Assembly: GCF_003075095.1 (NCBI RefSeq) | Contig: NZ_QCZF01000003.1 | Coordinates: 372,001-436,000, forward strand | Source of the DNA: Blastococcus litoris | Lineage (GTDB): Bacteria; Actinomycetota; Actinomycetes; Mycobacteriales; Geodermatophilaceae | Reading direction: 5' to 3' | DNA length: 64,000 bases | In this document: one piece after another, positions 1 through 64,000 of the stretch | Numbering within the stretch: position 1 is the first letter of the stretch | How the letters are laid out: each line of letters starts with the position of its first letter | Notes under the pieces: model-generated | Seen by the model: only the letters and a program-made list of their open reading frames with translations | What the model was told of the DNA's origin: nothing | The model's database searches: none | Position numbers and translations under genes: made by a program

Positions 1-52
1 CGCTCCGCAACCGTCCGGTCCCTGGCCGGAACGTGATCGTCCTCACCGTAGG

Positions 53-424
53 GTGCCGCTGATGCTCTCGAACTACGTCCCGATCGTCGGGCTCTTCGCG
101 CTGGCCGCAGCTTTCGCGCTGTTCTCGGTGACGGCCGCGCCGTACGTGGGTCCGCGCCGCTACAACCGGGCCAAGCTCGAGGCCTACGAGTGCGGGATCG
201 AGCCGGTCGACCAGCCGCTCACCGGCGGCCGCTTCCCGGTGAAGTACTACCTCGTCGCGATGCTCTTCATCGTCTTCGACATCGAGATCGTCTTCCTCTA
301 CCCGTGGGCCGTGCACAACGAGGCGCTGGGCGTCTTCGGGCTGGTCGAGATGGTCGTGTTCATCGCCACCGTGTTCATCGCCTACGCGTACGTGTGGCGC
401 CGCGGCGGGCTCGACTGGGACTGA
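53..424 (+). CDS. nuoA: NADH-quinone oxidoreductase subunit A (NuoA)
   Basis: Small membrane subunit of respiratory complex I, 123 residues with the usual three transmembrane helices: residues about 10-30, 65-88 and 95-115. The conserved NuoA stretch YECGIEP (about residues 45-51) and the [15 protein letters not shown] segment are both present. It is the first gene of a complete nuoA-N operon and lies 13 bases before nuoB. The start is GTG at 53; an in-frame ATG at 62 would give 120 residues and is equally plausible. Only 52 bases lie upstream in this window, so the operon promoter cannot be judged. Confidence 0.96.
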
Positions 425-437
425 CAGGGGAGCTGAC

Positions 438-1130
438 ATGGGACTCGAGGAGAAGCTGCCGAGCGGCGTGCTGCTGACCAGCGTGGAGAAGCTGGTCAAC
501 TGGACCCGCAAGTCGTCGCTGTGGCCGGCGACGTTCGGCCTGGCCTGCTGCGCGATCGAGATGATGGCCTCGGGCGCCGGCCGCTACGACCTGGCCCGCT
601 TCGGCATGGAGGTCTTCCGCGCCTCGCCGCGCCAGGCCGACCTGATGATCGTGGCCGGCCGGGTCAGCCAGAAGATGGCGCCGGTCCTCCGCCAGATCTA
701 CGACCAGATGCCCGAGCCGCGCTGGGTGCTCGCGATGGGCGTCTGCGCCAGCTCCGGCGGCATGTTCAACAACTACGCGATCGTCCAGGGCGTCGACCAC
801 ATCGTCCCGGTGGACATGTACCTGCCCGGCTGCCCGCCGCGGCCGGAGATGCTCATGGACGCGATCCTCAAGCTGCACCACAAGATCCAGCACGAGCCCC
901 TCGGCGCCAAGCGCGAGCGGCAGCTGGAGCGGGCCCGCGAGGACGGCACGGCGAAGGACCTGCACGTCGAGATGCCGTCGACGGTGCGCGTGGACAAGAA
1001 GGCACGCCGCGCCTACGAGGAGGCCGCGGCGGCCGGCCGCACCGGTCAGTTCGCGATCGAGCAGCGGGGCGGCAACGCCGTCCTGCTGCCCGACGAGCGG
1101 CCCAGCGGGCTCGGGAACGCCTGGCGATGA
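438..1130 (+). CDS. nuoB: NADH-quinone oxidoreductase subunit B (NuoB)
   Basis: Peripheral-arm subunit that holds the terminal [4Fe-4S] cluster N2, which passes electrons to quinone. The four expected ligands are visible: adjacent Cys37-Cys38 in [10 protein letters not shown], Cys103 in GVCASSGG and Cys132 in PGCPPRPE. The protein is 230 residues, slightly longer than many homologues because of a charged tail after about residue 165. The ATG start is preceded by the Shine-Dalgarno AGGGGAG. The gene sits between nuoA and nuoC in the operon. Confidence 0.97.
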
Positions 1131-1143
1131 GGGGACAGCGCTG

Positions 1144-1896
1144 ATGAGCGACGACGGCGGTTCGAACCTCGTCCCCGGCCGCGAGCAGGCCGGCTACGAC
1201 GACGCCACCCCACCCGGCGGCGGGTTCCGGAAGGGCGCCTTCGGGGTCACCGGCAGCGGCGACACCTCCGGCTTCGGCGGTCTGGTCCGGGTCGAGCCCG
1301 GCGGCGCGGTGGCGCTGCACTCCACCGACCGCCCCTACGGCGGGTTCTTCGACGAGGTCACCGACGCCCTGATCGAGTCGGTGGGCGAGGCGACGTACGC
1401 GGCCGCGGTGCAGCGGGTGCTGGTCGACCGCGGCGAGATCACCTACTTCGTCGCCCGCGAGCACCTGCTCACGCTCGTGCAGGCGCTGCGCGACGACGAG
1501 GCGCTGCGCTTCGAGCTGTGCAGCAGCGTGTCCGGCGTCGACTACCTCGACAGCGGCGGCCCGGCGGCCGGGCCCGACCGCCCGCGGCTGCACGTCGTCT
1601 ACCACCTGACCTCGATGACCTACCGCCGCCGCATCCGGCTCGAGGTCGCCGTCACCGCCGAGGACCCGCACGTCCCCTCGGTCACCGGCGTCTACCCGAC
1701 GGCGGACTGGCACGAGCGCGAGACCTGGGACATGTTCGGCGTCGTCTTCGACGGCCACCCGGCGCTGACCCGGATCCTCATGCCGGACGACTGGGACGGG
1801 CACCCGCAGCGCAAGGACTACCCCCTCGGCGGCGTCCCCGTGGAGTACCACGGCGCGACGATCCCGCCGCCGGACACCCGACGTGCCTACCGATGA
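1144..1896 (+). CDS. nuoC: NADH-quinone oxidoreductase subunit C (NuoC)
   Basis: The 30-kDa subunit of the complex I peripheral arm, which contacts NuoD near the quinone site. The family signature lies at about residues 190-235: [16 protein letters not shown] followed by [19 protein letters not shown]. The N-terminal 60 residues are Gly/Pro-rich and poorly conserved, as is usual in actinobacterial NuoC. It is a separate gene here, not fused to nuoD as in E. coli. It begins 13 bases after nuoB and ends 13 bases before the nuoD start. Confidence 0.96.
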
Positions 1897-1909
1897 AGGG
1901 GGCCTACCG

Positions 1910-3238
1910 ATGAGCACCGTCTACAACGAGGCCGACCCGTACGCCGGCTCCCGGGAGACCACCGAGGGCCGCGTCTACACGGTCACCGGCGGCGACTGGG
2001 ACCTCACCTTCGCCGACCCGCACGGCGAGGAGCGCCTCGTCGTCAACATGGGCCCGCAGCACCCGTCGACGCACGGCGTCCTCCGCCTGATCCTCGACCT
2101 CGAGGGCGAGACGGTCACCAAGGCCCGGACGACGATCGGCTACCTGCACACCGGTATCGAGAAGAACACCGAGTACCGCAACTGGACGCAGGGCACGACG
2201 TTCGTGACCCGGATGGACTACCTGAGCCCGCTGTACAACGAGGCCGCCTACTGCATGGCGGTCGAGAAGCTGCTCGGCATCGAGATCCCGCAGCGCGCGG
2301 CGACCATCCGCGTGCTGGTCATGGAGATCAACCGGATCGCCTCCCACCTCGTGGGCCTGGCCACCGGCGGCATGGAGCTCGGTGCGCTCACCGCGATGAC
2401 CAACGGGTTCCGCGAGCGGGAGATGTGCCTCGACCTGCTGGAGGAGATCACCGGCCTGCGGATGAACCACGCCTACATCCGCCCCGGCGGCCTCGCGCAG
2501 GACCTCCCCGAGGGGGCGGTCGACTCGATCCGCGAGTTCCTGACGATCATGCCGAAGCGGGTGGCCGACTACCACCGCATGCTCACCGGCCAGCCGATCT
2601 GGCAGCGGCGGCTCAAGGACGTCGGCTACCTCGACGTCACCGGCTGCCTCGCCCTCGGTGTCACCGGGCCGGTGCTCCGCTCGGCCGGTCTGCCGTGGGA
2701 CCTGCGCAAGACCGAGCCCTACCTCGGCTACGAGACCTACGACTTCGAGGTCCCGACCGCCGACACCGCCGACGCCTGGGGCCGCTACCTGGTCCGGATG
2801 GCCGAGATCAACGAGTCGCTCAAGCTGATCGCGCAGGCCGTCGACCGGCTCGAGCCGGGCCCGGTCATGGTCGAGGACAAGAAGATCGCCTGGCCGGCCC
2901 AGCTCTCGCTCGGCGCCGACGGCATGGGCAACTCCCTCGACCACGTCCGGCACATCATGGGCCAGTCGATGGAGGCCCTGATCCACCACTTCAAGCTGGT
3001 CACCGAGGGCTTCCGGGTCCCGGCCGGCCAGGTCTACGTGCCGATCGAGTCGCCCCGCGGCGAGCTCGGCTACCACGTGGTCAGCGACGGCAGCACCAGG
3101 CCGTGGCGCGTCCACGTGCGCGACCCCAGCTTCGTGAACCTGCAGGCCACGGCGGCGATGAGCGAGGGCGGCATGATCGCCGACGTCATCGCCGCGATCG
3201 CCTCGATCGACCCCGTCATGGGAGGAGTCGACCGGTGA
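1910..3238 (+). CDS. nuoD: NADH-quinone oxidoreductase subunit D (NuoD)
   Basis: The 49-kDa subunit of complex I, which forms the quinone-reaction chamber with NuoB. Hallmarks are [15 protein letters not shown] near residue 46 and the C-terminal [15 protein letters not shown] and DPVMGGVDR segments. I chose the ATG at 1910, giving 442 residues and preceded by GAAGGGGG. A GTG at 1883 would add nine residues but overlaps nuoC and lacks a better ribosome-binding site. The stop codon overlaps the nuoE GTG start (GTGA), which suggests translational coupling. Confidence 0.97.
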
Positions 3239-4245
3239 GTGCACTTCCTGGATCCGCCGAGGGGACGGCGGTCACGGGCCTCGACTCGAGCCCGGTCGAG
3301 CCGGCGCCGCTCGACCTGCCGCCGCTGACCGAGCAGACCGCCCTCGAGGCGGCCGAGATCATCGCCCGCTACCCGGTGCCCCGCTCGGCGCTGCTGCCGA
3401 TGCTGCACCTGGTCCAGTCGGTGCAGGGCTACGTCTCGCCCGAGGGCGTGGCGTTCTGCGCCGACCAGCTCGGCCTCACCAAGGCCGAGGTCGGTGCGGT
3501 CGCGACGTTCTACACGATGTACAAGCGGCGTCCCACCGGCCGGCACCTGGTCAGCGTCTGCACGAACACGCTGTGCAGCGTGCTCGGCGGGCAGCGGATC
3601 ATGGATGCGCTCTCGGCCGACCTCGGCGTGCACCACGACGAGACCGCCGCCGACGGGTCGATCACCCTCGAGCACGCCGAGTGCCTGGCCGCCTGCGACT
3701 ACGCGCCGGTCGTCACCGTCGACTACGAGTTCTACGACCAGCAGGACGTCGACAGCGCCCGCGAGCTGGTCGCCGCCCTGCGCCGCGGGGAGAAGCCGCT
3801 GCCCACCCGCGGTGCGCCGCTCACCGACTTCAGGGGCATCTCCCGTCAGCTGGCCGGCTTCTCGCAGCACGGCGACGACGCCTCCGCGGCGGCCGCCGTC
3901 GACAACCCCGGCGAGTACGGGCCGACCCTGGTCGGCCTGCGGCTGGCCGAGCAGCGGAGGGAGTCGGCCCCGCCGATGCCCCGCCCGTCCACGCCGGCAC
4001 CGGACACCGACGAGCCCGCTGCCACCGTCGCGCCCACGGGCCGGACGGGGGAGACGCCGGGCCGCGAGGCCGCCGACGCGCGGGTCGCCGCCGCCGACAC
4101 CCCGGCCGAGAAGGCCGGCGCGGCCGGCTCGCACCCCGACGCGCCCGAGCCGGCCGGCCGCTCCCTCGCCGACCAGGACGACGGCACCGAGACACCTGCA
4201 GGGACCGAGCCGGGCACCTCCGGCCAGGGTCCGGGGAAGGCCTGA
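3235..4245 (+). CDS. nuoE: NADH-quinone oxidoreductase subunit E (NuoE) with long C-terminal tail
   Basis: The 24-kDa thioredoxin-like subunit carrying [2Fe-2S] cluster N1a. The four ligands are Cys109 and Cys114 (CTNTLC), then Cys150 and Cys154 (ECLAAC). The GTG start overlaps the nuoD stop by four bases. At 336 residues it is well over the usual 165-250. The extra length is a tail from about residue 225 made mostly of Ala, Pro, Glu, Thr and Gly, which looks disordered. It ends one base before the nuoF start. Confidence 0.95.
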
Positions 4246-4246
4246 C

Positions 4247-5575
4247 ATGCCCCTCACTCCCGTCCTCACGACCCGCTGGGGCGCCCACAAGAGCTGGCGG
4301 CTGTCGACCTACGAGTCGATGGAGGGCTACGCGGCGCTGCGCACGGCGCTGTCCATGACCCCCGACGAGCTGGTCACGATGGTCAAGGACTCCGGCCTGC
4401 GCGGTCGCGGCGGTGCCGGCTTCCCGACCGGCATGAAGTGGAGCTTCATCCCGCAGCCCAAGCCGGGGGAGACGCCCACCGGTCCCGCGGCGATGCCCAA
4501 GTACCTCGTGGTCAACGCCGACGAGGGCGAGCCGGGCACCTGCAAGGACCTGCCGCTGATGATGGCCGACCCGCACTCGCTGGTCGAAGGCGTGATCATC
4601 TCCGCGTACGCGATCCGGTCGCACTTCGCGGCGATCTACGTCCGCGGCGAGGCCGTGCACGCCCACCGCCGGCTGGTGGCCGCCGTCGAGGAGGCCTACG
4701 CGGCCGGCTACCTCGGCACCGACATCCTCGGCTCCGGGTACGACCTCGAGCTGGTCGTGCACGCCGGCGCCGGCGCCTACATCTGCGGCGAGGAGACGGC
4801 GCTGCTGGAGTCCCTCGAGGGCTACCGGGGCCAGCCGCGGCTCAAGCCGCCCTTCCCGGCGGTCGCCGGTCTCTACGGGTCGCCGACGGTCATCAACAAC
4901 GTCGAGACGCTGGCCAGCGTGCCGTTCGTCGTCCGCGGGGGCGCCGACTGGTTCAAGGAGTTCGGCCCGGAGAAGTCGCCCGGTCCGAAGATCTACTCGC
5001 TGTCGGGCCGCGTCGTCCGCCCGGGCCAGTACGAGGCCCCCATGGGGACGACGATGCGCGAGCTGCTCGAGATGGCCGGCGGTGTCCGGCCCGGCCACGA
5101 GCTGAAGTTCTGGACGCCGGGCGGGTCCTCGACGCCGTACTTCACCGCCGAGCACCTCGACGTCCCGCTCGACTTCGACTCGGTGGCGGCCGCGGGCTCG
5201 ATGCTCGGCACGACGGCGCTGATGGTCTTCGACGAGACCGACTCGATCGTCGAGGCCACGCTGCGGTTCACCGAGTTCTACGCGCACGAGAGCTGCGGCA
5301 AGTGCACCCCGTGCCGCGAGGGGACCTACTGGCTGGTCCAGATCCTCGAGCGGCTGGTGCACGGCCGGGGCACCGCGCAGGACCTCGACCTGCTCACCGA
5401 CACCTGCGACAACATCCTGGGCCGCTCGTTCTGCGCCCTGGGTGACGGTGCGACCAGCTGCATCGCCAGCTCGCTGAAGTACTTCCGGGACGACTACGTC
5501 GCCCTGCTGCCGCCCGAGGAGCAGGCCCGCCTGGGCCGCTCCCTCCGCATCGAGCCCGTCGGAGTCGCTTCGTGA
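4247..5575 (+). CDS. nuoF: NADH-quinone oxidoreductase subunit F (NuoF)
   Basis: The NADH-oxidising subunit of complex I, binding FMN and [4Fe-4S] cluster N3. Visible motifs in order are [15 protein letters not shown] (FMN/NADH site), [31 protein letters not shown] (glycine-rich nucleotide loop) and [12 protein letters not shown] (three of the N3 cysteines). The length of 442 residues is standard. The ATG lies directly after the nuoE stop, and its own stop overlaps the nuoG GTG start by four bases. Confidence 0.97.
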
Positions 5576-8049
5576 CGCTGACCAACCCGACTCCCGCGCC
5601 CGCGGTCCCCCCGGGCACGCCCGGGCCGCACACGCCGCCGGACGCCGTCCACTGCGTGATCGACGGGTTCGAGGTCGCCGTCCCCAAGGGGACGCTGATC
5701 ATCCGGGCCGCCGAGCAGATCGGCGTCCAGATCCCGCGGTTCTGCGACCACCCGCTGCTCGAGCCGGTCGGCGCGTGCCGCCAGTGCCTGGTCGAGGTGG
5801 AGGGCCAGCGCAAGCCGGTGGCCTCGTGCACCATGCCGGTCACCGACGGGATGGTGGTGAAGACCCAGCTCACCAGCGAGGTCGCGGACAAGTCGCAGCA
5901 GGGCACGATGGAGCTGCTGCTGATCAACCACCCGCTCGACTGCCCGGTCTGCGACAAGGGCGGTGAGTGCCCGCTGCAGAACCAGGCGATGAGCAACGGC
6001 CGCACGGAGAGCCGGTTCGTCGACGAGAAGCGGACCTACCCCAAGCCGCTGCCGATCAGCAGCGAGATCCTGCTCGACCGCGAGCGCTGCGTGCTGTGCG
6101 CGCGGTGCACCCGCTTCTCCCAGCAGGTGGCCGGCGATCCGTTCATCGAGCTGTTCGAGCGGGGCGCGCTGGAGCAGGTCGCCATCTACGAGGACGAGCC
6201 GTTCGAGTCCTACTTCTCCGGCAACACCACCCAGATCTGCCCGGTCGGGGCGCTCACCAGCGCCCAGTACCGGTTCCGCGCCCGCCCGTTCGACCTGCGC
6301 AGCGAGCCCAGCGTCTGCGAGCACTGCGCGTCCGGCTGCGCCCAGCGCACCGACTACCGGCGCGGCAAGACCACCCGACGGCTGGCCGGCGAGGACCCGG
6401 CGGTCAACGAGGAGTGGAACTGCGACAAGGGCCGCTACGCGTTCCGCTACGTCACCGCCAACGAGCGGCTCACCACGCCGCTGGTGCGCCGGGACGGCGA
6501 GCTGCAGCCGGCCTCGTGGCCGGAGGCCTGGGCCGCCGCGGCGGCGGGTCTGAGCCACGCGCGGGCCGAGGGCGGTGTCGGCGTGCTGCCCGGCGGCCGG
6601 CTCACGGTCGAGGACGCCTACGCCTACGCCAAGTTCGCCCGCGTGGCCCTCGGCACCAACGACGTCGACTTCCGCGCCCGCGCCCACTCCGCCGAGGAGC
6701 TCGCCTTCCTCGGCGCGTTCGTCGCCGGGACGGGACCGGGCCGCGGCGGGGTCACCTACGACGAGCTGGCGCAGGCGCCCGCCGTCCTCCTGGCCGGGTT
6801 CGAGCCGGAGGAGGAGTCGCCGATCGTGTTCCTCCGCCTGCGCCGCGCCGTGCGCACGCGGAAGCTCCCGGTCTTCGACCTCGCGCCGTTCGCCACCCGC
6901 GCCGCCGAGAAGCTGGACGCCACCGTGCTGACCACGCTGCCTGGCGCCGAGGCGCAGTCGCTGCGGGCGCTGGCCGAGGGCACCTGGGGCGGCCCGGCGG
7001 TCGAGGCGCTCCGCGCGCCCGGCGCCGTCGTCCTCGCCGGCGAGCGGCTGGCCGAGGCACCCGGTGCCTTCTCGGCGCTCGTCGCCCTGGCGCGGGCCAC
7101 CGGCGCGCGCGTCGCCTGGATGCCCCGGCGCGCGGGTGAGCGCGGCGCCGTCGAGGCCGGGGCGCTGCCGAGCCTGCTGCCCGGCGGTCGCGGCGTCGGC
7201 GATGCCGCCGCGCGCGCCGACGTGGCCGCCCTCTGGGGCGCCGAGCTGCCCGCCACCCCGGGCAGGGACCTCACCGGCATCCTCACCGCCGTCCGCGACG
7301 GCGAGCTGCCCGGCCTCCTGGTCGGCGGGGTCGACCCGTGCGACCTGCCCGACCCGGCGCTGGCCGAGTCCGCGCTGGCCAGCGCGTCCTTCGTGGTCAG
7401 CCTCGAGATGTTCCCGAGCGTGGTCACAGAGTGGGCCGACGTCGTCCTGCCGGTCGCGGCGGCGCCGGAGAAGGCGGGCACCTACCTCGACTGGGAGGGC
7501 CGGCCGCGGACCTTCGACGCCACGCTGCACGGCACCGGGCGGCTGCCCGACGGTCGCGTCCTCCAGGGGATCGCTGACGCCATGGTCGAGATGGGTGACG
7601 ACGTCGCAGACCTGCGGCTGCCGACCCCCGAGGCCGCGCGTGCCGAGCTCGCCGCCCTGGGTGCGGTCCGCCGGCCCGGTGAGGGGACCGGCCTGGACGT
7701 CGCGCCGCCTCCGGCGCCGTCGCTGCGGCAGGACGAGGCGGTGCTCGCCTCCTGGCGGCAGCTCATCGACTCCGGGACGCTGCTGCGCGACGAGCCCGAG
7801 CTGGCCGGTACGGCCCGGCAGCCGGTCGCCCGCATCGGCGTCGAGGCCGCGGGCCGGCTCGGCGTCGTCGACGGCGACCGCGTGACGGTGAGCGGCGCGA
7901 CCGGCTCGGTCAGCCTGCCCGTCCGCGTCACGGCCATGCCCGACCAGGTGGTCTGGCTGCCGATGAGGTCACCGGGCAGCGATGTCCGCAGCGACCTGGG
8001 CACCGGCCCGGGTGGCGTGGTCCGACTGTCGGCCGGGGGGTCGCTCTGA
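5572..8049 (+). CDS. nuoG: NADH-quinone oxidoreductase subunit G (NuoG)
   Basis: The largest peripheral subunit of complex I, carrying several iron-sulfur clusters plus a molybdopterin-oxidoreductase-like domain that is probably not catalytic. The N-terminal ferredoxin domain shows [15 protein letters not shown], then [13 protein letters not shown] and [12 protein letters not shown] further CEHCASGC motif near residue 250 resembles the N7-cluster motif found in some bacteria. The C-terminal half (residues about 270-825) is the Ala-rich MopB-type region. The GTG start overlaps nuoF and the stop overlaps the nuoH ATG by one base. Confidence 0.96.
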
Positions 8050-9527
8050 TGCTGCTCTCAGCTCCCGACCAGCCGACGCTCGAGGACTTCGGTTCCGACG
8101 TCTGGTGGATCGTTCTCATCAAGATCGTCGGCATCTTCGTGGTGCTGGTGCTGATGACGCTGTTCGCCATCGTGTTCGAGCGCAAGGTCGTCGCCCGGAT
8201 GCAGCAGCGGATCGGCCCCAACCGGGTCGGCCCCCGCGGCTACCTGCAGAGCCTCGCCGACGGGCTGAAGCTGGCGTTCAAGGAAGACATCATGCCGGCG
8301 CTCGCCGACAAGCCGGTGTACTTCCTGGCGCCGGTGATCGCCGCGATCCCCGCGTTCCTGGCGTTCTCCGTCATCCCGCTGGGCCCCACCGTGAGCATCT
8401 TCGGCGAGCGCACCCCGCTGCAGCTCACCGACGCCCCCATCGGCGTCCTCGTCGTCCTCGCCTGCTCGGCGATGGGCGTCTACGGCATCGTGCTGGCCGG
8501 CTGGGCGTCCGGGTCGACCTACCCGCTGCTCGGTTCGCTGCGCAGCGCCGCCCAGATGGTCAGCTACGAGATCGCGATGGGGCTCTCGATCGTCGCGGTG
8601 TTCCTCTACGCCGGCTCGATGTCCACCTCGGAGATCGTGGCCGCCCAGGCCGAGGGCAACCAGCTGTCGTTCTTCGGCTGGGAGTTCACCGGACCGAGCT
8701 GGTTCGCCGTCCTGCTGCCGGTCTCGTTCGTGATCTACGCGATCGCCGTCGTGGGCGAGACCAACCGCGCCCCGTTCGACCTCCCGGAGGCCGAGTCGGA
8801 GCTCGTCGGTGGCTTCCACACCGAGTACTCGTCGCTGAAGTTCGCGCTGTTCTTCCTCGCCGAGTACATCAACATGGTCACCGTCTCGGCGCTGGCCGCG
8901 ACGCTGTTCCTCGGCGGCTGGCGGGCCCCCTGGCCGATCTCGATCTGGGACGGCGCCAACACCGGCTGGTGGCCGCTGCTCTGGTTCTTCCTCAAGGTCG
9001 TCGTCGCGCTGTTCGTGTTCATCTGGCTGCGCGGCACGCTGCCCCGCCTGCGCTACGACCAGTTCATGCGGTTCGGCTGGAAGGTGCTGGTCCCGACCGC
9101 GCTGGTCTGGATCCTCGTCGTCGCCACGATGCGCACGGTGTCCCGCGAGGCCGACCTGTCCACCGGTCAGGTCGCGCTCTACGTCGGCGTCCCGATCGCG
9201 CTGCTGGTGCTGGCCGGGCTGCTCGTCGCCAGCCGGACGGCGAACCGCGACACCCGGCTCATGGCCGAGGAGGCCGCGGCGGGCGGGATCCACGCCGTCG
9301 ACCCGGAGCCCGACGTGCTGCCGGCGGCAGGTCCGCGCCGCCGGCCCAGCGGGGGCCCGAGCCGCTCGGAGGGCGGCTTCCCCATCCCACCGATGGACCT
9401 GAAGGTGCCGCCGTCGCCTCGGCTGCGGCGCCAGCAGGTCACCACGGACGGGGCCGGCTCCCAGAACGTGGTCGTCGGCACGGGCCGACGGGGTTCCGCG
9501 ACCGTCCAGGAGGACGACAGTGTCTGA
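8049..9527 (+). CDS. nuoH: NADH-quinone oxidoreductase subunit H (NuoH)
   Basis: Membrane subunit that links the peripheral and proton-pumping arms of complex I and lines the quinone channel. Recognisable segments are [19 protein letters not shown] near residue 41 and [26 protein letters not shown] near residue 236. About eight transmembrane helices end near residue 395. Residues about 400-492 form a hydrophilic Pro/Arg/Gly-rich tail that is absent from the 325-residue E. coli protein; such tails are common in actinobacteria. The gene overlaps nuoI by eight bases. Confidence 0.97.
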
Positions 9528-10110
9528 GATCGAGCGCTCGACGGGGGCGCGCAACCGGCCCGCGGTGCGCGACAGCATCATGCCCGCGCCCGCGCAGGGG
9601 TTCGGGGTCACGTTCGCGCAGATCTTCCGCAAGGTGACGACCGAGCAGTACCCGTTCGAGCCCAAGGTGACCAAGCCGCGCTACCACGGGCGGCACGTGC
9701 TCAACCGGCACCCCGACGGCCTGGAGAAGTGCGTCGGCTGCGAGCTGTGCGCCTGGGCCTGCCCGGCCGACGCGATCTACGTCGAGGGCGGCGACAACAC
9801 CGAGGACGCCCGCTTCTCGCCGGGTGAGCGGTACGGCGCGGTCTACCAGATCAACTACCTGCGCTGCATCTTCTGCGGGCTGTGCATCGAGGCCTGCCCC
9901 ACCCGGTCGCTGACGATGAGCAACGACTTCGAGCTGGCCGACGACAACCGCCAGGACCTGATCTACACCAAGGAGCAGCTCATGGCGCCGCTGCTGCCCG
10001 GCATGGAGCAGCCGCCGCACCCGATGCGCCTCGGGGACGACGAGAAGGACTACTACCTGCGGGTCCCGGGCTCCTCCGCGGCCGAGCCGGTGCAGGGGGA
10101 GCGGGTATGA
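9520..10110 (+). CDS. nuoI: NADH-quinone oxidoreductase subunit I (NuoI)
   Basis: The 23-kDa ferredoxin-like subunit that carries [4Fe-4S] clusters N6a and N6b, relaying electrons to NuoB. Two classic CxxCxxCxxxCP motifs are present: [16 protein letters not shown] and [15 protein letters not shown]. The length of 196 residues is normal. The start is GTG at 9520 inside the nuoH 3' end, preceded by AGGAGGAC. The stop codon overlaps the nuoJ ATG (ATGA). Confidence 0.97.
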
Positions 10111-10916
10111 CCGAGACGCTCGGCGGCGGCGAGACCGTCGTCTTCTGGGTCCTGGGCCCGATCGCCCTGGCCGGGGCGCTCGGCATGGTGCTCAGCCGCA
10201 ACGCGGTGCACTCGGCGCTCTGGCTGGTCAACACCATGCTGGCGCTGGGCGTGTTCTACGTCGTCCAGGAGGCGCCGTTCCTGGGCGCGGTGCAGATCAT
10301 CGTCTACACCGGCGCGATCATGATCCTGTTCCTCTTCGTGCTCATGCTGGTCGGCCGCGACTCCTCCGACTCGGTGGTGGAGACCCTGCGCGGCCAGCGC
10401 GTCGCGGCGATCCTGCTCGGCATCGGCTTCGCCGGCCTCGTGGGCGCCGGCATCGCCGAGGCGACCCGCGACCTGCCCGTCGCGGGGCTGGCCGACGAGG
10501 GCGGCGTGGGCAACATCCCGGCGATCGCCGAGCTGCTGTTCACCGACTACCTGCTCGCGTTCGAGGTGACCAGCGCGCTGCTGATCACCGCCGCGGTCGG
10601 CGCCATGGTCCTCGCCCACATCGAGCGGGAGCCCGGCAGCCGCCGGACGCAGAAGGAGCTCTCGCGGGCCCGGTTCCTCACCGCCGACCACCCGCAGACC
10701 CTGCCCGGCCCCGGTGTCTTCGCCCGCGCGAACTCGGTCGCCGTGCCCGCGATCCTGCCCGACGGCACCCGCTCCGAGGCGAGCATGGCCGCGGGCATCG
10801 AGCCCGAGGTGCCCGACCAGATGCCCCGGCCCACCGGCCGCGGCCAGCTCGGCTCGCCCGACGCCGCGCTCGGCACCCTCGACCCCGCGCCGCGCGACGG
10901 GAGCAGCGACCGATGA
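10107..10916 (+). CDS. nuoJ: NADH-quinone oxidoreductase subunit J (NuoJ)
   Basis: Hydrophobic proton-pump-arm subunit of complex I with five predicted transmembrane helices in residues about 10-185. The family segment [23 protein letters not shown] lies near residue 65. The protein is 269 residues; the last 80 or so are a hydrophilic Pro-rich tail of the kind seen in actinobacterial NuoJ. The ATG at 10107 overlaps the nuoI stop and the TGA overlaps nuoK, so these genes are probably translationally coupled. Confidence 0.96.
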
Positions 10917-11212
10917 CGCTCACCTACTACCTGGTCCTCGCCGCGATCCTGTTCACCATCGGCGCGGTCGGCGTCCTGGTGCGCCGCAACGCGATCGTCG
11001 TGTTCATGTGCGTCGAGCTGATGCTCAACTCGGTGAACCTGACGCTGGTCACCTTCGCCCGCGCCACCGGCACCGTCGACGGCCAGATCATGGCGTTCTT
11101 CGTCATGGTCGTCGCCGCCGCCGAGGTCGTGGTCGGCCTCGCCATCATCATGTCGATCTACCGCACCAGGCGGTCCGCCTCGGTCGACGACGCCAACCTG
11201 CTGAAGTACTGA
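10913..11212 (+). CDS. nuoK: NADH-quinone oxidoreductase subunit K (NuoK)
   Basis: Small 99-residue membrane subunit of complex I with three transmembrane helices, homologous to mitochondrial ND4L. The conserved glutamates of the proton path are in [14 protein letters not shown] and in [14 protein letters not shown]. The length matches the family. The ATG overlaps nuoJ by four bases and nuoL follows after 13 bases. Confidence 0.97.
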
Positions 11213-11225
11213 CGGGGACCGGGGA

Positions 11226-13130
11226 ATGGATGCTCTGCCCGCCGAGGGCCTGCTCGCTGCCTCCTGGCTGCTGATCGCGCTGCCGCTCGCCGGTGCCGCG
11301 GTGCTGCTGCTGGGCGGGCGGCGCACCGACCGCTGGGGTCACCTCCTGGGGACGGCGACAGTCGTCGCCGCCTTCGTGCTCGCGCTGCTGTGCACCGTCC
11401 AGCTCGCCGGGCTCGACGAGCGGTCGGTGGACGTGGAGCTGTTCACGTTCATCTCCACCGGCGAGCTCGACATCACCGCCGGGCTGCTCTACGACCCGCT
11501 GTCGGCGGTGTTCGTCCTGCTGATCACCGGCGTGGGCTCGCTCATCCACGTCTACTCGATCGGCTACATGGCGCACGACCCCGCGCGCCGGCGGTTCTTC
11601 GCCTACCTGAACCTGTTCGTCGCCGCGATGCTGCTGCTCGTCCTCGGCAACAGCTTCGTCGCGCTGTACGTGGGCTGGGAGGGCGTGGGTCTGGCGTCCT
11701 ACCTGCTGATCGCCTTCTGGTACACCCGCCCGGCGGCGGCCACCGCGGCCAAGAAGGCCTTCATCATGAACCGGGTCGGCGACGTCGGCCTGGCCCTGGC
11801 GATCTTCCTGATGTTCGCCCAGCTGGGGACGACGTCCTACGCGGGTGTCTTCGGCACCGTCGGCACCCTGGCCGGCGGGACGATCACCGCGATCGGCCTG
11901 CTGCTCCTGCTCGGCGCGTGCGGCAAGTCCGGCCAGTTCCCGCTCCAGGCCTGGCTGCCCGACGCCATGGAGGGCCCGACCCCGGTCTCGGCGCTCATCC
12001 ACGCCGCGACGATGGTCACCGCCGGCGTCTACCTGATCGCCCGGTCCGCGCCGATCTACGACCTCACCGAGACCGCGCGCACCGTCGTCATGGCCATCGG
12101 TGCGCTGACCCTGCTCATCGGGGCCATCGCCGGCTGCGCGTACGACGACATCAAGAAGGTGCTGGCCTACTCGACGGTCAGCCAGATCGGCTACATGTTC
12201 CTGGCCGTGGGCCTGGGGCCGGCCGGCTACGTCGCGGGCCTGGCGCACCTGCTCGCGCACGGCTTCTTCAAGGCCGGGCTCTTCCTCGGCGCCGGGTCGG
12301 TCATGCACGCGATGGACGACCAGGTCGACATGCGCCGGTTCGGCGGGCTCTGGCGGAAGCTGCCGGTCACCTTCGTCACCTTCGGGCTGGGCTACCTGGC
12401 GCTGATCGGCTTCCCGTTCCTGTCCGGGTACTTCACCAAGGACGCGATCATCGAGGCCACGTTCGACCGGGACGACGCGCTCGGCTGGGCGTTCGGCGGC
12501 ATCGCCGTCCTCGCCGCCGGCCTCACCGCGTTCTACATGACGCGCCTGATGCTGATGACCTTCTTCGGCCGCGCCCGGTGGGAGGACGGCGTCCACCCGC
12601 ACGAGTCGCCCTCGGTGATGACGGTGCCGATGATCGTCCTCGCCGTCGGCTCGGTGTTCTCCGGCGCGCTCCTGGTCTCGGTCTTCCCCCTGAGCGACTG
12701 GCTCGAGCCGGTGTTCGGGGAGCCGGAGGAGGCCGAGCACGTCATCGCGCCGGTCACCATCGGCATCGCGCTGACGGTGATCATGCTGCTCGGCGTCCTG
12801 GCCGCCTGGCTGTTCGTCGGCCGCCGCGAGGTACCCGTGACCGCCCCGACGCGGGTCTCGCCGGTCACCCGCGCGGCTCGCAACGCCCTGTACGCCGACG
12901 CGATCAACGAGTCGCTGTTCATGCGCCCCGGCCAGTGGCTCACCCGGGCCCTGGTCTGGTTCGACAACCGCGGGGTCGACGGCGCGGTCAACGGCCTCGC
13001 CGCCACCCTCGGCGGGTCGTCGTCCCGGCTGGGCCGGACGCAGACAGGCTTCGTGCGCACCTACGCCCTCGGGATGCTCGGCGGCGCCGTGCTGGTCGCG
13101 GGCGCCCTGCTGGCGGTGACGGCGGGATGA
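11226..13130 (+). CDS. nuoL: NADH-quinone oxidoreductase subunit L (NuoL)
   Basis: The distal antiporter-like subunit of complex I, 634 residues, with about 14-16 helices and the long lateral helix typical of the ND5 family. Core motifs are GWEGVGLASYLLIAFW near residue 150, PLQAWLPDAMEGPTPVSALIHAATMVTAGVYL near residue 240 and a conserved Lys in DDIKKVLAYSTVSQIGYM. The start is ATG preceded by GGGGACCGGGG. A 28-base gap separates it from nuoM. Confidence 0.97.
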   Translation: MDALPAEGLLAASWLLIALPLAGAAVLLLGGRRTDRWGHLLGTATVVAAFVLALLCTVQLAGLDERSVDVELFTFISTGELDITAGLLYDPLSAVFVLLITGVGSLIHVYSIGYMAHDPARRRFFAYLNLFVAAMLLLVLGNSFVALYVGWEGVGLASYLLIAFWYTRPAAATAAKKAFIMNRVGDVGLALAIFLMFAQLGTTSYAGVFGTVGTLAGGTITAIGLLLLLGACGKSGQFPLQAWLPDAMEGPTPVSALIHAATMVTAGVYLIARSAPIYDLTETARTVVMAIGALTLLIGAIAGCAYDDIKKVLAYSTVSQIGYMFLAVGLGPAGYVAGLAHLLAHGFFKAGLFLGAGSVMHAMDDQVDMRRFGGLWRKLPVTFVTFGLGYLALIGFPFLSGYFTKDAIIEATFDRDDALGWAFGGIAVLAAGLTAFYMTRLMLMTFFGRARWEDGVHPHESPSVMTVPMIVLAVGSVFSGALLVSVFPLSDWLEPVFGEPEEAEHVIAPVTIGIALTVIMLLGVLAAWLFVGRREVPVTAPTRVSPVTRAARNALYADAINESLFMRPGQWLTRALVWFDNRGVDGAVNGLAATLGGSSSRLGRTQTGFVRTYALGMLGGAVLVAGALLAVTAG

Positions 13131-13158
13131 GCTCCATCTCCGGAAAGGGACCCCGATC

Positions 13159-14733
13159 GTGAGCGACTTCCCCTGGCTCCTCCTGATGATCGCGCTGCCC
13201 GCGGTCGGAGCCGCCGCCGTCGCTGCGCTGCCGAAGGGCCGCGACCTGCTCGCCAAGCAGGTGTCGCTCGCCGTCAGCCTCGTGGTCCTGCTGCTGGCCG
13301 TGCTGGCGACGGTCGCATTCGACACCGGCGGCGACCGCTTCCAGCTGACCAGCTCGTGGACCTGGATCGAGGACTTCGGCGTCTCCTTCGCCCTCGGCGT
13401 CGACGGCATCGCGCTGGTGATGCTGCTCCTCGTCGGCGTCCTCGTGCCGGTCGTGATCGCGGCGTCGTGGGACGACGAGCTGCCCGGCGCCCGGTCGATG
13501 AAGGCCTACTTCGCCTGGCTGCTGCTGCTCGAGGCGATGATGGTCGGCGTCTTCGCCGCCACCGACGTCTTCCTCTTCTACGTCTTCTTCGAGGCGATGC
13601 TCGTCCCGATGTACTTCATCATCGGGAGCTTCGGCGGCCCCCGGCGGCAGTACGCCGCGGTGAAGTTCTTCCTCTACAGCCTGCTCGGCGGCCTGGTCAT
13701 GCTGGCCGCGGTCATCGGCCTGTACGTGGTGAGCAACAGCCAGCTCGGCGAGGGCACCTTCGCCTTCGACGCGCTGCGCCAGCTGGAGATCACCCCGGGC
13801 GTGCAGAAGCTGCTCTTCCTCGGGTTCTTCATCGCCTTCGCCATCAAGGCCCCGCTGGTGCCCTTCCACACCTGGCTGCCCGACTCCGGTTCCGAGGCGC
13901 CGATCGGCGGTGCGGTCCTGCTGGTCGGCGTCCTCGACAAGGTCGGCACCTTCGGGTTCCTGCGCTACTGCCTGCCCCTGTTCCCCGACGCCTCGCGGTT
14001 CTTCGCGCCGTTCGTCCTCGTGCTGGCGGTGATCGGCGTGCTCTACGCCGCACTGCTCGCCATGGGGCAGAGCGACATGAAGCGGCTGGTGTCCTACACC
14101 TCGATCTCGCACTTCGGGTTCATCGCGCTGGGCATCTTCGCCTTCACCACGGAGGCCGCGACCGGCGCGGTGCTGTACATGGTCAACCACGGCATCGCGA
14201 CGGGTCTGCTCTTCCTCGTCGTCGGGATGCTGATCGCCCGCGGCGGCTCCCGGCAGATCGGCGACTACGGCGGCGTGGCCGCGAAGGCCCCGCTGCTGGC
14301 CGGCGCGTTCCTGGTGGCGGGCCTCGCCTCGCTGGCGCTGCCCGGGACCAACAGCTTCGTCAGCGAGTTCCTGGTGCTCATCGGCTCGTTCCCGGAGGAG
14401 CCGGTCTTCACCATCATCGCGACCGCCGGGATCATCCTCGCCGCGCTCTACATCCTGCTGATGTACCAGCGGACGATGCACGGCCCGGCCCGCGGCGTGC
14501 TGCTGCAGGAGGACCCCGCAGTGCCTGCGACCGGTGAGGGCGGCGCGACGGCCACCCTGACCGCGCCCACCCGCACGCTGCGGGTGGCCGACCTCAGCCG
14601 GCGCGAGCTCGGGGTCGTGACCCCGCTCGTCGCCCTGATCATCGTGCTGGGCGTGTACCCGCAGCCGCTGCTCGACCTCATCGAGCCGGCCGTCAGCGCC
14701 ACCATGAGCGACCTCGGAGGGATCGACCAGTGA
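13159..14733 (+). CDS. nuoM: NADH-quinone oxidoreductase subunit M (NuoM)
   Basis: Antiporter-like proton-pumping subunit homologous to ND4, 524 residues. Characteristic segments include the conserved Glu in VFFEAMLVPMYFIIG near residue 150, KAPLVPFHTWLPDSGSEAP near residue 230 and DMKRLVSYTSISHFGF near residue 307. The start is GTG at 13159, with GGAAAGGGA as ribosome-binding site. Its stop overlaps the nuoN GTG by four bases. Confidence 0.97.
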   Translation: MSDFPWLLLMIALPAVGAAAVAALPKGRDLLAKQVSLAVSLVVLLLAVLATVAFDTGGDRFQLTSSWTWIEDFGVSFALGVDGIALVMLLLVGVLVPVVIAASWDDELPGARSMKAYFAWLLLLEAMMVGVFAATDVFLFYVFFEAMLVPMYFIIGSFGGPRRQYAAVKFFLYSLLGGLVMLAAVIGLYVVSNSQLGEGTFAFDALRQLEITPGVQKLLFLGFFIAFAIKAPLVPFHTWLPDSGSEAPIGGAVLLVGVLDKVGTFGFLRYCLPLFPDASRFFAPFVLVLAVIGVLYAALLAMGQSDMKRLVSYTSISHFGFIALGIFAFTTEAATGAVLYMVNHGIATGLLFLVVGMLIARGGSRQIGDYGGVAAKAPLLAGAFLVAGLASLALPGTNSFVSEFLVLIGSFPEEPVFTIIATAGIILAALYILLMYQRTMHGPARGVLLQEDPAVPATGEGGATATLTAPTRTLRVADLSRRELGVVTPLVALIIVLGVYPQPLLDLIEPAVSATMSDLGGIDQ

Positions 14734-16280
14734 TCGAGGTTCCCGACCTCTCCTTCGCCGCGCTCGCGCCGCTGCTGTTCGTCCTCGGTGCGGCCTGCGT
14801 CGGCGTGCTCGTCGAGGCGTTCTGGCCGCGCGACACCCGGCACCCGGTGCAGGTCGCCGTCGCGCTGGTGGGCACGGTGGGCGCCTTCGTCAGCACGCTG
14901 CTGCTGGCCGGCACGCGCGAGGTGACGGCCGGCGGCGCGCTGGCCATCGACGGCGCGGGGCTGTTCCTCCAGGCCACCGTCGCCGGGCTGGGCGCGTTGT
15001 CGCTGCTGCTGTTCGCCGAGCGGTCGCTGGACCCGGCGCGCTCGGCGTTCGTGGTCTCCGCCGCCGTCCCCGCCGGGAGCCCGCGCGACCGCGAGCTGCT
15101 GACCGTGCCTCGGGTCCAGACCGAGGTCTACCCGCTGGCCTCCTTCGCCATCGGCGGCATGATGCTGTTCGTCACGGCGAACGACCTGCTGATCATGTTC
15201 GTCGCCCTCGAGGTGCTCAGCCTCCCGCTCTACCTGATCAGCGGGCTGGCCCGCCGGCGCCGGCTGCTCTCGCAGGAGGCGGCGGTCAAGTACTTCCTGC
15301 TGGGCGCCTTCGCCTCCGCCTTCTTCCTCTACGGGCTGGCCCTCGTCTACGGCGCGACCGGCAGCGTCCGGCTGGCCGACATCCGCGCTGCCTCCGTCGC
15401 CGAGGGCACCGACCTCCTGCTGGTCCTCGGGCTGGCGCTGCTCGTCGTCGGCCTGCTGTTCAAGGCCAGCGTCGCGCCCTTCCACACCTGGACGCCGGAC
15501 GTCTACCAGGGCGCCCCGACGCCGGTCACCGCCTTCATGGCGGCTTGCACCAAGGTCGCCGCCTTCGGGGCGATCCTGCGGCTGCTCTACGTCGCGTTCG
15601 GCACCGCCGAGTGGACCTGGCGGCCGCTGGTCTACGGGGTGGCCATCGTGTCGATGGTGGTCGGTGCGGTCCTCGGCCTCACCCAGACCGACCTCAAGCG
15701 GATGCTCGCCTACTCCTCGATCGCGCACGCCGGTTTCCTCCTCACCGGCGTCATCGGTCTCGGTGCGGGCGGCGAGGGCTCGGGCCTGGCGGCCACGATG
15801 TTCTACCTGCTCACCTACGGGCTGACCACGCTCGGCGCCTTCGCCGTCCTCACCCTCGTGCGGGACGGCGACGGCGAGGCGACGCACCTGTCGCAGTGGG
15901 CGGGCCTCGGGGCGCGCTCCCCGCTCGTCGCGGCGGTGATGACCCTGTTCCTGCTCGCGCTGGCCGGCATCCCGCTGACCGCCGGCTTCACCGGGAAGTT
16001 CGCGGTGTTCCGGGCCGCCATCGAGAACGGCGCCTGGCCGCTGGCGGTCGTCGCGCTGCTGGCCAGCGCCGTGGCGGCGTTCTTCTACCTGCGGGTCATC
16101 GTGCTCATGTACTTCTCGCCGCCCGCGGGTGCGGAGACCGGCCAGGGACCGACCGTCGGTGTCCCCGGTCTGCCCACCACGATCGTCCTGGCGATCACGG
16201 CCACGGCGACGCTGGCGCTGGGCATCGTGCCCGGGTCGGTGCTCGACCTCGCCGAGCAGGCGGCTAGATTCGTCGGTTGA
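14730..16280 (+). CDS. nuoN: NADH-quinone oxidoreductase subunit N (NuoN)
   Basis: Antiporter-like subunit of complex I homologous to ND2, 516 residues, closing the 14-gene operon. Diagnostic motifs are FVALEVLSLPLYLISG near residue 165, ASVAPFHTWTPDVYQGAPTPVTAFMA near residue 247 and DLKRMLAYSSIAHAGF near residue 321. The GTG start overlaps nuoM. The TGA overlaps the ATG of the prenyl synthase gene downstream by one base, so the two are almost certainly co-transcribed. Confidence 0.97.
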   Translation: MIEVPDLSFAALAPLLFVLGAACVGVLVEAFWPRDTRHPVQVAVALVGTVGAFVSTLLLAGTREVTAGGALAIDGAGLFLQATVAGLGALSLLLFAERSLDPARSAFVVSAAVPAGSPRDRELLTVPRVQTEVYPLASFAIGGMMLFVTANDLLIMFVALEVLSLPLYLISGLARRRRLLSQEAAVKYFLLGAFASAFFLYGLALVYGATGSVRLADIRAASVAEGTDLLLVLGLALLVVGLLFKASVAPFHTWTPDVYQGAPTPVTAFMAACTKVAAFGAILRLLYVAFGTAEWTWRPLVYGVAIVSMVVGAVLGLTQTDLKRMLAYSSIAHAGFLLTGVIGLGAGGEGSGLAATMFYLLTYGLTTLGAFAVLTLVRDGDGEATHLSQWAGLGARSPLVAAVMTLFLLALAGIPLTAGFTGKFAVFRAAIENGAWPLAVVALLASAVAAFFYLRVIVLMYFSPPAGAETGQGPTVGVPGLPTTIVLAITATATLALGIVPGSVLDLAEQAARFVG

Positions 16281-17356
16281 TGACCGGAGCCCGTGCCGCA
16301 GTCGAGGGCACCAACCTGCAGGTCCAGGGCGGCAGCCCCCAGCTGCAGCGCCGGATCTCCACCCCTGCGTCGACCATCGGCCCCTGGCTGCCCGACGGCG
16401 AGCTGGGGGCGGCGCTGGCCGACGGGCTGGCCCGGGTCGAGGCCGCGCTGGTGCAGGCCGTCGGCAGCGAGCACGCCTTCATCCGCGAGGCGGCCGGGCA
16501 CCTCATGTCGGCCGGCGGCAAGCGGTTCCGGCCGATGCTGGCGCTGCTGGCCGCCCAGCTGGGTGACCCGCGGGCTCCTGGGGTCACCGAGTCCGCGGTG
16601 GTCTGCGAGCTGACCCACCTGGCCACGCTGTACCACGACGACGTCATGGACGAGGCCGACGTCCGCCGCGGGGCGCAGAGCGCCAACAGCCGCTGGACCA
16701 ACAGCATCGCGATCCTCACCGGTGACCTGCTCTTCGCCCGCGCCTCGGACCTGCTGGCCGACCTCGGTCCCGAGGCGGTCCGGATCCAGGCGCAGACCTT
16801 CGAGCGGCTGGTCACCGGCCAGATCCGGGAGACCGTCGGCGCCGAGACCGGCGTCGACCCGGTCGACCACTACCTCGACGTGCTCGCCGACAAGACCGGG
16901 TCGCTGGTGGCCACCTCGGCCCGGTTCGGCGCGAGCTTCGCGGGCGTCGACGCGGCGCTGGTCGCCGAGCTCACCGCCTTCGCCGAGGAGGTCGGCGTCG
17001 CGTTCCAGCTCTCCGACGACCTGCTCGACATCGTGAGCGAGGACGGCGCCTCCGGGAAGTCGCCCGGCACGGACCTGCGCGAGGGCATCGCCACCCTGCC
17101 GGTGCTGTTCGCGCTGGCCGGGGACGACCCGGCCGACGCCCGGCTGCGCGAGCTCGTCGCCCGCCCCGTCACCGACGACGCGGAGCACGCCGAGGCGCTC
17201 GCCCTCCTGCGGTCGTCCGCGGCGCTGGCCCGCGCCGATGACGTCCTGGCGCAGTACGCCGACCGGGCGCGGGCCCGGCTGGCCGGTGTGCCCGCCGGCG
17301 ACGTGCGCGACGCCCTCTCCGCCCTCTGCGACTACGTGGTGACCCGCACCAGCTAG
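16280..17356 (+). CDS. Long-chain trans-polyprenyl diphosphate synthase
   Basis: All-trans isoprenyl chain-elongating enzyme that condenses isopentenyl diphosphate onto allylic diphosphates, most likely making the menaquinone side chain. Both Asp-rich motifs are present: DDVMDE at residues 120-125 and DDLLD at 246-250. GGKRFRP near residue 75 is the usual substrate-binding segment. The protein is 358 residues. I chose the ATG at 16280, which overlaps the nuoN stop by one base; a TTG one codon earlier is less likely. Its place at the end of the nuo operon fits supply of the quinone that complex I reduces. Product chain length cannot be read by eye. Confidence 0.9.
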   Translation: MTGARAAVEGTNLQVQGGSPQLQRRISTPASTIGPWLPDGELGAALADGLARVEAALVQAVGSEHAFIREAAGHLMSAGGKRFRPMLALLAAQLGDPRAPGVTESAVVCELTHLATLYHDDVMDEADVRRGAQSANSRWTNSIAILTGDLLFARASDLLADLGPEAVRIQAQTFERLVTGQIRETVGAETGVDPVDHYLDVLADKTGSLVATSARFGASFAGVDAALVAELTAFAEEVGVAFQLSDDLLDIVSEDGASGKSPGTDLREGIATLPVLFALAGDDPADARLRELVARPVTDDAEHAEALALLRSSAALARADDVLAQYADRARARLAGVPAGDVRDALSALCDYVVTRTS

Positions 17357-17371
17357 CGGCATGCTGGGCCG

Positions 17372-18502
17372 ATGCGGAGGATCGCCGGCCTGCTCGTCCT
17401 GGTGCTGCTGACCGGCTGCACCGACACGGCGGTCAGCGACACCCCGGCGTCGCCGGGCACCCCGCCGGCCGGCTCCTCCTCGGCCGCGGCCGCACCGGCG
17501 CTCGACGTCGCCGTGGTGCTCGACGGGCTCGACCACCCCTGGGACGTCGTCCGGACCGCGGACGGGACGCTGCTGGTCGACGAGCGGGCCGGCGGGTTCA
17601 CCGCGGTGCTGCCGGACGGCACGGTCCGCGACGTCGCCGCCGACCTCGGCGACCTCTTCGCGGACGGCGAGACCGGCCTGATGGGCCTCGCGCTCGACCC
17701 CGGGTTCGAGACCGGCAGGCGGTTCTACAGCTGCCAGGGGAGCCGGGACGGCGAGATCGTCGTCGTGGCGTGGACCGCCGCGCCCGACTGGTCCTCGGCC
17801 ACCCGGGTCGCCGACCCCCTGCTCGGCGGGATCCCCCTCAACGAGCGGTCGGGCCGGCACGGCGGGTGCCGGCTGGCGTTCGCGCCCGACGGCACGCTGC
17901 TGGTCGGCACGGGCGACACCGCCGACGGGACCGTGCCGCAGGACGACCGGTCGCTGGGCGGCAAGGTGCTGCGCGTCGACCCCGGGACCGGGGAACGGCA
18001 GATCTGGACGCGCGGGCACCGCAACGTCCAGGGCCTGGCCGTGCGGCCGGGCACCGACCAGGTGTTCTCCGTCGAGCACGGGCCCGACCGGGACGACGAG
18101 GTCAACCTCCTCCGGGAGGGCGGCAACTACGGCTGGGACCCCGACGGCGGCGGCAGCTACGACGAGAGCGTCCCGATGACCGATCCGGCGATCGACGGCG
18201 CCGTCCCGGCCGTGTGGTCCTCCGGCGAGCCGACGCTGGCCACCAGCGGCGCCTCGTTCGTGACCGGCGCGCAGTGGGGGGCCTACGAGGGCCTGCTGCT
18301 GGTCGCGCTGCTCAAGGGCCAAGGCGTGCTGGCGCTGCGGCTCGACGACGCGGGTGCGGTCCAGGAGCAGTTCCGGCTGCCCGACCTCGAGGGGCGCGGC
18401 CGGATCCGCAGCCTGACCCAGGGGACCGACGGGGCGCTGTACGCCACCACCGACAACGGGGGCGGGGAGGACGCGGTGCTGCGGGTCGTTCCCCGCCCCT
18501 GA
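17372..18502 (+). CDS. Lipoprotein PQQ-dependent sugar dehydrogenase-like (GSDH family)
   Basis: A 376-residue secreted beta-propeller of the glucose/sorbosone dehydrogenase family. The first 20 residues form a lipoprotein signal ending in LLTGC, so it is probably anchored outside the membrane. Family features include DHPWDVVRTADGTLLV near residue 52, GLMGLALDPGF, LAFAPDGTLLVGTGD, the RGHRNVQGLA segment, and VFSVEHGPDRDDEVN followed by GGNYGWD. Substrate and cofactor use are not certain; many relatives are uncharacterised. It lies 15 bases after the prenyl synthase gene and ends six bases before the convergent korB. Confidence 0.85.
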   Translation: MRRIAGLLVLVLLTGCTDTAVSDTPASPGTPPAGSSSAAAAPALDVAVVLDGLDHPWDVVRTADGTLLVDERAGGFTAVLPDGTVRDVAADLGDLFADGETGLMGLALDPGFETGRRFYSCQGSRDGEIVVVAWTAAPDWSSATRVADPLLGGIPLNERSGRHGGCRLAFAPDGTLLVGTGDTADGTVPQDDRSLGGKVLRVDPGTGERQIWTRGHRNVQGLAVRPGTDQVFSVEHGPDRDDEVNLLREGGNYGWDPDGGGSYDESVPMTDPAIDGAVPAVWSSGEPTLATSGASFVTGAQWGAYEGLLLVALLKGQGVLALRLDDAGAVQEQFRLPDLEGRGRIRSLTQGTDGALYATTDNGGGEDAVLRVVPRP

Positions 18503-18508
18503 GGTCGG

Positions 18509-21555
<3,047 letters not shown>

Positions 21556-21729
21556 GAGTGGTGTACCTCCACCGGCCGAGGTTACGTGCGTGCGTCCGCG
21601 GCCGGGATGTGGATCCGGACACGACGTTCTTGGGGTGCCCTAACAGGACGTCGTCGTTCCTCATTCCGTCGGGGGAGACGCCGTACCCGCGCGGGGAACG
21701 GCGCCCTCCGGCACGGCGTTGGACGGGGC

Positions 21730-22605
21730 GTGCAGCGCTGGAACAACGGACTCAAGACCGCCGTCCTCCTGGGGGCCATGGGCGGGCTGATCCTGGCCGT
21801 CGGGGGACTCGTCGGCGGCCGCGGTGGGCTGCTGATCGCCCTGGTGGTCGCCCTCGGCGTGAACGGCTTCGCGTACTTCAACAGCGACAAGCTGGCCCTG
21901 CGCTCGATGCGCGCCTTCCCGGTCACGGAGACGCAGGCGCCGCAGTACTACGCGATCGTCCGCGAACTGGCCACCGAAGCCCGGCAGCCGGTGCCGCGGC
22001 TGTACGTGAGCCCGACCAACCAGCCCAACGCGTTCGCCACGGGCCGCAACCCGCGCAACGCCGCGGTCTGCGTGACCCAGGGGATCCTCGAGCTGCTCGA
22101 CCGGCGCGAGCTGCGCGGCGTCCTCGCCCACGAGCTGTCCCACGTCTACAACCGCGACATCCTGATCAGCTCCGTCGCCGGCGCCATGGCCACGGTCATC
22201 ACCTACCTGGCGCACATGGCGATGTTCGCGTCGCTGTTCGGGGGCCGCTCCGACGACCGCGGCGGCGGCAACGCCCTCGGCGGCCTGCTGCTGGTCCTCC
22301 TCGGCCCGATCGCCGCGGGCCTCATCCAGATGTCGGTCAGCCGGAGCCGGGAGTTCCAGGCCGACCAGTCCGGCGGCCTGCTGTCGCAGGACCCGCTCGC
22401 GCTCGCCAGTGCCCTCCGGAAGATCGAGCGGGGGACGGCGGCCCTGCCGCTGCCCCAGGACGACCGGCTGGTCACCCAGAGCCACCTGATGATCGCCAAC
22501 CCGTTCCGGGGGCAGGGGATGGCGTCGCTGTTCGCCTCCCACCCGCCGATGCCCGAACGGATCGCCCGGCTGGAGGCGCTGGCCCGGGAGCTCGGCGAGC
22601 GCTGA
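21730..22605 (+). CDS. htpX: Membrane zinc metalloprotease HtpX
   Basis: Integral-membrane zinc protease that degrades misfolded membrane proteins. HELSH at residues 134-138 is the zinc-binding HEXXH motif, and a later Glu in [13 protein letters not shown] supplies the third ligand. Transmembrane segments lie at about residues 10-50, 145-170 and 180-200. [14 protein letters not shown] and the N-terminal [10 protein letters not shown] segment are typical HtpX features. The GTG start at 21730 gives 291 residues, the usual length. A short inverted repeat covers the stop codon. Confidence 0.93.
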
Positions 22606-22621
22606 CCGGCGGACCGGTCAG
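22602..22621 (+). terminator. Possible weak terminator after htpX
   Basis: CTGACCGG and CCGGTCAG form a perfect 8-bp stem with a four-base loop. The stem overlaps the htpX stop codon. There is no T-run, so function is uncertain. Confidence 0.3.
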
Positions 22622-22701
22622 GAATCGAGAAGCCCGCAGCGCCCGGCCGGCCCTAGCGTTCCCGGCGTTCCCCCGGCAGACGTCAGGAAGGACCGAGCGA
22701 G

Positions 22702-23151
22702 ATGCCCGCGACCACCGAGAAGGACCGGACCGACGGCTTCTCCGCCGAGGAGCGCGCCGCCATGAAGGCGCGTGCGGCCGAGCTGCGCGCCGAGGGCAGG
22801 AAGGGCGCGAAGAAGGCCGACGGGCTGCAGGCGCTGCTCGACGCGATCGCCGCGATGACCCCGGAGGACCGGGCGCTGGCCGAGCGGGTGCACGTCACCG
22901 TGACGGCCGCGGCCCCCGACCTGGCCCCCCGGACCTGGTACGGCATGCCCGCCTTCGCCGACGACGACGCCAAGGTGGTGCTCGCCTTCAAGAACGCGGG
23001 CAAGTTCGGCCAGCGCTACTCGACCCTCGAGTTCCAGGACCCCGCCCGGCTGGACGACGGGGACATGTGGGCGGTGTCGTTCGCGCTCGTGGCCTGGACC
23101 CCGGAGGTCGAGGAGAAGGTGGCGGCGCTGGTGGGCGCGGCCGTCTCCTGA
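22702..23151 (+). CDS. DUF1801/YdhG-like protein
   Basis: Soluble 149-residue protein of unknown function. The N-terminal third (residues 8-50) is a charged helical region rich in Ala, Lys and Glu. The rest shows MPAFADDDAKVVLAFKNAGKF and YSTLEFQDPARLDDGDMW, resembling the DUF1801 (YdhG-like) fold. WYGMPAFA near residue 74 is the strongest family hint. The start is ATG, with AGGAAGGACCGAGCGAG upstream. It is convergent with the yajQ-type gene 15 bases away. The biochemical role is not known. Confidence 0.7.
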   Translation: MPATTEKDRTDGFSAEERAAMKARAAELRAEGRKGAKKADGLQALLDAIAAMTPEDRALAERVHVTVTAAAPDLAPRTWYGMPAFADDDAKVVLAFKNAGKFGQRYSTLEFQDPARLDDGDMWAVSFALVAWTPEVEEKVAALVGAAVS

Positions 23152-23166
23152 CCTCCGGGCCCGGCG

Positions 23167-23658
23167 TCAGCGGTAGTTGTCGAACTGGAGGGCGACGTCG
23201 AGGTCGGCGCCGCGCAGCAGCTGCTGGACGGCCTGCAGGTCGTCCCGCTTCTTGCCGCTGACCCGGAGCTGGTCGCCCTGGATCTGCGCCTGCACACCCT
23301 TCGGGCCCTCGTCGCGGATCAGCTTGGCGATCTTCTTCGCGACGTCGGACTCGATGCCCTGCTTGATCCGCGCACCGATCTTGTAGGTCTTGCCCGAGGC
23401 CTGCGGCTCGCCGGCGTCGAGGACCTTCAACGAGATGTTGCGCTTGATCAGCTTCTCCTTGAAGACCTCGAGCGCGGCGCTGACGCGCTCCTCGGTGTCG
23501 GCCTGCAGGGTGACGCCGTCCTCGCCGGCCCAGGCGATCGTGGCGTTGGTCCCGCGGAAGTCGAAGCGCTGCGACAGTTCCTTGCCCGCCTGGTTCAGGG
23601 CGTTGTCGACCTCCTGGCGGTCGACCTTGCTCACGACGTCGAAGGACGCGTCGGCCAT
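23167..23658 (-). CDS. YajQ family nucleotide-binding protein (UPF0234)
   Basis: A 163-residue soluble protein of the YajQ/UPF0234 family. It matches the family end to end, from [20 protein letters not shown] to the C-terminal [12 protein letters not shown]. Family members fold as two ferredoxin-like domains and bind nucleotides; the Xanthomonas homologue binds cyclic di-GMP and acts with a transcription factor. Whether this one does is an inference, but a GGDEF-EAL protein gene lies about 3.7 kb away. The start is ATG at 23658, preceded by GGAAGGGAAG. Confidence 0.9.
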
Positions 23659-23749
23659 GGCTCTTCCCTTCCGCTGGGCGGCCGGTCCCCCGGGGGGTTT
23701 CCGAGGACGCCGTCCGCCGTTCTTGTACGCTGCTCCGGTACCACCGCAC

Positions 23750-23831
23750 GGCGGGTTGCCCGAGTGGCCAATGGGAGCGGACTGTAAATCCGTCGGCTTA
23801 GCCTACGAAGGTTCGAATCCTTCACCCGCCA
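23750..23831 (+). tRNA. tRNA-Tyr (anticodon GTA)
   Basis: The acceptor arms GGCGGGT and ACCCGCC pair perfectly. The anticodon stem GGA/TCC closes the loop CTGTAAA, with anticodon GTA. A long variable arm (class II) is present, as expected for bacterial tRNA-Tyr, and the T-loop is GGTTCGAATCC. The 82 bases end in discriminator A without an encoded CCA. Confidence 0.97.
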
Positions 23832-23842
23832 CGCCCGGTACG

Positions 23843-23874
23843 ACGGCCCCCGACCCCTCCAGGTCGGGGGCCGT
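23843..23874. terminator. Bidirectional terminator between tRNA-Tyr and the TadE-like gene
   Basis: A perfect 13-bp stem (ACGGCCCCCGACC with its complement) encloses a six-base loop. It lies 12 bases after tRNA-Tyr and 8 bases beyond the stop of the leftward gene, so it could end both transcripts. Confidence 0.65.
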
Positions 23875-23882
23875 TCGCGTGC

Positions 23883-24314
23883 TCAGGGGAGCGTCGGTGC
23901 GCGGGCGCTGGCCGTCGCGGTGCGTTCCAGCGGCTCGCCGCCCAGGAAGAGCCAGCCGAAGGCGATCTCGACGTGGCGCGTGCAGCGGACCGTCACCTCG
24001 GCGCCGTCGGTCTCCGCGGACCAGGAGTCCAGCACCGTCCCGCCGTCGGCGAGCTGGTCGGCGACGGCGGCCTGCGCGGTGGCTCGCGTCAGGGGGAGCT
24101 CGGCACCCACTCCCCGGCTGTAGACGGCCGCTTCGTCGGTGCGGTTGGCCGCCGCGAGGGCGGCACCGTCGCACACCGCCTGCACCTCCTGCTGCTCGAG
24201 GAACGCGTCGGAGGCGGCGATCGCGCCGAACGCCATCAGGGCGGCGACCGTCCAGCAGACCAGCACGAACGGCAGGGTCGAACCCCGTTCCCCGTCCTCC
24301 TGGCCCTGCCGCAC
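23883..24314 (-). CDS. TadE/TadG-like pilus-assembly-type membrane protein
   Basis: Short protein of 143 residues with the layout of TadE/TadG-like minor pilins. A charged N-terminus with GERGS is followed by one transmembrane helix (about residues 13-32), then EVQAVCDGAALAAAN and a small extracytoplasmic domain with two cysteines. The ERGS...helix...CDGAALAAA pattern is typical of Flp-pilus-associated pseudopilins encoded in actinobacterial tad clusters. No other tad gene is in the window, so it is an orphan here. The GTG at 24314 lacks a strong ribosome-binding site, so the start is tentative. DnaA-box-like repeats lie just upstream. Confidence 0.7.
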   Translation of the reverse strand: MRQGQEDGERGSTLPFVLVCWTVAALMAFGAIAASDAFLEQQEVQAVCDGAALAAANRTDEAAVYSRGVGAELPLTRATAQAAVADQLADGGTVLDSWSAETDGAEVTVRCTRHVEIAFGWLFLGGEPLERTATASARAPTLP

Positions 24315-24339
24315 CGGGGCAGCGTAGGTGCGGGAGGAG

Positions 24340-24425
24340 TTGTCCACCGCCTGTGGACAGGATCTGTGGACACTGTGGACACCCGATCGGGTGGCGCCCT
24401 GCGCCGCGCGGGTGCCTGTGGACGG
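24340..24425. repeat. Cluster of five DnaA-box-like 9-mers
   Basis: TTGTCCACC occurs at 24340-24348. On the opposite orientation TGTGGACAG (24352), TGTGGACAC (24365), TGTGGACAC (24374) and TGTGGACGG (24417) follow. The actinobacterial DnaA box is TTGTCCACA, complement TGTGGACAA, so each differs from consensus by one or two bases. The cluster lies between divergent genes. Binding by DnaA is an inference. Confidence 0.5.
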
Positions 24426-24463
24426 CGGCCCCGCGCGCCCGACGCCGGCGCCAGACTCCGCCC

Positions 24464-24748
24464 ATGTCCATCGAGATGCCCGCCGCCGAGGTCCACGCCC
24501 TCGCCGGCACCCTCCGTGCGGCCGCGGCCGACGCCGAGGAGATCGCGCCGCGTCTGGACGGGGCGGGCGACGTGGGGGAGACCCTGCAGCCGGCCGTCGA
24601 GGCCTTCCTGGACTGCCACCGCACGGCCGGGCGGGTCGTGGCCGGGGAACTCGGCTGGCTGGCCGGCACCGTCGCCGCCGTCGCCGACTCGTGGCTGGCG
24701 CTCGACCGGGGCCTGCTCGCCTCGCGCGGCCGGGCGGTGGCGGGATGA
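24464..24748 (+). CDS. EspC/WXG100-like small helical protein
   Basis: A 94-residue Ala-rich helical protein resembling the small EspC-like (type VII secretion target) family. The pattern is a helix around VHALAGTLRAAAADAEEI, a short turn, then ETLQPAVEAFLDCHRTAGRVVAGELGWLAGTVAAVADSW. It has no signal peptide and no clear WXG. The ATG at 24464 is not preceded by a strong Shine-Dalgarno. Its stop overlaps the next gene by four bases (ATGA), so the two proteins probably act together. No type VII machinery gene (EccC, EccD, MycP) is in the window, so secretion is inference. Confidence 0.65.
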   Translation: MSIEMPAAEVHALAGTLRAAAADAEEIAPRLDGAGDVGETLQPAVEAFLDCHRTAGRVVAGELGWLAGTVAAVADSWLALDRGLLASRGRAVAG

Positions 24749-26889
24749 GCGTGACGATGCCCGGCAAGACCCCGCTCGACCTGCCCCCCGGGGACCCGTC
24801 GGCGGTCGACGACCTGGTGCGCGACGTCGAGGGCGCCGGGTACCGGCTGGCGTCGCTCGCCGACGTCCTGGCCGGCCCCGCCGCGGCGGCACCGGGCTGG
24901 CTGGGGGCGGATGCGACCGCCGCCACCACCCAGCTGGCGCGCGTCGCCGGGATCACGCGTGCGGCCGCGGACGCGGTGCTCGCGGCGCGCAGCCGGCTGA
25001 GCGCCCACGGAGAGCTGCTCCGCGACACCCGCCGGGAGGTCACCGCGTTGCGCGAGGAGCAGGACGAGGACTTCCGCTCGGCGTGGCGGCGGCTCGGTGA
25101 CGCGCAGGACCTCCAGCTCGCCGTCATGACGGGCGCGCCGGCCTGGGCCGGTGAGGTGGCGGAGGTGGAGGCGTCGGAGGCGCGCCGCTGCCGGAGGCAC
25201 CGCGTGCTGCTCGAGGAGCTGGCGGACGACGCCGCGGCCACGGCACGTGCGCTCGCTGATGCCGGGCGACCCCTGGGGGGCACCGGGCGGGCCGGGGACG
25301 GCGGGCGCGTCCTCGCCCACCTCGCCGCCGAGCTGCCGGGCTGGGGCGACCCGGAGCTGGCGTCCCGCGGGGTCGAGCTGGCCGCCCGGCTGAGGAACGG
25401 GCCGCTGACGCCGTCGGAACGTGCTGCCCTCGCCGCCGAGGCGGCGGCGTACTCGGGCAGCCCGGCCTTCGCCACCACGCTGGTGCGCGGGCTGGGGACC
25501 GAGGGGGTGGCGGGCCTGCTCCGGGCGCTGGGGTCGGACCCGGTGGAGGCCGCCGACGACCCGGTGGCGGCTCTGCTGGCGGCCGCTCTGGGCGCCGCCG
25601 TGCCCGGTGACCACCGGCGGGACGGGATCGCGGCCGCCCTGGGCGCCACCTACGTCCGGGCCGACGACCTCGGTGCCGACGCGATCGCCATCGGGATGGC
25701 TGCGGTCCTCGTCGCGGGGGAGCGGTCGGGCGGGCCGCGGGCGGGCACCGTGGCGGAGTGGGCGCGGCAGCTGCTCCGGCGGGAACGGCACCTGGGCACC
25801 CCCGCCGGGATGACGGTGACGGGCTGGGGCCGGAGGGGCGAGGCCGGCGACCCCCTCGCCGTCGCCGTCGGCACGCTGGCCCGCAGCGGGGATCCCGGGG
25901 CCGCGGCAGCCCTGCTCGCGGACGGGGCGGTCTGGGAAGGCGCCCTGGGCCGGTTCTGGGGTGACGACGGGGCGGCGCTGGGTGAGGTGGTGCGCCTCGC
26001 CGGGAGCGACGCCGGGGCGGCGGGCGAGCGTGCCGTGCTGGCCGGGCTGGAGACGATCGGCGCCGGCCTGGTGGCGGGCGACCCGGACGACCGGACGCTG
26101 GACCGCGGGGTGGTCGAGGCCGTGTCGCGGGACCTGGCGGCTGCGGTGGCCGCCCACGTGGACGTCGTGGCCGGCGCGTTGTCGTCGGTCGCGACGGAGC
26201 GCGGCGGCGAGGCCGTCGGGGACGTGCTGAGGGGCCTGGGCTCCGTCTCGGTGGACCGGCAGGCGGCGGCCACCCTGGAGCAGGCTCTGGCCGGGTGGGC
26301 CGCCGCCCAGCCGCACGACCTCGCGGGCAGCAGCCGGTCGGAGCCGCTCCCGGCCGTGGCCGTGCCGTCGGCCTACCTGGCCGTGCGGGAGTACGGGCAG
26401 CGGCTGAGCCACGCGATGGACGGCTTCGAGGTCCAGGACGAGGCGGAGGACGAGGCGGCCCTCTGGGACTGGACGGCAGGCCTGCTCCTGGAGGTGGTCT
26501 CCTACGCGCCGGCCAAGCCTGTCGGTCTCCTCGCCGACGTCGTGGGGGCCTACGCCCCGCTGCTGCTCGGCGTGGACGGCTCGTACGAGGTGGGACCCGA
26601 CGGCGGGCTGCGGTTCGACGCGGACGACGCGGTGGACGGTGCGCTGGCCGTGCTCCCGCCGGAACTGTCCGGCCGCGCCGCTGCTGTCGGAGCGCAGGCC
26701 GAGGCGTCGTTCCGCCGCGCCGGCGCGGTGCTCGGCGCCCCAGCGGCCCCGGACGGGGTCCGGCGTGACTACGCGGCCGCCACCACCGACCTCGTGGCCG
26801 ACCTGGCGGGCGGTCAGCTGATCGACGGGGCGAAGGACCGCGCCACCCGGGCCGCGACGATCTCCGAGTTCCTGCCTGGGCGTCGCTGA
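24745..26889 (+). CDS. Large WXG-containing alanine-rich protein, function unknown
   Basis: A 714-residue protein with a WXG100-like N-terminal helical hairpin (residues about 20-110) and a W-L-G turn at residues 52-54. The long Ala/Gly/Asp-rich remainder has no transmembrane segment or catalytic motif that I can recognise. EAAAYSGSPAFATTLVRGLG near residue 232 recalls large DUF6571-type actinobacterial proteins, but I cannot confirm this. No toxin domain or Cys-rich region is visible at the C-terminus. It overlaps the upstream EspC-like gene by four bases, which suggests a partner pair. It could be a type VII substrate or a structural protein. Confidence 0.6.
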   Translation: MSVTMPGKTPLDLPPGDPSAVDDLVRDVEGAGYRLASLADVLAGPAAAAPGWLGADATAATTQLARVAGITRAAADAVLAARSRLSAHGELLRDTRREVTALREEQDEDFRSAWRRLGDAQDLQLAVMTGAPAWAGEVAEVEASEARRCRRHRVLLEELADDAAATARALADAGRPLGGTGRAGDGGRVLAHLAAELPGWGDPELASRGVELAARLRNGPLTPSERAALAAEAAAYSGSPAFATTLVRGLGTEGVAGLLRALGSDPVEAADDPVAALLAAALGAAVPGDHRRDGIAAALGATYVRADDLGADAIAIGMAAVLVAGERSGGPRAGTVAEWARQLLRRERHLGTPAGMTVTGWGRRGEAGDPLAVAVGTLARSGDPGAAAALLADGAVWEGALGRFWGDDGAALGEVVRLAGSDAGAAGERAVLAGLETIGAGLVAGDPDDRTLDRGVVEAVSRDLAAAVAAHVDVVAGALSSVATERGGEAVGDVLRGLGSVSVDRQAAATLEQALAGWAAAQPHDLAGSSRSEPLPAVAVPSAYLAVREYGQRLSHAMDGFEVQDEAEDEAALWDWTAGLLLEVVSYAPAKPVGLLADVVGAYAPLLLGVDGSYEVGPDGGLRFDADDAVDGALAVLPPELSGRAAAVGAQAEASFRRAGAVLGAPAAPDGVRRDYAAATTDLVADLAGGQLIDGAKDRATRAATISEFLPGRR

Positions 26890-27101
26890 CATCGTTTTCC
26901 ACCCGAATTAGTGACCGCTGGTGGAACCTCGATCACTGAGAGCGACGACGCGACATTCGTTCACCCGGTCGTGATCTTCGATGCTTGTCCGGACGGGTGA
27001 CGGGAAGCAATGTCTCCAGCGCGGTCCGTACTGAACGACGCTCTGCCCCCGCGCGTAGGTGGCTGCCGCACGTCGCAGTCAGTCATGCCTGGGAGGCAAT
27101 C

Positions 27102-27209
27102 GTGAGCAGCAGTGTGCAGATGTCCGTCTCGAACCGTGGCGGCAAGTGGGCCCGTGGCGGCAAGTGGGCGCGTGGCGGCAAGTGGGCCCGCGGAGGCAAG
27201 TGGGCCTGA
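27102..27209 (+). CDS. 35-residue peptide with four RGGKWA repeats
   Basis: GTG start at 27102 with GGGAGG at 27091-27096, five bases upstream. The product is a 35-residue peptide: an 11-residue leader (VSSSVQMSVSN, read with initiator Met), then RGGKWA four times. It ends in TGA directly after the last repeat. The 18-nt units start at 27135, 27153, 27171 and 27189 and differ only at third codon positions. The repeat part carries four Arg, four Lys and four Trp and no acidic residue, so it is strongly cationic. It has no Cys, Ser or Thr in the repeats. A hairpin follows at 27233-27263. I do not recognise the family. An internal ATG at 27120 is an alternative start. Confidence 0.6.
   Translation: MSSSVQMSVSNRGGKWARGGKWARGGKWARGGKWA
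27135..27206 (+). repeat. Four tandem 18-bp units encoding RGGKWA
   Basis: Four direct 18-bp units sit head to tail inside the small peptide gene. Compared with units 1 and 3, unit 2 differs at one third-codon position (GCG for GCC). Unit 4 differs at two (CGC for CGT, GGA for GGC). There is no amino-acid change. Confidence 0.9.
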
Positions 27210-27232
27210 TCGGCCCCGCAGTTCCCGCGCAG

Positions 27233-27263
27233 GACGGGGCGCCCCGCACGGTGTCGCCCCGTC
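27233..27263 (+). terminator. Hairpin after the RGGKWA peptide gene
   Basis: GACGGGGCG and CGCCCCGTC form a 9-bp perfect stem with a 13-base loop, 24 bases after the peptide stop codon. There is no T-run, as is common for high-GC actinobacteria. It may separate the peptide transcript from the GGDEF-EAL gene. Confidence 0.4.
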
Positions 27264-27306
27264 CCGCCGCCCTGCGACCCGTCTCACCCGACGGGGCCGT
27301 GGAGCC

Positions 27307-27334
27307 TTGCGCGGGGCCGCCTCGCTGTTAGCCT
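27307..27334 (+). promoter_or_regulatory. Candidate promoter of the GGDEF-EAL gene
   Basis: TTGCGC at 27307-27312 and TAGCCT at 27329-27334 are separated by 16 bases. This would place the transcript start about 20 bases before the ATG. Both hexamers are imperfect matches to the housekeeping consensus. Confidence 0.35.
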
Positions 27335-27359
27335 CGGCGCGCCCGACTTCCCAGGGGAA

Positions 27360-29909
27360 ATGCAGGTACGAGTGGCCGAGCAGCAGGACCGAGCGCCGTC
27401 GCGGTCGCTGCGTCTCCGCAACCCCTGGAGCGTGGCCTGGATCGGCCTCGCCGTCGCGATCCCGATCTCCCTCTGGGTCCTCCCGCCGCTGGCCGGATCC
27501 GTCGAGCCCGTCCTCCTGATCGCGGCGTTCGTCGGCCTGGTCGCCGCGGAGTCGTTCAACGTCGACTTCGAGTTCCGGCGCCAGACGTTCGCCTGGTCCC
27601 CGAGCGAGATCGCCTTCGTCATGGCGCTCGTCGCGGTCGGTCCCGCCTGGACGGCGGTCGCCTGGGCGATCGCGGTCGGCCTCGTCGGCCTGGCGCAGGG
27701 GTACGCCCCGCCCAAGGCCGCGTTCAACGTCAGCCTCGTCGTCATCGAGGTCTGCATCGCCGTCGGCGTCCTGCGGGTGCTCCCCGCCGGGGACATCTCC
27801 GAGCCGCGGACCTGGCTGGCCTACCTGGTCGCCGTCGTGGTCGCCACCGTCCTCGGGGCCGGCCTGATCGCCGCCGCCATCACCGCCACCCAGGGCTACC
27901 CCGGGCGGGCGCTCTGGACCTCGCTGTTCATACCGGTGCTGATGGTCAGCCCGGTGGCGGTGATCGTCGGGCTGGCGGTGCTGCTGCTGGTCAGCGTCAG
28001 CCCGTGGGTGTGGCTGCTGATCGCACCGCTGCTCGTCGCGCTGGCGCTGCTCTACCGCCGGTTCGCCGCCGTCACGCGCGAGGGCCACAGCGTCGAGCGG
28101 GTCTACGACTTCGCCCGCCGCGTGGAGCAGGTCCCGCCCGACGAGTCCGGCACGCGGCAGATCGTCGAGGCCGTGCGCGAGCTGCTCAACGCCGACCGCG
28201 TGGCCCTGTGGCTGCCGCCCTACCTCGACGAGGAGCCCCGCCTCGTCGTCGTCGCCGAGAACGGCGCGGTCTGGTACGACGGCCCGGGCGACCCCGACGA
28301 CCTGTTCCGCCGCCGCGCGGTCGAGTCCACCGACGGCCCGGTCCGCGTCTCGCTCAGCCGGGCCGACGACGAGGAGGCCGCCGCGCTCGTGCGGCGGGGT
28401 GTCTCCGACCTGCTGGGCGCCGCCGTCATGACCGCCGCCGGTGAGCCCGGCTACCTCGAGGTGTGCGACCGGCGCAGCGACATCATCTCGTTCGGCGACA
28501 GCGACAGCGCCGCCCTGGACTCGATGCTCACGCACGTCAACGCGGCCATCCGGCACCAGCAGCTGCTGACCCAGATCCGCTACGACGCCGACCACGACCG
28601 GCTCACCGGGCTGCCCAACCGGCAGCGCCTGGCCGCCGAGATCGACCAGCTCCTCTCGGCCGACCCGGTCACCGCGCGCGCCGGGCTGATCCTCGCGGCG
28701 CTGGGCAACTACACCGACGTCACCGACACCCTCGGGCACGCGGCCAGCGACGAGCTGCTGCTGGTCACCGCCGGTCTGCTGCGCGAGCACGCCCCGCCGA
28801 CGGCGCTGCTGGCGCGGATGGAGGGCGAGCAGTTCGCCGTCCTGCTGCCCGGGCTGTCCCTGCAGGCCACCGAGCGCGCCGCCCGGCGGCTGCGGGAGGC
28901 GGCCTCCACGCGGGCCCGGGTCGCCGGCCTCGACCTGGAGGTCACGCTCACCATCGGCGTCGCCGCGGCCCCGGTGCACGGCACGGACTCGGGGATGCTC
29001 ATGCAGCGCGCCGACGTGGCGCTGCTCGCCGCCGCGGACTCGGGCGGCGTGGCCAGCTACCACCCGGTGCTGGACCAGCAGAGCCTGCGCCGCCTGCAGC
29101 TGGGCACGGAGCTCGAGCAGGCGATGGCCGACGGTCAGATCAGCGTCGTCTTCCAGCCGATCATCGACGCCCAGACCTCCGACATCGTCTCGGTCGAGAC
29201 GCTGGTCCGGTGGGCGCACCCGCGCTACGGCTCGATCCCCCCGGACGACTTCATCCACCTGGCCGAGCAGATCGGCCGCATCGGCGCGGTGACCGACCAC
29301 GTCCTGGACCTGGCGCTCGCGCGCTGCCGGCGGTGGCTCGACCAGGACATCGCCCTGTCGGTCGCGGTGAACCTGTCGGTGCACTGCCTCACCGAGCCCG
29401 ACCTCGTCGCCCGCGTGCGCCGCGCCCTGCAGCGCCACCGCGTCCCCGGCGAGCTGCTGACCCTCGAGCTGACCGAGGGCAGCGTCGTCGACGACTCGGT
29501 GCGCGACAGCACCGTCCTGGCCGACCTCCACGGCCTCGGGCTCCGGCTGTCCATGGACGACTTCGGCACCGGCTACTCGTCGCTCTCGCAGCTGCGCCAG
29601 CTGCCGATCGACGAGGTCAAGATCGACAAGTCCTTCGTGCTCGGGATGTCGACCAGCCAGGGGGAGTCGTTCATCGCCCGGTCGATCATCGAACTGGCCC
29701 ACAACCTGGGCCTGCGCGTGGTCGCCGAGGGTGTCGAGGACGAGCTGACCCGCAACCTGCTGGCGGAGATGGGCTGCGACAAGCTGCAGGGCTTCCTGGT
29801 CAGCCGGCCGCTGCCCGACGACCGCCTGGAGAGCTGGCTCCTGGCCCGGACCGGGGTGCGCAAGGCCGCGCCGGGAGCCACCCACCGGAGGCTGTTCGTC
29901 CGCACCTGA
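27360..29909 (+). CDS. Membrane GGDEF-EAL protein with degenerate GGDEF (cyclic di-GMP turnover)
   Basis: An 849-residue protein: about seven transmembrane helices (residues 25-240), a GAF-like region (about 255-395), GGDEF domain (about 410-560) and EAL domain (about 580-830). The diguanylate cyclase motif reads EGEQF at residues 488-492 instead of GGDEF, so cyclase activity is doubtful. The EAL motif is ETL at 613-615, keeping the catalytic Glu. DDFGTGYS (733-740), EVKIDKSF and VAEGVED are intact, so cyclic di-GMP phosphodiesterase activity is plausible. ATG at 27360 follows AGGGGAA very closely; GTG at 27372 would give better spacing. It lies 150 bases after the RGGKWA peptide gene. Confidence 0.9.
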   Translation: MQVRVAEQQDRAPSRSLRLRNPWSVAWIGLAVAIPISLWVLPPLAGSVEPVLLIAAFVGLVAAESFNVDFEFRRQTFAWSPSEIAFVMALVAVGPAWTAVAWAIAVGLVGLAQGYAPPKAAFNVSLVVIEVCIAVGVLRVLPAGDISEPRTWLAYLVAVVVATVLGAGLIAAAITATQGYPGRALWTSLFIPVLMVSPVAVIVGLAVLLLVSVSPWVWLLIAPLLVALALLYRRFAAVTREGHSVERVYDFARRVEQVPPDESGTRQIVEAVRELLNADRVALWLPPYLDEEPRLVVVAENGAVWYDGPGDPDDLFRRRAVESTDGPVRVSLSRADDEEAAALVRRGVSDLLGAAVMTAAGEPGYLEVCDRRSDIISFGDSDSAALDSMLTHVNAAIRHQQLLTQIRYDADHDRLTGLPNRQRLAAEIDQLLSADPVTARAGLILAALGNYTDVTDTLGHAASDELLLVTAGLLREHAPPTALLARMEGEQFAVLLPGLSLQATERAARRLREAASTRARVAGLDLEVTLTIGVAAAPVHGTDSGMLMQRADVALLAAADSGGVASYHPVLDQQSLRRLQLGTELEQAMADGQISVVFQPIIDAQTSDIVSVETLVRWAHPRYGSIPPDDFIHLAEQIGRIGAVTDHVLDLALARCRRWLDQDIALSVAVNLSVHCLTEPDLVARVRRALQRHRVPGELLTLELTEGSVVDDSVRDSTVLADLHGLGLRLSMDDFGTGYSSLSQLRQLPIDEVKIDKSFVLGMSTSQGESFIARSIIELAHNLGLRVVAEGVEDELTRNLLAEMGCDKLQGFLVSRPLPDDRLESWLLARTGVRKAAPGATHRRLFVRT

Positions 29910-29979
29910 GCACGCGCCGAACCCCCTGCCCGACGGGACGGCAGCGGTCAGGTACAGTTCTCGACGGCTCTTCGAGCAC

Positions 29980-30052
29980 GCCCCTTTAGCTCAGTCGGCA
30001 GAGCGTCTCCATGGTAAGGAGAAGGTCTACGGTTCGATTCCGTAAAGGGGCT
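29980..30052 (+). tRNA. tRNA-Thr (anticodon GGT)
   Basis: The acceptor arms GCCCCTT and AAGGGGC pair fully. The anticodon loop ATGGTAA is closed by TCTCC/GGAGA and gives anticodon GGT. The T-arm contains GGTTCGATTCC. It is 73 bases with discriminator T and no encoded CCA. A TACAGT -10-like hexamer lies at 29953-29958. Confidence 0.97.
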
Positions 30053-30099
30053 CAGTGACCAGCCGGTCCAGTCGCGAGACCGGGCCGCACGGTCATCCC

Positions 30100-30173
30100 G
30101 GCGGTGTAGCTCAGCCTGGTAGAGCAAGCGGCTCATAATCGCTGTGTCACCGGTTCAAGTCCGGTCACCGCTA
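30100..30173 (+). tRNA. tRNA-Met, elongator type (anticodon CAT)
   Basis: Acceptor arms GGCGGTG and CACCGCT pair with one G:T at the end. The anticodon loop CTCATAA gives CAT. The first acceptor base pair is a G:T wobble rather than the C:A mismatch of initiator tRNA, and three G:C pairs at the anticodon stem base are lacking, so this is the elongator. It lies 47 bases after tRNA-Thr. Confidence 0.95.
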
Positions 30174-30178
30174 CTCCC

Positions 30179-30206
30179 GACGGACCCCGCACGGCCGGGG
30201 TCCGTC
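30179..30206 (+). terminator. Terminator-like hairpin after the tRNA-Thr/Met pair
   Basis: An 11-bp perfect stem (GACGGACCCCG with its complement) has a six-base loop. It starts six bases after tRNA-Met and lies 65 bases before rpmG. There is no T-run. Confidence 0.55.
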
Positions 30207-30270
30207 CGCACGTCAGGAACACCGCACCGGCAGCCGCCGGGGCGCAGGCACAAGGCTAGGAGCACTCCTC

Positions 30271-30435
30271 ATGGCAGCGACCGACATCCGTCCGAAGATC
30301 ACCCTGGCCTGCCAGGAGTGCAAGAACCGCAACTACATCACCCGCAAGAACCGGCGGAACGACCCCGACCGGCTCGAGCTGATGAAGTACTGCCCCAAGG
30401 ACCGCAAGCACACCTTGCACCGCGAGACGCGCTGA
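30271..30435 (+). CDS. rpmG: 50S ribosomal protein L33
   Basis: A 54-residue ribosomal protein beginning [17 protein letters not shown] and ending HTLHRETR, matching actinobacterial L33 over its whole length. The zinc-ribbon form normally has four Cys as two CxxC pairs. Here the first pair is Cys14 and Cys17, but the second reads CPKD, Cys41 and Asp44, so the fourth ligand is Asp. The start is ATG at 30271, with TAGGAGC upstream. The order tRNA-Thr, tRNA-Met, rpmG, hadA, hadB is conserved in actinobacteria. Confidence 0.95.
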
Positions 30436-30467
30436 CGCGCGCCGACAGCTGAGCCGAAGGCGGGAGC

Positions 30468-30911
30468 ATGGCGCTGGACCGGGAACTGGTCGGGCGCAGC
30501 TACCCGCCCTCTGCCGTCTACGAGGTCGGCCGGGCGAAGATCGCCGAGTTCGCGGCCGCCGTCGGTGAGGACAGCCCGGTCCACCGCGATCCCGAGGCCG
30601 CCCGCGCCGCCGGCCACTCCGACGTCATCGCCCCGCCGACCTTCGCGATCGTGGTCAGCCTCGAGGCCGCGATGGTGGTCCTCGACGACCCGGACGTCGC
30701 GATCGACTACTCCCGGGTCGTGCACGGCGAGCAGCGGTTCGCCCACCACCGGCCGATCCGCGCCGGTGACCGCCTCGTCGCCACCACCACGATCGACGCG
30801 GCCCGCACGGTGGCCGGCAACGACATGCTGACCGCGCGGGTCGACCTCGCCACCGAGGGCGGCGAGCCGGTGTGCACCGCGACGTCGATGCTCGTGGCCC
30901 GGGGGGAGTGA
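30468..30911 (+). CDS. hadA: (3R)-hydroxyacyl dehydratase subunit A-like, MaoC N-terminal type (HadA)
   Basis: A 147-residue hot-dog-fold protein of the MaoC-dehydratase N-terminal type (UPF0336). MALDRELVGRSYPP and VGEDSPVHRDPEAARAAGHSDVIAPPTF are close to mycobacterial HadA, the non-catalytic partner of HadB. In mycobacteria HadAB dehydrates 3-hydroxyacyl-ACP in FAS-II. Here, without hadC, it more likely serves general fatty-acid synthesis; that is inference. It follows rpmG by 32 bases and its stop overlaps the hadB ATG by one base. Confidence 0.88.
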   Translation: MALDRELVGRSYPPSAVYEVGRAKIAEFAAAVGEDSPVHRDPEAARAAGHSDVIAPPTFAIVVSLEAAMVVLDDPDVAIDYSRVVHGEQRFAHHRPIRAGDRLVATTTIDAARTVAGNDMLTARVDLATEGGEPVCTATSMLVARGE

Positions 30912-31318
30912 TGGCGGTGGAGGTCGGCACCGAGCTGCCCGAGCAGGTGTACCGCGTCACCCGCGCCGACCTGGTCCGCTACGCCGGCGCCTCCGGCGAC
31001 TTCAACCCGATCCACTGGAACGACCGCACCGCCACCGCGGTCGGGCTGCCGGGCGTCATCGCCCACGGCATGTTCACCATGGCGCTGGCCGGCCGCGCCG
31101 TCACGGCCTGGACCGGCGACCCCGCCGCCCTCGTCGAGCAGCACGTCCGCTTCGGCCGGCCCGTCGTCGTCCCCGACGACGACGAGGGCGCCGAGGTGAC
31201 CGTGCGCGGCAAGGTCGGGGCGCTCCTGGACGACGGCCGGGCCCGCGTGGACCTCACCGTGACCAGCGGCGGGGAGAAGGTGCTCTCCCTGGCGCGCGCG
31301 ATCGTCCGGCTGGCATGA
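30911..31318 (+). CDS. hadB: (3R)-hydroxyacyl dehydratase subunit B, MaoC type (HadB)
   Basis: Catalytic R-specific hydratase subunit, 135 residues, single hot-dog fold. The hydratase-2 motif is visible at residues about 24-40: YAGASGDFNPIHWNDRTA, containing the catalytic Asp and His. GVIAHGMFTMALAGRAV is the second family segment. ATG at 30911 overlaps the hadA stop (TGATG), so the two chains are likely made together as a heterodimer. The stop overlaps the next gene by four bases. Confidence 0.9.
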   Translation: MAVEVGTELPEQVYRVTRADLVRYAGASGDFNPIHWNDRTATAVGLPGVIAHGMFTMALAGRAVTAWTGDPAALVEQHVRFGRPVVVPDDDEGAEVTVRGKVGALLDDGRARVDLTVTSGGEKVLSLARAIVRLA

Positions 31319-32751
31319 CCGCACGGCGGCTCGCCGTCGTCACGGTCGCGGCGCTGCTCCTCCCCGGGTGCACGTCGTTCGCCGACACGGCGGGCCCGCC
31401 CGCCGGTCCGGGCCCGTCCGCGACCGCCGCGGCCCCGGGAGCCGAGGAGGAGGGCTGCCCCGCCGAGCGGGCGGAACCCGACCCCGACCGGCCCCAGATC
31501 GATCTGGACTTCACGCTCGCCGACGACCGGCGCACCGTCACCGGCACCGAGACCGTCGTGTTCACCCCCGACCTGGACGTCGGCGAGCTGGTGTTCCGGC
31601 TCGTGCCGAACGGCCCCGACTCCGCGCCCGCCGGCAACCGCCTGGTGGTCGACGCCGTCCGGGGCGACGACGTCGCCGAGGGCCGCTACGAGGCCGCTGC
31701 CGCGAGCGACCCCGGGGGCCTCTACGTCGTCCAGCTGGACGACGAGCTCGAGGCGGGGGAGTCCACCGAGGTCTCGCTCGACTTCACGCTCACGCTGGGC
31801 AGCGGCACCTTCGACCGGGTCGGCGTCGACGGGCCGGTCTCCTGGTGGGCCAGCGGCGCGCCGCTGCTGGCCTGGGAGCCCGGGGTCGGCTGGGCCCGGG
31901 ATCCCTTCGTGCCGGTCAGCGGCGAGACGGCGTCGAGCCCCGCCGCCGACACGACCGTCACCGTCTCCGCGCCGGAGGATCTCACGGTCCTCATGACCGG
32001 GGCGCAGGCGCAGCCCTCGGCGCCGCGCGAGGGACGGCGGACCTGGACCTCCGAGGAGCCGGTCGCCCGGGACGTCGGGGTGGCCGCCGGTCCGTTCACC
32101 ACCACCGAGGCGACGACCCCGGGCGGGACGCGGGTGACCACCGGTGTCCTGCCGGACGGCGACGTGCCGGGGGACGTCCTCAGCACGTGGACGGTGGACG
32201 CCATCGGCGCCCTCGAGGAGTTCCTGGGGCCGTTCCCCTACGACAGCCTCTCGGTGGCCCTGCTGCCCGACTTCGGCGGCGGCATCGAGTACCCGAGCAT
32301 GATCCTGGAGGCGACGCCCAGCCCGCAGGTCCTCGTGCACGAGGTCGCGCACCAGTGGTTCTACGGGATGGTCGGCAACTCGCAGTTCCGCGACCCCTGG
32401 CTCGACGAGGCCTTCGCGTCCTGGGCCGAGGCCACCGTGGACCCCGGATCCGGGCTGGTGACCGAGGAGGCGCTGACCCTGACCGGCCCGGTCGGCGCCA
32501 GCATGGCCGACTACGCGAGCACCGGCAGCTACTTCCGCCTCGTCTACGACAAGGGCGGCGCGGCCCTGCTGGCGGCGCAGCGGGCCGCCGGCGAGGAGCC
32601 GTTCGCGGCGGCGATCCGCTGCTACGTCGACGCGACGGCGTGGAGCATCGCCACCCCGACCGACCTCTACCGCGCCCTGGGCGACGTGCCCCCGGCGCTC
32701 GACGTCCTCGAGGGCGCCGAGGCGCTCGGCGAGGACGACGCCCCGCGCTGA
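31315..32751 (+). CDS. M1-family zinc metallopeptidase lipoprotein
   Basis: A 478-residue exported protein. The signal ends with LLLPGC (lipobox, Cys at about residue 19). A gluzincin site is clear: HEVAH at residues 342-346, with Glu365 exactly 18 residues further in PWLDEAF. An N-terminal beta-rich domain (about 55-230) with ETVVFTPDLDVGELVFRL fits the M1 aminopeptidase saddle. It lacks the long C-terminal helical domain of classical 850-residue M1 enzymes. It overlaps hadB by four bases and is convergent with the aminotransferase gene 10 bases away. The substrate is unknown. Confidence 0.85.
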   Translation: MTARRLAVVTVAALLLPGCTSFADTAGPPAGPGPSATAAAPGAEEEGCPAERAEPDPDRPQIDLDFTLADDRRTVTGTETVVFTPDLDVGELVFRLVPNGPDSAPAGNRLVVDAVRGDDVAEGRYEAAAASDPGGLYVVQLDDELEAGESTEVSLDFTLTLGSGTFDRVGVDGPVSWWASGAPLLAWEPGVGWARDPFVPVSGETASSPAADTTVTVSAPEDLTVLMTGAQAQPSAPREGRRTWTSEEPVARDVGVAAGPFTTTEATTPGGTRVTTGVLPDGDVPGDVLSTWTVDAIGALEEFLGPFPYDSLSVALLPDFGGGIEYPSMILEATPSPQVLVHEVAHQWFYGMVGNSQFRDPWLDEAFASWAEATVDPGSGLVTEEALTLTGPVGASMADYASTGSYFRLVYDKGGAALLAAQRAAGEEPFAAAIRCYVDATAWSIATPTDLYRALGDVPPALDVLEGAEALGEDDAPR

Positions 32752-32761
32752 GGGCTGCGCC

Positions 32762-34009
32762 TCAGCCGGCCGAGCCGAGCAGCCGCTGCATCCGGGAGAC
32801 GCCCTCGACGAGGTCCTCGTCCCCGAGCGCGTAGGACATCCGCAGGTAGCCGGGGGTCCCGAAGGCCTCGCCCGGGACGACGGCCACCTCGGCCTCCTCG
32901 AGGATGATCTCGGCGAGCTCGACGCTCGTCTCCGCCGTCCGGCCCGCGATGGGCCGGCCGAGAAGGCCCTTGACCGACGGGTAGACGTAGAACGCGCCCT
33001 GCGGCTCGGGGCAGGCCACCCCCGGGATCTCGCGGAGCATCGACACGATCGTCTGCCGCCGACGGTCGAACGCCTCGCGCATGGTCGCGACCGCCGACAG
33101 GTCGCCGGTGAGCGCCGCGACGGCCGCCGCCTGCGACACGTTCGCGACGTTCGACGTGGCGTGCGACTGCAGGTTGGTCGCGGCCCTCACGACGTCGGTC
33201 GGGCCCAGGATCCAGCCGACCCGCCAGCCCGTCATCGCGTAGGTCTTGGCGACGCCGTTGACCACGACGCACCGCTCGGCCAGCTCGGGCACGACCACCG
33301 GCATCGACGGCGCGGTCACGCCGCCGTAGGTGAGGTGCTCGTAGATCTCGTCGGTGAGCACCCAGAGGCCGGCGTCCAGGGCCCAGCGGCCGATCTCCTC
33401 GACCTGCTCGGCCGGGTAGACCGCGCCGGTCGGGTTGGACGGCGAGCAGAACAGCAGGACCTTGGTCCGCGGCGTCCGCGCGGCCTCCAGCTGGGCCGCC
33501 GACACCAGGTAGCCGCTCTGCTCGTCGGCGACGACCGGCACGGGGACGCCGCCGGCCAGCCTGATGGCCTCCGGGTAGGTGGTCCAGTACGGCGCCGGCA
33601 GCAGGACCTCGTCACCGGGGTCGAGCAGGGTCGCGAAGGCCTCGTAGACGGCCTGCTTGCCGCCGTTGGTCACCAGGACGTTCGCCGGCGTGACCTGCAG
33701 GCCCGAGTCGCGCGCCGTCTTGGCGACGATCGCCTCCTTGAGCGCCGGGAGCCCGCCCGCGGGGGTGTAGCGGTGCATGGCCGGCTGACGGCAGGCGGCC
33801 ACCGCGGCCTCGACGACGTAGTCGGGCGTCGGGAAGTCCGGCTCGCCCGCGCCGAAGCCGATGACCGGCTTGCCCGCGGCCTTGAGCGCCTTGGCCTTCG
33901 CGTCGACGGCCAGCGTGGCCGACTCGCTGATCGCGGCGATGCGGCGCGAGATGCGGCTCGGGCCCGAGGGGGCGGCGGACTGGGCGGACTCCGAGGAGAC
34001 GGCGGTCAT
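32762..34009 (-). CDS. aspC: Aspartate aminotransferase (class I, PLP-dependent)
   Basis: A 415-residue fold-type I aminotransferase that interconverts aspartate and 2-oxoglutarate with oxaloacetate and glutamate. The Schiff-base Lys255 lies in [16 protein letters not shown]. Other signatures are [13 protein letters not shown] near residue 55, [19 protein letters not shown] and LSDEIYEHL-type [10 protein letters not shown]. It is close to the aspartate aminotransferase found upstream of tRNA-Trp-secE in many actinobacteria. The ATG at 34009 sets the start. Precise substrate range cannot be decided by eye. Confidence 0.88.
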
Positions 34010-34122
34010 GCCCCCATCGTGTCAAAGTCGGCCGGGCTGCGGCGGAGTCGCACCCGGATCGGCTGCGCGACCGCACGTGGGGAGGGGACCGGAGCGGTCC
34101 GGGGGGCGGGCCCGGCAGGACG

Positions 34123-34153
34123 TTGGCTGTCCCGCCGTCCGGTCCCGTACACT
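34123..34153 (+). promoter_or_regulatory. Candidate promoter for tRNA-Trp and the secE-nusG operon
   Basis: TTGGCT at 34123-34128 and TACACT at 34148-34153 are separated by 19 bases, about 105 bases before tRNA-Trp. The -10 is a good match; the spacing is slightly long. Nothing else is evident in the 250-base gap. Confidence 0.4.
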
Positions 34154-34259
34154 GGCCGTCCTGGGGCAGCTGACCCCGCCACCGGCGTGCCCCGGAACCT
34201 CCCCGAGGCTCCGCGCTGCCGTGGTGAGGCGGGCGGTCCCGGGCCCCGCCCAGGGGACT

Positions 34260-34335
<76 letters not shown>

Positions 34336-34420
34336 CCGCACGGCAGGACCACCGAGCACCACGACCGACGACATCGACCGCTCGACCGAGCGGTCACCAC
34401 CACGAGGCGAGCGAGGCGCA

Positions 34421-34939
34421 GTGAGCGACGAGAAGCCGGGACGCGGGGACGACGCCCGCGACGCCGAGCTGACCGACGAGCAGCTCGACCGCGAGACCCC
34501 GGGGGTCGACGACGCCGCGGAGCTCGAGGCCGCCGAGGACGAGCTCGCCGAGGAGGCGGAGGCCGACGAGGACAAGGTCGTCGCCGCGCCGACGCGCCGC
34601 CGCCGGGGCCGCATCACGGCCGACGACGACGAGGACGAGGACGACGACCGGCCCGCCCGGTCCCGCCGCCCCGCGTCCACCCGTCCGGCCACGCGCGAGG
34701 GCGGGGCGACCCGCTCCCGGGCGGCCGCCGAGCGCGAGCGGGCCGCCAGCGGGCAGAAGCGCTCGCTGGCACGGTTCCTCCGCGAGGTCGTCGCCGAGCT
34801 GCGCAAGGTCATCTGGCCCGGTCGCCGCGAGCTGATCACCTACACCACCGTGGTCATCGTGTTCGTGGCGTTCATCGTCGCGCTGGTCGCCGGCCTGGAC
34901 CTGCTCTTCGCCAAGGGCGTGATCGCCGTCTTCGGCTGA
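34421..34939 (+). CDS. secE: Preprotein translocase subunit SecE
   Basis: Small essential subunit of the SecYEG channel. The conserved amphipathic helix and single transmembrane helix sit at the C-terminus: [25 protein letters not shown], then a hydrophobic stretch from about residue 145 to 170. The first 110 residues are a highly acidic, Arg-spotted low-complexity region that is absent from E. coli SecE and longer than in many actinobacteria. The start is GTG at 34421, preceded by GAGGCG. nusG follows after 42 bases. Confidence 0.93.
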
Positions 34940-34981
34940 CCTCCGCCCGCCCGCACGTCCCCAGACAAGGAAGAAGAACCT

Positions 34982-35884
34982 GTGACCGACCCCCGCGAGC
35001 CCTTCGAGACCGCCACCCCGGTCGAAGGCGCGACCGCCACGGATCTGGACGATCCCCGCGTCGAGCAGCGCGGCACCGTCGACGTCGAGACCGGTGCCGG
35101 CGAGACCGGCGCGGCCGAGAGCTCGATCGACACCACCGACCTCGACACCGACACCGAGGTCTCCGACGTCACGCCGGAGATCGAGGGCGGCGACACCGAC
35201 AGCCTGGTGACCGACCCCCTGGTCGAGCCGGCCGCTCCCTCGGACCTGCCCGCCGTCGACGCCGACGACGAGGACCCGGTCGAGGCCATGAAGAAGGCGC
35301 TGCGCATCGCCCCCGGCGACTGGTACGTCGTGCACTCCTACGCGGGCTACGAGAACAAGGTGAAGACCAACCTCGAGGCGCGCATCCAGTCGCTGGACGT
35401 CGAGGACTACATCTACCAGATCGAGGTGCCCACCGAGGAGGTCACCGAGATCAAGAACGGCAAGCGCGCGCAGGTCAACCGCAAGGTCCTGCCGGGCTAC
35501 CTGCTCGTCCGCATGGAGCTCAACGACGAGTCGTGGGGTGCGGTCCGCAACACCCCGGGCGTCACCGGCTTCGTGGGGGCGACCTCCAAGCCCTCGCCGC
35601 TGACCATCGACGAGGTCGTCAAGATCCTCGTCCCGGCGACGGCGCCGCAGGCCGCGCGCACCACCGGCGCCGAGGCCACGACCGGTGGCGCCGCCGCCGC
35701 GCCGGCCGCCGTCGTCGACTTCGAGGTCGGCGAGTCGGTCACCGTCATGGACGGGCCCTTCGCGACGCTGCCCGCCACCATCAACGAGATCAACGCCGAG
35801 CAGCAGAAGCTGCAGGTGCTCGTCTCCATCTTCGGCCGCGAGACGCCCGTCGAGCTGTCGTTCAGCCAGGTCCAGAAGATCTGA
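34982..35884 (+). CDS. nusG: Transcription termination/antitermination protein NusG
   Basis: RNA-polymerase-binding elongation factor. The NGN domain (about residues 110-215) opens with [20 protein letters not shown] and contains [14 protein letters not shown]. The KOW domain (about 245-300) includes [17 protein letters not shown]. The first 105 residues are a Thr/Asp/Glu-rich extension of the type seen in actinobacterial NusG, making 300 residues instead of about 180. The start is GTG, with AGGAAGAAG as ribosome-binding site. Confidence 0.95.
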
Positions 35885-35945
35885 ACTGGTCCTCCGGCCC
35901 AACCCGCCACCCTCTGGACCCGTTCAGCAGAGATAGAAGGAAGTC

Positions 35946-36377
35946 ATGCCCCCCAGGAAGCGGTTGACCGCGGTCATCAAGCTCCAGATCAACGCCGGTG
36001 CGGCCACCCCCGCGCCGCCCGTGGGTCCGGCGCTCGGCCAGCACGGCGTCAACATCATGGAGTTCTGCAAGGCCTACAACGCCGCGACCGAGTCGCAGCG
36101 CGGCAACGTGATCCCGGTCGAGATCTCGGTCTTCGAGGACCGGTCGTTCACGTTCGTCACCAAGACCCCGCCGGCCGCGCGCATGCTGCTGAAGGCCGCC
36201 GGTGTCGAGAAGGGCTCGGGCGAGCCCCACAAGACCAAGGTCGCCACGGTCACCCGTGACCAGGTCCGCGAGATCGCCACCACCAAGATGGCCGACCTCA
36301 ACGCCAACGACCTCGACCAGGCCGAGAAGATCATCGCCGGCACCGCCCGGTCGATGGGCATCACGGTCACGGGCTGA
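35946..36377 (+). CDS. rplK: 50S ribosomal protein L11
   Basis: Ribosomal protein of the GTPase-associated centre, 143 residues. [31 protein letters not shown] is the hallmark N-terminal region, and the C-terminal rRNA-binding domain contains [14 protein letters not shown]. Start ATG at 35946, with AGAAGGAAGTC upstream. It is followed 89 bases later by rplA, the standard order. Confidence 0.97.
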
Positions 36378-36466
36378 GTCCCGCACCACCCAGCAGTTCG
36401 TGGGAGGGCCACGCCAGGCCCGCGAACCACACGATCCCCGGCACCGACCGGGGGAGAGGAACCACC

Positions 36467-37186
36467 ATGGCGAAGCACGGCAAGAAGTTCCGCGCAGTGG
36501 CCGAGAAGGTCGACCGCGACAACCTGTACAGCCCCCTCCAGGCCGCCAAGCTGGCCAAGGAGACGTCGACGACGTCCTACGACGCCACCGTCGAGGTCGC
36601 CATGCGCCTGGGCGTCGACCCCCGCAAGGCCGACCAGATGGTCCGCGGCACGGTCAACCTGCCGCACGGCACCGGCAAGACCGCCCGCGTCATCGTCTTC
36701 GCGACCGGTGACAAGGCCGCCGAGGCCGAGGCCGCCGGCGCCGACGTCGTGGGCTCGGACGACCTGATCGAGCGCATCCAGGGCGGTTTCCTGGACTTCG
36801 ACGCCGCGATCGCGACCCCCGACCAGATGGCCAAGGTCGGCCGCATCGCCCGCATCCTCGGCCCCCGTGGCCTGATGCCGAACCCGAAGACCGGCACCGT
36901 GACCCCCGACGTCACCAAGGCCGTCAACGACATCAAGGGCGGGAAGATCAACTTCCGCGTCGACAAGCAGGCCAACCTGCACCTGGTGATCGGCAAGACC
37001 TCGTTCGACGAGGCCAAGCTGGTCGAGAACTACGCGGCCGCCCTCGACGAGGTGCTGCGCGCCAAGCCGTCCTCGGCCAAGGGCCGGTACCTCAAGAAGG
37101 TCACCGTCTCGACCACCATGGGCCCCGGCATCCCGGTCGACCCGAACCGCACCCGCAACATGCTGGTGGACGAGCCCACCGCGTAA
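36467..37186 (+). CDS. rplA: 50S ribosomal protein L1
   Basis: Ribosomal protein of the L1 stalk, 239 residues, also a known translational repressor of the rplKA mRNA in other bacteria. Signature segments are [15 protein letters not shown] near residue 63, [19 protein letters not shown] near residue 129 and [12 protein letters not shown] near the end. The start is ATG, with GGGGAGAGGAA upstream. A strong terminator hairpin begins 15 bases after the stop. Confidence 0.97.
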
Positions 37187-37200
37187 GCACCGAGCACGTC

Positions 37201-37239
37201 ACGAGGGCCCCGCAGCGCACGTCGCTGCGGGGCCCTCGT
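37201..37239 (+). terminator. Rho-independent-type terminator of the secE-rplA transcript
   Basis: A perfect 17-bp inverted repeat (starting ACGAGGGCCCCGCAGCG) has a five-base loop. It begins 15 bases after rplA. There is no long T-run downstream, typical of high-GC genomes. Confidence 0.8.
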
Positions 37240-37282
37240 CGTCTCCTGGAAGCGCCGGGGGCCCGGTGCGGTTGTCCCGGCC

Positions 37283-37939
37283 ATGACCACCCTGGGAACC
37301 ATCGGCGCCGGCCACATCGGCAGCGCCGTCGCCCGCGTCGCGCTCGACGCCGGGTACGACGTCGTCCTGTCCAACTCCCGCGGTCCGGCGAGCCTGGCCG
37401 ACCTCGTCGCCGAGCTGAGCGCGCGGCCCACCGCCCGGGGCTCGGTGCGGGCCGCCACCGCGTGGGAGGCCGCCGAGGCGGCCGACCTCGCCCTGGTGAC
37501 GATCCCGCTGCACGCCCTGGCGCAGGTGCCGGCCGAGCCGCTGGCCGGCACGGTCGTCATCGACACCGGCAACTACTACCCGCAGCGCGACGGGCGGATC
37601 GCCGAGCTGGACGAGGGGCGGGCCACCAGCTCGGAGCTGCTGCAGCGGCACCTGCCGTCGTCCTCGGTGGTCAAGGCCTTCAACCACATCGCCGCCGCGC
37701 AGATCGTCGACCACCGGGCCCCGGCCGGGACCCCGAACCGCCGCGCCCTGGCGGTGGCGGCGGACGACACCACGGCCGAGCAGCGCGTCGCCGCCTTCCT
37801 CGACGAGATCGGCTTCGACGTCGTGGACCTCGGCTCGCTGGCCGACAGCTGGCGGATCGAGCCGGGCACCCCCGGCTACGGCGCCGAGGACGACGCCGAG
37901 CAGCTGCGCGCCCACCTGGCCGCGGCCACCCGCGGCTGA
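37283..37939 (+). CDS. NADPH:F420 oxidoreductase-like dinucleotide-binding protein
   Basis: A 218-residue Rossmann protein opening with TLGTIGAGHIGSAVARVALDAGYDVVLSNSRGP, the GxGxxG fold plus the SNSR segment typical of F420-dependent NADP reductases (Fno/NpdG type). DTGNYYPQRDG and VVKAFNHIAAAQI are also family-like. It may shuttle hydride between NADPH and cofactor F420, but relatives with other roles exist. It sits alone between the rplA terminator and the rplJ leader, interrupting the usual rplA-rplJ adjacency. An F420-dependent-type LLM enzyme is encoded at 59263-60309. Confidence 0.72.
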   Translation: MTTLGTIGAGHIGSAVARVALDAGYDVVLSNSRGPASLADLVAELSARPTARGSVRAATAWEAAEAADLALVTIPLHALAQVPAEPLAGTVVIDTGNYYPQRDGRIAELDEGRATSSELLQRHLPSSSVVKAFNHIAAAQIVDHRAPAGTPNRRALAVAADDTTAEQRVAAFLDEIGFDVVDLGSLADSWRIEPGTPGYGAEDDAEQLRAHLAAATRG

Positions 37940-37951
37940 TCCACCGGCCGG

Positions 37952-37982
37952 TTACCGCTTCCGCCCGTCCGTCGCGTACTCT
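37952..37982 (+). promoter_or_regulatory. Candidate promoter of rplJL
   Basis: TACTCT at 37977-37982 is a good -10. TTACCG at 37952-37957 is a weak -35 with 19-base spacing. It would begin an RNA leader of about 215 bases before rplJ. Confidence 0.35.
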
Positions 37983-37988
37983 TGTGCG

Positions 37989-38203
37989 CGTTCCCCCCAA
38001 GACCGCTGGTCGTCGCACGTCCGCGTGCGATCGAAGGTCCCGGACCCCGGGCGACCCGCGCAGGTGGACGGTTCGATCGGCGGGCGCTCGCGCCCGCTCC
38101 TCGCCCCGTGCGCTCTGCGCCGGGGCGTTCCTCGTCTCCGGGGCCACCGATCGCCCGCGCTCGCGCGAGAGCCAGGGGTCGCCCGACAGACGAGAGGAGG
38201 CCC
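37989..38203 (+). ncRNA. Probable L10 (rplJ) leader region
   Basis: About 215 non-coding bases precede rplJ and are very rich in short complementary segments, such as GTCGCACG/CGTGCGAT near 38010-38035 and GGGCGCTCGCGCCC near 38082. In other bacteria the L10-L12 complex binds such a leader to repress its own translation. The structure has not been computed here, so the call rests on position and inverted repeats. Confidence 0.4.
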
Positions 38204-38830
38204 ATGCCCACGCAGGCGAAGGCCGCGGTGATCGACGAGATCACCGAGCGGTTCCAGAACTCGAGTGCGGCGGTGCTCACCGAGTACCGCGGGCTGACCG
38301 TGGCGCAGCTGACCCAGCTGCGTCGTTCCCTCGGTGCGGGCAGCAGCTACGCCGTCGTCAAGAACACCCTGACGAAGCGGGCGGCGGACGAGGTCGGTTT
38401 CTCCGAGCTCGGCCCGCTCCTCAACGGCCCGACCGCGATCGCCTTCATCGAGGGTGACCCGGTCGAGGCCGCCAAGGCCATCCGCGACTTCGCGAAGGCC
38501 AACCCGCTGCTCGTCGTCAAGGGCGGTGTGGTCGACGGCCGCACCGTCGACGCCTCCGAGGTCACCCGCCTCGCCGACGTCGAGCCCCGCGAGGTCCTGC
38601 TGGCCAAGCTGGCCGGCGCGATGAAGGGCAACCTGACCAAGGCTGCCGGGCTCTTCCAGGCCCCGCTGTCCCAGGTCGCCCGTCTCGCCGCCGCGCTGCA
38701 GGAGAAGAAGGCCGCCGACGCCCCGGCCGAGGCCGCCGCTCCTGCCGCCGACGAGAGCGCTGCTGCTGACACCACCCCCGAGACCCCCGACACCGCCGAG
38801 GCCGCCGAGGCCCCGGCCGGTGACGCCTGA
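38204..38830 (+). CDS. rplJ: 50S ribosomal protein L10
   Basis: Base of the L7/L12 stalk. The 208-residue protein starts [17 protein letters not shown] and includes [17 protein letters not shown] and [14 protein letters not shown], both standard L10 segments. The last 40 residues form an Ala/Glu/Pro-rich tail extending beyond the E. coli protein. I chose ATG at 38204 because GAGAGGAGG lies just upstream. rplL follows 17 bases later. Confidence 0.97.
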
Positions 38831-38847
38831 CCCACAAGGAGACAGAC

Positions 38848-39243
38848 ATGGCCAAGATTTCCAGCGCGGACCTGCTCGACGCCTTCAAGGAGATGACCCT
38901 CCTGGAGCTGTCCGACTTCGTGAAGCAGTTCGAGGAGACCTTCGACGTCACCGCTGCTGCCCCCGTGGCCGTCGCGGCCGCCGCCCCCGCCGGTGGCGGC
39001 GGTGGCGGTGGCGACGAGGCCGCCGCCGAGCAGGACGAGTTCGACGTCATCCTCGAGAGCGCCGGCGACAAGAAGATCCAGGTCATCAAGGAGGTGCGCG
39101 GCCTGACCTCGCTCGGCCTCAAGGAGGCCAAGGACCTGGTCGACAACGCGCCGAAGCCGGTCCTGGAGAAGGTCGCCAAGGACGCCGCTGACAAGGCCAA
39201 GGCCGCCCTCGAGGGCGCCGGCGCCACCGTCACCGTCAAGTGA
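38848..39243 (+). CDS. rplL: 50S ribosomal protein L7/L12
   Basis: Stalk protein that recruits translational GTPases, present in several copies per ribosome. The N-terminal dimerisation helix ([20 protein letters not shown]), an Ala/Gly-rich hinge with a run of Gly near residue 51, and the C-terminal domain ([20 protein letters not shown], then [16 protein letters not shown]) are all clear. The length is 131 residues. Start ATG, with AAGGAGA upstream. A 47-bp tandem duplication begins at the TGA. Confidence 0.97.
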
Positions 39244-39341
39244 CCCCTCACCCGGCGGTCTCGATCGCCGGGTACGTCACGGTCACGTGACCCCTCACCC
39301 GGCGGTCTCGATCGCCGGGTACGTCACGGTCACGTGACCCC
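39241..39341. repeat. 47-bp tandem duplication after rplL
   Basis: Positions 39241-39287 are repeated exactly at 39288-39334, and the first seven bases recur at 39335-39341. Each unit carries an 8-bp inverted repeat (ACCCGGCG ... CGCCGGGT, 8-base loop) and ends in GTCACG. The first unit starts at the rplL stop codon. The sequence before it (GTCACCGTCAAG) resembles the unit end. Confidence 0.9.
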
Positions 39342-39376
39342 CTCCCCGGTCTGACCGGGGAACGCACCACCGCACG

Positions 39377-39418
39377 GCAGCAGGGGCCGTCCTCCTCCGG
39401 GAGGGCGGCCCCTGCTGC
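39377..39418 (+). terminator. Terminator of the rplJL operon
   Basis: A 19-bp stem with a single G:T pair (arms 39377-39395 and 39400-39418) encloses a four-base loop TCCG. It lies about 130 bases after rplL and is the strongest hairpin in the gap. The following 230 bases hold only the palindrome at 39519. Confidence 0.8.
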
Positions 39419-39518
39419 GTCCCCCGCCCGGGCGACCCTCCCGGCACGCCCGGGGGATGCGTGGAGATCCGGGTCACGCAAACCCCGTGACACACGTAAC
39501 CTGTTGCTCGCATCGTCG

Positions 39519-39532
39519 TTACTGGTCAGTAG
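39519..39532. promoter_or_regulatory. Palindromic operator candidate upstream of the mce operon
   Basis: The core TACTGGTCAGTA (39520-39531) has perfect 5-base arms around GT. Its shape resembles operators bound by TetR-family repressors of lipid genes. It lies about 118 bases before the mceG start. No regulator gene is encoded next to it. Confidence 0.4.
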
Positions 39533-39649
39533 AAGCGCGTTGCGGGCACCCGACATGCGGACCGGCCCGGGACGTCGCACACTGCCGGGGCTCGTCGATG
39601 CGACGAGGCGGGGACCGGCAACGCAGCCGGATCGGAGGGGCGGGCAGTC

Positions 39650-40780
39650 GTGGGCGTCGCAGTCGAGGTCGAAGGGCTGACCAAGTCGTTCGGGAGCCAG
39701 AACATCTGGAGCGACGTCACCCTGACCTTGCCCCCGGGTGAGATCTCGGTGCTCCTCGGCCCGTCCGGCACCGGCAAGTCGGTGTTCCTCAAGTCCCTGG
39801 TCGGGCTCCTGAAGCCCGAGAAGGGCTCGATCGTCATCAACGACACCGACATCGTCCGGACCAGCGAGCACAACCTCTACGAGGTCCGGAAGCTCTTCGG
39901 CGTGCTGTTCCAGGACGGCGCGCTGTTCGGGTCGATGAACCTCTACGACAACATCGCCTTCCCGCTGCGCGAGCACACGAAGAAGAGCGAGTCGGAGGTC
40001 AGGTCCATCGTCCTCGAGAAGATGGACATGGTCGGTCTGCAGGGTGCGGAGGGGAAGCTCCCCGGGGAGATCTCCGGCGGGATGCGCAAGCGCGCCGGGC
40101 TCGCGCGGGCCCTCGTCCTCGACCCCGAGATCATCCTGTTCGACGAGCCCGACTCCGGGCTCGACCCGGTGCGCGTGGCCTACCTCAACCAGCTGATCGT
40201 CGACCTCAACGCGCAGATCGACGCCACCTTCCTGATCGTCACGCACGACATCGGCACCGCCCGCACCGTGCCCGACAACCTCGGCCTGCTCTTCCGCCGC
40301 AACCTGGTGATGTTCGGCCCGCGCGAGCAGCTGCTCACCTCGCAGGAGCCGGTCGTCCGGCAGTTCCTCAACGGCCGGCGCGAGGGCCCCATCGGCATGA
40401 GCGAGGAGAAGGACGTCGCGCAGGTCGAGGCCGAGATGAAGCAGCTCGAGGCGCGCGGCGGGGACTCGCACAACGGGGTCGGCCCGAAGGGTGCGAGCGG
40501 TGGGGACGCCGTCCCGCCGCAGCTGACGCCCACCGAGGGCCTGCCCGAGCGCAAGGCCGAGCGCCGGCGCCAGGAGCGGGTCGCCCGCATGCTGCACGAG
40601 TTCGACGAGGAGACGCAGGCCGCCATCCGGAAGTCGCTGCCCGAGGACCTCCTGGCCAAGGCCGACTCGGGCGCCTACACCTCCACCCCCGGTTCGGGCG
40701 GCCGCCACTGGGCCCCCGAGGCCGACGCCGGCGCCCGCGGCGCGACCGCCACGCTGCCCCGGCAGGGCGGTGAGGGGTGA
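39650..40780 (+). CDS. mceG: Mce-system ABC transporter ATP-binding protein (MceG/MlaF type)
   Basis: ATPase that powers Mce lipid import. Walker A is GPSGTGKS near residue 39, the signature is ISGGMRKRAGLARAL near residue 142 (the MceG/MlaF form of LSGGQ), and Walker B is IILFDEPDSGLDP. After about residue 245 there is a 130-residue C-terminal extension rich in charged residues; long tails are known in mycobacterial MceG (Mkl). In mycobacteria the gene is usually apart from mce operons but near rplJL; here it heads the mce operon. GTG start at 39650. Its stop overlaps the first yrbE gene by four bases. Confidence 0.92.
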   Translation: MGVAVEVEGLTKSFGSQNIWSDVTLTLPPGEISVLLGPSGTGKSVFLKSLVGLLKPEKGSIVINDTDIVRTSEHNLYEVRKLFGVLFQDGALFGSMNLYDNIAFPLREHTKKSESEVRSIVLEKMDMVGLQGAEGKLPGEISGGMRKRAGLARALVLDPEIILFDEPDSGLDPVRVAYLNQLIVDLNAQIDATFLIVTHDIGTARTVPDNLGLLFRRNLVMFGPREQLLTSQEPVVRQFLNGRREGPIGMSEEKDVAQVEAEMKQLEARGGDSHNGVGPKGASGGDAVPPQLTPTEGLPERKAERRRQERVARMLHEFDEETQAAIRKSLPEDLLAKADSGAYTSTPGSGGRHWAPEADAGARGATATLPRQGGEG

Positions 40781-41592
40781 CGGCGACCGACAAGCCGAAG
40801 GCCCCCGGCCTGCTCGACGGGAAGTTCTCGCCGACCCGTCCCCTCGCCGCCAGCGGCAACCTCTTCGCCTTCGCCCTGGACGTCGTCCGCGCGCTGCCCA
40901 AGCGGCCGTTCCAGGTCCGGGAGTTCCTCCAGCAGGCGTGGTTCATCGCCAGCGTGACGATCATCCCGACCGCGCTGGTCGCGATCCCCTTCGGCGCGGT
41001 CATCGCGCTCCAGCTCGGCTCGCTGACCCGCCAGCTGGGCGCGCAGTCGTTCACCGGGTCGGCGTCGGTGCTCGCCGTCCTGCGCGAGGCCAGCCCGATC
41101 GTGACGGCCCTGCTCATCGCCGGTGCCGGCGGCTCGGCCATCGCCGCCGACCTCGGCGCCCGCAAGATCCGCGACGAGATCGACGCCATGGAGGTGCTGG
41201 GCATCAGCCCCATCCAGCGCCTCGTCGTCCCGCGGGTGCTCGCCTCGATGCTGGTCGCCGTCCTGCTCAACGGCCTGGTCAGCGTCGTGGGCGTCGCGGG
41301 TGGCTACTTCTTCAACGTCGTCCTCCAGGGCGGCACACCGGGTGCCTACCTGGCGTCGTTCAGCGCCCTGGCCCAGGTCGAGGACTTCTGGTCCGGCGAG
41401 ATCAAGGCGCTGATCTTCGGCCTGATCGCGGCCATCGTCGCCTCGTACAAGGGGTTGCGGGCCGGAGGTGGGCCCAAGGGGGTCGGTGACGCGGTGAACC
41501 AGTCCGTCGTCATCACGTTCCTCCTGCTGTTCGCGGTGAACTTCGTGATCACCGCGATCTACTTCCAGCTCGTGCCGCCGAAGGGTCAGTGA
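40777..41592 (+). CDS. yrbEA: Mce permease YrbEA (MlaE family)
   Basis: Integral membrane permease subunit of the Mce importer, 271 residues, with about five or six helices. The MlaE-family segments ASPIVTALLIAGAGGSAIAADLGARKIRDEIDAMEVLGI and GEIKALIFGLIAAIVASYKG are present; the first includes the EQ-loop-like region that contacts the ATPase. GTG start inside the 3' end of mceG. The next permease gene starts one base after the stop. Confidence 0.93.
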   Translation: MTATDKPKAPGLLDGKFSPTRPLAASGNLFAFALDVVRALPKRPFQVREFLQQAWFIASVTIIPTALVAIPFGAVIALQLGSLTRQLGAQSFTGSASVLAVLREASPIVTALLIAGAGGSAIAADLGARKIRDEIDAMEVLGISPIQRLVVPRVLASMLVAVLLNGLVSVVGVAGGYFFNVVLQGGTPGAYLASFSALAQVEDFWSGEIKALIFGLIAAIVASYKGLRAGGGPKGVGDAVNQSVVITFLLLFAVNFVITAIYFQLVPPKGQ

Positions 41593-41593
41593 G

Positions 41594-42460
41594 ATGGCCC
41601 TGCTCTCGACCTCGGACAAGATCCGGGTCAACCTGCGCAAGCTGAAGCGGACGTACCAGAAGCCGCTCGGCACGCTGGACGACCTCGGCGACCAGATCTC
41701 CTTCTACGCCCGCGCGCTGGCGTGGACGCCGCGCACCCTGCGGCGCTACAAGAAGGAGACCTTCCGGCTGCTCGCCGAGGTCACCTTCGGGACCGGCGCG
41801 CTGGCGGTCATCGGCGGCACCGTCGGGGTCATCGCCTTCCTGTCGTTCTTCACCGGCACCGAGGTCGGCCTGCAGGGTTACGCGGCCCTCGACCAGCTGG
41901 GGACGTCGGCCTTCACCGGCTTCCTCTCGGCGTACTTCAACACCCGGGAGATCGCCCCGCTGGTCGCCGGTCTGGCGCTGTCGGCGACCGTCGGCTGCGG
42001 CTTCACCGCCCAGATCGGCGCCATGCGGATCAACGAGGAGATCGACGCACTCGAGGTCATGGGCGTGCCCTCGCTCCCGTTCCTGGTGACGACGCGCATC
42101 GTCGCCGGGTTCATCGCCGTCATCCCGCTCTACGTGCTGGGCCTGCTCACCAGCTATTTCGCCACCAGGACCATCGCGACCACCGCCTACGGGCAGTCGA
42201 CGGGCACCTACGACCACTACTTCAACCTCTTCCTGCCACCGCAGGACGTGCTGTGGTCGTTCCTGAAGGTCCTCGTCTTCTCCGTCGTGATCATCCTGAC
42301 CCACTGCTACTACGGCTACCGCGCCAGCGGCGGCCCCGCGGGCGTCGGGCTGGCGGTGGGCCGGGCGGTCCGGTTCTCGATCGTGGCGGTCAACATCATC
42401 GACCTGTTCCTGTCCCTGGCCATCTGGGGCTCGACGACGACAGTCCGGATCGCGGGGTAG
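41594..42460 (+). CDS. yrbEB: Mce permease YrbEB (MlaE family)
   Basis: Second permease of the Mce system, 288 residues, presumed to pair with YrbEA as a heterodimer. It shares the same fold and contains ALSATVGCGFTAQIGAMRINEEIDALEVMGV. The N-terminal 60 residues are cytoplasmic and basic. The start is ATG, preceded by GGGTCAGTGAG. It is followed after six bases by the first mce gene. Confidence 0.93.
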   Translation: MALLSTSDKIRVNLRKLKRTYQKPLGTLDDLGDQISFYARALAWTPRTLRRYKKETFRLLAEVTFGTGALAVIGGTVGVIAFLSFFTGTEVGLQGYAALDQLGTSAFTGFLSAYFNTREIAPLVAGLALSATVGCGFTAQIGAMRINEEIDALEVMGVPSLPFLVTTRIVAGFIAVIPLYVLGLLTSYFATRTIATTAYGQSTGTYDHYFNLFLPPQDVLWSFLKVLVFSVVIILTHCYYGYRASGGPAGVGLAVGRAVRFSIVAVNIIDLFLSLAIWGSTTTVRIAG

Positions 42461-42466
42461 CGCGCG

Positions 42467-43834
42467 ATGAGCAAGAAGATCCGCATCCGGCTGCAGGGGC
42501 TGGCGTTCCTCGTCGTCCTGGCGATGCTGCTCGGGCTCGCGGTGGCGCAGTACAACAAGGTGTTCACCGACGTCGCCCGCGTGACGCTGGAGACCGACAC
42601 GGCCGGCAACCAGCTGCAGGAGGCCTCCGACGTCAAGGTGCGCGGGGTGATCGTCGGCGACGTCCGCGACGTCCAGGCCAGCGCCGAGGGCGCGACGATC
42701 GACCTGGCGATCAAGCCCGAGTACCTCGAGCAGATCCCCGCCGACGTGACCGCCCGGCTGCTGCCCAAGACGCTGTTCGGCGAGCGGTTCGTCTCCCTGG
42801 AGCTGCCCGAGTCGCCCGCGCAGGAGCGGCTGGCCGACGGCGACGTCATCGGTCAGGACCGGAGCGAGAACGCGATCGAGCTGCAGCGGGTGATCGACGA
42901 CCTGCTCCCGCTGCTGCAGACGGTCGAGCCGCAGGACCTCAGCTACACGCTGGGCGCGGTCGCCGACGCGCTGCGGGGCAGCGGCGACGACCTCGGCGCG
43001 AACCTGGCCTCGACCGGCCGCTACATCGGCGAGCTCAACACGGTGCTTCCGGAGCTGCAGGACGACATCAGCCTGCTGGCCGACTTCGCCGACACCTACG
43101 ACGCCGCCGCCGACGACCTGCTCGGGGTCCTCGACAACCTCGCGGTCACCAACACGACGCTGGTCGACCAGCAGGAGCAGCTGCGCCGCACCTTCACCGT
43201 CGGCGACAGGGCGGCCCGGACGACCGCCGGGTTCCTCGAGGTCAACGAGCAGAACATCATCTCCGTGGCGGCGTCGTCCCGGCCCGTCCTCGGCGTCTTC
43301 GCGAAGTACTCGCCGAGCTACCCCTGCATCCTCGAGGGCCTGACCCGCGCGGCGCCGCTGACCACGGAGTCCTTCGGCGGCGACGGCGACCCGGCGCTGA
43401 ACCTCAACATCGTGGTGAGCTTTCCGCCGCGGAACCCCTACGTGCCCGGGGACCAGCCGGAGTACCTCGACCAGTCCGGCCCCGACTGCCAGGGCCTGGC
43501 CGACATCGACGGGCTGATCGCCGCCTCGCAGAACGGCGACTACTACTGCCCGACGCCGCCGGCGGACGGCGTGGACTCGGCGGACAACCCGTCGACCGGG
43601 AACCCGATCTGCCTCGGCGGCAGCGGCCCGACCGACGTGCCGCCGGGCGCCGGTGACCCCAACCCGACGGTGGGCCAGTCGCTGCCCTACCAGCTCGCCG
43701 GATCGACGGCGGAACTCGATTTCGTGCGCAGCATCCTGGGCTACCAGACCGGCCGCGAGCCCGGCCGGGTGTCCGACCTGGCGGCGTCCACGCTGGCGCC
43801 GCTCCTGCGGGGGACGCAGGTGCTGCTGCGATGA
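42467..43834 (+). CDS. MCE family protein MceA
   Basis: First of six Mce substrate-channel proteins, 455 residues. One N-terminal transmembrane helix (residues about 10-30) is followed by the MCE domain at residues 38-116 (VTLETDTAGNQLQEASDVKVRG). A helical region (about 150-270) and a loop-rich C-terminal part with several Cys follow. Mce proteins form hexameric tubes carrying lipids across the periplasm. The substrate cannot be deduced; in relatives it ranges from fatty acids to sterols. It overlaps the next gene by four bases. Confidence 0.9.
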   Translation: MSKKIRIRLQGLAFLVVLAMLLGLAVAQYNKVFTDVARVTLETDTAGNQLQEASDVKVRGVIVGDVRDVQASAEGATIDLAIKPEYLEQIPADVTARLLPKTLFGERFVSLELPESPAQERLADGDVIGQDRSENAIELQRVIDDLLPLLQTVEPQDLSYTLGAVADALRGSGDDLGANLASTGRYIGELNTVLPELQDDISLLADFADTYDAAADDLLGVLDNLAVTNTTLVDQQEQLRRTFTVGDRAARTTAGFLEVNEQNIISVAASSRPVLGVFAKYSPSYPCILEGLTRAAPLTTESFGGDGDPALNLNIVVSFPPRNPYVPGDQPEYLDQSGPDCQGLADIDGLIAASQNGDYYCPTPPADGVDSADNPSTGNPICLGGSGPTDVPPGAGDPNPTVGQSLPYQLAGSTAELDFVRSILGYQTGREPGRVSDLAASTLAPLLRGTQVLLR

Positions 43835-44892
43835 GGGAGAAGATGCGCGGCCTCGTCGGCCCCCTGGTCAAGCTGATCGTCTTCGGGCTGGTCACGATCC
43901 TGGCCAGCTACGTGCTGATCAGCACCATCACCAACGCCGGGTACGGCGAGCAGATCGCCTACCGGGCGGAGTTCTCCGACGTCGCCGGCCTCGTGGAGGG
44001 CGACGAGGTCCGCATCGCCGGGGTCCGCGTGGGGCAGGTGACCGGCATCGGCCTGGCCGAGGGCACCGACCGCCCGGTCGCGTCCGTCGAGCTCGAGGTG
44101 TCCGCCGACGTGCCGCTGCCCACCGGCGTCCAGGCCGCCATCCGCTACCGCAACCTGGTCGGGCAGCGCTACATCGCGCTGACCGACGGCGACGGATCGG
44201 CGGGGGAGACCCTCGAGGAGGACGACGTCATCCCGCTCGCCCAGACGACGCCGGCGCTGGACCTGACCACCCTGTTCGGCGGCTTCCGCCCGCTGCTGCA
44301 GGCGCTCTCGCCGGCCGACATGAACCGGCTGTCCTACGAGATCATCCAGGTCTTCCAGGGCGAGGGCGGGACCGTCCAGAGCCTGCTAGGCCACGTGGCC
44401 TCGCTGAGCGACTCGCTCGCGGACAAGGACGCCGTCATCGGCAGCATGATCGACAACCTGACGACCGTGATGAACACCGTCGCCGACCGCGACCAGCAGC
44501 TGTCCGACCTGGTCGTGAGCCTGCAGCAGTTCGTCACCGGCCTCGCCGGCGACCGCGAGGCGATCTTCGACTCGCTGCAGACGATCGACACCCTGGCGGT
44601 CGCGACGACCGACTTCCTCGAGGACGCCCGGGCGCCGCTGGCAGCCGACATCCAGGCGCTGGGCGACCTCTCCACGAACCTGGCCGCCGACGGCGACAAG
44701 GTGGAGGAGTTCCTCCAGCTCTCGCCGGTGAAAATCGACCTGATCACCCGCACGGCCATCAACGGCAGCTGGTTCAACTTCTACCTGTGCGCCGCCGGCG
44801 GGACGGTCACCCTGCCCGGCACTCCCCTCACCGGCGGCCAGGAGGTCGGCCAGCAGTTCCGGTTCGACAGCGGGGCGGAGGGGTGCAGCTGA
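43831..44892 (+). CDS. MCE family protein MceB
   Basis: A 353-residue Mce protein: transmembrane helix at about residues 12-33, MCE domain at about 42-120 (RAEFSDVAGLVEGDEVRIAGVRVGQV), then a long amphipathic helical region to residue 300. The C-terminus ends with a short segment containing two Cys. It overlaps the gene before it by four bases and the gene after by one, so the chains are made together. Confidence 0.9.
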   Translation: MREKMRGLVGPLVKLIVFGLVTILASYVLISTITNAGYGEQIAYRAEFSDVAGLVEGDEVRIAGVRVGQVTGIGLAEGTDRPVASVELEVSADVPLPTGVQAAIRYRNLVGQRYIALTDGDGSAGETLEEDDVIPLAQTTPALDLTTLFGGFRPLLQALSPADMNRLSYEIIQVFQGEGGTVQSLLGHVASLSDSLADKDAVIGSMIDNLTTVMNTVADRDQQLSDLVVSLQQFVTGLAGDREAIFDSLQTIDTLAVATTDFLEDARAPLAADIQALGDLSTNLAADGDKVEEFLQLSPVKIDLITRTAINGSWFNFYLCAAGGTVTLPGTPLTGGQEVGQQFRFDSGAEGCS

Positions 44893-45923
44893 TGGCGCGC
44901 GAGTCCAAGCCGTTCCGCGACCGCAACCCGGTCACCATCGGCGCGATCAGCCTCTCGGTCATCGCGCTGCTGGTGTTCCTGGCGTTCAACGCTCAGTCGC
45001 TGCCCCTCATCGGCGGCGGCACCGTCTACAAGGCCCAGTTCTCCGAAGCCGCCGGGCTCCAGCCCGACGACGTCGTCCGCGTCGCCGGCGTCAAGGTCGG
45101 CAAGGTGGAGAGCCTGTCGCTCGAGGACGGCGTCGTGCTCGTCGAGTTCCGCGTCAAGGACGCCTTCGTGGGGGACCGCTCGGAGGCGGCCATCAAGATC
45201 GAGACGGTGCTGGGCGCGAAGTACCTCGCGCTGGTGCCGCGCGGATCCGGCGAGCTCGACCCCGACCAGCCCATCCCGGTGGAGCGCACCGCCTCCCCGT
45301 ACGACGTCGTCGAGGCCTTCGCGGACCTGTCCACCACGGTGGAGGAGCTCGACACCGAGCAGCTGGCCAGCTCCTTCGAGGTGCTGGCGGAGACCTTCGC
45401 CGAGACCCCGGACGAGGTGCGGACCTCGCTGCAGGGCCTGGCCCGGCTGTCGGACACCATCGCCTCGCGCGACCAGCAGCTGCAGGAGCTGCTGTCGGCC
45501 ACCCGGCAGGTGAGCCAGGTGCTGGCCGACCGCAACGGCGAGTTCACCCAGCTGATCCTCGACTCCAACACCCTGCTCACCGAGGTGCAGGAGCGGCGGG
45601 CGCTGATCGACTCGATCCTCACGAACGTGCAGGACCTCGCCGAGCAGCTGTCCGGCCTGGTCGCGGACAACCGGGAGGCGCTGACCCCGACGCTCCAGCA
45701 GCTGTCGACGGTCACCGACATCCTCAGCCGCAACCGGGCCGCGCTGGCCGAGACGGTGAACAACTTCGCGCCCTTCGTGCGGGTGTTCACCAACACCCTG
45801 GGCAACGGGCGCTGGTTCGACAGCTTCGTGAACGACTTCCTGCCGACCGTCCTCGGCTCGGTGGTGTGCGGCACCGTCTCGCAGACGCCGCTCCCGGTCG
45901 GCTGTTCGGAGGAGACGGGATGA
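44892..45923 (+). CDS. MCE family protein MceC
   Basis: A 343-residue Mce protein with a transmembrane helix at about residues 17-37 and MCE domain at about 45-122 (YKAQFSEAAGLQPDDVVRVAGVKVGKVES). The helical region has regular heptad-like Leu spacing. ATG at 44892 overlaps the mceB stop by one base. The C-terminus carries two Cys, similar to MceB. Confidence 0.9.
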   Translation: MARESKPFRDRNPVTIGAISLSVIALLVFLAFNAQSLPLIGGGTVYKAQFSEAAGLQPDDVVRVAGVKVGKVESLSLEDGVVLVEFRVKDAFVGDRSEAAIKIETVLGAKYLALVPRGSGELDPDQPIPVERTASPYDVVEAFADLSTTVEELDTEQLASSFEVLAETFAETPDEVRTSLQGLARLSDTIASRDQQLQELLSATRQVSQVLADRNGEFTQLILDSNTLLTEVQERRALIDSILTNVQDLAEQLSGLVADNREALTPTLQQLSTVTDILSRNRAALAETVNNFAPFVRVFTNTLGNGRWFDSFVNDFLPTVLGSVVCGTVSQTPLPVGCSEETG

Positions 45924-47161
45924 GCGGCTCCCTGCAGCGCGGCGTGGCACTGGCCGCCGCCTTCGTCCTGCTGGCGGCCCTGGGCTGGACGGTGCTCCGC
46001 CCCGCCGGCCAGTATCGGGTGACGGCGTACTTCACCGGCACCGTCGGCCTCTACGAGGGATCCGGCGTGAGCATCCTCGGAATCGACGTCGGCGACGTCG
46101 CCGAGATCACCGCCCTGGGCGACCAGGTCCGCGTCGTCATGGACATCGACGACGACTACGACATCCCCGCCGACGCGCAGGCCGTCGTCCTCGCGCCGTC
46201 GCTGGTCTCCGACCGGTACGTGCAGTTCTCCCCGGTGTACGACGGTGGCCCGACGCTCGAGGACGGCGACGAGATCCCGCTCGACCGCACCGCCACGCCG
46301 GTCGAGCTGGACCAGGTGTACGGCGCGCTCGACGAGCTGTCGGCCGCGCTGGGGCCCGACGGCGCCAACGCGAACGGGGCGCTGTCCGACCTCGTCGACG
46401 TCGGTGCCGCCAACCTCGACGGGAACGGCGAGTCGCTCAACCGCACGCTGACCGGCTTCTCGCAGGCGGTCGAGACCCTGGCGACCAACCGGGACGACCT
46501 GTTCTCCTCGCTGGACAACCTGCAGACCTTCACGACGGCGCTCGCGACCGTCGACGCGCAGGTCGGCCAGTTCAACGACAACCTCGCCGCGGTGTCGGAG
46601 CTGCTGGCCGACGAGCGCGAGGACCTCGCGGCCGCGGTGCAGCTGCTGTCCCGGGCCCTGGCCGACGTGGCCGGCTTCATCCAGGACAACGCGACGCTGC
46701 TGACCACGAACGTGAACCGGCTCGCCGACGTGACCCTCTCCCTCGTGCAGCAGCGGTCGGCGCTGGCGGAGGTCCTCGACGTCGCGCCGGCGGCGCTGGG
46801 CAACCTGGCCCACGCCTACAACCCCGACTACGGCACGCTCGACACCCGCGACAACAGCCTCGGGGCAGCGAACGCCGAGGTCCTGGTGTGCGGCGCGCTC
46901 TCGCAGCTCGGGCGGATCGAGCTCCAGCTCCCGGTGCAGCTGGACCCGCTGAACCCGGTGCCGCTGCCGACCACGATCGACTCGATCTGCTCGCGGCTGC
47001 TCTCCGGCGACGCCAACGCCGACGGCGTCCTCGACGACCTCAACGGCAACGGCCGGCCGGACTACGAGGAGCTGCGCGAGGCGCTGCAGGGCGCCATCGG
47101 TGGCGGCGGCTCCCGGCCCACCCCGGTCGGGCTGCCCGCGATCCCGGGGGTGACCGGATGA
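45920..47161 (+). CDS. MCE family protein MceD with EF-hand-like C-terminal loop
   Basis: A 413-residue Mce protein: transmembrane helix at about residues 8-28 and MCE domain at about 35-112 (FTGTVGLYEGSGVSILGIDVGDV). A long helical part follows. Near the C-terminus residues 364-385 contain DANADGVLDDLNGNGRPD, a calcium-binding, EF-hand/thrombospondin-type loop pattern that is not part of a standard Mce protein. The last residues read LPAIPGVTG. ATG at 45920 overlaps mceC by four bases. Confidence 0.88.
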   Translation: MSGSLQRGVALAAAFVLLAALGWTVLRPAGQYRVTAYFTGTVGLYEGSGVSILGIDVGDVAEITALGDQVRVVMDIDDDYDIPADAQAVVLAPSLVSDRYVQFSPVYDGGPTLEDGDEIPLDRTATPVELDQVYGALDELSAALGPDGANANGALSDLVDVGAANLDGNGESLNRTLTGFSQAVETLATNRDDLFSSLDNLQTFTTALATVDAQVGQFNDNLAAVSELLADEREDLAAAVQLLSRALADVAGFIQDNATLLTTNVNRLADVTLSLVQQRSALAEVLDVAPAALGNLAHAYNPDYGTLDTRDNSLGAANAEVLVCGALSQLGRIELQLPVQLDPLNPVPLPTTIDSICSRLLSGDANADGVLDDLNGNGRPDYEELREALQGAIGGGGSRPTPVGLPAIPGVTG

Positions 47162-48405
47162 CCCGCCGAACGACACGGATGACCGCACTGGTGGCCGGGG
47201 CCCTGCTGCTCAGCGGCTGCGGCTTCCGCGGCGCCTACTCGTTCAGCCTTCCCGGCGGAGCCGACCTCGGCGACGACCCGTACGAGGTCGAGGTCGAGTT
47301 CCTGGACGTGCTGGACCTGGTCCAGCAGTCGGCCGTCCGCGTCGCGGACGTGCCGGTCGGCCGGGTCGAGAAGATCGAGCTGGACGAGGAGGACTGGTCG
47401 GCGCGGGTCACCATCGTGGTGAACGGCGACGTCGACCTGCCCGCCAACGCCGTCGCCGCGATCCAGCAGTCCTCGCTGCTCGGCGAGAAGTACGTCGAGC
47501 TGGCGCCGCCGGGCAACGCCGAGCCCTCCGGCGACCTGCGCGACCGGCCGCTGATCCCGCTCGAGCGCACGAACCGCAACGTCGAGGTCGAGGAGCTGCT
47601 GGGCGCGCTGTCGCTGGTGCTCAACGGCGGCGGGCTGGCCCAGCTCCAGACCATCAACCGCGAGCTCGGCGAGGCGATGGAGGGCCGCGAGGACGAGCTG
47701 AAGGGCACCCTCGACCAGCTCGACACCTTCATCGGCGGGCTGGACGAGCAGAAGTCCGAGATCAGCCGGGCGCTGGACAGCGCCAACCGGCTGGCCGAGA
47801 CGCTCGCCTCCCGCACGGCGACCATCCGGACGGCCCTGGACACCATCGGCCCCGGTCTCGACGTCATCAACCAGCAGCGCGAGCTGCTGGTCTCGATGCT
47901 CGAGAGCCTGGCGCGGCTCGGCGACGTCGGCACGCGGGTGATCAACCAGTCGGCCGCCAACACCGTGGCAGACCTCCAGCTGCTGCAGCCGATCCTCAGC
48001 CAGCTGGCCGCAGCGGGGCCCAACCTGGCCGGCTCGCTGGAGCTGCTGCTCACCTACCCGTTCCCGGACAGCTCGCTGACCGCGCTCAACTACCGGGAGG
48101 CGCAGACCGGTGGGTACGGCCTGTTCACCAACATGACCGCCGAGGTCAACTTCGACCTGACCGAGCTGCTCTGCCGGTACGCGATCGACCAGCTGACCGG
48201 AGCGCTCAAGATCCAGCCCGTCGGCGAGGAGTGCGGCGCGCCCGGCTCGCCGCCGGGCAACGCCGGCACCACCGGCGGCCAGCAGCAGCCGACGCAGTCG
48301 GCGCTGTCCCTGCCGACGCTGCCCGGCGTCGTGGGCCAGGTGCCCGGGGTGGGGGAGGCGACCGGCCGCATCGGTCTGCCGCAGATCCCGGGGGTGACCC
48401 AGTGA
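47158..48405 (+). CDS. MCE family lipoprotein MceE
   Basis: A 415-residue lipoprotein. The signal ends at LLLSGC, with the lipobox Cys near residue 21, matching MceE (LprK-type) proteins that are lipid-anchored rather than membrane-spanning. The MCE domain is at about residues 42-118 (VEFLDVLDLVQQSAVRVADVPVGRV). A helical domain follows. The tail from residue 365 is Pro/Gly/Thr-rich with repeated LP-x-PGV patterns and ends LPQIPGVTQ. It overlaps the mceD gene by four bases. Confidence 0.9.
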   Translation: MTRRTTRMTALVAGALLLSGCGFRGAYSFSLPGGADLGDDPYEVEVEFLDVLDLVQQSAVRVADVPVGRVEKIELDEEDWSARVTIVVNGDVDLPANAVAAIQQSSLLGEKYVELAPPGNAEPSGDLRDRPLIPLERTNRNVEVEELLGALSLVLNGGGLAQLQTINRELGEAMEGREDELKGTLDQLDTFIGGLDEQKSEISRALDSANRLAETLASRTATIRTALDTIGPGLDVINQQRELLVSMLESLARLGDVGTRVINQSAANTVADLQLLQPILSQLAAAGPNLAGSLELLLTYPFPDSSLTALNYREAQTGGYGLFTNMTAEVNFDLTELLCRYAIDQLTGALKIQPVGEECGAPGSPPGNAGTTGGQQQPTQSALSLPTLPGVVGQVPGVGEATGRIGLPQIPGVTQ

Positions 48406-49676
48406 TCGCGCGGAAGGTCAAGTTCCAGCTGCTGGCCTTCGCCGTGGTCGCGCTGCTGGGCATGTCGTACCTGAGCTTCAAGTACATCGGCCTGGACCGC
48501 GTGCTGCTCGGCAACGGCTACGAGGTCGCGGCCGACTTCAGCGACTCCGGCGGCATCTTCGTCAACGCGGAGGTCACCTACCGCGGGGTGGCGGTCGGCC
48601 GGGTCAGCGACATGCAGCTGGTGGACGACGGCGTCCGCGTCGTCCTGACCATCGACCCCGACACCGACCCCATCCCGGCGTCGACGTCGGCGTTCGTGGC
48701 CACGCGCAGCGCGGTCGGCGAGCAGTACGTGGACCTGCGGCCCGACACCGACCAGGGCCCGTTCCTGGAGGACGGCGCGGTCATCCCGCAGGACCGGACC
48801 GGCATCCCGGTGCCGGTGGAGCAGCTGCTGCTCAACATCGACACACTGGTCGGCTCGATCGACCAGGACAACCTCCGGACCGTCGTCGACGAGCTGGGCA
48901 AGGCCTTCGCCGGGGCCGGCGACGACCTCGGTCGCCTGATCGACAACGGCGACGTCCTGCTGGCCCGGGCGGAGGAGTCGCTGCCCCAGACGCTGCGGCT
49001 GATCACCGACGGGCGGACCGTGCTCGAGACCCAGGTGGCCAGCCGCTCGGCGATCCAGACGTGGGCCGCCGAGCTGCGCACGTTCACCGACACCCTGGTC
49101 GACATCGACCCCGACCTGCGCGGCCTGCTGGTGAACGCACCCGACGCGAGCGAGCAGCTCGACCGCCTCGTCACCGACGCCGGGCCGGGCCTTGGCTCGC
49201 TCCTGCGCAACATCGACATCCTCAACGGCGTCACGATCCCGCGGCTGGACGCCGTCGAGCAGCTGCTGGTCACCTACCCCGACGTCGTCTCCGGCAACTT
49301 CACCGTCGTCCGCCGCGACGCCGACGGCGTGATGCGCTCGCACTTCGGCTTCGTGCTCAACGCCGGCGACCCGCACGCCTGCACGACCGGCTACATCCCG
49401 ACCACGCAGCTGCCGAGCGAGGGCGCCGTGGCGACCGCCGACGTCGACTCGGTCTCCTGCGACGTCATCAACGGGGTCGACCCGAACCCTGGGGACGGCT
49501 ACGACGAGAACGGCTCCGACATCCGTGGCGAGCAGAACATCGGCCGGTCCGGCGGCACCCGGTCCAGCGGGCCGCAGGGCTCGACCGCCGGTCAGATCCC
49601 GCCGCTGAGCGGGATCCCGGGTCAGGTGCTCGGGCAGCTGCTGTCGGCCAACCCGTTCTCCTTCACCGTCGGGTGA
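48402..49676 (+). CDS. MCE family protein MceF
   Basis: Last of the six Mce proteins, 424 residues: transmembrane helix at about residues 7-27 and MCE domain at about 38-115 (VAADFSDSGGIFVNAEVTYRGVAVGRV). The C-terminal 70 residues are Gly/Ser/Pro-rich and end with an amphipathic stretch. The GTG at 48402 overlaps the mceE stop by four bases. The presence of six consecutive Mce genes plus two permeases means the locus is complete. Confidence 0.9.
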   Translation: MIARKVKFQLLAFAVVALLGMSYLSFKYIGLDRVLLGNGYEVAADFSDSGGIFVNAEVTYRGVAVGRVSDMQLVDDGVRVVLTIDPDTDPIPASTSAFVATRSAVGEQYVDLRPDTDQGPFLEDGAVIPQDRTGIPVPVEQLLLNIDTLVGSIDQDNLRTVVDELGKAFAGAGDDLGRLIDNGDVLLARAEESLPQTLRLITDGRTVLETQVASRSAIQTWAAELRTFTDTLVDIDPDLRGLLVNAPDASEQLDRLVTDAGPGLGSLLRNIDILNGVTIPRLDAVEQLLVTYPDVVSGNFTVVRRDADGVMRSHFGFVLNAGDPHACTTGYIPTTQLPSEGAVATADVDSVSCDVINGVDPNPGDGYDENGSDIRGEQNIGRSGGTRSSGPQGSTAGQIPPLSGIPGQVLGQLLSANPFSFTVG

Positions 49677-49728
49677 ACCGCGGCATGCCGCTCACCCCCA
49701 CCACGACCGGACAGGGAGAATCCCCCGC

Positions 49729-50457
49729 GTGACGAGCGAAGCGCGCCCCCTGGAGGAGGAGGTCGACACCTCCGGCACCCCCGGCGGCACGGACACCCCC
49801 GAACCTCCGGAGACCGCGGACGCCACCGCGGCCGAGGACGCCGCCCCGGCCGAGGACGCTGCCGGGACCGAGGACGCTGCGACGGACGACGAGCGCGCGG
49901 CGGCCGGTCAGGAGCCGCGCCGGGGGAGCGGGGACGACGGCGACCGCCCCCGCCGCGGCCGCCGGCTCTCCCTCCCGCTCGTCCCGACGCTGCTCGTGCT
50001 GCTCCTCCTGCTGCTGGGCGGCACGGCCTACCTCTGGTTCACCCGGCCCGACACCTCGTCGGTGCGCACGGGTGACTACGTCGAGGCGCTGCAGGCGGCC
50101 CGCTCGGGCGTGGTCGACGTGACGTCGTTCGACTACCTGACCCTCGACGACGACATCGAGCAGATCCGCCGGGTCACCACCGGCGACCTGCGCGAGGAGG
50201 CCGTCGCCGAGCTCGACTCGCGGCGGCAGCAGATCACCGACGCCGAGGCGGTCATCAACACCGAGGTCGTCGGCGGCGGCGTCACGAAGGCCGACGCCTC
50301 GACCGCCACCGTCTGGCTGGTGATCCAGTCGACCCAGGAGAGCAACCAGAGCGACCAGGCGCAGGTGGCGCGCTACCGCATCGAGGTCGCGATGGAGAAG
50401 GCCGACGGGCGCTGGCTGCTGTCGGGCATCAAGGGGACCGGGACCGAGAATGAGTGA
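49729..50457 (+). CDS. Mce-associated membrane protein (Mas type) 1
   Basis: A 242-residue single-pass protein. Residues 1-80 are an acidic Ala/Asp/Glu/Thr-rich cytoplasmic segment, then a transmembrane helix (about 85-103), then a periplasmic NTF2/VirB8-like domain with FDYLTLDDDIEQIRRVTTGDLREE. This is the layout of Mce-associated proteins that stabilise Mce complexes in mycobacteria. GTG start with AGGGAGAA upstream. The next gene overlaps it by eight bases. Confidence 0.85.
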   Translation: MTSEARPLEEEVDTSGTPGGTDTPEPPETADATAAEDAAPAEDAAGTEDAATDDERAAAGQEPRRGSGDDGDRPRRGRRLSLPLVPTLLVLLLLLLGGTAYLWFTRPDTSSVRTGDYVEALQAARSGVVDVTSFDYLTLDDDIEQIRRVTTGDLREEAVAELDSRRQQITDAEAVINTEVVGGGVTKADASTATVWLVIQSTQESNQSDQAQVARYRIEVAMEKADGRWLLSGIKGTGTENE

Positions 50458-51238
50458 GACCCCCGACGGCCGCACCCGGCCGACGCCGCGCCCGCGCCCG
50501 GGCGCCAAGCCCAGCCCACGGCCCCGGGTCGCCGGCAGCCGGCGCGACCGCGACGACGCCGCTCCCCGGACGGCGACGACCGGGACGACCGGAGCCACGA
50601 GCGCCGGCGCCGCGACCTCGTCGCGGGCGACCGCCACCGCGCGACCCAGGGCAGCGCGCACCGCGAGGACCCAGGCGGCACCGGCCGCCGACCGGTCGTC
50701 CGGCCGCCGGTTCCCGGCCCTCGCGCTGGTCCTGGCCCTGCTCTGCCTGGCGGCCGCAGCAGGAGGCGGGTTCCTGCTCTACCAGCGGCTGAACCCCACC
50801 TACGTGGACTCCTCGATCTTCGCCGCCGCCCGCGACGGCGTGCGGGCGCTCTACGCCTACGACTACGAGGACTCCGAGGGCAGCGTCCAGGGCAAGCTCG
50901 ACGTGCTCACCGGTGAGCTGCGCGACCAGTACGAGGAGGACCTCGGCCAGGGCGGGATCATCGACACCTACGAGCAGGTGTCGGCGACGACCAGCTACGA
51001 GGTGCTCGAGGTCGGCCTGCAGCAGGTCAACGACGCGCAGGACACCGCCACCCTCGTCGTCTTCGGGCAGTACGTGGTCAAGTCGGTCAACAGCGGGGAC
51101 CAGGCCGCGCCCGAGGGCTCGGAGTGCCTGGTCACCCCCGACGGCGCGCAATCGTGCACGCAGACGGTCCGGGTCCGCGTGGTGAAGGTCGACGGCGACT
51201 GGAAGATCGACGAGCTGACGCTGCTCACCACCAGCTGA
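50450..51238 (+). CDS. Mce-associated membrane protein (Mas type) 2
   Basis: A 262-residue homologue of the previous protein: a Pro/Arg/Ala/Thr-rich N-terminal segment of about 85 residues (basic rather than acidic), one transmembrane helix (about 88-108), and a similar extracytoplasmic domain (YAYDYEDSEGSVQGKLDVLTGELRDQYEEDL). It closes the mce operon. The opposite charge of the two N-terminal tails may reflect pairing; that is inference. A perfect 16-bp palindrome covers the stop codon. Confidence 0.83.
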   Translation: MSETPDGRTRPTPRPRPGAKPSPRPRVAGSRRDRDDAAPRTATTGTTGATSAGAATSSRATATARPRAARTARTQAAPAADRSSGRRFPALALVLALLCLAAAAGGGFLLYQRLNPTYVDSSIFAAARDGVRALYAYDYEDSEGSVQGKLDVLTGELRDQYEEDLGQGGIIDTYEQVSATTSYEVLEVGLQQVNDAQDTATLVVFGQYVVKSVNSGDQAAPEGSECLVTPDGAQSCTQTVRVRVVKVDGDWKIDELTLLTTS

Positions 51239-51384
51239 TCCGCCGGCGGATCGCACCGCCGCGCGGCGTGGCATTACCGAGGTGCCGCACCGGCTGGCAT
51301 CATGGGCGGCGCACGCCCGCTGCACCCCGCTCGACGGGTCGCGGTCCCCGGGATGTGGCGCCGGTCGCACCGGCCCCCCCGGCG

Positions 51385-51413
51385 TGGACAGCGCGCTCGA
51401 GCAGGGGTAGGGT
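51385..51413 (+). promoter_or_regulatory. Promoter of rpoBC
   Basis: TGGACA at 51385-51390 and TAGGGT at 51408-51413 are separated by 17 bases, a near-consensus housekeeping promoter. The transcript would begin near 51420 and have a leader of about 200 bases. Confidence 0.65.
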
Positions 51414-51616
51414 CTCCTGTTGCGCTGCCCTCTGACTACCTGCCCGCCACAGACGGGTCACCAGGGGTGCCCGGGAGCAGTCCCGGCCACCCGGTCGACC
51501 GTCCGGCTTGGACCCCCAGGGAGATCAGGCGGTCAGCCCGCCACTACCGACGACGACCCAGGACGAAACCCGCACAGACCCGCCCGCACGTCGTGAGGTC
51601 CTTGGAAGGACGCATC
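51414..51616 (+). other. rpoB 5' leader
   Basis: A non-coding stretch between the rpoB promoter and its start. I see no protein, no convincing terminator and no recognised riboswitch; it ends with GGAAGGA, six bases before the TTG start. Confidence 0.5.
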
Positions 51617-55102
<3,486 letters not shown>

Positions 55103-55109
55103 GCGTGCC

Positions 55110-55143
55110 GCCGGCCGGCCCTGAGCAGTCAGGGCCGGCCGGC
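55110..55143 (+). terminator. Perfect hairpin between rpoB and rpoC
   Basis: 15-bp arms (GCCGGCCGGCCCTGA and complement) with a four-base loop GCAG. It lies directly after the rpoB stop codon and has no T-run. It may act as a partial terminator or RNA-processing site. Confidence 0.5.
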
Positions 55144-55196
55144 CACCACCTTTCGATCAGAAGTTCCGTAACGAGCCCCGGAAAGGGGTCATCAAC

Positions 55197-59102
<3,906 letters not shown>

Positions 59103-59119
59103 GCGCCCTGGCTGAGTGA

Positions 59120-59159
59120 CGAAAGGGCCCCCAGGTCGACAGACCTGGGGGCCCTTTCG
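59120..59159 (+). terminator. Terminator of the rpoBC operon
   Basis: 18-bp perfect stem (59120-59137 with 59142-59159) with a four-base loop. It lies 18 bases after the rpoC stop. The right arm ends with CCCTTTCG, a short T-run. Confidence 0.85.
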
Positions 59160-59171
59160 CGTGCCCGGCCG

Positions 59172-59204
59172 CCCGGAACGATCAGGTCACCTGATCGTTC
59201 CGGG
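59172..59204. repeat. 33-bp palindrome
   Basis: 16-base arms (CCCGGAACGATCAGGT and complement) around a single central C. It lies 12 bases after the rpoC terminator. Confidence 0.9.
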
Positions 59205-59255
59205 TCCTGGCTCACGGTGGACGGTGAGCCAGGACCCGGAACGGTGAGCCAGGAC
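59202..59255. repeat. Inverted and direct repeats of GGTGAGCCAGGAC
   Basis: A 14-base inverted repeat pairs 59202-59215 with 59224-59237 around an eight-base loop. ACGGTGAGCCAGGAC also occurs as a direct repeat at 59221-59235 and 59241-59255. The block overlaps the end of the palindrome before it by three bases and stops just before the stop codon of the leftward LLM gene. Confidence 0.9.
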
Positions 59256-59262
59256 GGTGGGG

Positions 59263-60309
59263 TTAGCTGCTCAGCCGCTTCATGGTCTCGACGGTCTTGA
59301 GGCGGGCCTCGCGGCTCCCGTCGAGGGGCTGCAACATCAGCGTCGTGACGCCGGCCTCGGCGAAGGCGGCGATCCGCTCGGCGACGTAGGACTCCGGCCC
59401 GATCAGGGACGACGCGCGCACCAGGTCGTCCGGGACGAGCGCCGCGGCCTCGTCCTTCTTGCCGTCCAGGTAGAGGTCCTGGATGGTCTTCGCCTCGGCC
59501 TCGTAGCCGTACCGCACGGCGAGGTCGTTGTAGAAGTTCTTGCCGCGCGCGCCCATGCCGCCGATGTAGAGGGCCAGCGCCGGCTTCACGAACTCCAGCA
59601 GCGGCTCGACGTCGTCGCCGATGGCCACCGGGACGCCGGTGATGACCTGCAGCTCGCCCAGCCCCGGGTCGCGCTTGGCCTTGCCCGCGGCGAGCGAGTC
59701 GCCCCACACCGAGGCGGCCTTCTCCGGGTAGAAGAAGATCGGCTCCCACGCCTCGGCGATCTCGGCGGCCAGCTCGACGTTCTTCGGGCCGAGGGCGGCC
59801 AGCATGACCGGGATCCGCTCGCGGACCGGCGTGTTGATCAGCTTGAGCGGCTTGCCCAACCCGGTGCCCTGGTCGGCCGGCAGCGGGATCGAGTACTTCT
59901 TGCCCTGGTGGTCGAGGCGCTCGCGGCGCCACACCTGGCGGCAGATCTCCACGACCTCCCGGGTGCGCTGCAGGGGGGCGTCGTAGGGGACGCCGTGCCA
60001 GCCCTCGATGACCTGCGGGCCCGAGGCGCCCAGGCCCAGGGTGAAGCGGCCGCCGGAGACGAAGTCGAGGCCGGCCGCCGTCATCGCGGTCAGGGCGGGC
60101 GTGCGGCTGTAGATGGGGAAGATGGCGCTGAGCAGCTCGACCCGCTCGGTCACCGCCGCCAGGTAGCCGAGCTGGCTCACCGCGTCGAACGTGTAGACCT
60201 CGGCGACCGCCGCGATGTCGAGGCCCGCGGACTCGAGGTCGCGGATCTCGGCCGCCGTCTCCTGGAACCCGCCGCTGTAGCTCGCCTGGATGCCGATGCG
60301 CACGTGCAC
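59263..60309 (-). CDS. LLM class flavin-dependent (probably F420-dependent) oxidoreductase
   Basis: A 348-residue luciferase-like TIM-barrel oxidoreductase. MHVRIGIQASYSGGFQETAAEI near the start, and GLGASGPQVIEGWHGVPYDAPLQRTREVVEI near residue 92, are typical of the actinobacterial LLM F420-dependent family. Cofactor (F420 or FMN) and substrate cannot be fixed by eye. ATG at 60309. The gene is convergent with rpoC and separated from it by the terminator and the repeat cluster. Confidence 0.83.
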   Translation of the reverse strand: MHVRIGIQASYSGGFQETAAEIRDLESAGLDIAAVAEVYTFDAVSQLGYLAAVTERVELLSAIFPIYSRTPALTAMTAAGLDFVSGGRFTLGLGASGPQVIEGWHGVPYDAPLQRTREVVEICRQVWRRERLDHQGKKYSIPLPADQGTGLGKPLKLINTPVRERIPVMLAALGPKNVELAAEIAEAWEPIFFYPEKAASVWGDSLAAGKAKRDPGLGELQVITGVPVAIGDDVEPLLEFVKPALALYIGGMGARGKNFYNDLAVRYGYEAEAKTIQDLYLDGKKDEAAALVPDDLVRASSLIGPESYVAERIAAFAEAGVTTLMLQPLDGSREARLKTVETMKRLSS

Positions 60310-60374
60310 TCCCTCGGTCGTGCGGCGCCCTCGTCGGCGCCTCGGGGCACGCTATCGGCTGCCCGCCGGCGCGT

Positions 60375-60590
60375 TCAGAGGGGTCGCACGACGCCGATCA
60401 CCTCGGTGACCACGCGGACGCCGTCGACGTCGCCGGGCACGCGGGGTGCCACGGCGGCGTCGGCCAGGTCGACCTTGACGACGTAGCCGCTCTCGCGGCG
60501 GGACAGGCCGATGCCGACGACGCCGGGGTCGCCGGAGAGGCGCGCGGCCAGGGCGCTCTTGGCGGCGCGCGCGGCGGCCCGGTCGGTCAT
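60375..60590 (-). CDS. Small hypothetical protein (71 residues)
   Basis: A 71-residue acidic/basic mixed protein with AAKSALAARLSGDPGVVGIGLSR followed by GYVVKVDL. The VVGIGLS ... VVKVDL pattern resembles the short N-terminal ferredoxin-like module found before trypsin-like domains in bacterial proteases, and a trypsin-like protein is encoded 38 bases upstream on the same strand. It has no signal peptide or transmembrane helix. ATG at 60590. Function unknown. Confidence 0.6.
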   Translation of the reverse strand: MTDRAAARAAKSALAARLSGDPGVVGIGLSRRESGYVVKVDLADAAVAPRVPGDVDGVRVVTEVIGVVRPL

Positions 60591-60628
60591 GGGCCCATCG
60601 TGCCCCGCCGCCGCGATCGGCGACAGCG

Positions 60629-61585
60629 TCAGCCGCTCACCCAGGTGACCCCGAGGGCCGACAGGACGATCGCCAGCGGGTTGGCGAAGGTGACGCCGGT
60701 ACCGCCCGAGCCGCCGGTCGCACTGCCGGCGAAGAGGAGGGCGACCGGTGCGCGGTCGCGGCTGCGCCAGATGACCGACCCGCTGTCCCCACCGGCGCTG
60801 AACGCCCCGGTTCGCCCCTCGATCTCGATCTGGTCGTCGAACCGGTACACCGCGTCGTCGTACTGAACCGCGACCCCGTCCACCTCGACCGCGGTGATGC
60901 GCCCGGTCGTGTGCCCGGTCGTCCGGCCGACCTTCTCGACGGCCTCGTCGGGGTCCACGTCGAGGCCGGCGGGAACGGTGCCGAGCAGTGGGCCGCCGGG
61001 CAGGTCACCCGGCTCCGCGGCGACCCCGTCGTCCAGGACCGCGACGGCGGCGTCGACCAGGTTCGCGCCATCGGCGACCATGCGCTGGACGGCGGTCAGC
61101 GCGGCCACCCGGTCCTGCGGCGTGCCGCCGTCGGCCGGACCGGGCTGCAGGACGGCGTCCCCGAGGGCGGCGGCGTTGCTCGCCGCCAGCACGTGGTTGT
61201 TGGACAGGACCGCCAGCCCCGCCGGGGTTCGCACGAAGCCGCCCAGCGTGCCCGCGGTCACCGATCGGTGCGCGACCGACAGCCCGGGGCGCAGGGGCCG
61301 CAGGCGGCGCTGCAGGTCGGCGGGCGAGGTCAGCGAGCGCACCGGACCGATCACCCTGACGTCGAGCTGGGCCTCCGCCACGCGGCCGAGGTCGGGCAGG
61401 AGCGCGCGGTCGTCCTCCCGCTGGAGGCGCACGGCCACCCGGGCCCCGTCGCCCGTCGGCCTCAGACCGACGGCCACCCAGGGCCACGGGGCGTCGTGCC
61501 CGGCCGCCTGGCTGGACGCCTCCACGGCCGACGGCAGGCGCTCGAGGATGCGGGCCTTGAGCTCGCGGGCGGCATCGGGGTCCAA
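60629..61585 (-). CDS. Trypsin-like serine peptidase-fold protein
   Basis: A 318-residue cytoplasmic-looking protein without signal peptide. The catalytic triad can be proposed: His131 in LSNNHVL, Asp178 in NLVDAAVA and Ser268 in GGDSGS. This is the arrangement of chymotrypsin-fold (NAL1-like) bacterial proteins. I chose TTG at 61585 because GGAGG lies about five bases upstream; an ATG at 61684 would add 33 residues but has no ribosome-binding site. The N-terminal domain (residues 1-105) is unassigned. Whether it is an active protease is uncertain. Confidence 0.72.
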
Positions 61586-61842
61586 CGGTCCTCCAGGGCG
61601 CAGGTGGCGGGTGCCGGGGGCGGGGGAGAGGGACGCTAGGGCCCGGGTACGACGTTCCCGGTCGCCGCGCGGCGTACTCCCCATCGCGGCGCGTCAGGGG
61701 TAACGTCCGCCCTGCCGCCGGGAGCCCCCCGGACGAGATCCGAGGACCGGGAAGACAACCGGTCCGGGGGTCGTTGTCACGGGTGTCGTCCGCCCCGGTG
61801 GACGACGGCCGACCACCGGCTGCGTGTGTGAGGGACCCGGCT

Positions 61843-61871
61843 TTGACCGGTCTCCAGCGCACGGGTATCGT
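61843..61871 (+). promoter_or_regulatory. Promoter of the str operon (rpsL-rpsG-fusA)
   Basis: TTGACC at 61843-61848 and TATCGT at 61866-61871 are exactly 17 bases apart, close to the housekeeping consensus. The transcript would start near 61878 and have a leader of about 300 bases. I see nothing convincing between 61586 and 61842. Confidence 0.7.
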
Positions 61872-61877
61872 GGTCTG

Positions 61878-62181
61878 CTGTGCCCAGGGTGCCCTGGGCC
61901 TGCTCCCGTTCGCGGTGCGCCTGGGTGACCTTCGGGTCGCCGGGGACCGCCCCCCGGTTCCGCCGGAGGGTGGCGGCGCCGAGTCGCGAGGGGCGACCGA
62001 ATCCGGTCCGACGAACATCGGCCGGTCTCGGGTCGGGCGACACGCCCGACCGCGGGGACCGGAGGGTGCCTGGCGGCCAGAATCGGGAAGGTCCGAGAGG
62101 GCCCGGCACCCGCAGCACCGCCAGTCATCAACACGACCAAGACAGCACCACCCCAGCGCAGGTAGGAGATCCAGGCCACCC
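61878..62181 (+). other. Long leader of rpsL
   Basis: About 300 untranslated bases. GCCCAGGG-TG-CCCTGGGC at 61882-61899 forms an 8-bp inverted repeat close to the predicted transcript start. No ORF with a good ribosome-binding site is evident. The leader ends with AGGAGATCC before the rpsL ATG. Regulation of the operon by a ribosomal protein is possible. Confidence 0.4.
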
Positions 62182-62556
62182 ATGCCCACGATCAACCAGC
62201 TGGTCCGCAAGGGCCGCGAGGACAAGGTCGAGAAGACCAAGACTCCGGCGCTGAAGGGTTCGCCCCAGCGTCGCGGAGTCTGCACGCGCGTCTACACGAC
62301 GACGCCGAAGAAGCCGAACTCGGCGCTGCGCAAGGTCGCTCGCGTCCGCCTCACCAGTGGCATCGAGGTGACCGCCTACATCCCGGGCGTCGGCCACAAC
62401 CTGCAGGAGCACTCGATGGTGCTCGTGCGCGGCGGCCGTGTGAAGGACCTCCCCGGCGTGCGCTACAAGATCATCCGTGGCTCGCTGGACACCCAGGGTG
62501 TCCGCAACCGCAAGCAGGCCCGCAGCCGCTACGGCGCGAAGAAGGAGAAGAGCTAA
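62182..62556 (+). CDS. rpsL: 30S ribosomal protein S12
   Basis: Decoding-centre ribosomal protein, 124 residues, matching S12 from [14 protein letters not shown] to the RYGAKKEKS tail. [13 protein letters not shown] contains Lys43 and GRVKDLPGV contains Lys88, the wild-type streptomycin-sensitive residues. ATG at 62182, with TAGGAGAT upstream. The TAA stop overlaps the rpsG ATG by one base, so translation is coupled. Confidence 0.98.
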
Positions 62557-63026
62557 TGCCGCGCAAGGGCCCTGCCCCGAAGCGTCCGCTCGTCGCCGAC
62601 CCGGTGTACCAGTCGCCGCTGGTGACCCAGCTGGTGAACAAGGTGCTCGTCGACGGCAAGCGCTCGGTCGCCGAGGCGATCGTCTACGGCGCCCTCGAGG
62701 GCTGCCGCGCCAAGAGCGACACCGACCCGGTCGTCACGCTCAAGCGCGCGCTGGACAACGTGAAGCCGGCCCTCGAGGTCCGCAGCCGCCGCGTCGGTGG
62801 CGCGACCTACCAGGTCCCGGTCGAGGTCCGTCCCTCGCGGAGCACCACGCTCGGCCTGCGCTGGCTGATCCAGTACAGCCGGGCCCGTCGCGAGAAGACG
62901 ATGACCGAGCGCCTCATGAACGAGCTGCTCGACGCGAGCAACGGCCTCGGTGCTGCCGTCAAGCGGCGCGAGGACACGCACAAGATGGCCGAGTCGAACA
63001 AGGCCTTCGCGCACTACCGCTGGTAA
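62556..63026 (+). CDS. rpsG: 30S ribosomal protein S7
   Basis: Primary 16S rRNA-binding protein that nucleates 30S head assembly, 156 residues. [11 protein letters not shown], the [12 protein letters not shown] region and [12 protein letters not shown] are standard S7 segments. ATG at 62556 overlaps the rpsL stop. An 80-base gap separates it from fusA, ending in AGAGGAG. Confidence 0.98.
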
Positions 63027-63106
63027 CCACCGGCGCCCGCCGCCCGCGGGACACCGGGCGACCCCCGGACGACCCGCACGCGGACCGCAACGAAGAGGAG
63101 TAGGAC

Positions 63107-64000
<894 letters not shown>

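Follow-up and report, generated by a model that had tools for sequence, protein, structure and literature searches.

A selected tryptophan-repeat peptide gene next to a membrane GGDEF-EAL gene in Geodermatophilaceae, and its possible role as a partner of the enzyme's membrane domain

A gene of 35 codons in Blastococcus litoris encodes a peptide that ends in four RGGKWA units and, to judge from its sequence, looks like the shortest form of a Trp-repeat peptide that is encoded upstream of a membrane enzyme in several actinobacterial families. It is near certain that this open reading frame is a real, conserved gene under selection. The gene is linked to that of a GGDEF-EAL enzyme with an N-terminal transmembrane (TM) domain, and Trp repeats that were searched for without regard to the enzyme lie next to the same TM domain elsewhere. 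The findings suggest that the peptide is an undescribed partner of the enzyme, and a functional pairing of the Trp-repeat peptide with the TM domain is judged probable. The preliminary description of this DNA, which was made from the sequence alone, had noted the neighbouring enzyme gene and missed the enzyme as a recurring partner of Trp repeats in other families. All coordinates below refer to the window, i.e., the whole stretch of 64,000 nucleotides that was analysed (contig NZ_QCZF01000003.1, positions 372,001 to 436,000), and are given with their strand.

The peptide gene, its leader and its surroundings

The peptide gene (27102..27209, +) begins with a GTG codon at 27102, five bases after the ribosome-binding site GGGAGG (27091..27096, +), and ends with TGA at 27207–27209. 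Its product, VSSSVQMSVSN(RGGKWA)4, consists of an 11-residue head and of four units that are encoded by 18 bp each (27135..27206, +; read from the sequence and found by TRF with period 18, 4.1 copies and score 125), the sole differences among these four stretches being three third-codon positions. When the sequence was re-read, each of these details was found as the preliminary description had given it, including the three silent differences, and the same holds for a hairpin 3′ of the gene (27232–27241 pairs with 27255–27264) and for a GGDEF-EAL reading frame that starts 150 bases past the stop codon, at 27360. The genome (4.63 Mb in 87 contigs) contains one match of the full-length peptide, a second one (E 0.157) being noise. 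No match was obtained with Pfam profiles for two family peptides or with NCBIfam profiles for four, which agrees with the earlier remark that no described family resembles the peptide, and the open-access literature, searched by titles and abstract starts, gave nothing on a Trp-repeat peptide or on its pairing with the enzyme.

The DNA 5′ of the peptide gene is strongly conserved, and therefore a covariance model of 95 positions, R1, was built from 29 leaders. Under this model the conserved leader of the window (27011..27104, +) comprises two hairpins followed by the ribosome-binding site: hairpin 1 (27019–27054, +) has the stem GCGCGG/CCGCGC and a conserved loop, and hairpin 2 occupies 27061–27080 (+). 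A promoter-like site (26985..27013, +; read from the sequence), composed of TTGTCC (26985–26990), a 17-nt spacer and CAATGT (27008–27013), is mostly, not strictly, kept in the 30-row alignment A1. R1 matched 101 of 112 Geodermatophilaceae genomes (92 of 96 among those of good quality), and of the 52 genomes matched in an order sample of 298, 51 belong to Geodermatophilaceae. The one match elsewhere (G238, E 0.0031) is weak, adjoins a reading frame that resembles the start of carA and was dropped; a second match in G091 was dropped as weak (E 0.009). An exact leader pattern, stricter than R1 to the point of giving a single Modestobacter record, was found over 84,980 genomes in 56 stretches, nearly all of them named Blastococcus, Geodermatophilus, Klenkia or Modestobacter. 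The exceptions are one "Geodermatophilaceae bacterium" and one "Bacillus sp. AZ43", and the latter record (L236, SPQJ01000015.1), which carries the Geodermatophilaceae leader, is probably misnamed. In 103 aligned leaders 85.4% of the cells pair and 10 of the 17 pairs have changed on both sides; for an alignment that was itself fitted to the structure, the pair score was reached by 0 of 500 shuffles, and all slid versions scored lower. Rfam holds no family that matches the leader (two weak matches there lie far below the gathering score), and its scan of the window at the gathering score returned four tRNAs and nothing else.

Downstream of the stop codon lies a terminator-like hairpin with a 10-bp stem, a 13-nt loop and no T run (27232..27264, +; read from the sequence). 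A stem of at least 8 bp (loop of at most 12 nt) was found within 110 nt past the stop in 83 of 101 loci vs. 30 of 101 base-shuffled ones, a loop limit that leaves the window hairpin itself outside. It is followed by a promoter-like site of the enzyme gene, TTGCGC-16-TAGCCT (27307..27334, +; likewise read from the sequence), and such a box lies between the two genes in 76 of 102 loci. These sequence features suggest that the peptide gene has its own promoter and terminator, and the peptide gene and the enzyme gene are probably separate transcription units.

Several further observations were made in this DNA. The loop CTCTGCCCCC of the leader (27040–27054) is complementary, by eye, to GGGGCAG, which opens the terminator-like hairpin in many relatives, and long-range pairing of the loop with the downstream hairpin is possible. 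Motifs of the GTGAC/GTCAC type are repeated 5′ of the peptide promoter, in the window (26900–26985) and in several genera (by eye). Second copies of the leader were recorded near the peptide locus, at L122 8246–8337 (−), L127 8815–8913 (−) and L145 10094–10183 (−), in the genomes G039, G044 and G062; those of G039 and G044 precede small reading frames of 70 and 77 residues, TM-like by eye. Elsewhere in the window, at 39228–39349, a 47-bp tandem duplication of 2.6 copies spans the last codons, stop and hairpin of an rplL-like gene (named by eye).

Repeat units across the family and selection on them

A protein search of the 112 Geodermatophilaceae genomes found the same anatomy in several genera. 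Of 107 leader matches 102, in 101 genomes, precede a short reading frame with one to five Trp hexapeptides, mostly R-x-x-[KR]-W-x, and these 102 genes were retained by length and Trp content; the five matches left out are those of G238, the second one of G091 and the second leaders of G039, G044 and G062. The peptides are 18–42 residues long and contain one unit (1 gene, in G065), two (35), three (42), four (21) or five (3). When one modal unit per gene is taken, position 5 is Trp in 102 of 102 (parsing was on Trp), position 1 is Arg in 94 and position 4 is Lys or Arg in 97 (58 K, 39 R), while position 3 is occupied by 14 different residues. In one gene (G012) a TTG, probably not the real start, was taken as the first codon, and in G003 and G081 extra residues lie between units. 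The preliminary description had named stops or frameshifts in the repeats of close relatives as what would speak against the peptide; no such interruption was found in the repeats of the 102 genes, apart from G036 (contig C152), which stops inside the third unit, and this result is not fully independent because the genes had been chosen by length and Trp content.

The units are identical in amino acids within 89 of the 101 multi-unit genes and differ between species. Codon differences between units of the same gene are 233 synonymous vs. 16 nonsynonymous, where about 25% synonymous would be expected, and since the units are identical within genes and different between species with such an excess of silent changes, the peptide is under selection. 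In the 100 genes that were counted by position (G101 was left out of these counts, kept in those of 102 genes and had its unit set by hand for the tree), synonymous differences at unit positions 1 to 6 number 75, 73, 32, 23, 0 and 30 and nonsynonymous ones 8, 2, 1, 1, 0 and 1; at least one synonymous difference was found in 88 of them. Position 3, which varies between species, thus shows 32 synonymous vs. 1 nonsynonymous difference within genes. The units are not merely fresh copies, because silent sites have diverged while the amino acids, even the residue that is free between species, have stayed unchanged. That the silent pattern of the window gene reflects a selected peptide, and that repeat number should vary among relatives while synonymous change dominates, had been proposed from the one gene, and both proposals are upheld by the family. 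Taken together, the recurrence of the anatomy in 102 genes of 101 family genomes and the synonymous excess between units mean that the window array is more than chance.

How often the unit has switched was counted on a quick enzyme tree of 101 rows, with the last unit of each gene and as parsimony minima: position 3 changed 39 times, position 6 35 times, position 4 22 times and position 2 18 times, positions 1 and 5 never changed, and the copy number changed at least 24 times. A class-wide DNA pattern of three R-x-x-[KR]-W-x units matched 121 of 394 genomes; a control pattern matched widely too, and therefore no conclusion was drawn from it.

The membrane enzyme and Trp repeats in other families

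The gene that follows the peptide gene (27360..29909, +) encodes a TM-GAF-GGDEF-EAL protein, in which Pfam identifies GAF, GGDEF and EAL. Its TM domain (about residues 26–262) has no Pfam family, and the matches of a sequence profile to solved structures lay chiefly in the GAF part. By eye, the GGDEF motif is degenerate (EGEQF) and ETL replaces EAL, with DDFGTG intact. At the window locus the Trp-repeat peptide lies directly upstream on the same strand, and in the family the enzyme gene is found downstream of the peptide gene in 101 of 102 cases, the remaining case being a contig end. This linkage inside the family proves little alone, because hadA, hadB and yajQ are also conserved around the locus (tblastn of window reading frames). 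Divergent genomes of the family say more about the linkage: in G067, where the leader goes unrecognised by R1, there are two enzyme loci, and an R-x-G-R-W-G peptide precedes each; G071–G073 have W-N-G repeats at the place of the peptide, those of G072 after a signal-peptide-like start; and G070 has neither of the two genes between a tad-like gene and rpmG. G074 was left out of judgement as a contig end.

A search for enzyme homologs matched 81 of 200 genomes of the order at E up to 1e-120, 53 of these genomes lying outside the family, and 34 of 296 genomes of the class at E up to 1e-100. Upstream regions were examined for 22 of the 53 matching genomes of the order outside the family, mostly those with the best scores and no random pick, for 28 class loci (including two same-order genomes; 6 of the 28 have too little upstream sequence) and for 8 full-length family paralogs, with 12 GGDEF-EAL paralogs that match solely outside the TM domain, all from one family genome (G065), as a control. 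Small peptides were found upstream of homologs, e.g., with FVDGNTWT five times or SGALWG twice, and others with signal-peptide-like starts end in DWN, IWG, TWN or VWL (by eye). Larger upstream proteins end in arrays of GLRWN, GAGWR, RGSSW or SGATW; the one of these Trp-tailed proteins that was scanned contains Peptidase_S8 (Pfam) and is a subtilase, and 4 of 5 that were viewed have signal-peptide-like N termini (by eye). By eye, a small reading frame or protein that carries a Trp motif at its end or close to it is present at 17 of the 22 order loci, weakly in G121, a softer count than the scripted one of 14 given below; in G123 and G136 the motif is internal and absent from the end, and in G158, G264 and G249 none was seen.

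A loose Trp criterion was passed upstream by 14 of 22 order, 8 of 22 class and 5 of 8 family-paralog loci and by 3 of 12 controls (Fisher 7e-9 vs. background and 0.12 for 27/52 vs. 3/12 control), so that 8 of the order and 14 of the class homologs failed it. Its background is high (16.6%), and therefore a strict criterion was used. A strict tandem-Trp reading frame lies upstream in 3 of 22 order, 5 of 22 class and 3 of 8 family-paralog loci and in 0 of 12 controls, against a background of 6 in 2744 reading frames, 4 of these 6 rows (3 loci) being antisense to a peptide array itself, by position. The Fisher test gives 3e-16 vs. background and 0.11 for 11/52 vs. 0/12 control.

The association was also approached from the repeats. 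Of 296 class genomes, 36 were matched by a generic Trp-repeat query that made no use of the enzyme, and the best 30 loci were taken. Similarity to the window enzyme was found downstream in 14 of the 30, two of these over TM and GAF alone; at L408 it begins about 1.5 kb downstream. A model of the TM domain, built from 19 sequences (alignment A3), matched a same-strand downstream reading frame in 18 of the 30, or in 14 of 26 when four genes that belong to the training alignment (G446, G433, G419, G402) are removed. Where 700 bp or more of sequence lie downstream of the array, the TM domain follows in 17 of 23 (13 of 19 without the four training genes), and in the other 6 of the 23 no TM-domain protein was found. 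The arrays that adjoin a TM-domain gene have 5–23 copies. As to specificity, among 7,863 frames the model gave a single match in each of 99 of the 100 family loci and none in the remaining one, family members being part of its training set, and it matched 0 of the 12 control paralogs. Four of the 18 loci (L392, L393, L419, L421) carry the TM domain and gave no tblastn match with the window enzyme, which is why the TM domain is taken as the common part; L392 shows a GAF domain and L421 GAF and PAS, and in all four the output domain lies beyond the available stretch. A second pair is present in the B. litoris genome itself (L422; G000 contig C4), where a subtilase-like protein with a signal-peptide-like start and 17 units of the GVSWS type is followed by a protein with the TM domain, a canonical GGDEF and EAL motifs, the similarity beginning 107 nt past the stop. 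In other families the Trp repeats of several partners are non-basic (FVDGNTWT, GVSWS, SGATW), and what is common to all is Trp with small residues.

How the pair might act, and what it resembles

The explanation that we favour is that the stand-alone Trp-repeat peptide would be a dedicated partner of the adjoining TM-GAF-GGDEF-EAL protein, the motif elsewhere in actinobacteria taking the form of small Trp-motif peptides or of C-terminal tails of secreted-looking subtilases. The partner is probably a ligand, and most likely its basic, Trp-bearing units would attach to the multi-helix TM domain at the membrane, which would tune the breakdown of c-di-GMP by the EAL domain. The chances that the peptide is a ligand which tunes c-di-GMP through the enzyme appear evenly balanced. 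Co-adaptation with a species-specific partner surface would fit, because the units are identical within species and are switched between species. By eye, no signal peptide was seen in the family peptide, unlike in the subtilase-like partners and several small peptides elsewhere, and the family peptide therefore lacks, by eye, the export feature of the proposed pair; as a guess, its basic residues could stand in for a signal peptide by attraction to the membrane.

The pair may also work from the inside out, so that the enzyme senses c-di-GMP and holds or releases a Trp-tailed partner, the short peptide being a tether or decoy. Subtilase-like Trp-tailed proteins do adjoin the enzyme elsewhere (Peptidase_S8 confirmed in the one tested) and the degenerate GGDEF (EGEQF) of the window enzyme is compatible with a sensor role, but the family peptide comes without a protease, the EAL-domain motifs look mostly intact and the second pair of the same genome has a canonical GGDEF, so this arrangement is considered unlikely. 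Control of the enzyme gene by ribosomes on the Trp-rich reading frame, i.e., by a leader peptide or nascent chain, seems a poor prospect. A short frame whose Trp codons recur regularly and whose leader is structured, just 5′ of a membrane-protein gene, would suit it, and in some relatives a signal-peptide-like start occurs together with a Trp motif at the other end, as in arrest peptides, of which SecM is an example. Yet in most loci a terminator-like hairpin stands between the two genes, a promoter-like box of the enzyme gene is present in 76 of 102, position 4 accepts Lys as well as Arg (58 K, 39 R), and similar repeats form long tails of larger proteins (5–23 copies beside the TM-domain gene).

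A free cationic Trp/Arg/Lys peptide could act on nucleic acid, membranes or competitors independently of its neighbour, and a net charge of +3 to +9 with no acidic residue within the repeats of all 102 genes agrees with that; this is improbable, however, in view of the several Trp-repeat partners of other families that are not basic, and it leaves the linkage to the TM-domain gene unexplained. For the RNA-binding and antimicrobial roles that the preliminary description had listed, no evidence was found. We regard as very improbable that the tandem motif, like the Arg-rich region of Cle proteins, binds c-di-GMP and buffers or presents it: aromatic, Gly and basic residues do repeat beside a c-di-GMP enzyme, but the motif is unlike that of Cle, and acidic or neutral Trp repeats stand in the same place elsewhere. 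The least probable reading, entertained in the preliminary description, is a multi-core RiPP precursor with Trp crosslinks, to which cores identical within a gene and different between species, as in multi-core precursors, and the recurrence of W-x-R would be suited, but which hardly survives the lack of a conserved leader peptide (heads of 3–21 residues, different between genera and as short as MNE), of a maturase among the syntenic neighbours checked (tblastn of window reading frames; yajQ, GGDEF-EAL, hadA, hadB and others) and of more than one SPASM match in the whole genome, on a different contig (C6), or the near-universal presence of the gene in the family, which most natural-product genes do not have.

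Among known systems, LapD is a membrane GGDEF-EAL protein that holds or releases the periplasmic protease LapG. The likeness is that a membrane GGDEF-EAL protein in which the GGDEF is degenerate has its own extracytoplasmic partner, in some cases a protease, next to it; here, however, subtilase-like proteins or bare Trp-repeat peptides take the place of LapG, and a multi-helix TM domain with GAF stands where LapD has a periplasmic domain. A LapG-family protease partner was not found, the S8 peptidase being that of the one protein scanned elsewhere, with none at the window locus. YfiR, the periplasmic regulator of the membrane diguanylate cyclase YfiN, is likewise a small partner the gene of which adjoins that of a membrane c-di-GMP enzyme, but it is a folded protein, whereas here the partner is a repeat peptide with units that change in concert. 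MASE-type domains (MASE9, PF20972) also form an N-terminal multi-helix domain ahead of signalling domains, but the window protein has no MASE match; MASE9 comes nearest to the TM domain, and weakly, since 1 of 19 relatives matched at E 0.78, and L392 matched MASE9 weakly (E 0.022, below the curated cut-off). Cle peptides with a tandem [Y/F]xGP[D/E][R/K]R motif suffice for binding of c-di-GMP (PMC5677366). Like them, the family peptides are short tandem arrays in which aromatic, Gly and basic residues recur, but the Cle motif, for which binding is demonstrated, differs from RGx[KR]Wx and belongs to a CheY-like protein; compared by eye with the motif as given there, the family units do not contain it.

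In the biology of these bacteria the finding may reach further than one locus. The inputs of many membrane c-di-GMP enzymes are unknown. For a group of actinobacterial enzymes a Trp-repeat partner encoded next door would be an input that can be tested, and the pairing would suggest a role for the Trp-repeat tails on secreted subtilases. Both the pairing and the leader can be searched for in any genome, and the array is a clean case, with units that are identical within a gene and have switched many times between species. Tentatively, and with rather more doubt than confidence, Trp tandem repeats might be the signature of an undescribed actinobacterial signalling system, in which an unnamed membrane domain senses a free, secreted or subtilase-tail ligand and passes the signal to c-di-GMP enzymes, perhaps to further outputs as well, the ligand of Geodermatophilaceae having been reduced to a bare array that switches in concert. 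Since its units do so between species, the array could act as a species-specific signal.
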